Source: a virus
Reading direction: 5' to 3' (one strand)
Virus record (IMG/VR): IMGVR_UViG_3300012147_000095
Coordinates: 1 to 22,471 of that record
Length of the DNA: 22,471 nucleotides
Notes under the pieces: generated by a model
Databases searched by the model: none
The model's input: only the letters and a program-made list of their open reading frames with translations
What the model was told of the DNA's origin: nothing
Part shown: positions 1-22,471 of the stretch, piece by piece
How the letters are laid out: each line of letters starts with the position of its first letter
Position numbering within the stretch: the stretch's first letter is position 1
Program-made: the position numbers and the translations under genes

Positions 1-238
1 ATTAAGTTTCTGAACATTGAATTTGTTCTATTCTCTACAGACTTACAATAATGAATACCTATGTCTATTTCATAGACCAATATATCGAGACTGTATTTCT
101 TATTGAGAAGACTCTACTCGCTTCGCAAGACCTACGGAACACCATTTGTTATATAACTATTTTATAAAGATAAGATTTGATATTTAAGAGACTTCTTATA
201 CTACTATTTATATATGTAATTTGTGCCGTAAAATACGA
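1..238. other. Left-edge stretch without a convincing gene
   Basis: No supported coding region is seen here. The longest ATG-initiated frame noticed is 38 codons on the plus strand (about 51-167) and lacks a ribosome binding site. On the minus strand only frames of about 26 codons or less were found. A late promoter at 205-212 points left into this stretch, so it may be the untranslated leader of a gene beyond the left edge or a non-coding transcript. Confidence 0.5.
205..212 (-). promoter_or_regulatory. T4-type late promoter, leftward
   Basis: The minus strand reads TATAAATA exactly, the consensus -10 element of T4-type late promoters. Transcription would start near 199 and run left. No gene start follows within the window, so its target is outside the window or non-coding. 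Confidence 0.5.
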
Positions 239-300
239 AAAAAGCATTTAAAATCCATTTTGTGTGTCATAGTACACAAGTTAGATTTTAAATGCTTTTT
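239..300. terminator. Long hairpin terminator downstream of the 334-804 gene
   Basis: Positions 239-255 pair perfectly with 284-300, giving a 17-bp stem of five A-T pairs, the GC core AGC/GCT and a long AT part. A smaller 5-bp hairpin (263-267 with 274-278) sits in the loop. The A run on one side and T run on the other give both strands a U-rich end, so it could stop leftward transcripts leaving the 334-804 gene and act bidirectionally. The right arm is also part of the structured repeat copy described separately. Confidence 0.7.
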
Positions 301-321
301 GTCTCTGTAACTACTTGATAT
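261..321 (+). repeat. Structured repeat, copy 1 (plus orientation)
   Basis: An inner hairpin (TGTGT/ACACA, 6-nt loop, 263-278) is followed by a conserved core at 278-321 containing TTTGTCTCTGTAACTA. The core matches the reverse complement of 18612-18656 at about 38 of 44 positions. Most differences are C/T transitions. The inner hairpin stem has a different sequence in the two copies but still pairs, which suggests conserved RNA structure rather than plain sequence duplication. Confidence 0.65.
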
Positions 322-333
322 AGTTATATATTT

Positions 334-804
334 TTATGCGTTTTTATTGTTATAATACTTAAAAAAGTCTACAACATTATCTTCGTCTTCAGTCTCTTTA
401 ATCATTGTAATATTAACAGCCTGTGTCATGCTTGACACATCGTCTGGAGTGAATACAATATCATTTGGATAATATACATCATTCAAATAATATAGATAAT
501 TATACACAACATCGGCAATAGGCGTAGAGGCTTTAATAACATGCGCATCTTTTAAGACCATATCTGGAGACTCATCACCGCATGGATTCCAGTCTACCAT
601 ATAGTGTTGTGTAGACATATCATGTTCGGTAATATATGTATCGCGTAAAATCTTAACGGGATTGACAATGACAAAGTCTGAACAGTCTTCTGTACTGATT
701 ACCTCGCCTATTAACTCTTCGCCGCCTACTAGCTTAAAGTGTTTGATATTCTCTACTTTAATACCTAAGTCTTCGATGATATCTGCAATGATTGAGTCGT
801 CCAT
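334..804 (-). CDS. Small Sm-like phage protein encoded next to uvsW
   Basis: This 156-residue protein has the motif KLVGGEELIGEV at about residues 24-35. That motif is typical of a small Sm/Lsm-like beta-barrel family seen in T4-like marine phages, so an RNA- or protein-binding role is inferred from the fold only. The tail is acidic and ends in a short Lys/Asn-rich stretch. It starts at ATG 804, eight bases after the uvsW stop. TATAAATA at 835-842, inside the uvsW 3' end, gives it its own late promoter with a leader of about 24 nt and an AGG near the start. It is the last gene before the terminator at 239-300. No catalytic motif is seen. Confidence 0.75.
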   Translation of the reverse strand: MDDSIIADIIEDLGIKVENIKHFKLVGGEELIGEVISTEDCSDFVIVNPVKILRDTYITEHDMSTQHYMVDWNPCGDESPDMVLKDAHVIKASTPIADVVYNYLYYLNDVYYPNDIVFTPDDVSSMTQAVNITMIKETEDEDNVVDFFKYYNNKNA

Positions 805-811
805 GTCATAC

Positions 812-2308
812 CTATGTTTGTTCTTTTACATTTATATTTATATTGTGAAGAGTGTACGTAAACTCTTCCTGATTATATATTCTAACACGCATGAAAAAAT
901 GTTTCAATGTGTAATTTTTAGTTTTCTTATGCTGTAGATAATCGACAATATCAAAGACTGTAACAGCATCGTCTTTACCGTCTTTTCTTAATCCGCGTCC
1001 TATAGACTGTAGGAGTCTGATAATAGACTTTGTTCCACTGCCAAATATGAGATATTGCAGATTCTTAATACTAATGCCTGTAGAATACACCCCATAAGTC
1101 GCAACGATTACCACACCATCGGTACTCTGTGTAAGTCTTCTGACTTCGCTTCTTTGTTCCTTTTTTGTACCGCCGTAAACAAGATACACAGTCTTCTTGC
1201 TGGTCTTTAAAAGTTTTTCGTATATGGTCTTTGCATGGTCAATACCATTAACCAATAGTAAGGTATTCTTATTATCGGGAAGACCATTAACCATTTTCAT
1301 CAGAAAGTCGTTTCTTTCTTCCAATTCTGATAAAGCCTTAACTTCTTCATGATATGTACTACCAGACATAAGTTTGCGGTAGAGTTCATCATACTTTAAA
1401 ACAATACATTTAATTTTTAAGTCTGAGACAATTTTTCTATCCATCAACTCTTTTGTTTTTGCAGTTCTCAATACTGGTCCGCATAAACCCTCGATAATCA
1501 GTTTATTATAATGAATGTCATCAAGTGTGCCAGTCATACCTATACGATATATACAACTATCAGCCGATTCTAATATACCTTTCAAAGAATTGGCCCGAGC
1601 CTCGTGCGCTTCATCTACGATTATCATGCCAAACTGTCTGAAGTATTTTTTAGGATTCTGGTAGACACTTTGCCAAGTTGTAATTACAACTCTTTTTTTA
1701 GTGGTCTTTTCCACTCCAGCATGTTGTGTATGACAATGTTTTTCTATATCAAAGCTTGGGTCATACTCTTTAAACTCTTCAATAAGCTGTTCAACCAAAT
1801 CGACTCTAGGTACAGTGATAAGAATCTTATCATCAGAATCTGCATATCTATGTAAAAAGTATCTAACTAAGACATATGACAGAAGACTTTTACCGCTTGA
1901 AGTCGGAGAAAGAAGCGTAACTCTTTTGTTTTCTATACAATGCTGTATGGCAGTCTTTTGAAAATCATGCTCTTTGAATGGTAACTTAATACCAGCAAAA
2001 AACGTATCAAAATCAAACGTAGACTTTTCAAGCTTCAAAGACTCTTCAATATTTAAAGAGTATCCCCGATCATTACAAAATTTGATTACATAAGGTAGTA
2101 AGCCTTTATAGAGTCTTTGTGTATTCAAATTAAAGATTCTAATTCTACCGTCCCACATTTTAGCCTTTACTTTAGGATTAAAACGGGCATTCTTAATTTC
2201 AAATGAAAAATAGTCGTGAATCTCTGAAAGAATCCCACGACTATTGCTATCTATTGCGATATAGACTTCATTCTGTTCAAAGACTTGAACATCGTATATT
2301 TTATCCAC
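812..2308 (-). CDS. uvsW: UvsW-like superfamily 2 DNA/RNA helicase
   Basis: A 498-residue ATP-dependent helicase (T4 UvsW is about 500). It has an N-terminal accessory region with KMWDGRIRIF, a Q-like motif HDFQK (about 114-118), Walker A SPTSSGKS (about 134-141), DEAH box VDEAHEA (about 231-237), motif III MTGT (about 258-261) and a C-terminal motif VI QSIGRGLRK. In T4, UvsW unwinds branched DNA and R-loops, ending origin-dependent replication and promoting recombination-dependent replication; that role is transferred by homology. The start is GTG, and it overlaps the uvsY end by 8 bases, so translation is probably coupled. The uvsY-uvsW order matches T4. Confidence 0.93.
   Translation of the reverse strand: MDKIYDVQVFEQNEVYIAIDSNSRGILSEIHDYFSFEIKNARFNPKVKAKMWDGRIRIFNLNTQRLYKGLLPYVIKFCNDRGYSLNIEESLKLEKSTFDFDTFFAGIKLPFKEHDFQKTAIQHCIENKRVTLLSPTSSGKSLLSYVLVRYFLHRYADSDDKILITVPRVDLVEQLIEEFKEYDPSFDIEKHCHTQHAGVEKTTKKRVVITTWQSVYQNPKKYFRQFGMIIVDEAHEARANSLKGILESADSCIYRIGMTGTLDDIHYNKLIIEGLCGPVLRTAKTKELMDRKIVSDLKIKCIVLKYDELYRKLMSGSTYHEEVKALSELEERNDFLMKMVNGLPDNKNTLLLVNGIDHAKTIYEKLLKTSKKTVYLVYGGTKKEQRSEVRRLTQSTDGVVIVATYGVYSTGISIKNLQYLIFGSGTKSIIRLLQSIGRGLRKDGKDDAVTVFDIVDYLQHKKTKNYTLKHFFMRVRIYNQEEFTYTLHNININVKEQT
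835..842 (-). promoter_or_regulatory. T4-type late promoter for the 334-804 gene
   Basis: The minus strand has TATAAATA inside the last codons of uvsW. Predicted transcription start is near 828 and the ATG is at 804, a typical late-leader distance. Confidence 0.6.
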
Positions 2309-2732
2309 CGCCTATGAACCTTTCGTAGTCTACAATCTTATTTATGGCAAAAGACCTTCTTTTCACTTCATCTAGCGTTGCAGATAATAATTCCATTTTT
2401 TGATCTTGTATGTCTATCTTTTCTTGGAGAATTATGATATCATCATCACCCTCTATATATTTCTGTAGACCAGTATCCGTTTTAATTTTTAAACTAAAAG
2501 GCTTTGCTTTATACTCTTCAGGCGTACCGTTTCCTGCATAATAGTCTCTTTTCTTATAATAAAGCTTCTTCATCTTTGCTTTAAGCTGATTAGAGACTGC
2601 CTTCTCTCTCTGATACAATATGATATACTTTGTCCAGAGTTTAGAATTGTTTGTAAGCTCGTGTGTAAGATCACTTGGGTCAATTTCAGAAAAATCATCC
2701 GCAACCCCATCTAAAAGATCGGTTAGTTTCAT
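2301..2732 (-). CDS. uvsY: UvsY-like recombination mediator
   Basis: A 143-residue protein (T4 UvsY is 137). It shares with T4 UvsY an N-terminal helix, the segment SKLWTKYI, a Lys-rich stretch around KKRDYYAGNGTPEEY and a C-terminal RRSFAINKI-type helix. UvsY loads the UvsX recombinase onto single-stranded DNA coated with gp32; that function is from the T4 family. It is rich in Lys and Asp/Glu with no catalytic motif, as expected for a mediator. It lies directly upstream of uvsW with an 8-base overlap, supporting the assignment. Confidence 0.88.
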   Translation of the reverse strand: MKLTDLLDGVADDFSEIDPSDLTHELTNNSKLWTKYIILYQREKAVSNQLKAKMKKLYYKKRDYYAGNGTPEEYKAKPFSLKIKTDTGLQKYIEGDDDIIILQEKIDIQDQKMELLSATLDEVKRRSFAINKIVDYERFIGGG

Positions 2733-2748
2733 AATATTGTCTCTTATG

Positions 2749-3204
2749 TTAAGTTATTGTATAATGAGAATATTTAAAGATTGCATCAATGCTCGGAGGA
2801 TTGTCTTCAGTCTCCGACACATCAAATAGAATATTACTCATTGTTTGTGGAAAACAATTATAGAATGTAATTTTTCTATTGGCATTACTATTATTCGTCA
2901 AAGTCTGTATAGATATCTGTGAAAGCATGTCCATATGATTATCAGACGTTGCGGCACTCTGTATCCATTTAAGAATCTCTATAATACCATTTAAGTCTTT
3001 ATCAACCAGCAAAGATATGATAAGGTCTTCGTATTCAATCTTATCACCCGGTAGTTTGATATCCGTATCCTGATTCGTGTAATACATACTCGAACCGAGT
3101 GTGACAGAGGGTAAAGGAACTCTTTGAGTAAACATATCAACTGTAGGGAATCTTTCGATTACCACTTTATACTTATTCGGACTTAATAGATTATGCTGAA
3201 CCAT
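2749..3204 (-). CDS. Tail-tube-fold structural protein (gp19/gp54-like)
   Basis: A 151-residue protein. It has a pattern typical of myovirus tail-tube-fold proteins: an early FPTVDMFTQRVPLPSVTLG, then LPGDKIEYEDLIISLLVDKDL, then an EILKWI helix. The family forms stacked hexameric rings of the inner tail tube or its baseplate initiator. The short length fits a gp19-type tube protein or a reduced gp54/gp48-type initiator, and the sequence alone does not decide. ATG 3204 follows the previous gene's TAA by 4 bases, with AAATAAGAG as stop and Shine-Dalgarno in one. It lies between nucleotide-kinase and recombination genes. Confidence 0.72.
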   Translation of the reverse strand: MVQHNLLSPNKYKVVIERFPTVDMFTQRVPLPSVTLGSSMYYTNQDTDIKLPGDKIEYEDLIISLLVDKDLNGIIEILKWIQSAATSDNHMDMLSQISIQTLTNNSNANRKITFYNCFPQTMSNILFDVSETEDNPPSIDAIFKYSHYTIT

Positions 3205-3208
3205 ACTC

Positions 3209-3811
3209 TTATTTATGCGCTTGTTTAATCTTCTGAACCAGTCTTACACCATCGCGTAAAAAGTCTTGCATAGAGCCTTTATTTGCCAGTTTATGAGTCT
3301 TAATCCCTAAGTCTTTACAGTCTACATAGTCTCTGGAGTCTTTTTTGAAGTCTGTACCCACGCGCGACAACTGGATAAGGTGAACAGACTCTTTACCAAA
3401 TTCTTTGATTAGTGGTTCAATTTCTTCTTTGAACCCACAATCTGATACTACAAGGCGAATACCATTTTTAGGTTTAGTCTTAAAGGCAGATTTCAGTCTA
3501 CCAATTAAAAGCATTCCAAAGGCATCCTTGCTATAATTCTTTTTAATAAGCTCTTCAGCCATAAGAATATTCACCTCGCGCCATGTTTTACCTAGAAGAA
3601 TACTCTGTTTAGTCTCTTTTGCATCTCTATCGGTCTCCAAAACTTTAACCTGTTCGTCTGTAAGATTGAAGAAGGCTTTATTAGCCTGTTTGATAGGGTA
3701 GGCAAGCGATCCTTTAATAAAATCTGAGTCTACGGAGATTAGCGCATCGGCAAGCGAGTCTTTACCTGAAGCTGGTGGACCATTTAGGAGAATAATTAAA
3801 TCTTTTGGCAT
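3209..3811 (-). CDS. P-loop nucleotide kinase, T4 gp1 dNMP kinase-like
   Basis: A 200-residue P-loop protein. Walker A GPPASGKDS is at about residues 10-18. It is followed by a KGSLAYPIKQA segment like the substrate-side region of T4 gp1, and a central VVSDCGFKEE strand-turn equivalent to the region before the LID. T4 gp1 (241 aa) phosphorylates dGMP, dTMP and hydroxymethyl-dCMP to diphosphates. A kinase of this kind would fit a phage that modifies its pyrimidines, but substrate cannot be read from the sequence. It starts at ATG 3811, 22 bases after the upstream gene. Confidence 0.78.
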   Translation of the reverse strand: MPKDLIILLNGPPASGKDSLADALISVDSDFIKGSLAYPIKQANKAFFNLTDEQVKVLETDRDAKETKQSILLGKTWREVNILMAEELIKKNYSKDAFGMLLIGRLKSAFKTKPKNGIRLVVSDCGFKEEIEPLIKEFGKESVHLIQLSRVGTDFKKDSRDYVDCKDLGIKTHKLANKGSMQDFLRDGVRLVQKIKQAHK

Positions 3812-3833
3812 TGTGTCTCTATCCTGTATTATA

Positions 3834-4481
3834 TTAAATGAAGTCTTTTAAGTCTGCAAAAGGAAAACAGCGAATTGCTGAGTCTCTATTTAGATTGAAA
3901 ATACCTTTGCGAATTTTTGAAATATTATTGAAGCCCGGAATCATCACAGTGTCGTATATATCAGTGCGTGTTTCTCTTCGGTGGTCTTTATGCCACTGGG
4001 CTTGTTTCGTTTTTGAGTTTAAGTCGTAGCCTATAAGGATCAACTGTTTATAGCCTACCTGATGGGCAATATTTATAAGCTGATGACCAGCGTTTGATCC
4101 TTCGATTGTGCCTACAGTCTCTGAAAGACTGGCAGATTCTTTACCTTTAGTTTTACAAACAAAAGGCGTGACTCTAGGATATTTATTCCAGTATTGTATA
4201 TTAGCCTTACACCCCATGCTTATATAGCCATCAAAAGAGTTTTCTACATCGTGTTCTTTATCTGTATGCCATTCCCACCAAATTTGATCTGTAAAATGTA
4301 AAAGAATCGCATTAGGGAATAGTTTATATGCATTGTTTGTTACATATACGTCATGTTGTGTAAGGATAGAAGAGTCTGGGATAAGCTTAGTGACACTGGG
4401 CCCGCCGCCTATGAGAAAGCAAGAGTCTGAACCCTTGCTTTCTTTTAGATTATTAATAAGTTTAAGCTTTGAGTCTGTCAT
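3834..4481 (-). CDS. DUF115 / MptE-like or sialyltransferase-fold protein
   Basis: About 215 residues from ATG 4481; an upstream in-frame GTG at 4496 would add five residues but has its purine-rich site too close. The key motif is FLIGGGPSV near the N-terminus, a nucleotide-binding loop shared by DUF115 (MptE-like) proteins and GT42-type sialyltransferases. Next come VYVTNNAY, a DQIWWEWH segment and a late TIEGSNAGHQLINIA-QLILIGYDL stretch matching the second half of that fold. The role could be sugar transfer, possibly to DNA, virion or cell surface, but no substrate is evident. It overlaps the upstream DsbA-like gene by about 20 bases. Confidence 0.62.
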   Translation of the reverse strand: MTDSKLKLINNLKESKGSDSCFLIGGGPSVTKLIPDSSILTQHDVYVTNNAYKLFPNAILLHFTDQIWWEWHTDKEHDVENSFDGYISMGCKANIQYWNKYPRVTPFVCKTKGKESASLSETVGTIEGSNAGHQLINIAHQVGYKQLILIGYDLNSKTKQAQWHKDHRRETRTDIYDTVMIPGFNNISKIRKGIFNLNRDSAIRCFPFADLKDFI

Positions 4482-4764
4482 AGAGTAGTTCGACACCTTC
4501 TTGTTGCACTTGCATCTCCGCGAGTTTTTCAGGCGATTTCATAATCTTTGCGACTGCGCGTGAGACTTTTGGATGAATGCCGTGAGACTCTTTTAATTCT
4601 TTAAGCACATCTTTGATAAGCTCGCGCTCTGTGTCAATAGACTCTAGGCTTGCAACGATATTATTCAAGCGGTCTTTAATAGCCTGAATTTCATTGTTCT
4701 TAGAGTTTTTAACTGTTTTAGTTGGGGCTGTGTCGTTTAGAAAGTTTTCTACTGCGTTACTCAT
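4462..4764 (-). CDS. DsbA-like small double-stranded-DNA-binding protein
   Basis: A 100-residue, mostly helical, charged protein. Its C-terminal half (ELKESHGIHPKVSRAVAKIM then a VELLYDRL end) resembles T4 DsbA, an 89-residue protein that binds late promoter regions. It also resembles the GapR/DUF2312 helical fold. The N-terminal 25 residues are Asn/Thr-rich and look disordered. A strong sigma70-like promoter at 4800-4828 and AAGGAAA upstream of ATG 4764 suggest it heads an early or constitutive leftward transcript. The DNA-binding role is inferred from the family. Confidence 0.66.
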   Translation of the reverse strand: MSNAVENFLNDTAPTKTVKNSKNNEIQAIKDRLNNIVASLESIDTERELIKDVLKELKESHGIHPKVSRAVAKIMKSPEKLAEMQVQQEGVELLYDRLKA

Positions 4765-4799
4765 GATATATTTCCTTTTTCAATATTAGTTATATTATT

Positions 4800-4828
4800 A
4801 ATATACGTTATATGTAGGATAGTGTCAA
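4800..4828 (-). promoter_or_regulatory. Sigma70-like promoter for the DsbA-like gene
   Basis: On the minus strand, TTGACA (4828-4823), a 17-bp spacer and TATATT (4805-4800). Start is expected near 4793, about 29 nt before ATG 4764. It lies directly after the terminator hairpin of the small-RNA unit. Confidence 0.72.
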
Positions 4829-4831
4829 GTA

Positions 4832-4870
4832 TAAAATGAATGTTTTTTCTGTTGCTAAGGAAAACATTCA
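4832..4870 (-). terminator. Intrinsic terminator of the small-RNA unit
   Basis: A perfect 10-bp stem (4870-4861 with 4846-4837 on the minus strand) with a 14-nt loop is followed at once by TTTTAT. It would end leftward transcripts just before the promoter of the DsbA-like gene. Confidence 0.65.
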
Positions 4871-4955
4871 AAACTCCGAAAGACTTTTCGCTGTTTGATC
4901 CGTTAGGACTACGCGGCTACTTTGTAATTCATACGTTCATTTGTGTTTGCGTATG
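4837..4955 (-). ncRNA. Candidate stand-alone small RNA of about 120 nt
   Basis: A promoter (4962-4990) and an intrinsic terminator (4832-4870) enclose about 120 nt with no normal gene. Predicted local structure: CATACG/CGTATG (4955-4950 with 4935-4930); a short GUCC/GGAU hairpin near 4909-4898; a tight CGAAA-AGTC-TTTCG hairpin (4890-4877); then the terminator stem. A short frame at 4950-4909 reads Ala-Asn-Thr-Asn-Glu-Arg-Met-Asn-Tyr-Lys-Val-Ala-Ala-stop, with a second in-frame stop two codons on. That resembles a tmRNA proteolysis tag, but no tRNA-like ends are present. The alternative is an ordinary regulatory RNA or an untranslated leader. Confidence 0.5.
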
Positions 4956-4959
4956 CTTA

Positions 4960-4990
4960 TATTTATACATTAGTTTATACTGAGTGTCAA
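4960..4990 (-). promoter_or_regulatory. Combined sigma70-like / late promoter for the small RNA
   Basis: On the minus strand, TTGACA (4990-4985), a 17-bp spacer and TATAAA (4967-4962). The -10 is also a perfect late element TATAAATA (4967-4960), so it could serve both the host sigma and a phage late factor. The -35 overlaps the stop codon of the 4987-5199 gene. Start is expected near 4955. Confidence 0.68.
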
Positions 4991-5199
4991 GTGTTATTTG
5001 ATAAAAAATCTTTAAAAGTCACGATATTTTCATTTAATTTTTCAACGGTGGCTAAAACCGTATCTTTTTCAGCGTCATTTCTAAAAAAGATACTCCAGTT
5101 ATCAATCCCATTGCGATAAGACCTAGCCCAGTTTATTTTATTATCATCAAGATAATTCTTAATTTTAATTCTGTTTCTAGGCTTTGTGTGTATTAGCAT
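4987..5199 (-). CDS. Small unknown protein (70 aa)
   Basis: Not recognised. It is basic and polar with the segment NRIKIKNYLDDNKINWARSY, then a hydrophobic strand WSIFFRN and a C-terminal helix; the pattern suggests a small alpha/beta domain. ATG 5199 follows the upstream gene's TAA with AAATAAGAG acting as the ribosome binding site, the same stop-to-start junction as at 3204, so it is coupled to its neighbour. Its stop codon overlaps the -35 of the small-RNA promoter. Confidence 0.68.
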   Translation of the reverse strand: MLIHTKPRNRIKIKNYLDDNKINWARSYRNGIDNWSIFFRNDAEKDTVLATVEKLNENIVTFKDFLSNNT

Positions 5200-5203
5200 A
5201 CTC

Positions 5204-5569
5204 TTATTTATTCTTATCAGACTCTACAAACATTTTAAGAGTTTTTCCAGCGTCTTGTAGTGATGGTGTAATTTTTACACTGTTTGAGACATAACTTCTA
5301 CCATTATGGTCTATAACCTCAAAGCGTGTTACATCCTTATATAGATTATCGCCAACTTTTTCGTATATGCTTTCATTCTCCAGCACCACGTAACAGTCTG
5401 TTAGACCATTCCACATATTATAACCCATAGTTCTTCCTGCAACGATAATATCAGGATTGTCTATAGAGTGTGTAGCCAACTCTTCGATGATATTTTCGAG
5501 TCTTCGGCGGCCATTGCTATGAATATCCAACTCATTTACTACAGACTCTAATTTTTCAAGTAGGTTCAT
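5204..5569 (-). CDS. Unknown phage protein (121 aa)
   Basis: Not recognised. The N-terminal 40 residues are helical (LLEKLESVVNELDI, then RRRLENIIEELA); the remaining part has a beta-strand pattern with YNMWNGLTDCYVVLEN and ends basic. No catalytic or metal-binding motif is visible. It overlaps the 5556-5807 gene by 14 bases and is followed closely by the 70-aa gene, so it belongs to one translational unit with both. Confidence 0.7.
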   Translation of the reverse strand: MNLLEKLESVVNELDIHSNGRRRLENIIEELATHSIDNPDIIVAGRTMGYNMWNGLTDCYVVLENESIYEKVGDNLYKDVTRFEVIDHNGRSYVSNSVKITPSLQDAGKTLKMFVESDKNK

Positions 5570-5807
5570 TTATAATACTCCATGCTGTAATTTCAGCCTC
5601 TTCAATCGGTGTGTGACTATATCCGTAAGAATATTCATAATATTCGCATTCCCAAAAGCCAAGCCGCGCATCATCGGCATAGCCTTCAGAATCATATCCG
5701 TAAAATGCCAGACATGCCACACCATCTATATATAATAGAATGGCAGTATCTCTTAACTCTTCGCCGACACGATATAATTCTTTAATATCTGTATTCCAGT
5801 CTATCAT
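5556..5807 (-). CDS. Small acidic Tyr-rich protein (83 aa)
   Basis: Not recognised. It is strongly acidic, with a mid-protein cluster rich in Tyr, Glu and Gly (WECEYYEYSYGYSHT). Acidic, aromatic phage proteins of this size are often inhibitors or DNA mimics, but nothing here proves that. ATG 5807 is preceded by GGAGAG 10 bases upstream. It is the first gene after the tmRNA-like RNA and would lie on the same transcript. Confidence 0.68.
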   Translation of the reverse strand: MIDWNTDIKELYRVGEELRDTAILLYIDGVACLAFYGYDSEGYADDARLGFWECEYYEYSYGYSHTPIEEAEITAWSIINEPT

Positions 5808-5906
5808 AGTCTATACTCTCCAGCATGTTATAACTTTTATAGTATCTCTATCATTCACTCTTTGACTGTATCTAGTAACTACGTGATCAGTGAGTTTAAT
5901 TTTTGT

Positions 5907-5976
5907 TGGTGGAATGGGGGGGATTTGCACCCCCGTCCTGTTCAGCAATGCTGACAGTCGATCCTGAATCCATCCC
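5907..5976 (-). ncRNA. tmRNA-like RNA reduced to the tRNA-like domain
   Basis: This 70-nt RNA has a 7-bp acceptor stem (GGGATGG 5976-5970 with CCATTCC 5917-5911), discriminator A5910 and an encoded CCA (5909-5907). The third pair is G-U, the alanine identity element. The D region ATTCAGGATCGACTG (5969-5955) nearly matches the conserved bacterial tmRNA D region (ATTCTGGATTCGACG in E. coli, recalled) and has no D stem. An 8-bp hairpin with one bulged A and an ATT loop (5957-5938) replaces the long P2 helix. GGAC then precedes the T arm GGGGG-TGCAAAT-CCCCC (5934-5918), as in tmRNA. The T loop has G where Psi55 is normal. The 5' end lies 3 bases after the methyltransferase stop, so it is probably processed from mRNA. 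An aberrant tRNA is the alternative. Confidence 0.78.
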
Positions 5977-5979
5977 GTT

Positions 5980-7200
5980 TTAAATCTTTTTAAGTATGTG
6001 GACATCTTCAATTACATTCTCCCTTTTACCGTGATTTTGTTTTCTGATTTTAAACCCACCCCATGAAAGTTTCTTAGACTCTACATGCTCGAATTTATTC
6101 ATAGCATACTCTAACATATCTTTTGATATTTGTACGTCTCTATACTTTTCAACAATCACAAAGGAAAAACAACCACCAGTCTTCAACGTATCGTAACATA
6201 AGTCTACCGTAGCCTTCCAATAGCCTTCAAGCCACGCTTCGTAAGTCTTATATGTTGTGGTACTCTGATTACCGTCTGGGTCTGGGTACAATTCAAGATT
6301 GTAATATGGTGGGCAAAAGAATACAGTATCAAAAGACTCTTTATACTTTTCTGGAAAATTAGTATTCTTCAGGCTTTCTGTAGGCAAGCATACTGTTTCA
6401 AGCGTCTTATCAGGCGCGAAGATAGTGTTTCTATTGTTAATAAATTCGTGAAGTTTTTCAGACTTAGTCAATACTTCAGATAATACGTCACCCATAACCA
6501 TATGATTATATGTTGTAAGATTGTTAAAAGCAAGCACAGGCACGCACCACGAAGAGACTGGACAATAGATACTCTTTCCTTTAGGTAGAATGTTCTGAAT
6601 AATGTAATAATATGTATATGGATTAAAAACACTTGCTTTACTTGTAATACCACGCAAAATGGCAAAAAACGTGCTATAGTCTTTATTCTTAATAATATCA
6701 AAAGTCTGTGGTGATAATGTTGCTTTTCTATTAGTGGTATATTCTTTCACAAAGCCTAACAAGGCTGTAAGTGTTGCTACACTACCGCTATTAGTCCTCT
6801 CAGTGCCGTAGTAAATTTCATCATAAAACAGATTCTTAATTACTCGACCGTTCACACTAAATTTTTTACCGTCAATAAACCCATTTACTTCAATATTTTT
6901 ATTATCAAAAAACAATTCGTCCATAATCTCAGACTTATTGGAGATTGCACAATGGTCTTCCCACCATTGCCTAAGAATACGCTCAGGCTCTGAATAAAAA
7001 AACTCATATATCATATGCATCCAGCTATCATGATTATCTCTATAGTCATTCCAAGTTCGACTTTTAATATAATCAATATACAATACAGGCTCAGCCTTTG
7101 TATCACTTTTAGTGAATCTTTGATAAAACTCTTCATATGATAATTTTTCAATATTATCAATATCATAAGTCTTTTTAAAGTCTTCGTAAGTATTGAACAC
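5980..7200 (-). CDS. DNA methyltransferase with a CPPYYNLE motif IV
   Basis: A 406-residue protein. Its strongest signal is FCPPYYNLELY at about 285-295, equivalent to the S/D-PP-Y catalytic motif IV of DNA amino-methyltransferases (N4-cytosine or N6-adenine); phage members often read SPPYYNLE. The expected SAM-binding glycine motif is not clear; SIYCPVSSWC around 210-219 lies where a degenerate motif I would sit. The N-terminal 200 residues are probably target recognition. A later GGCFSFVIVEKYRD strand fits the C-terminal half of a methyltransferase fold. The start is GTG with GAGGAA upstream. The tmRNA-like RNA begins 3 bases after its stop. Confidence 0.72.
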   Translation of the reverse strand: MFNTYEDFKKTYDIDNIEKLSYEEFYQRFTKSDTKAEPVLYIDYIKSRTWNDYRDNHDSWMHMIYEFFYSEPERILRQWWEDHCAISNKSEIMDELFFDNKNIEVNGFIDGKKFSVNGRVIKNLFYDEIYYGTERTNSGSVATLTALLGFVKEYTTNRKATLSPQTFDIIKNKDYSTFFAILRGITSKASVFNPYTYYYIIQNILPKGKSIYCPVSSWCVPVLAFNNLTTYNHMVMGDVLSEVLTKSEKLHEFINNRNTIFAPDKTLETVCLPTESLKNTNFPEKYKESFDTVFFCPPYYNLELYPDPDGNQSTTTYKTYEAWLEGYWKATVDLCYDTLKTGGCFSFVIVEKYRDVQISKDMLEYAMNKFEHVESKKLSWGGFKIRKQNHGKRENVIEDVHILKKI

Positions 7201-7407
7201 TTATATTCCTCGCGTATTTCTAATTGTTAAACAGCTTGCGTTAATACTCGTATATTCTTCAGTGATCGAAGCGAGCATTTCGCTAGTCGTCACTGCACTA
7301 TACATGCATTCTGATAAAGTGTCAAATACAATTGGGTTACTTTTAATAACAATCTCACCAGTAGGTGTAATCATTACAATTACTGCAATAAACGCATTTA
7401 AGTCCAT
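7201..7407 (-). CDS. Small unknown protein (68 aa)
   Basis: Not recognised. The first 20 residues (MDLNAFIAVIVMITPTGEIV) are hydrophobic and could be a beta hairpin or a weak signal segment; the remainder is Ser/Thr-rich with two cysteines. It overlaps the end of the nuclease gene by 10 bases, and its TAA touches the methyltransferase GTG, so three genes appear coupled. Confidence 0.6.
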   Translation of the reverse strand: MDLNAFIAVIVMITPTGEIVIKSNPIVFDTLSECMYSAVTTSEMLASITEEYTSINASCLTIRNTRGI

Positions 7408-8132
7408 TTGTGATACTCCCTCACTCTTTGTATAGACTGTTTAAAATAGTTTATCGGAGACTCTATGAAGACTTGAGCATCAGCCATAGCCCCATTATCC
7501 TTAGCCATAATAATAACAGTCTGTTTAGGCACAATGCCATACATTTCAGAGAACATTAAAGAGTATAAACAAGTCTGGATAAAATAGTCTTCAATCCATT
7601 CTTTTCTTTTTTCTTTGATTGTGGTCTTAAAGTCTATAATAGACAATACGCCTTTATATTCTGCCACACAATCTACGCGCCCTGCAATTTGCATTCTATT
7701 GGAAAATAATACACCCTCTAGGTTGTGTATATTATTAATATTCTTTAACTCTGGATATACCTGTCTGAATAGATGATACTCGTTTGTGTTTACTTTTGGT
7801 ATGGTGTATTCTTCACCTTTTATAAAAGACTCGCACAGATTATGTAAAGTATTACCTCTATCTCCAGCATCGTTTTTAATCTTTTCTGCTTCTTCTACGC
7901 CAACTCGCTTTATCCAGTCTTTAAGAATTGCTTTCTTTTTTTTAGACTGTGTGGCAGATAGTATAGTCGTTACAGAAGCGTACTTACTGCCATCAGGAAC
8001 GGTGTAATGTCTCCCGCTTGTAAGTGTGGTACTGTCACACTCCAACTGAGAATCGTATGCATCATTAAAGACATATTCAGGTCTTGTAAAATCATATTCT
8101 TTCTTTCTAAAATTATCTCGAAATTGACTCAT
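7398..8132 (-). CDS. PD-(D/E)XK nuclease, Cas4/RecB/MGME1-like
   Basis: About 244 residues from ATG 8132. An in-frame ATG at 8177 gives 259 but lacks a ribosome binding site and overlaps the upstream gene by 65 bases. Motif order fits the exonuclease family: RGNTLHNLCE (helix with a metal-site residue), AGRVDCVAEYKGVLSIIDFKTT (the G-x-x-D then D-x-K catalytic core, about 170-190), and a downstream YFIQTCLYSLM matching the conserved Gln motif. T4-like marine phages commonly carry such exonucleases for DNA processing or host DNA degradation. A Lys-rich patch (QSKKKKAILKDW) probably contacts DNA. Confidence 0.82.
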   Translation of the reverse strand: MSQFRDNFRKKEYDFTRPEYVFNDAYDSQLECDSTTLTSGRHYTVPDGSKYASVTTILSATQSKKKKAILKDWIKRVGVEEAEKIKNDAGDRGNTLHNLCESFIKGEEYTIPKVNTNEYHLFRQVYPELKNINNIHNLEGVLFSNRMQIAGRVDCVAEYKGVLSIIDFKTTIKEKRKEWIEDYFIQTCLYSLMFSEMYGIVPKQTVIIMAKDNGAMADAQVFIESPINYFKQSIQRVREYHKWT

Positions 8133-8310
8133 TGTATAATAAGGCTTCCTGTTTCGTATTAAAGTAACGACAATCATAACAGTGACAATTATTCGCTAAG
8201 ACTTCACCAGACTCTTTATTAGAGTCTTCGTCATATAACAAATAGTATGCCCCACAATCGTAATCGGTATCTACCATTCGTGAACACTTTACGCATGTAT
8301 CAATAGACAT
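8113..8310 (-). CDS. Small Cys-rich, probable zinc-binding protein (65 aa)
   Basis: It has two cysteine pairs: C-V-K-C near the start and C-H-C-Y-D-C near residue 43, plus one central Cys, a pattern typical of small zinc ribbons. The middle is acidic. No further family is recognised. AAGGACG precedes ATG 8310. It overlaps the nuclease start by about 20 bases, suggesting coupled expression. Confidence 0.66.
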   Translation of the reverse strand: MSIDTCVKCSRMVDTDYDCGAYYLLYDEDSNKESGEVLANNCHCYDCRYFNTKQEALLYNESISR

Positions 8311-8311
8311 A

Positions 8312-8515
8312 TTATTCGTCCTTCGTATATGGTGTAGTACACTTAATCATTTCAATGAAATATTCAAGCTCTTCACACGTCCAGTCTTCATGATTATTGG
8401 CTATGTATGTAATACAATCACAGACTATATCAGACTCCAGCGGAATGTTTGAATATTTGATAGGTTTACGACTTGCGTAAGTCTTAATTAGTGATTTTCT
8501 ATTATTGGTGAGCAT
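8312..8515 (-). CDS. Small unknown protein (67 aa)
   Basis: Not recognised. A basic N-terminus (NNRKSLIKTYASRKPIKYS) is followed by an acidic helical C-terminus (WTCEELEYFIEMI). GAGGATATATA precedes ATG 8515. It is one base away from the zinc-finger-like gene. Confidence 0.62.
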   Translation of the reverse strand: MLTNNRKSLIKTYASRKPIKYSNIPLESDIVCDCITYIANNHEDWTCEELEYFIEMIKCTTPYTKDE

Positions 8516-8547
8516 TATATATCCTCTATTCGATTCTTATAATACTA

Positions 8548-9168
8548 TTATACACCACTTCTTATATTTTTGCAAATTGTTTTTAATGATAAAAGACATT
8601 CATCAAAGGCTGGACCAGTGTCTTGTTTTCTTCTAGGGGATATTTCAGAGTGTGCCATAACGTCAAGACATTTGTATTGTTTACATAATACTGGTGTTAT
8701 GTCTAAAGCGCGTTTTATTTGCTGTGTTGTATATTTTTGCCAGTGTTTACCATTTTCATCTGTATATACGTCAAACGGTGATATGACACTACCAAACCAT
8801 GTTTTATATTCACACCCCGAAAAAGAAAGTGGTCCAGCATTGATAAACTCTATACCGATACTCCACGAATTTAATCCACCTGTTTGTTCACCATTTGGTC
8901 TTACCCAATTACTGATACCAGCGTGCCAAGCTCTTTTACGAAAATCTAAGAGTTGATAAAGCGTCCCATCACGATCTATTGTAATATGCCAAGACACTTT
9001 GCCGTTTTTATATGTGTTATGCGCACTAGACGCTGAAGTGGAGGCTGTATAATGGTATATGATATAATCACATACGTTATTACCGCGCGAATACTTGTCT
9101 TCGTTTATAGACACTTTTTGTAGGGGTGTGTTATTTTCAAATAACCAATTATTTACAACTTTATACAT
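8548..9168 (-). CDS. N-acetylmuramoyl-L-alanine amidase endolysin (amidase_2/PGRP)
   Basis: A 206-residue zinc amidase that cleaves the lactyl-L-Ala bond of peptidoglycan for lysis. The metal site is visible: His39 in YIIYHYTAS, His173 in MAHSEISPRRKQDTGP and Asp183 in the same segment; Lys181 is the catalytic lysine. WHAG (81-84) and IGIEFIN (104-110) match the T7-lysozyme/PGRP fold. There is no signal peptide or transmembrane segment, so release needs a holin. The minus half of the palindromic late promoter at 9174-9185 would give a nearly leaderless message, so the active start may lie further upstream. Confidence 0.9.
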   Translation of the reverse strand: MYKVVNNWLFENNTPLQKVSINEDKYSRGNNVCDYIIYHYTASTSASSAHNTYKNGKVSWHITIDRDGTLYQLLDFRKRAWHAGISNWVRPNGEQTGGLNSWSIGIEFINAGPLSFSGCEYKTWFGSVISPFDVYTDENGKHWQKYTTQQIKRALDITPVLCKQYKCLDVMAHSEISPRRKQDTGPAFDECLLSLKTICKNIRSGV

Positions 9169-9173
9169 ACAGT

Positions 9174-9185
9174 TATTTATAAATA
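9174..9185. promoter_or_regulatory. Palindromic, divergent T4-type late promoter
   Basis: TATTTATAAATA is a perfect palindrome containing TATAAATA on both strands (plus 9178-9185; minus 9181-9174). Plus transcription would start near 9192, 18 nt before ATG 9210 with AAGGAAAG between. On the minus strand the start would fall at about the amidase ATG. Confidence 0.58.
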
Positions 9186-9209
9186 CACTTAGAAAGATAA
9201 GGAAAGACT

Positions 9210-10433
9210 ATGACAGACTGTATTACACTTGAAGACTCAAAAGCAATTAATTTTTACTGGAGAGGTGGAAGAAAACAAGGAACACTTGTCAGCCAGTTAT
9301 TATGTTCAGCCAGTTTTTATACTGTGTATGACGCTACGAATAGCATTGGGTTAGCCCCGAGTTTACAGAATGCAGGATTGTGTATGTTAAGTGACAGTGA
9401 AGGTTTGTTATATCTAACAACGCCCGCGCAGAGCGGCAATATGATAGGCTATCCTATTAGTATAACAGGCAATAGTCTTTCTATAGGCTCACAAATTGAT
9501 TTTGATTCTACGGAAATGGGCGGTGGCGGCTGTAATCCCGCTATTAAGAGATTATCAGATACTCGCGCCTTTGGTATAAATTACGAACCTGTAAATGACA
9601 CTTATGTAGCCTTTTTAATGTCACGAAGCGGAAGCGCGTACTCTGTTTTAGACTATGAGAATGTTATAGCAAACAGTTCAGCTTCAAGTCACAGAGCATT
9701 GGGTTTGGCAATACTATCAGAGACTAAAGCCGTTGTGTTATACATGAAACAGGGGCTTGGGTTATTTGCCAAGGTTGTCACCATCTCTGGTGATACATTC
9801 ACTCTAGGTGCAGAGTTAGACCTTGGCGAAGCCTCGGTAACTGATATGCCAATTTTTAGTGCGGTGTTGTCAGAGACTGAAATTATTGTTCCGGCCGGAA
9901 ATCCACACGGTTGCGCAGTCTTGCTTACCGTTACAGGAACAACCATAGCAAACACTAATAAACTTGTTTTATTTACCAATAAACCTATATCAAGCCCCGA
10001 CTTATCTATAGAGGCTGTTAATAACACTCATGCAGTAATGACGTTCACTGCACCAGCTAATGATATAAAATATTGTGTAATTAAAAATACTTCGGGAACA
10101 CTATCTAAACATAGTGAAAAGGCTTTAAAACCTTCTGGTGAAGGCGCGGCGCAGATTCATTGGACAATATCCAATACTGCAAACTTATCTCCAACCAGAA
10201 CAGTAGCCTTTATGCATAATAACCTTTCAACTTCAAGAATGACGGAGCTTTTTACATTCTTGGTGAATGGTGATGAAGTCTCTTTAGAGAGTACAGAAGA
10301 GTTTGGTATTAGGGGGGTCCCGTCATTATTTCCTACTATAGCCGTGTTACCCAGCAAGGCAGGATTAGTCACTCATTCTGCTCCTTTGAACGCAAATCCA
10401 AGACCATCTGATATGAAATTACTCAAACTTTAA
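9210..10433 (+). CDS. Rightward tail-fibre or surface-like beta-repeat protein
   Basis: A 407-residue protein with no transmembrane segment. It repeats a beta pattern (a Thr/Ser-Gly-x-Thr turn followed by hydrophobic strands) about every 45-60 residues; recurring pieces include LSDTRAF, LSETKAV, LSETEII and VNNTHAV, like blades of a beta-propeller. That points to a virion adhesin or tail-fibre-associated protein, an inference from the fold. It is one of two rightward genes among leftward neighbours, and its Gly/Ala/Ser-rich composition differs from neighbours, so it may be a mobile cassette. Its 3' end overlaps the phoH 3' end by 15 bases. Confidence 0.72.
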   Translation: MTDCITLEDSKAINFYWRGGRKQGTLVSQLLCSASFYTVYDATNSIGLAPSLQNAGLCMLSDSEGLLYLTTPAQSGNMIGYPISITGNSLSIGSQIDFDSTEMGGGGCNPAIKRLSDTRAFGINYEPVNDTYVAFLMSRSGSAYSVLDYENVIANSSASSHRALGLAILSETKAVVLYMKQGLGLFAKVVTISGDTFTLGAELDLGEASVTDMPIFSAVLSETEIIVPAGNPHGCAVLLTVTGTTIANTNKLVLFTNKPISSPDLSIEAVNNTHAVMTFTAPANDIKYCVIKNTSGTLSKHSEKALKPSGEGAAQIHWTISNTANLSPTRTVAFMHNNLSTSRMTELFTFLVNGDEVSLESTEEFGIRGVPSLFPTIAVLPSKAGLVTHSAPLNANPRPSDMKLLKL

Positions 10434-11153
10434 AGTTTTTTCCTTGGCAATTAAATAGTTTTTAACCATGCCCGAACGGACGATATCTTCGTTTGTAAAT
10501 TCAAGTATATTAAAGTCTCTTTTCATTGTCAATAGAATGTTGTAAAATTGTGTAAATCCAGACTTTTCGTGTCTACGATTAATAAGATCATTCTGTTTAA
10601 TATCACCACAAAAGATAATCTTGCTATGTTTACCCATCCTAGTCATAACTGTATCTAGTTCGTGAAAGGTTGCCGATTGGCACTCATCCATAATAATGAT
10701 AGAACGATCAAATGTAAGTCCACGAAGGAATGACGTTGGCGCAAATTTGACTAAGCCTCTTTCTTTCATATTTACATAAGAATTTTTCCAAGGAAAGAGT
10801 TGGTCAAAAATCTCAATATAAGGCTGTTCGTAGACTTCAATCTTTTCGTGCAATTCGCCCGGCAAGAATCCCAGATCGCGCGTAGGTACTGTAGAACGAA
10901 TAAAAACTATATTATCGTATGGCGTATCTTTAGATAATAAGTCTACCAATCCCATATACGCCGCCAAAAATGTTTTGCCGCTCCCTGCACTACCACATAA
11001 AAAATGGGAAGTCTCAGGCGAGTCTTCCCATATGTCGAATAGATTTTCTTGTGTATCAGTCATTGGACGTACTGCAACCAAATCTTTGAGATGAAATGTT
11101 TTCTTAATTTGTCCACCATTTGAGTCTGAAGACCGTCTAGTTTTCTTGACCAT
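10419..11153 (-). CDS. phoH: PhoH-like P-loop ATPase
   Basis: A 244-residue ATPase. It has Walker A GSAGSGKT (54-61), a FIRSTVPTRDLGFLPGEL segment characteristic of PhoH, Walker B IIIMDECQSAT (about 147-157) and a sensor-like FCGDIKQND. PhoH proteins are often associated with RNA and helicase-like activity; the phage role is unclear. A late promoter at 11185-11192 and AGAGGAAG upstream support the start at 11153. It is convergent with the rightward surface-like gene. Confidence 0.88.
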   Translation of the reverse strand: MVKKTRRSSDSNGGQIKKTFHLKDLVAVRPMTDTQENLFDIWEDSPETSHFLCGSAGSGKTFLAAYMGLVDLLSKDTPYDNIVFIRSTVPTRDLGFLPGELHEKIEVYEQPYIEIFDQLFPWKNSYVNMKERGLVKFAPTSFLRGLTFDRSIIIMDECQSATFHELDTVMTRMGKHSKIIFCGDIKQNDLINRRHEKSGFTQFYNILLTMKRDFNILEFTNEDIVRSGMVKNYLIAKEKTLKFE

Positions 11154-11184
11154 TAACTTCCTCTATTGTAAGTGTATCTGATAT

Positions 11185-11192
11185 TATTTATA
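11185..11192 (-). promoter_or_regulatory. T4-type late promoter for phoH
   Basis: The minus strand reads TATAAATA and shares its first TAA with the stop codon of the 71-aa membrane-protein gene. The start is predicted near 11179, about 26 nt before ATG 11153. Confidence 0.6.
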
Positions 11193-11403
11193 GTTTCCTA
11201 TTCACTGTATATTGGAATAGGAAAAGTAGCATTAAAGCTGGATATAATGCAAAAATAACTAATCGAAGGCTATATTTCTTTTTTTCAATATCATCTATAT
11301 TTTCTTTAGTCATAAGTCCCGAAGAATGAGCTACATACAATACAGTCTCTACAAAGACTATACCCACCAATACATATATTAATAGTCCCATTGAAAGTGT
11401 CAT
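11188..11403 (-). CDS. Small membrane protein with two transmembrane segments (71 aa)
   Basis: Two hydrophobic segments (LLIYVLVGIVFVETVLYV near the N-terminus, LRLVIFALYPALMLLFLF near residues 47-64) are joined by a short acidic-basic linker, with a basic C-terminus. No family is recognised; a holin-like or scaffold-anchor role is possible by topology only. It starts inside the TAATG end of the AAA+ ATPase gene, so translation is coupled. Confidence 0.7.
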   Translation of the reverse strand: MTLSMGLLIYVLVGIVFVETVLYVAHSSGLMTKENIDDIEKKKYSLRLVIFALYPALMLLFLFQYTVNRKL

Positions 11404-12443
11404 TATACTTGAAATCCCATCTTGCGTTCGTGTTTATTATTATTCATATCACAGAAGACTTCTGCAATTGTGTATGTACTCTTATCATGTTCTGGCAATT
11501 CTCTATCAAACTTTTTAGCAAGCTTCTCAGCCTCTGAGTAAGACAATTCATCAAAATGCAACACATCGAAACATCGTCCAGCACGTAACAAAGCGGGATC
11601 AATATCGTTTGTATTCTCCAGATTTGTTGTAAAGATAATCTTTTTATTCTTTACCGATACAAGACCATCTGAAACATTAAGAAATCTATGCATCATGGTA
11701 TTACCCTCTTTGCGACTTTCAAGAAACGTATCACAGTCTTCCATAATCATAAACTTTTCAGAGCCTGTAAGAAAGTTTACAAAAATCTCATCATCGTTAA
11801 GAATAGCTGTATTGTATGTCAGGATTGCCGAGCTTTTACTATAATCCAGCAAGCCTTTAATGAATGTTGTTTTACCAGTTCCGGGTGGTCCAATAAGAAG
11901 TAGAATACTAGAAGAGCTTGCCGTATATCTATCGTAATACTCCGTGAGTGTTTCATCCCCTAAGAATGGATACATTTCTGTAACAGGCTGTTTATCATGC
12001 TGGACTGGCAATGTTGTATATGCGCCCTTTTCATTATAATACCACTTCATATGAAAATGATACTCTGTCAGATACTCTTTACACTTTGCAATAATCTTAT
12101 CATTCCACGCATCGTCTCCTATGACTTTAAACGAAATTGTATTGTCATTTACGTCATACTTAATAATATTAAGTCCAGACTTGTCGATAATCATACCACT
12201 GTAGCTATATATAACAAAGGGTAAATAGTCTTTGGCAAGATCGTCTAACAATTCTTGCAGTTTAGCCTTATCATTAATAACAGTAAGGGATTTTGTAAGA
12301 ACAGGAAGCTTCATATCTACTCTATTCCTAATAACAGTCTCATATGTATGATCTCGCGCATCATCTACTACCAACGCAATGTTCGTGTTATTATCTTTCA
12401 TAATAGCCGCCGCCTCTCTTGTAATTCTTCTGGTTTTATACAT
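11403..12443 (-). CDS. AAA+ ATPase, BCS1-like central domain
   Basis: A 346-residue protein. It has an N-terminal 160-residue domain of unknown fold, then Walker A LLIGPPGTGKTT (about 181-192), Walker B FMIMEDCDTFL (about 229-239), sensor 1 KKIIFTTN and an arginine-finger-type region LLRAGRCFDVLHF. The GRCFD pattern and small size fit the BCS1/AFG1-like branch of AAA+ proteins, which remodel protein complexes. It overlaps the phosphoesterase gene by 8 bases and the small membrane protein by 1 base, so the membrane protein may be its partner. Confidence 0.82.
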   Translation of the reverse strand: MYKTRRITREAAAIMKDNNTNIALVVDDARDHTYETVIRNRVDMKLPVLTKSLTVINDKAKLQELLDDLAKDYLPFVIYSYSGMIIDKSGLNIIKYDVNDNTISFKVIGDDAWNDKIIAKCKEYLTEYHFHMKWYYNEKGAYTTLPVQHDKQPVTEMYPFLGDETLTEYYDRYTASSSSILLLIGPPGTGKTTFIKGLLDYSKSSAILTYNTAILNDDEIFVNFLTGSEKFMIMEDCDTFLESRKEGNTMMHRFLNVSDGLVSVKNKKIIFTTNLENTNDIDPALLRAGRCFDVLHFDELSYSEAEKLAKKFDRELPEHDKSTYTIAEVFCDMNNNKHERKMGFQV

Positions 12444-12963
12444 TTTCTGCCATAATCCTATCTAATGATACAGGAAAATAGTCTGTATTCTCCAATGAAA
12501 CATTTACATATCGCGCATCGTCAAGTGTCTTAGAGTGTACGTGACCGTGGATATTTTTATCAAAACGCTCTTCAAGTTGTGATGAGTGTATGGGAATATG
12601 TGAAACAATGACTCGTTCTTTAAACAACTCTTCATATGCCAAAATTTTATCAAAGTGGTCTTCGAAGCCCAGCCGCTTTGCGTTTGTGTCATGATTGCCT
12701 AGAATAAGTCTTTTCTTTCCTTTAAACCTATCAAGAATGGTGTAATCAAACTTAAATGATGGGTCATCACCGGGCGCTAACCATACGTCACCTAAAAACC
12801 ATACAATATCATTATCCTTCACCAGACTGTTATGATTGTCGATGATCGTTTCGTTATGCTCTTCAATAGTCTCAAATGGACGATGCATAAAGCCTTCTTC
12901 AGACTTGTTAATCAGCTTCTTATGGAAAAGATGGTGATCGCTTGCAAAATATATATTTCTCAT
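12436..12963 (-). CDS. Calcineurin-like metallophosphoesterase
   Basis: A 175-residue two-metal phosphoesterase. Motifs in order are SDHHLFH (9-15; the family usually has D-x-H), GDVW, GNHD, a catalytic His in IVSHIPIHS and GHVHS near 139-143. Small phage members act on nucleotides, RNA ends or 2',3'-cyclic phosphates; the substrate cannot be read here. A promoter at 12992-13020 lies just upstream of ATG 12963. An AAAGAAAG site precedes the ATG. Confidence 0.86.
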   Translation of the reverse strand: MRNIYFASDHHLFHKKLINKSEEGFMHRPFETIEEHNETIIDNHNSLVKDNDIVWFLGDVWLAPGDDPSFKFDYTILDRFKGKKRLILGNHDTNAKRLGFEDHFDKILAYEELFKERVIVSHIPIHSSQLEERFDKNIHGHVHSKTLDDARYVNVSLENTDYFPVSLDRIMAENV

Positions 12964-12982
12964 TGTGTATCTTTCTTTATTT

Positions 12983-12990
12983 TATAAATA
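12983..12990 (+). promoter_or_regulatory. T4-type late promoter for the rightward 13026 gene
   Basis: TATAAATA on the plus strand, about 36 bases before ATG 13026, with start predicted near 12996. It lies within the intergenic region shared with the opposite sigma70-like promoter. Confidence 0.5.
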
Positions 12991-12991
12991 T

Positions 12992-13020
12992 ATTATATCT
13001 TATAATTAATAGTCTGTCAA
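12992..13020 (-). promoter_or_regulatory. Sigma70-like promoter for the phosphoesterase-ATPase operon
   Basis: On the minus strand, TTGACA (13020-13015), a 17-bp spacer and TATAAT (12997-12992), both hexamers perfect. Start near 12985, about 22 nt before ATG 12963. Confidence 0.78.
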
Positions 13021-13025
13021 GTAAA

Positions 13026-13439
13026 ATGAAAATAGTATCCTTTAGAGAATTTTTAGTCGGTTGTGATGCCAATAAAGAAGTATCAAAATCAGACTTATCG
13101 AAACTTGAAAAATACCTAGATCAAGTCTGGGGTATGCTGGGTGTTGATGTTGAATTTTCAAGACACTTTCTTGATAGAATTAATGACACTAGAAACAATA
13201 GACAAATTACGGTATGTGAAGTTCAGAAACTGTTTCTCGACACTTATAAAAAATATGGTCCTGCTATTAAAAAGATGAAAAATCTTGAAGCAGTCTTAAC
13301 AGACTTGAAGACTGATGTAAATGTTCCCTTTGCTTTAAAACTTGACCGCAGGGGCGATCTTGAATTAGTAGCCAAGACTGTTATGCGTAAAAAGTCTTTT
13401 GTGCCTAATAGCAAAGATGAAAAACACTTTAAAGTCTAA
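13026..13439 (+). CDS. Conserved marine-phage protein of unknown role, rightward
   Basis: 137 residues from ATG 13026; an open frame continues upstream to 12942 but its 28 extra residues come from the promoter region. It has a conserved-looking core FSRHFLDRINDTRNNRQIT, then VPFALKLDRRGDLELVAKTVMRKKSF. The H-F-L-D-R pattern and late beta strands recall RelE/BrnT-type folds, but that is weak. Related proteins are familiar from T4-like marine phages without a known function. It shares an intergenic region with the phosphoesterase and overlaps the next minus-strand gene by 4 bases at its 3' end. Confidence 0.7.
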   Translation: MKIVSFREFLVGCDANKEVSKSDLSKLEKYLDQVWGMLGVDVEFSRHFLDRINDTRNNRQITVCEVQKLFLDTYKKYGPAIKKMKNLEAVLTDLKTDVNVPFALKLDRRGDLELVAKTVMRKKSFVPNSKDEKHFKV

Positions 13440-13777
13440 TCCAGACTTTCGCATTTGTCTTTAATTTCCTGTCTAATCATTTTAGCCACGTTTTTACGCT
13501 GATTAGCCAACATATCTCCACGATTTTTAAGACCACTTTTCTTTGATATAAGCTTACATAGCGAATTAAGTTTTTGTGAACCATGCTCAAATATAATTGC
13601 CGTGATACCGAGTATAAAAGCACTTACTGCAAAAACACCTACCAGTAGAATATGAAAGACTGCAATAAGATCGGCTTTCCATTTTAAGCCTAACCATAAC
13701 CAGAATCTTTGTCTATTCCCTAATTTTCTTTTTATATAGAAAAAATAGTAAGTACCTACGAATATTCGTTTAAGCAT
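13436..13777 (-). CDS. Single-pass membrane protein (113 aa)
   Basis: A very basic, aromatic N-terminus (residues 1-35) is followed by one long hydrophobic segment, LIAVFHILLVGVFAVSAFI (about 37-57), and a Lys/Arg-rich helical C-terminus. No family is recognised. Topology suggests a cytoplasmic, nucleic-acid-attracting tail anchored in the membrane. AAGGATAAAATATG supports the start. It converges with the rightward 13026 gene. Confidence 0.68.
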   Translation of the reverse strand: MLKRIFVGTYYFFYIKRKLGNRQRFWLWLGLKWKADLIAVFHILLVGVFAVSAFILGITAIIFEHGSQKLNSLCKLISKKSGLKNRGDMLANQRKNVAKMIRQEIKDKCESLD

Positions 13778-13780
13778 ATT

Positions 13781-14056
13781 TTATCCTTCAATGACTATGT
13801 AATTAGAATACGTACATTCTACGACCCATTTCAGGGCATTGCCATCTTGCGCGTTAATAGCAATCAAATCGCCTTTACTAAACATACCAGCGGTGTTTGT
13901 AAAATATGCAGGCTCGCATACCTTAGCGAGTGTATCACATTCTGTTACATAGTGCCAGTGTGTAAAATTATTACTATAAGACAAGACAGTCAAGTTCTCT
14001 ATCTGAAAACCTTTTTTAGCTTCTTCACATTTATCAAACGCCGTTGTTAGCGTCAT
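13781..14056 (-). CDS. Conserved phage beta-domain protein (about 91 aa)
   Basis: The ATG at 14056 is preceded by AGAAGG and is the better start; an in-frame GTG at 14062 would add two residues. The sequence IENLTVLSYSNNFTHWHYVT, then YFTNTAGMFSKGDLIAINAQDG, matches a small beta-rich family found in marine phages near structural genes; its function is unknown. It overlaps the 56-aa gene upstream and lies 3 bases from the membrane-protein gene. Confidence 0.7.
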   Translation of the reverse strand: MTLTTAFDKCEEAKKGFQIENLTVLSYSNNFTHWHYVTECDTLAKVCEPAYFTNTAGMFSKGDLIAINAQDGNALKWVVECTYSNYIVIEG

Positions 14057-14204
14057 ATCCACCTTCTAATAATGTTTTTGCAAGCCTTTTAAAGCCTGAT
14101 AAAGATGCCGCCCGTGAATTAAGTTTAAAATAGTTCCCATCGACATATACAGTATGGTACAACTTTGCGGCAAGCTTGTCAATATCTTTTTGTGTTATAT
14201 TCAT
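14034..14204 (-). CDS. Small unknown protein (56 aa)
   Basis: A short gene read from ATG 14204, which overlaps the stop of the CCA-adding enzyme gene (ATGA junction). The protein begins MNITQKDIDKLAAKLYH and contains YFKLNSRAASLSGFKRLAKTLL; it is basic, mostly helical and unrecognised. The 4-base overlap upstream and the in-line ribosome site for the next gene inside its end make it a credible coupled gene. Confidence 0.6.
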   Translation of the reverse strand: MNITQKDIDKLAAKLYHTVYVDGNYFKLNSRAASLSGFKRLAKTLLEGGYDANNGV

Positions 14205-15367
14205 TTTACATCAATTCTTTCTAATAATTGTTTTTTGGTGAATGTATATCTACTCGTTTTCCATAGATATTTTAGGTGTTTAAGCGCGTTTCCTAATTCT
14301 TGACCCTCTACATATCCAATTTCTTTTAAGTCTAAGCCTGAAATCGGAAAAGGCTTCATAGTAGACTGAATATGGTCCATATGTTCGACCAGATGTTTGT
14401 TATGAAAATACTCACACGCCGCTTCGATAATATCAACATGCATTCCCTCGTAGACTAAGTCTGTGACAACACTACTATTAAAAGAGTCTTGCGTATAGTC
14501 TTGTGTCAGATAAAGAAAGTCTAACCCAAACTCTTTCTCATGATTTGACAGTTTATAAGCCTTACAGAATTTTGTATAGTTGCGCGAGTTGCCATACAAG
14601 CACGCCATGACAATTGACGGATATGCTTCTATAGTATGTGTAGATAGGTTTAAGATACGGCTATTTTTTAAAACTGGTAAACCAAGTGTGTAAGATATAT
14701 CCAATTCTTGACATATTGCCAGAAAACATGATGCATTCTCTGGATTATCCTCAAAGACTTTAGTAAATTCTTGCCAGACTCTTTCTACAGATACTTCGGC
14801 AATTAATGAGGCATATTTCTTAACAGCCTTCATAGAGGCTTTATCATACTCTCCACCAGAAAACTTACATAGCATACGCACGTAGCGCAAAAGACGTAAA
14901 GAGTCTTCTCTAATTCTGCGCTCAGGATCGCCAACAAAGACCACTTTTTTATCTCTAAGGTCTTTCAAGCCTTCATAGGGATCAATCAACTCTCCGAGGT
15001 GTGACATATACATTGCATTGAAAGTAAAGTCTCTACGCGAAGCGTCTACATATACATTATTGGTATATTTAACTTCAGCGTGACGACCATCGCAATTTTC
15101 ATCATATCGAAAAGTTGTAATCTCATAAGACGCTGGAAAATCATAGTGATAAAGAGTAACCGTACCATGCTCTATACCAGTCTCTATGACATTCCACTCA
15201 GTATCTTTAAAGAGTGCAAGTGTCTCTTCAGGTGTAGCATCGGTTGCAAAGTCGTAATCTTTTGGTTTGGTATTATTACACATATCGCGTACTGCGCCAC
15301 CACACAACAAAAGTTGGTAATCAGCCTTGTTATAGACTTCATATAGAGTCGTAAAAGCTTTGTTCAT
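14201..15367 (-). CDS. cca: CCA-adding enzyme (tRNA nucleotidyltransferase, class II)
   Basis: A 388-residue enzyme. It has the nucleotidyltransferase signature LLCGGAVRD (20-28), catalytic DYDFAT (37-42), a third carboxylate-containing RRDFTFNAMY, and the RIREDSLRLLRYVRM template motif near 160. The length is usual for bacterial CCA or poly(A) polymerases of this class. It adds or repairs the 3' CCA of tRNAs; a poly(A) polymerase role is the alternative. It lies in the same gene run as a peptidyl-tRNA hydrolase, GroES and a D-armless tRNA-Gly, which suggests phage control of tRNA quality. It has an AAAGAG ribosome site. Confidence 0.9.
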   Translation of the reverse strand: MNKAFTTLYEVYNKADYQLLLCGGAVRDMCNNTKPKDYDFATDATPEETLALFKDTEWNVIETGIEHGTVTLYHYDFPASYEITTFRYDENCDGRHAEVKYTNNVYVDASRRDFTFNAMYMSHLGELIDPYEGLKDLRDKKVVFVGDPERRIREDSLRLLRYVRMLCKFSGGEYDKASMKAVKKYASLIAEVSVERVWQEFTKVFEDNPENASCFLAICQELDISYTLGLPVLKNSRILNLSTHTIEAYPSIVMACLYGNSRNYTKFCKAYKLSNHEKEFGLDFLYLTQDYTQDSFNSSVVTDLVYEGMHVDIIEAACEYFHNKHLVEHMDHIQSTMKPFPISGLDLKEIGYVEGQELGNALKHLKYLWKTSRYTFTKKQLLERIDVK

Positions 15368-15382
15368 AATGTAATCTCTTTC

Positions 15383-15832
15383 TTATGGATATAGATTAAA
15401 ACTATCTAGTGCTGAAGTGAAAATAGTATCGTTTCTATCTTCGGCAAAAACCCACATACAGGTTATTAAGGGAATTAAATGTGTTACTTGACCATCGCGG
15501 ACTGGATAAGTATCGTCTACGATAATACCACTATTTTTTTGAAAGAACAAGAACCTTTCGTTTAAATTTAAAATAGTTTTTTCATCTATACCATCGAGAA
15601 TAATCGTTGTTCCGAAAGTTCTTGCTTCAGACTCATTTAACCATTCATTATACTGATATAGTGTATCTACGTGTTCGTCACTGTCATTAATTTCCTGAAT
15701 AGAATTAAGTCTATCCATAGTCGCCGTAAAATCATTAGCCGCGTGACAGCACTGCGCCGCAAGCTTTCCAGCATTCATAGAAGCTAAATCACTTCGCGCA
15801 AGGATATATAAGACTGGTTGTGTATCCATCAT
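15383..15832 (-). CDS. Peptidyl-tRNA hydrolase 2 (Pth2)-like protein
   Basis: A 149-residue protein. It begins VLYILARSDLASMNAGKLAAQCCHAA, matching the Pth2 core (R-x-D-L, G-K-x-A-A-Q, then Ala/His). It ends with a strand pattern GIIVDDTYPVRDGQ-THLIPLITCMWVF like the Pth2 D-x-x-x-T-x-x-x-x-G-T region. Pth2 releases peptides from stalled peptidyl-tRNA and is mostly archaeal and eukaryotic, so a phage copy is notable. Some Pth2 catalytic details are changed here, so activity is inferred. It overlaps the groES-like gene by 4 bases. Confidence 0.8.
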   Translation of the reverse strand: MMDTQPVLYILARSDLASMNAGKLAAQCCHAANDFTATMDRLNSIQEINDSDEHVDTLYQYNEWLNESEARTFGTTIILDGIDEKTILNLNERFLFFQKNSGIIVDDTYPVRDGQVTHLIPLITCMWVFAEDRNDTIFTSALDSFNLYP

Positions 15833-16113
15833 TCAAAAACTCCTATAACGCAAGTCTCTTTTGTAATGGCATATTCTTCTTCTGAATTGAAGTCTTCGTG
15901 TTTAAGTGGCTTAAACTCTCCATTTTCAACTAGAATATAGTCGCCTACCTTACAATGTTCTACAAGACTGCCTACAGCCAGCACAAGCATCTTTTGGCTT
16001 CGTGTCTTTTTTTGATTTGGCAGTAGAATACCGCCTTTGCTAGTCTCTGTAACAGGCGCAAGTTTAACTAAAATATGGTTCGTCACAGGCTTGAAATAGT
16101 CTTCAGCTTTCAT
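15829..16113 (-). CDS. GroES/gp31-like co-chaperonin
   Basis: A 94-residue protein (GroES is 97). It has PVTNHILVKL, then the mobile-loop region TSKGGILLPN (24-33), then LAVG, VGDYILVENGEF and a final CVIGVFE that matches the GroES C-terminal strand. T4 gp31 replaces host GroES to fold the large major capsid protein gp23, and the same role is likely. It begins 22 bases after the tRNA-Gly 3' end. Confidence 0.88.
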   Translation of the reverse strand: MKAEDYFKPVTNHILVKLAPVTETSKGGILLPNQKKTRSQKMLVLAVGSLVEHCKVGDYILVENGEFKPLKHEDFNSEEEYAITKETCVIGVFE

Positions 16114-16134
16114 TTCTTATCTTTCTCGTATAGG

Positions 16135-16200
16135 TGGAGCGTCATAAGAGATTCGAACTCTTACTTATTGAGTGGAAGTCAAACAAAACACTTATAACGC
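16135..16200 (-). tRNA. tRNA-Gly(UCC)-like RNA lacking a D arm
   Basis: The acceptor stem GCGTTAT (16200-16194) pairs with ATGACGC (16145-16139), followed by discriminator U and encoded CCA (16135-16137). The anticodon stem TTTGA/TCAAT has one T-T mismatch and a 7-nt loop C-T-T-C-C-A-C with anticodon UCC. The T arm is canonical (AAGAG-TTCGAAT-CTCTT). U73 with G1-C72, C2-G71 and G3-C70 fits glycine identity. Only 10 nt (16193-16184) separate the acceptor and anticodon stems, too few for a D arm. It is therefore an unusual truncated tRNA; a decaying pseudo-tRNA is the alternative. Confidence 0.72.
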
Positions 16201-16206
16201 ATTAAT

Positions 16207-16371
16207 TTATGAGGGTGTAAAGTCTTTTTTGATAGAGGATACAAAAACATCTGCAAAGGTGCTAGATGGTTTAGGTGTAGGTTGTGTATGATACGTAAGT
16301 TCACCAGTCTTTAAATCCTGTGAAACAATCGGTTGTCCGATCATAAAGTCTAATTCTTTTCCTGTAAACAT
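16207..16371 (-). CDS. Small unknown protein (54 aa) between a late promoter and the tRNA
   Basis: Read from ATG 16371, the protein begins MFTGKELDFMIGQPIVS and has a Pro-rich middle (TQPTPKPSST) before a helical end. AGGAG lies in front of the ATG and a late promoter (16391-16398) ends about 20 bases upstream. No family is recognised. Its TAA lies 6 bases before the tRNA-Gly 5' end, so both are probably on one transcript. Confidence 0.66.
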   Translation of the reverse strand: MFTGKELDFMIGQPIVSQDLKTGELTYHTQPTPKPSSTFADVFVSSIKKDFTPS

Positions 16372-16389
16372 ATCATATCTCCTATCATA

Positions 16390-16923
16390 CTATTTATACC
16401 ATTCAGGCACGCACCCAGACTTCCATTTTGAAATATCACGCTTATAGACCATATAATAATTTCTATAGGCTGTAACAGTATCTGAGTCTTTAACATCATC
16501 AGGCATGGCTTGTGGTGGAAACTTAAATTGAGTTTTTGGTATATTAGTAGGCACAATCTCCAATAAAGATACCATTTTAGTACATGCGTGAATTTTACCG
16601 TATCGTTTAGTGTATTCTGCCATTAAGCATAAGAAATGCCGATACAACCATACGTAATGTGTCTCAGACTCTCTAACCCATACTGCCGATGGATGATTAA
16701 TGTGTGTAGCCTTGTATAGATTATTTTCAAAGTCTACGTTTGGGTGTTTCCAGCGTTTGATACGTCTATTAGATTCTGTCAATTCTGTATATTGTTCACC
16801 ATCTAAGACTCTATGTGCAGTGCTTAGTAGTTGCGCCGCTTCAAGAATCATCTTTACACAGTGTTTATCACAGTGATACTCAGCCGCAAGTTTTGGTGAG
16901 TGTGAAAGATAGAATATATTCAT
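16390..16923 (-). CDS. Pyrimidine-dimer DNA glycosylase-like protein
   Basis: A 177-residue protein matching a phage family annotated as pyrimidine-dimer glycosylase. Features are MNIFYLSHSPKLAAEYHCDKHCVKMI near the start, THINHPSAVWVRES, WLYRHFLCLMAEYTKRYGK, and a late YRNYYMVYKRDISKW-PEWYK. Such proteins would excise UV-induced lesions, fitting marine phages, though the family's activity is mostly annotation by similarity. GGGGAA overlaps the end of the preceding gene and serves as ribosome site. Its stop codon is inside the late promoter of the next gene. Confidence 0.78.
   Translation of the reverse strand: MNIFYLSHSPKLAAEYHCDKHCVKMILEAAQLLSTAHRVLDGEQYTELTESNRRIKRWKHPNVDFENNLYKATHINHPSAVWVRESETHYVWLYRHFLCLMAEYTKRYGKIHACTKMVSLLEIVPTNIPKTQFKFPPQAMPDDVKDSDTVTAYRNYYMVYKRDISKWKSGCVPEWYK
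16391..16398 (-). promoter_or_regulatory. T4-type late promoter for the 54-aa gene, tRNA and groES
   Basis: TATAAATA on the minus strand, overlapping the stop of the glycosylase-like gene. Start near 16385, about 14 nt before ATG 16371. Confidence 0.6.
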
Positions 16924-16926
16924 TTT

Positions 16927-17184
16927 CTATTCCCCAACCTTTTCGATACAGAAGCGAATTAAATCGTTTGACTCATTCTCCCAATGTTGAACACAGTCAA
17001 TATGCTCTTTAAACTCATTCTTAGCATAATACTTATCAATCATGGTCCAAACTTCACCAACGGTTGCCAACTCTCTGATAGTCTTTGTAATGCTTTGATG
17101 GGCTTTGTTCCACGCATAGTTTGTGGCTTCAAAGATTAATTTGTCATTCTTATATACTGTAGTCTTAAATTCTTTACGTTTCAT
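16927..17184 (-). CDS. Unknown phage protein (85 aa)
   Basis: Not recognised. It begins MKRKEFKTTVYKNDKL and has a helical, aromatic middle (AWNKAHQSITKTIREL) and an acidic end. No catalytic motif is visible. It has its own promoter at 17218-17245 and a purine-rich AGAGAGA upstream of ATG 17184. It is followed after 3 bases by the glycosylase-like gene. Confidence 0.68.
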   Translation of the reverse strand: MKRKEFKTTVYKNDKLIFEATNYAWNKAHQSITKTIRELATVGEVWTMIDKYYAKNEFKEHIDCVQHWENESNDLIRFCIEKVGE

Positions 17185-17217
17185 AATATATGTCTCTCTC
17201 TTTGTGTCTACTCATAC

Positions 17218-17245
17218 ATAATAGCACATCTACAGACTCTGTCAA
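17218..17245 (-). promoter_or_regulatory. Sigma70-like promoter, leftward
   Basis: On the minus strand, TTGACA (17245-17240), a 16-bp spacer and TATTAT (17223-17218). Start near 17211, about 27 nt before ATG 17184. The -35 overlaps the end of the 17242-18519 gene. Confidence 0.68.
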
Positions 17246-18519
17246 TGACTTTTTTTATAGGTAAAGACACTAATTGCAATATTTGTACCAGACTCACGAA
17301 AACTTCCACACGGTAAGTCTGTCCAAGTATTATAGCCTTTGTCTAAGTCTGATAATAGATTATGATCGTATCGCGCGGTACTCGGTAAGACCGCCACGAG
17401 TGTTCCCTCATCTTTAAGAAACTTCAAAGCATGGCGAATATGTTTTTCATAGTGTTTACCATAAAAAGGAGGGTTCATAATAATTTTATCGTATGCTTCT
17501 TTAGGCGGGATATCAAGAAAGTTGTCTATAATGACTGTATGCCCCTTTGCGCGAGCCTCAGACACACGCCCTGCGTCATACTCAATTCCCAAAACATTAA
17601 GAGACTTATTAAGTCTTTTCATACCATCAAGAAATCTACCACACCCACACGAAGGTTCTAATACATGATCGCCATCCTGAAAATATACATTCTCTAAAAT
17701 CTTATCAACAATCTTTACAGGTGTTGCATAATACTGCAAGTCTTTAGCCACCGCTGAGCTTGTTTGCTTATGTTCAGTCTCTGTGTGACAATCTGCCAAA
17801 ACATCGCCGTAATATTGGTGTAAGGCTTTATTAATATCCCTCAGCGTTTCGGTATCAAAATACATATGCGCATTGCCATTCTTATATCTCTTTAGCCAAA
17901 TGCCACGCGAGTCTTTGAGATATTCACTATCCTTCAGTAATTCTGATACATCCTGATATGAAGCCATAGGCTTCCCTTGATAGGCAGCAAGAGCATTCAA
18001 AATATCCATAACAGACTCTCTACCCCAGCCATAACTATTGACACTAGATAGAATAACTCTTTTTGGTAGTCCTTTTACGCCAATCTTAACCTTTTCATGA
18101 GACTTATACGCTGGGTCAAGTTTTGTAAAGACTTCAGCCAAGCCACGAAGAATATTTTCAAATGGATTCTGCCAATAGTCTTCAAAGGTTGCTGTAATAT
18201 TCTCATATGTAAACTCTGGCGGGTTTTCCAATGCGCGGCGAAACATTGCTTTGTCTGTAGCGGGAGCAATAGTCTCAATATTTAATTTCTGATACATATA
18301 TTGCCACGAAGACTTTAGCAAAGAGTCTTTCAAGTCTTTGATATAGACTCTACCGAAGTCTAAGTGTGTATTACCAAACGTGCCGTATAATGTAGCCTTG
18401 CTTTGTAAATTGGTGCAATGGTTTTCAAATTCCTGTAAAGACTTTTCAAGACTATTATACTGTGTTGTGTAGTCTTCAAGAATTTTGTCAATTTTTACTG
18501 ATATTGTAAGTTCGTTCAT
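17242..18519 (-). CDS. DUF4942-type DNA methyltransferase
   Basis: A 425-residue protein. Residues 1-260 include a DUF4942-like domain with WLKRYKNGNAHMYFD. Residues 270-425 form a Rossmann methyltransferase: VLEPSCGCGRF (SAM-binding motif I, about 286-296), GIEYD (acidic motif II), and catalytic NPPF (349-352) preceded by DKIIM. NPPF/Y is the hallmark of N6-adenine DNA methyltransferases. The phage enzyme may mark or protect its genome. A promoter at 18554-18584 is upstream. The long N-terminal domain presumably sets specificity. Confidence 0.85.
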   Translation of the reverse strand: MNELTISVKIDKILEDYTTQYNSLEKSLQEFENHCTNLQSKATLYGTFGNTHLDFGRVYIKDLKDSLLKSSWQYMYQKLNIETIAPATDKAMFRRALENPPEFTYENITATFEDYWQNPFENILRGLAEVFTKLDPAYKSHEKVKIGVKGLPKRVILSSVNSYGWGRESVMDILNALAAYQGKPMASYQDVSELLKDSEYLKDSRGIWLKRYKNGNAHMYFDTETLRDINKALHQYYGDVLADCHTETEHKQTSSAVAKDLQYYATPVKIVDKILENVYFQDGDHVLEPSCGCGRFLDGMKRLNKSLNVLGIEYDAGRVSEARAKGHTVIIDNFLDIPPKEAYDKIIMNPPFYGKHYEKHIRHALKFLKDEGTLVAVLPSTARYDHNLLSDLDKGYNTWTDLPCGSFRESGTNIAISVFTYKKSH

Positions 18520-18553
18520 GGTGTGATATCTTTCGCTAGATTAAAAGTCTTAC

Positions 18554-18584
18554 ATTATACTATCATATTATATAAGTTTGTCAA
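18554..18584 (-). promoter_or_regulatory. Sigma70-like promoter for the DUF4942 methyltransferase
   Basis: On the minus strand, TTGACA (18584-18579), a 19-bp spacer and a perfect TATAAT (18559-18554). The spacer is long, so strength is uncertain. Start near 18547, about 28 nt before ATG 18519. A GATAAAA/TTTTATC hairpin lies just upstream at 18585-18608. Confidence 0.55.
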
Positions 18585-18611
18585 GATAAAATTCGTCTTT
18601 TTTTATCGTTT

Positions 18612-18674
18612 AATATCAGATAGTTACAGAGACAAAGAGCGTTTAAAATTCACTTATGGTAGGGTAGTACCATA
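18612..18674 (-). repeat. Structured repeat, copy 2 (minus orientation)
   Basis: On the minus strand, a perfect 7-bp hairpin TATGGTA/TACCATA (18674-18655) is followed by the conserved core (18656-18612) with TTTGTCTCTGTAACTA. This copy is in opposite orientation to the 261-321 copy. An upstream arm (18706-18692) can pair with the core around an internal loop, echoing the long stem of copy 1. It lies between the terminator at 18681-18706 and the promoter at 18554-18584. Confidence 0.65.
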
Positions 18675-18680
18675 GATATA

Positions 18681-18706
18681 AAAAAAAGAAGCTTTAAAGC
18701 TTCTTT
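18681..18706 (-). terminator. Palindromic intrinsic terminator after the 81-aa gene
   Basis: 18685-18706 is a perfect 22-bp palindrome (AAAGAAGCTTT and its complement). On the minus strand it is followed by a run of T, giving a U-rich tail for leftward transcripts leaving the 18751-18996 gene. Confidence 0.72.
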
Positions 18707-18750
18707 AAAGTATTTTATTATTGTATATCAAAGACTTAGGCGTTTAAATT

Positions 18751-18996
18751 TTATTTATCCGCATTTGAGTAAATAGTGTCGATCTCTTCTTTAGTGAAAA
18801 TAAAGTCACGCGCTCTTTCACAATCTAGTGAGTCTCCAACAAACTCTCCATGAGTCTCGAAAATGTGACATACAGCATTGATAGTCTCTGTATATGTAAT
18901 CTCTCTACCTGAAGGGTATAAAGCATCGGGCACACAACCGTAAAAGTCGTTCAAATATTCTTTAAAGTCAATCAGTGTTTTCATATGTTCTATCAT
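18751..18996 (-). CDS. Unknown phage protein (81 aa)
   Basis: Not recognised. It is acidic, with a helical first half (MKTLIDFKEYLNDFYG) and an end with DCERARDFIFTKEEIDTIYS. The ATG at 18996 follows AAAGAGAC. It is expressed from its own promoter at 19039-19066 and ends before the palindromic terminator, so it is a one-gene unit. Confidence 0.68.
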   Translation of the reverse strand: MIEHMKTLIDFKEYLNDFYGCVPDALYPSGREITYTETINAVCHIFETHGEFVGDSLDCERARDFIFTKEEIDTIYSNADK

Positions 18997-19038
18997 GATA
19001 TAGTCTCTTTCTTTTGGTTAAATCTCAGTTACAAGACT

Positions 19039-19066
19039 ATAATAACACTTTGGACCAACATGTCAA
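19039..19066 (-). promoter_or_regulatory. Sigma70-like promoter for the 81-aa gene
   Basis: On the minus strand, TTGACA (19066-19061), a 16-bp spacer and TATTAT (19044-19039), the same layout as at 17218-17245. Start near 19032, 36 nt before ATG 18996. Confidence 0.66.
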
Positions 19067-19067
19067 G

Positions 19068-20021
19068 TTAAACTGGATACTTTTCTGAAGAATAATCATC
19101 AATAAGGACCATATTGGCATATTTTTTATCTTCATCTTTAAAGTCTTTGGCAGATTTACCATCTTTGTATATAAGCTTATTCACTTTAAATGAACTGAAG
19201 TTACATAGGTGATGCCATCTGTCATACTTCCATACAAGTTCACATACGTCTGGGTGCATATCCACAAGCATTTGAGACTTGTTAAGAGTGCCTAACTCAT
19301 GATACTTTTTACTTTTAAGCAAGGCTTTTTCATCTTCTGTGATATTCTCCGAATGATAAAACTCTTCGGTGTTGCCGCCCTTGACAGTCTGTGTCGCACA
19401 CTTCCCTTGAAGATAGAAATTGAACTCTATGGTACAGTCTCCATCTTTAAGAACTCTCAATGATAAGTCTGTATCTTCATTATATCGCCCGCGCCATCTA
19501 TGCTTACAGTCGTTTCTAATCAAAAGAGTAGAATAGACTCTGGTGTTAAGGATAATTGGTGGTTTAACAACTCTACCTGTCAAAAAGAATCTGTACTGTA
19601 ATCCAGAAACGGGAACATTCTCAAATCTGTCTACAAACTCTTCACAGGCTTTGAATAATATACCAGACTCGACTCGCACTCTTTGATTATTATGCATTCT
19701 ATAGAAGTCTTGAATATTATCGTCAAGAATCCAATGACTGCCTGTATCCTTATTGGCAAGACACCAATCCCAAAAATAGTTTCTTGCCCTTCCGGGCCCA
19801 TCACCGTGATTAGAGAATGGCGCAATGATAAGTGTCGCGTAGTCTTTAAGATCAAAGTCTTTCAAAGCTTTGATATACAATTCTTCTTCTTGTGGTTCTA
19901 TAACAATATAATGTGGAATCTTCATTCTACGTAATGAACGAGATGTATACATAGACTCGTATCGACCCTTTGATATAATACCTACAGGATGTGTAGGCTG
20001 TGTAAAGACTCTATTCATCAT
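19068..20021 (-). CDS. TET-associated-type glycosyltransferase (TAGT-like)
   Basis: About 317 residues from ATG 20021, with GAGG six bases before it; a TTG at 20033 would add four. Features are SKGRYESMYTSRSLRRMKIPHYIVIEPQEE near the N-terminus, NHGDGPGRARNYFWDW, then WILDDNI with a DD pair (104-105, numbered from the TTG) and RYNEDTDLSLRVL (183-195). This order matches the GT-A-fold glycosyltransferases encoded beside phage TET/JBP-like dioxygenases, which glycosylate hydroxymethylpyrimidines in DNA. No dioxygenase is in this window. Metal-dependent sugar transfer to modified phage DNA is the likely role by family. Confidence 0.82.
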   Translation of the reverse strand: MMNRVFTQPTHPVGIISKGRYESMYTSRSLRRMKIPHYIVIEPQEEELYIKALKDFDLKDYATLIIAPFSNHGDGPGRARNYFWDWCLANKDTGSHWILDDNIQDFYRMHNNQRVRVESGILFKACEEFVDRFENVPVSGLQYRFFLTGRVVKPPIILNTRVYSTLLIRNDCKHRWRGRYNEDTDLSLRVLKDGDCTIEFNFYLQGKCATQTVKGGNTEEFYHSENITEDEKALLKSKKYHELGTLNKSQMLVDMHPDVCELVWKYDRWHHLCNFSSFKVNKLIYKDGKSAKDFKDEDKKYANMVLIDDYSSEKYPV

Positions 20022-20346
20022 CAGAAACCTCAATCCAGCGTAAGAGACTATTCTTAGTTTCGCTTCGTTTAGGATGCCAGATAATCTTTGTCTTGTCTGA
20101 CATTTTCTGACTAATTAGCTTTTGAAACTCATCAAAGTCTTCTTTACTGGCAAAGTTAATCTGTAATTTCTTATAAGGCTCTTCAGGCTTAATTACAAAC
20201 TCTGGCATACCTACCCAGTGTTTTTTCCACTCTTTATCAACTGTTTCATTCTTACCGAAGAGGTCATCCATAGGCGAAACTTTTTTGCCAATGAAATTGT
20301 CATAATCTTGCGATTCGGGTACAGGGGTATCATTGTCGTCTGACAT
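20011..20346 (-). CDS. Small conserved phage protein (MPEFV...KTKIIWHP family)
   Basis: A 111-residue protein. The N-terminal 40 residues are Asp-rich and look disordered. The C-terminal half has GMPEFVIKPEEPYKKLQINF, then QKMSDKTKIIWHP, a pattern familiar from phage proteins often encoded with ParB-like or DNA-modification genes. No catalytic motif is visible; a DNA-modification partner role is inferred from context only. AGAGGATTG precedes ATG 20346. It overlaps the glycosyltransferase by about 11 bases. Confidence 0.72.
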   Translation of the reverse strand: MSDDNDTPVPESQDYDNFIGKKVSPMDDLFGKNETVDKEWKKHWVGMPEFVIKPEEPYKKLQINFASKEDFDEFQKLISQKMSDKTKIIWHPKRSETKNSLLRWIEVSDDE

Positions 20347-20375
20347 TTTTCAATCCTCTTTATATATGTATGTGA

Positions 20376-20483
20376 TTAGATAAGTATGATTATTAGTATA
20401 ATAATAGGTATTATAAGTGGAATTAGAACAATATACAAGTCTTTATTAGACTCTTTAGATTTTCTCTGAGCATTCCGCATCAT
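20376..20483 (-). CDS. Very small membrane protein (about 35 aa)
   Basis: Read from ATG 20483 (or the adjacent ATG 20480). A polar Lys-rich first 18 residues precede an almost pure Ile/Leu segment, YIVLIPLIIPIIILIIILI, to the end. AAAGAAG lies close upstream. It overlaps the 3' end of the ParB-like gene by 29 bases and fills most of the gap before the 20346 gene. A holin-like or regulatory peptide is possible; chance AT-rich translation cannot be excluded. Confidence 0.45.
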   Translation of the reverse strand: MMRNAQRKSKESNKDLYIVLIPLIIPIIILIIILI

Positions 20484-21471
20484 AAGCTTCTTTAAGTATT
20501 CGATTACCCGTTGCGTGCATACCGCGCAATCCTGCAATATGGTCTGGCAGTGGTACGTTTTCCATAGACTCAAAAGCAAAAACACGCCCGTTAATTCTCG
20601 AAAAGAATTTGCCTAATGCTTGTCCAAACTTTGCCTTGCCTACAACTTCAATCTTATTCATTCCCGGCCAAGCTGTATCACGCTTAGATGTACCGATAAG
20701 CATAGCGTCTTTTTTATGCGGTACATATAGAATAGAGTCTTGATCGTATTTTGCGCCAAGTCTTCGTAAGTCTTGCTTAAGAGTTCCGGACTTTTTATGG
20801 TCTGCCACGAAGAACGAGACTTCGCCTACTTCTTTTTCTTTTGGCGTACCTAGATTTTCAATATATGATCCTTTAACCTGTGTAACAGAGTAACCGCGCG
20901 TAAGCAAAGCCGCGAGAAGTTCTTTTGTTCTGGTCATATTCTCCGAACGCTTAAACTCTCCACGAAAGGCTGAGATAGACCCTACATCATAGGCTTCGAT
21001 CTTAGTCCACAATCTTGATAGTGATGATTCCATAATGTATGATTCTTTATACTCTACTTGTTTAAAGTCTTTGAATAGCTTTATAAGCTTATCAAAATCC
21101 ATATCTATCCTCATAACTATAGCAGACTTTTTCAGATATTGCAAGCTAATAATGCGATGATTGCCATCTAATACATAATTATCTTTGGTGATATAGACGA
21201 TCTTATTCTTAACCTTGTCTATATTCTTTACCAAGGCTTCGATTTTATCTTTATGAAAGTTAGCTTGGGCGAATTTAAGTTTAAGACTGTCTACAGTCTC
21301 TTTCTTATATTTTACGCCATTCTCATCAAGAAAAGCAAGAATATTTTTAGTATTCTTCTCTGTAAGTTGCGGCATATTAAGTCTGGAAATATTTTTAGAC
21401 GATCTCTTAGCTGAAAGCATAAGTTCATCAATACTACCAGACTCTTTAATATATTCTTTAAATGATTTCAT
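20455..21471 (-). CDS. ParB/Srx-like plus DUF3293-like protein
   Basis: A 338-residue protein. It starts MKSFKEYIKES, a motif common at the N-terminus of marine T4-like phage proteins. Residues about 90-115 (ITKDNYVLDGNHRIISLQYL) match the ParB/Srx motif with D-G-N-H-R. After a linker, FRGEFKRSENMTRTKELLA, YSVTQVKGSYIEN and VGEVSFFVADHK (about 170-225) resemble a DUF3293-type nuclease-like domain. The combination suggests a DNA- or nucleotide-handling enzyme, inferred from domains. AAATAAGACT precedes ATG 21471. It lies just upstream of the DNA-modification genes. Confidence 0.72.
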   Translation of the reverse strand: MKSFKEYIKESGSIDELMLSAKRSSKNISRLNMPQLTEKNTKNILAFLDENGVKYKKETVDSLKLKFAQANFHKDKIEALVKNIDKVKNKIVYITKDNYVLDGNHRIISLQYLKKSAIVMRIDMDFDKLIKLFKDFKQVEYKESYIMESSLSRLWTKIEAYDVGSISAFRGEFKRSENMTRTKELLAALLTRGYSVTQVKGSYIENLGTPKEKEVGEVSFFVADHKKSGTLKQDLRRLGAKYDQDSILYVPHKKDAMLIGTSKRDTAWPGMNKIEVVGKAKFGQALGKFFSRINGRVFAFESMENVPLPDHIAGLRGMHATGNRILKEAYDAECSEKI

Positions 21472-21475
21472 AGTC

Positions 21476-22249
21476 TTATTTATTATTTAAAACTTTTCGC
21501 TCATTATCCAAGTCTCTATTCACAGCATCGTCAAAATTAAATTTATCGGGGAATCGAGCTTTAAGTTTTGAGATGTTTGTCACCAGACACTCTTCAAACG
21601 ATACATTAATTTGTCTTAGGGGAATGGCTAGATACCACGCCATATCACCAACTTCTTCTTTCATATTGACTGAGTCTAATTCTTTATCAAATAGAATAGA
21701 CTCCGCGTAGGCTTCGGCCACTTCGCCTAATTCTGACATAAGCCCTAAGAGACTGTGAAACAAATCCATCTGAGGTTGTGTCAATGTCTTAATCTCTTTA
21801 TCCTTTGGTGTAGCGTCATATAACTTCCGCGAAACTTCGCGCATATGTTTTTGATATCTTTCACCAGCCTTAGAGTCTTGGTAGAAGATACTTCTTTTAA
21901 GCATATCAGCAAGCGACCCGAATGTTGACATTTGTTCGATTACACAAAGATTATAACCTTCAATCTGTCTTTGGTCTTCAGTTTGTGTTGCCATACTTCT
22001 TGCAGAGTCTTCGAGATAGTTTTCCATAATAGTGTATCCTTTACATATTTTTAATAACTGTTTGCTAGTTATAATTTGTGTCTTATTTTGTATTTCTTTA
22101 ATTCTTCTTTTAGGTATATCATAGTGCGCGTAAGGTTTACTATGATACCAACATTTATTAATATTCAAGTCTTTTGCCATACTGTGTAAATTCTGAATAG
22201 AGTATGGATAGCATATTAAGTGTCTTCGATTGTCTGATAAGTATATCAC
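21476..22249 (-). CDS. DUF4031-MazG-like fusion protein
   Basis: Read from GTG 22249. Residues 1-73 match DUF4031 (HLICYPYSIQNLHSMA, then KCWYHSKPYAHYDIP). From residue 75 the protein is MazG-like, with GLMSELGEVAEAYAESI and MKEEVGDMAWYLA supplying the E-x-x-E and E-x-x-D metal ligands of all-alpha NTP pyrophosphohydrolases. The two parts are separate genes in other phages, to my knowledge. The internal ATG at 22027 has AAAGGA upstream, so MazG could also be made alone. MazG-type enzymes remove dNTPs or (p)ppGpp-like nucleotides; the phage substrate is unknown. Confidence 0.76.
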   Translation of the reverse strand: MIYLSDNRRHLICYPYSIQNLHSMAKDLNINKCWYHSKPYAHYDIPKRRIKEIQNKTQIITSKQLLKICKGYTIMENYLEDSARSMATQTEDQRQIEGYNLCVIEQMSTFGSLADMLKRSIFYQDSKAGERYQKHMREVSRKLYDATPKDKEIKTLTQPQMDLFHSLLGLMSELGEVAEAYAESILFDKELDSVNMKEEVGDMAWYLAIPLRQINVSFEECLVTNISKLKARFPDKFNFDDAVNRDLDNERKVLNNK

Positions 22250-22252
22250 AGA

Positions 22253-22369
22253 CTAAGACCCCATAAAGACCAAAGAATACTTATTCCAATCAATGATCTC
22301 GCGCATATGCAAAAGATTAAAGATTGCTTCATCATAGTAATAATTATCTGTTATGTTATACTTATTCAA
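22253..22369 (-). CDS. Possible small gene with a TTG start (38 aa)
   Basis: A frame starting TTG (22369), overlapping the previous stop, ends TAG at 22253-22255, 4 bases before the DUF4031 GTG. The translation is Tyr/Asp-rich (LNKYNITDNYYYDEAIFNLL) and looks coding. The start lacks a clear ribosome binding site, so the exact gene is uncertain. Competing short frames are present. Confidence 0.35.
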   Translation of the reverse strand: MNKYNITDNYYYDEAIFNLLHMREIIDWNKYSLVFMGS

Positions 22370-22471
22370 TTTAATAAGTCGGTAATATATAAACCATCGT
22401 CATGTTCTTCAAATAGACTTGAAGGCATGGCGCGAGCCTTTTCAATTGTGGTATTCTCTACCAGATAAAAA
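22366..22471 (-). CDS. Partial gene at the right edge (C-terminus)
   Basis: The last 34 codons of a leftward gene whose start lies beyond the window. The end contains YLVENTTIEKARAMPSSLFE and finishes acidic, with stop TGA at 22366-22368. No family can be named from this piece. Confidence 0.6.
   Translation of the reverse strand, partial: FYLVENTTIEKARAMPSSLFEEHDDGLYITDLLN

Follow-up and report, generated by a model that had tools for sequence, protein, structure and literature searches.

A self-closed tRNA-like domain and a separate tag-encoding small RNA in a T4-like phage: a candidate tmRNA in two unlinked parts

In a 22,471-nt stretch of viral DNA (IMG/VR record IMGVR_UViG_3300012147_000095; hereafter, the window), we found a small unit on the minus strand (4990–4837) that probably represents the mRNA-like half of a tmRNA encoded as a small RNA of its own, with the tRNA-like half encoded as a separate 70-nt RNA 956 nt upstream; together, the two RNAs would tag proteins in trans with host AlaRS and SmpB (we place the probability of this reading at about 0.55). 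The reading is drawn from a complete tRNA-like domain (TLD), a reading frame of tmRNA type, an A at position −4, a hairpin matching the 3′ part of tmRNA coding pieces, and the recurrence of the same pair in a second viral contig, L033. A preliminary description of this DNA had suggested a two-part tmRNA acting in trans; the idea of two parts is strongly supported, and the two may act in trans.

The window is part of a T4-like phage and carries all of its main genes on the minus strand, including UvsW, UvsY, tail tube and PhoH, for which the nearest isolates (~41–45% identity) include phages of Pelagibacter, Methylophilales and marine Synechococcus. A DNA-level search of phage records, for which the entire region served as query, gave no match, and an SmpB gene was not found in the contigs searched; the host enzyme would be needed. 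An assembly error is made less likely by a second contig, which has the same 1401 bp around the tag RNA unit without a difference, yet departs from the window elsewhere by ~20 substitutions and an indel. On its upstream side the unit meets a 70-aa ORF (4987–5199, minus strand) that ends at the −35 box of the tag RNA promoter, so there is no room for a TLD half beside the tag RNA; downstream, a promoter-like TTGACA-N17-TATATT (11/12; 4800–4828, minus strand, starting at 4828) directly follows the unit, as had been noted before, and would serve the gene of a T4 DsbA-like transcriptional regulator (4462–4764, minus strand; Pfam PF11126, E = 1.6e-5; phrog_639). Elsewhere in the window we observed a translation-related phage set, in which a CCA-adding-enzyme-like protein gene (14201–15367, minus strand; PolyA_pol head domain) adjoins a PTH2 peptidyl-tRNA hydrolase gene (15383–15832, minus strand), and an Rfam tRNA match (16138–16200, minus strand; 37.8 bits), uncalled by ARAGORN, that resembles a tRNA with a reduced D arm and the loop CTTCCAC (anticodon TCC, possibly Gly). 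A 76-nt intergenic element (18586–18661) has a second copy ~24 kb away in this phage (L309:6052–6127; 96% identity), and a 338-aa protein (20455–21471, minus strand) carries an S-adenosylmethionine-lyase family domain (PF23780).

The tag RNA promoter (4990–4960, minus strand) consists of TTGACA (4990–4985), a 17-nt spacer and TATAAA (4967–4962), exactly as previously described, with the T4-late-type element TATAAATA at 4967–4960 overlapping the TATAAA; a scan of both strands for TTGACA-N16-18-TATAAA gave this promoter as the sole exact match in the window. From the promoter spacing, the 5′ end of the tag RNA is predicted at ~4955–4954, at CAUAC/GCA, with a predicted unit length of ~120 nt. The CAUAC (4955–4951) stands immediately 5′ of the resume codon and provides an A at −4 (the A86 equivalent) and a C at −1, and the corresponding alignment column of phage permuted tmRNAs has a nearly invariant A. 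The tag frame (4950–4909, minus strand) runs from the resume codon GCA (4950–4948) through a final GCG to the stop TAG (4911–4909) and encodes ANTNERMNYKVAA; with the second in-frame stop, TAA at 4905–4903, it is the Ala-Asn-...-Val-Ala-Ala frame with two stops that the preliminary description had pointed out. A tag frame, a resume determinant and a degron-like end, as in tmRNA, are therefore all present. Simple folding, which has no pseudoknot model, revealed only hairpins and no pseudoknots around the tag. Residue 7 is Met in both split tags (window 4950–4909, and L033), so that translation of a very short peptide (MNYKVAA and MLSLAA, respectively) could begin at an in-frame AUG.

The 3′ module (4877–4837, minus strand) comprises GGAGTT (4877–4872) and a hairpin (4870–4837) with the 14-nt loop CCUUAGCAACAGAA. 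This hairpin had been taken for an intrinsic terminator; instead of a G+C-rich stem, short loop and U run, we found an A/U-rich 10-bp stem, the long loop and a weak U tail, uncalled by the terminator scan, and the structure fits better with the hairpin found at the 3′ end of tmRNA coding pieces. A sequence model, R1, made from 38 other phage tmRNA coding pieces (window phage and L033 left out), matched the window at 28.7 bits (E = 3.3e-8), with the 3′ module alone aligned and the tag part outside the match. The GGAGTT...CTTNGCAACAGAA motif helped choose the 38 pieces, and its conservation inside that set is therefore partly a product of selection; it is present in at least 119 IMG/VR contigs, mostly, among those read, at the 3′ end of a permuted tmRNA coding piece. 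GGAGTT with a hairpin of loop CTTNGCAACAGAA was also observed alone, 3′ of protein or tRNA genes (L174, L196, L235, L236, L245, L247, L254, L266, L269, L272 and the contig of L126, L308). The module is possibly a general phage RNA 3′-end element; since it also stands alone, it is by itself no proof of a tmRNA, and the hairpin is weakened as tmRNA-specific evidence. The lone modules would suit an ordinary sRNA or 3′-end element whose tag-like frame arose by chance, a caveat already attached to the tag match in the preliminary description, but we judge this highly improbable: the window contains a single instance of the pattern Ala-Asn-...-hydrophobic-Ala-Ala-stop, against ~0.005 matches expected per strand from Markov shuffles, the frame adjoins the hairpin as in tmRNAs, and it recurs beside a TLD in L033.

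The second RNA (5976–5907, minus strand; 70 nt), upstream of the tag unit on the same strand, reads GGGATGG-ATTCAGGATCGA-CTGT-CAGC-ATT-GCTG-A-ACAG-GAC-GGGGG-TGCAAAT-CCCCC-CCATTCC-ACCA and, judged by sequence, is a complete tmRNA TLD. All 7/7 acceptor pairs (GGGATGG/CCATTCC) are formed, with G-U at pair 3 (G3-U70); the D-loop AGGATCGAC, a T arm and an encoded CCA are present; and in the fold the P2 hairpin (CUGU-CAGC-AUU-GCUG-A-ACAG) closes on itself with a three-nucleotide loop. A covariance model, R2, made from 19 other TLD-only RNAs (again with the window phage and L033 left out), matched it at 52.6 bits (E = 2.3e-10), so the tRNA-like domain earlier placed ~1 kb away proved to be a complete TLD. 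ARAGORN called no tmRNA at the window or L033 pair, and Rfam cut-offs also missed both, the window scoring 12.9 against 50 bits with RF01849 and 14.9 against 47 bits with RF04321, below the gathering score. The arrangement is neither one molecule nor two pieces joined by TLD pairing, as the TLD is self-closed and has no conserved pairing with the tag RNA, nor is it laid out as a permuted two-piece gene, in which an acceptor piece and an intervening sequence accompany a coding piece that opens with the 5′ TLD half. The longest runs of pairing between the TLD and the tag RNA were not significantly above those in shuffles, and the window and L033 pair at different places; as neither conserved pairing nor pseudoknots were seen, we find no visible tether between the two RNAs.

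Viral contigs commonly contain TLD-only RNAs (L048–L166, L294), which are almost never accompanied by a tag RNA; phage DS6A provides the published case of such a CDS-less tmRNA (PMC4131195, PMC11915505). Members of the class here have 66–80 nt, a G3-U70 acceptor, a TCGAC D-loop, a T arm and a P2 closed by a short loop. A TLD pattern silent on the 5′ acceptor strand gave 119 matches, 109 of them with all seven acceptor pairs and G-U at pair 3, and 48/50 TLD-only contigs were without any coding-piece match. In aligned TLD-only RNAs, P2 covaries strongly, closing on itself; the aligned sequences were picked for full G-U acceptors, so that acceptor counts are given by selection and P2 counts are not. 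ARAGORN made no tmRNA call at the eight TLD-only loci tried. Several candidates were discarded: L049 is an ordinary tmRNA by ARAGORN; L056, L104 and L153 pair poorly in the acceptor as closed TLDs and were taken as permuted tmRNAs matched by chance; and the Arthrobacter match L167 showed no TLD on inspection. L301 (~1500–1580, minus strand), a 78-nt tRNA-like RNA with G3-U70 and E = 2.9e-7 to the TLD model, uncalled by ARAGORN, was likewise seen, when inspected, not to be a closed TLD of the kind described here. The window TLD belongs to this class, being closed by P2 and having no tag in the same RNA, and the nearby tag RNA sets it apart from nearly all others.

A scan for TATAAATA...GCAAAC...GCNGCNTA returned 41 contigs, mostly chance matches or ordinary permuted tmRNAs (the latter including L014, L017, L030 and L043, which were rejected); L033 was the exception. 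As L033 was originally found via its tag, its independent fact is the TLD, a closed domain at 8118–8046 (minus strand) with G3-U70 that matched R2 at E = 1.1e-11. Its P2, by hand alignment, is CUAU-AGUU/AACU-A-AUAG with the bulged A placed as in the window, whereas the minimum-energy fold pairs the region differently. Approximately 118 nt after this TLD lies GCAAACGAT...ANDNTNMLSLAA with a stop, then GGAGTT and a hairpin as in the window, and R1 matched this coding piece at E = 4.8e-13 over positions 3–96 of 99. L033 and the window have just two genes in common, those for PhoH (41%) and for an amidase (35%). A narrow pattern for a GGATCGAC-type closed TLD with a GGGTGC T arm found exactly two IMG/VR viruses, the window phage and L033, both with a tag RNA; a broader pattern added one TLD-only RNA, L294, with no tag. 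Across 516 kb around ~100 TLD-only loci, the frame AN..(hydrophobic)AA-stop was found at the window and L033 only (0.4 expected), in both cases followed by the GGAGTT hairpin. With a TLD and a tag RNA occurring together in an otherwise nearly unrelated phage, the layout appears not to be a one-off. The suggested check that the frame is kept while flanks vary holds only in that L033, whose flanks are different, retains a tag, a resume element and the hairpin; just two independent cases speak to it.

Strong inhibition of tmRNA by a TLD-like molecule has been reported (PMC4131195), so the TLD could have a function without a tag RNA. The main rival explanation holds that it is a DS6A-type decoy, occupying SmpB and blocking host trans-translation, and that the tag RNA is a permuted tmRNA remnant that does no tagging, or a mere promoter–terminator spacer. 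The TLD-only counts given above and the reported inhibition both favor it, but we find it less likely than a two-part tmRNA, as two phages with almost no common genes retain an intact resume element, a VAA or LAA tag end, the stop and the hairpin even though a TLD half no longer adjoins them, a retention that speaks against a remnant, and in the window a strong promoter is dedicated to the tag RNA.

The two-part layout is probably derived from a permuted two-piece tmRNA, judging from 12 phage records searched (relatives of the window phage or L033, and a few weaker comparators). The coding piece was matched in seven of them, Melnitz, Mosig, HTVC008M, RHph_I1_18, RpAliso, RcXuper and DLP_6, nearest isolates included, and all seven have an ordinary permuted two-piece tmRNA by ARAGORN and Rfam. 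R1 and R2 matches in seven isolates, DLP_6 and RpAliso among them, were set aside as ordinary permuted tmRNAs. L033 has a 15-bp inverted repeat directly 3′ of CCA, as in permuted tmRNA genes (Melnitz, UAAACACUU/AAGUGUUUA; L281; L284), and therefore looks like a permuted gene with its 5′ TLD half relocated ahead of the acceptor piece. Synteny with Melnitz ssrA, which lies upstream of gp33, was rejected, as the downstream window gene is DsbA-like and not gp33.

Compared with known systems, the pair resembles permuted two-piece tmRNA (alpha-type; Melnitz ssrA, PMC9004378; RF01849, RF04321) in its resume codon context, tag type, GGAGTT and hairpin with a ..CAACAGAA loop, and promoter, Melnitz ssrA having TTGACA-N17-TATAAATA just 5′ of the gene. 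In permuted tmRNA, however, the coding piece holds the 5′ TLD half and pairs with the acceptor piece, whereas here one RNA has the whole closed TLD and the coding RNA carries none. That difference also bears on whether the tag RNA might partner an acceptor, or a complete tmRNA, from another place in the phage genome or from the host, the TLD being unrelated to it. The known contigs cover part of a genome of probably ~140 kb or more, and related phages have a complete permuted tmRNA; nevertheless, we hold such a partner to be very unlikely, since the tag RNA is without the 5′ TLD half by which a coding piece pairs with an acceptor piece, and no further R1 or R2 match was found in an overlapping 31 kb contig. 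The DS6A TLD-only tmRNA, by its description, has little beyond the TLD, as here, but no tag RNA is reported with DS6A (PMC4131195, PMC11915505), whereas one lies within 1 kb here. The tmRNAs of mitochondria and plastids that have no tag frame (PMC11915505) share a TLD molecule with no mRNA-like part; in contrast to the present pair, no separate tag RNA is reported for those.

We tentatively suggest, at somewhat less than even odds, that the two RNAs are the halves of one tmRNA that stay separate and unpaired and act sequentially on the stalled ribosome, the template being taken in trans from a small RNA that starts at the resume element. Host AlaRS would charge the TLD, host SmpB would take the charged TLD to the stalled ribosome, and the nascent chain would pass to the TLD; the tag RNA, predicted to begin at a minimal resume element, would then be loaded as a surrogate mRNA, and the addition of ANTNERMNYKVAA up to the stop codon would release the ribosome and send the protein to proteolysis. 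For E. coli tmRNA, the five nucleotides 5′ of the resume codon set the frame, with A86 at −4 nearly invariant, and the TLD alone with SmpB can do the tRNA step (PMC2481249); by analogy, a TLD RNA and a small RNA starting at the resume element would contain what these studies ask for. With no pairing beyond chance and no pseudoknots by simple folding, recruitment of the tag RNA would need another way.

In all tmRNA forms that we found described, the tag template lies within, or is base-paired to, the TLD-bearing molecule, and in the papers searched we met no previous account of a TLD and a tag RNA as separate molecules. How the resume codon is located by the ribosome remains a matter of debate. 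A natural split, if true, would mean that SmpB, a TLD and a resume element of approximately five nucleotides may suffice, and would offer a two-part tool for testing that sufficiency; if the TLD is only a decoy, the result would still point to TLD-only RNA as a means that phages commonly use to counter ribosome rescue, the leftover half being recognizable next to the TLD.

Follow-up and report, generated by a model that had tools for sequence, protein, structure and literature searches.

A D-Armless tRNA-Gly(UCC)-Like Element in a Marine-Type T4-Like Phage: Probably a Recently Decayed tRNA Gene

The Locus and Its Surroundings

The window, that is the whole stretch of DNA analysed, is a virus record of 22,471 bases from a marine-type T4-like phage, with a UvsW-like helicase, PhoH and a tail tube protein. 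The nearest named UvsW, with 42% identity, is that of Pelagibacter phage Mosig. On the minus strand, a short tRNA-like element is located within a run of genes in the order 54-aa ORF, tRNA element, GroES-like gene, PTH2 and tRNA nucleotidyltransferase, with 6 nt separating the element from the ORF before it and 21 nt from the gene after it. The genes and the element are as follows.

16207–16371, minus strand: 54-aa ORF, with its stop codon 6 nt upstream
16135–16200, minus strand: D-armless tRNA-Gly(UCC)-like element of 66 nt, CCA included (Rfam RF00005 and sequence)
15829–16113, minus strand: GroES/Cpn10-like co-chaperonin gene (Pfam PF00166, 2.5e-11; phrog_3188); its start lies 21 nt downstream of the CCA
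15383–15832, minus strand: PTH2-type peptidyl-tRNA hydrolase (Pfam PF01981, 1.4e-8)
14201–15367, minus strand: tRNA nucleotidyltransferase, CCA-adding enzyme family (Pfam PF01743, 1e-30; phrog_2244, 1.6e-52)

An alphaproteobacterial host appears plausible, since the relatives of the PTH2 protein are found in phages of alphaproteobacteria. One of these relatives, Ruegeria phage RpAliso, carries a large tRNA-gene cluster near its PTH2, and the 31-kb sister contig of the window described below has no tRNA besides the element. The arrangement would be consistent with a block of genes for tRNA metabolism that has kept few of its tRNAs in the window phage. The GroES-like protein (PF00166) is divergent, and tblastn finds no relative of it in 50,697 phage records.

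Elsewhere in the window, the C-terminal part of a minus-strand protein (20455–21471) matches a SAM lyase family (PF23780, 3.2e-15, residues 166–279), while its N-terminal half looks ParB-type-like by eye. SAM lyases are known anti-restriction enzymes. A TET-associated glycosyltransferase (19068–20033, minus strand; PF20691, 6.5e-36) suggests hypermodified phage DNA, and the protein at 3834–4496 on the minus strand matches the phage “alpha-2,3-sialyltransferase” family phrog_4603 (3.5e-26). The Mosig genome has a tmRNA (SsrA) gene annotated at positions 1707–2045.

Structure of the Element

Read along the minus strand from 16200 to 16135, the sequence is GCGTTAT-AAGTGTTTTG-TTTGA-CTTCCAC-TCAAT-AAGT-AAGAG-TTCGAAT-CTCTT-ATGACGC-T-CCA, and it divides into the following parts.

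16194–16200, minus strand: 5′ strand of the acceptor stem, GCGTTAT, pairing 7/7 with 16139–16145 (sequence and Rfam alignment)
16184–16193, minus strand: 10-nt connector AAGTGTTTTG, replacing nucleotides 8–9, the D arm and nucleotide 26 (15–22 nt in about 425 other tRNAs)
16167–16183, minus strand: anticodon arm TTTGA-CTTCCAC-TCAAT, with anticodon TCC at 16174–16176 and U-U at pair 27–43
16163–16166, minus strand: variable loop AAGT (sequence)
16146–16162, minus strand: T arm AAGAG-TTCGAAT-CTCTT, pairing 5/5 (sequence and Rfam alignment)
16135–16145, minus strand: 3′ strand of the acceptor stem, ATGACGC, with discriminator U73 (16138) and encoded CCA (16135–16137)

The initial annotation had placed a phage tRNA-Gly(UCC) sequence lacking the D arm at this site, and its coordinates, strand and 10-nt connector are all correct. 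The connector forms no hairpin and contains no GG, so the element is not a four-arm cloverleaf with G18–G19. The remaining parts had been described as intact, which is true of the acceptor stem (7/7, one pair being U5-G68), the T stem (5/5), U73 and the CCA. The anticodon arm is imperfect: because of the U-U at 27–43 its stem has only 4 bp, and the Rfam alignment flags the same pair as non-standard. The identity determinants of bacterial glycyl-tRNA synthetase (GlyRS), namely G1-C72, C2-G71, U73, C35 and C36 (PMC9976931), are all present in the sequence.

Authenticity and Rarity

Rfam family RF00005 matches the element end to end with 37.8 bits (E 7.9e-5 over all families) against a gathering score of 29. 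The alignment covers model positions 1–71 and skips the D arm. The bacterial mode of ARAGORN gives no call at this site. In metazoan-mitochondrial mode the program calls the element Gly(tcc) beside eight spurious others, and a mode that makes nine calls in the window is too permissive for this call to be accepted as evidence.

A rule-based tRNA scan (acceptor stem 7/7, T stem 5/5, at least 4/5 anticodon stem pairs, U33) over 1.39 Mb of DNA, nearly all from viral contigs, yields about 425 distinct tRNA-like genes with connectors of 15–22 nt; a connector of 10 nt occurs in the window element alone. Three shuffles of the same 1.39 Mb give no match at any connector length; together with the Rfam score, this shows that the resemblance to a tRNA has not arisen by chance. 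A pattern scan for phage-type Gly(UCC) in 2.9 million viral contigs returns 70 stretches, among which the element is the only true short-connector case. Another stretch (L100) was considered as a second such case and rejected, having only five acceptor pairs and a misplaced 5′ end. Matches to the tRNA-Gly pattern in bacterial genomes are canonical Niastella tRNAs only, and the nearest GenBank sequences by blastn are tRNA-Gly genes of Vibrio, Pseudomonas and Klebsiella phages.

A second contig, IMGVR_UViG_3300035034_000409, carries an identical element and shares 99.85% identity with the window over 14 kb, with 15 mismatches and one 6-nt indel. The indel lies at window position 13011, near a plus-strand ORF (12942–13439), the additional GTCTGT being found only in the sister contig. 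The sequence comes from metagenome assembly only, and a true gene with a D arm might have been corrupted by assembly or sequencing error; this is very improbable, however, because the same element is shared by two contigs that differ in 15 bases and one 6-nt indel, and the junction has neither homopolymer nor repeat. The D-armless tRNA-derived sequence is real and rare.

Its distribution is narrow. When the locus was sought through five neighbouring proteins (the GroES-like protein, a Pyr_excise-family protein, the nucleotidyltransferase, the 54-aa ORF and PTH2) together with UvsW, only IMGVR_UViG_3300035034_000409 was found to share it. Other relatives, recognised by UvsW (36–44%) or the Pyr_excise-family protein (40–64%), have different gene neighbourhoods. 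A search pattern that includes GCGTTAT, the 5′ strand of the acceptor stem, matches 40 stretches, none of which is a tRNA except that of the sister contig. Beyond the window, these searches found the D-armless form in this near-identical contig only, and no divergent relative that shares the locus.

Comparison with normal tRNAs reveals further departures. GG is present in the D region of 423 of 428 comparison tRNAs and absent from the element. At position 8 the usual U is replaced by A, as in 27 of the 428, and pair 27–43, occupied by U-U, is unpaired in 33 of them; A8 and the unpaired 27–43 may be read as further signs of relaxed constraint. The canonical phage tRNA-Gly(UCC) (RF00005) shares with the element the acceptor stem, the GACTTCCA anticodon region, the T arm, U73 and CCA, whereas the element differs in the missing D arm (10 versus 15–22 nt), A8, the U-U at 27–43 and a predicted preference for a fold other than the cloverleaf. 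One comparison tRNA (L072) reads AAGTGTTTTAGGCGGCAT where the element reads AAGTGTTTT-G. In both, AAGTGTTTT opens the D region; the L072 tRNA continues with AGGCGGCAT, while the element jumps to G, which suggests that about 9 nt were lost from the element. No neighbouring proteins common to the L072 phage and the window phage were detected.

Predicted Folding

In ViennaRNA folding, which leaves out Mg2+, modifications and tertiary contacts, the minimum free energy structure of the element is a rod of −19.0 kcal/mol, against −9.6 kcal/mol for the three-arm form, a gap of 9.4 kcal/mol in disfavour of the tRNA-like arms.

16139–16200, minus strand: predicted alternative rod, in which nucleotides 1–10 (16191–16200) pair with nucleotides 53–62 (16139–16148) and the T arm is destroyed

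Within the rod, nucleotides 8–10 (AAG) pair with CUU, which belongs to the 3′ strand of the T stem, and so lengthen the acceptor helix. In human mitochondrial tRNA-Lys, an extended hairpin pairs positions 8–10 with 63–65. The gap in the element persists and widens at 15 and 25 °C. In 49 comparison tRNA-Gly genes, 47 from IMG/VR contigs and two from Niastella genomes, the cloverleaf is at most 3.0 kcal/mol above the minimum, and when their D arms are deleted in silico the same 49 remain within 3.7 kcal/mol. For mini HisT, an engineered D-armless tRNA rebuilt at its published 62 nt, the same test gives the three-arm form as the minimum.

When the stems of the AU-rich design are re-dealt at random, the mean gap is 3.7 kcal/mol and 2.8% of the sequences reach 9.4. 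Since this fraction of re-dealt AU-rich D-armless sequences attains the same gap, the rod as a selected structure is unconvincing, and in these models it seems rather to follow from the weak pairing of an AU-rich design. Some real mitochondrial tRNAs fold as extended hairpins until they are modified (PMC5372732). Folding predicted without modifications is not proof, because in human mitochondrial tRNA-Lys the extended hairpin is resolved by m1A9 (PMC5372732). That tRNA resembles the element in that an extended hairpin competes with the cloverleaf; it differs in possessing a D arm and a known methyltransferase (m1A9) that resolves the misfold.

Decay or Function

The element is best explained as a phage tRNA-Gly(UCC) gene that belongs to a translation-related operon and has decayed recently. 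To this reading we assign a probability of roughly two in three. A normal phage tRNA-Gly would have lost about 8–9 nt, comprising the part of the D loop with G18–G19 and the 3′ strand of the D stem. After this loss, the AAG at nucleotides 8–10 could pair with the CUU and extend the acceptor helix. The transcript would presumably be made within the operon mRNA, would misfold or be degraded by tRNA quality control, and would have no adaptor role; the element would persist because the deletion is young and gaps of such size are common in phages. The loss of the D arm, the mismatch at 27–43, A8 and a three-arm form predicted to be unstable are what is expected of a tRNA pseudogene. Decay is also favoured by the uniqueness of the element among about 425 tRNA-like genes and 70 Gly(UCC) stretches, by the rod, by the L072 comparison and by codon use, which gives no sign that the phage needs tRNA-Gly(UCC): GGA, with 20% of glycine codons in 26 window genes (GGG, 11%), is not the favoured one, and a codon-supply explanation is unsupported. 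In E. coli, moreover, a D-armless tRNA that can fold is still degraded via PNPase (PMC11551756).

Other features count against decay. An old pseudogene would no longer have its acceptor stem, T stem, T loop, anticodon, U73 and CCA all preserved, as they are in the element; the GlyRS determinants are retained, the neighbours are tRNA-metabolism genes, and in an AU-rich RNA that lacks a D arm a rod is no extreme rarity (2.8% of re-dealt stems). The initial annotation had taken the intact arms as an argument against decay. This argument fails, since the D arm can be lost through a single deletion of about 9 nt that does not affect the other parts. The element was also considered as the attP remnant of a temperate phage, which was rejected as its 5′ acceptor strand is present and fully paired; no integrase is named in Pfam and PHROGs scans of 15 window proteins.

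We know of no natural non-organellar D-armless tRNA, and a working element would be the first. It is distinctly unlikely that host GlyRS charges such a tRNA-Gly(UCC) and that it decodes GGA and GGG during infection, its folding perhaps aided by modification or a protein; the more specific proposal of a working natural D-armless tRNA-Gly charged by a bacterial GlyRS through acceptor-stem and anticodon determinants is slightly more doubtful still. The retention of every arm but the D arm, with the UCC anticodon, U73 and CCA, is consistent with function, as is the presence in the operon of genes for tRNA nucleotidyltransferase and peptidyl-tRNA hydrolase. Bacterial GlyRS finds its main determinants in parts of the tRNA other than the D arm, although the Thermus thermophilus enzyme additionally reads G10 and U16 (PMC9976931). 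An artificial D-armless tRNA-His functions with E. coli machinery in vitro, being accepted by HisRS, EF-Tu and the ribosome in their unmodified form (PMC11551756). This mini HisT is like the element in length (62 versus 66 nt), three-arm design and bacterial translation setting; unlike the element it is designed, GC-rich and has a three-arm minimum, whereas the predicted rod of the element is better by 9.4 kcal/mol, and mini HisT needed a pnp mutation in vivo (PMC11551756). In D-armless animal mitochondrial tRNAs (tRNA-Ser(AGY), mite and nematode tRNAs), too, a short connector replaces the D arm and the other arms remain. These tRNAs are conserved, and they have been demonstrated to work with mitochondrial enzymes adapted to them, whereas the element belongs to a single phage lineage, has a longer connector and is known here from sequence alone. 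Conservation limited to one near-identical contig and the lack of an excess of GGA codons speak against function as well.

Retention as an RNA-processing or punctuation site is an unlikely, though somewhat better placed, alternative: RNase P and 3′ processing enzymes would cleave the acceptor–T helix and CCA, which stand between the 54-aa ORF and groES, with the tRNA body as a by-product. RNase P reads mainly the acceptor–T helix, both arms of which are fully kept, and the element fills the gap between these co-directional genes, beginning 6 nt after the stop of the ORF and ending 21 nt before the start of groES. The preferred rod, however, is predicted to destroy the T arm, no relatives conserve the element, and the other 70–230-nt gaps of the window, judged from ORF coordinates, contain no such elements. 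A decoy or nuclease-resistant tRNA countering a tRNA-cleaving host defence is hardly credible. In its favour, an altered tRNA body still carries the anticodon loop, and tRNA-targeting immunity exists (PMC12851939); yet no evidence of either role, no defence partner and no conservation were found, and in the predicted rod the anticodon loop is opened up.

Significance

The interest of the element would be high only if it proved to be expressed and charged. The bacterial tRNAs known so far are stated to be cloverleaves without exception (PMC11551756); if the element works, this rule would be broken, and phages could supply minimal tRNAs to the bacterial ribosome. If it is a decayed gene, it would matter little in itself, yet it would indicate that one small deletion can strip a tRNA-Gly of its D arm while the gene continues to satisfy a tRNA covariance model. 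D-armless calls in phages therefore need a folding check.
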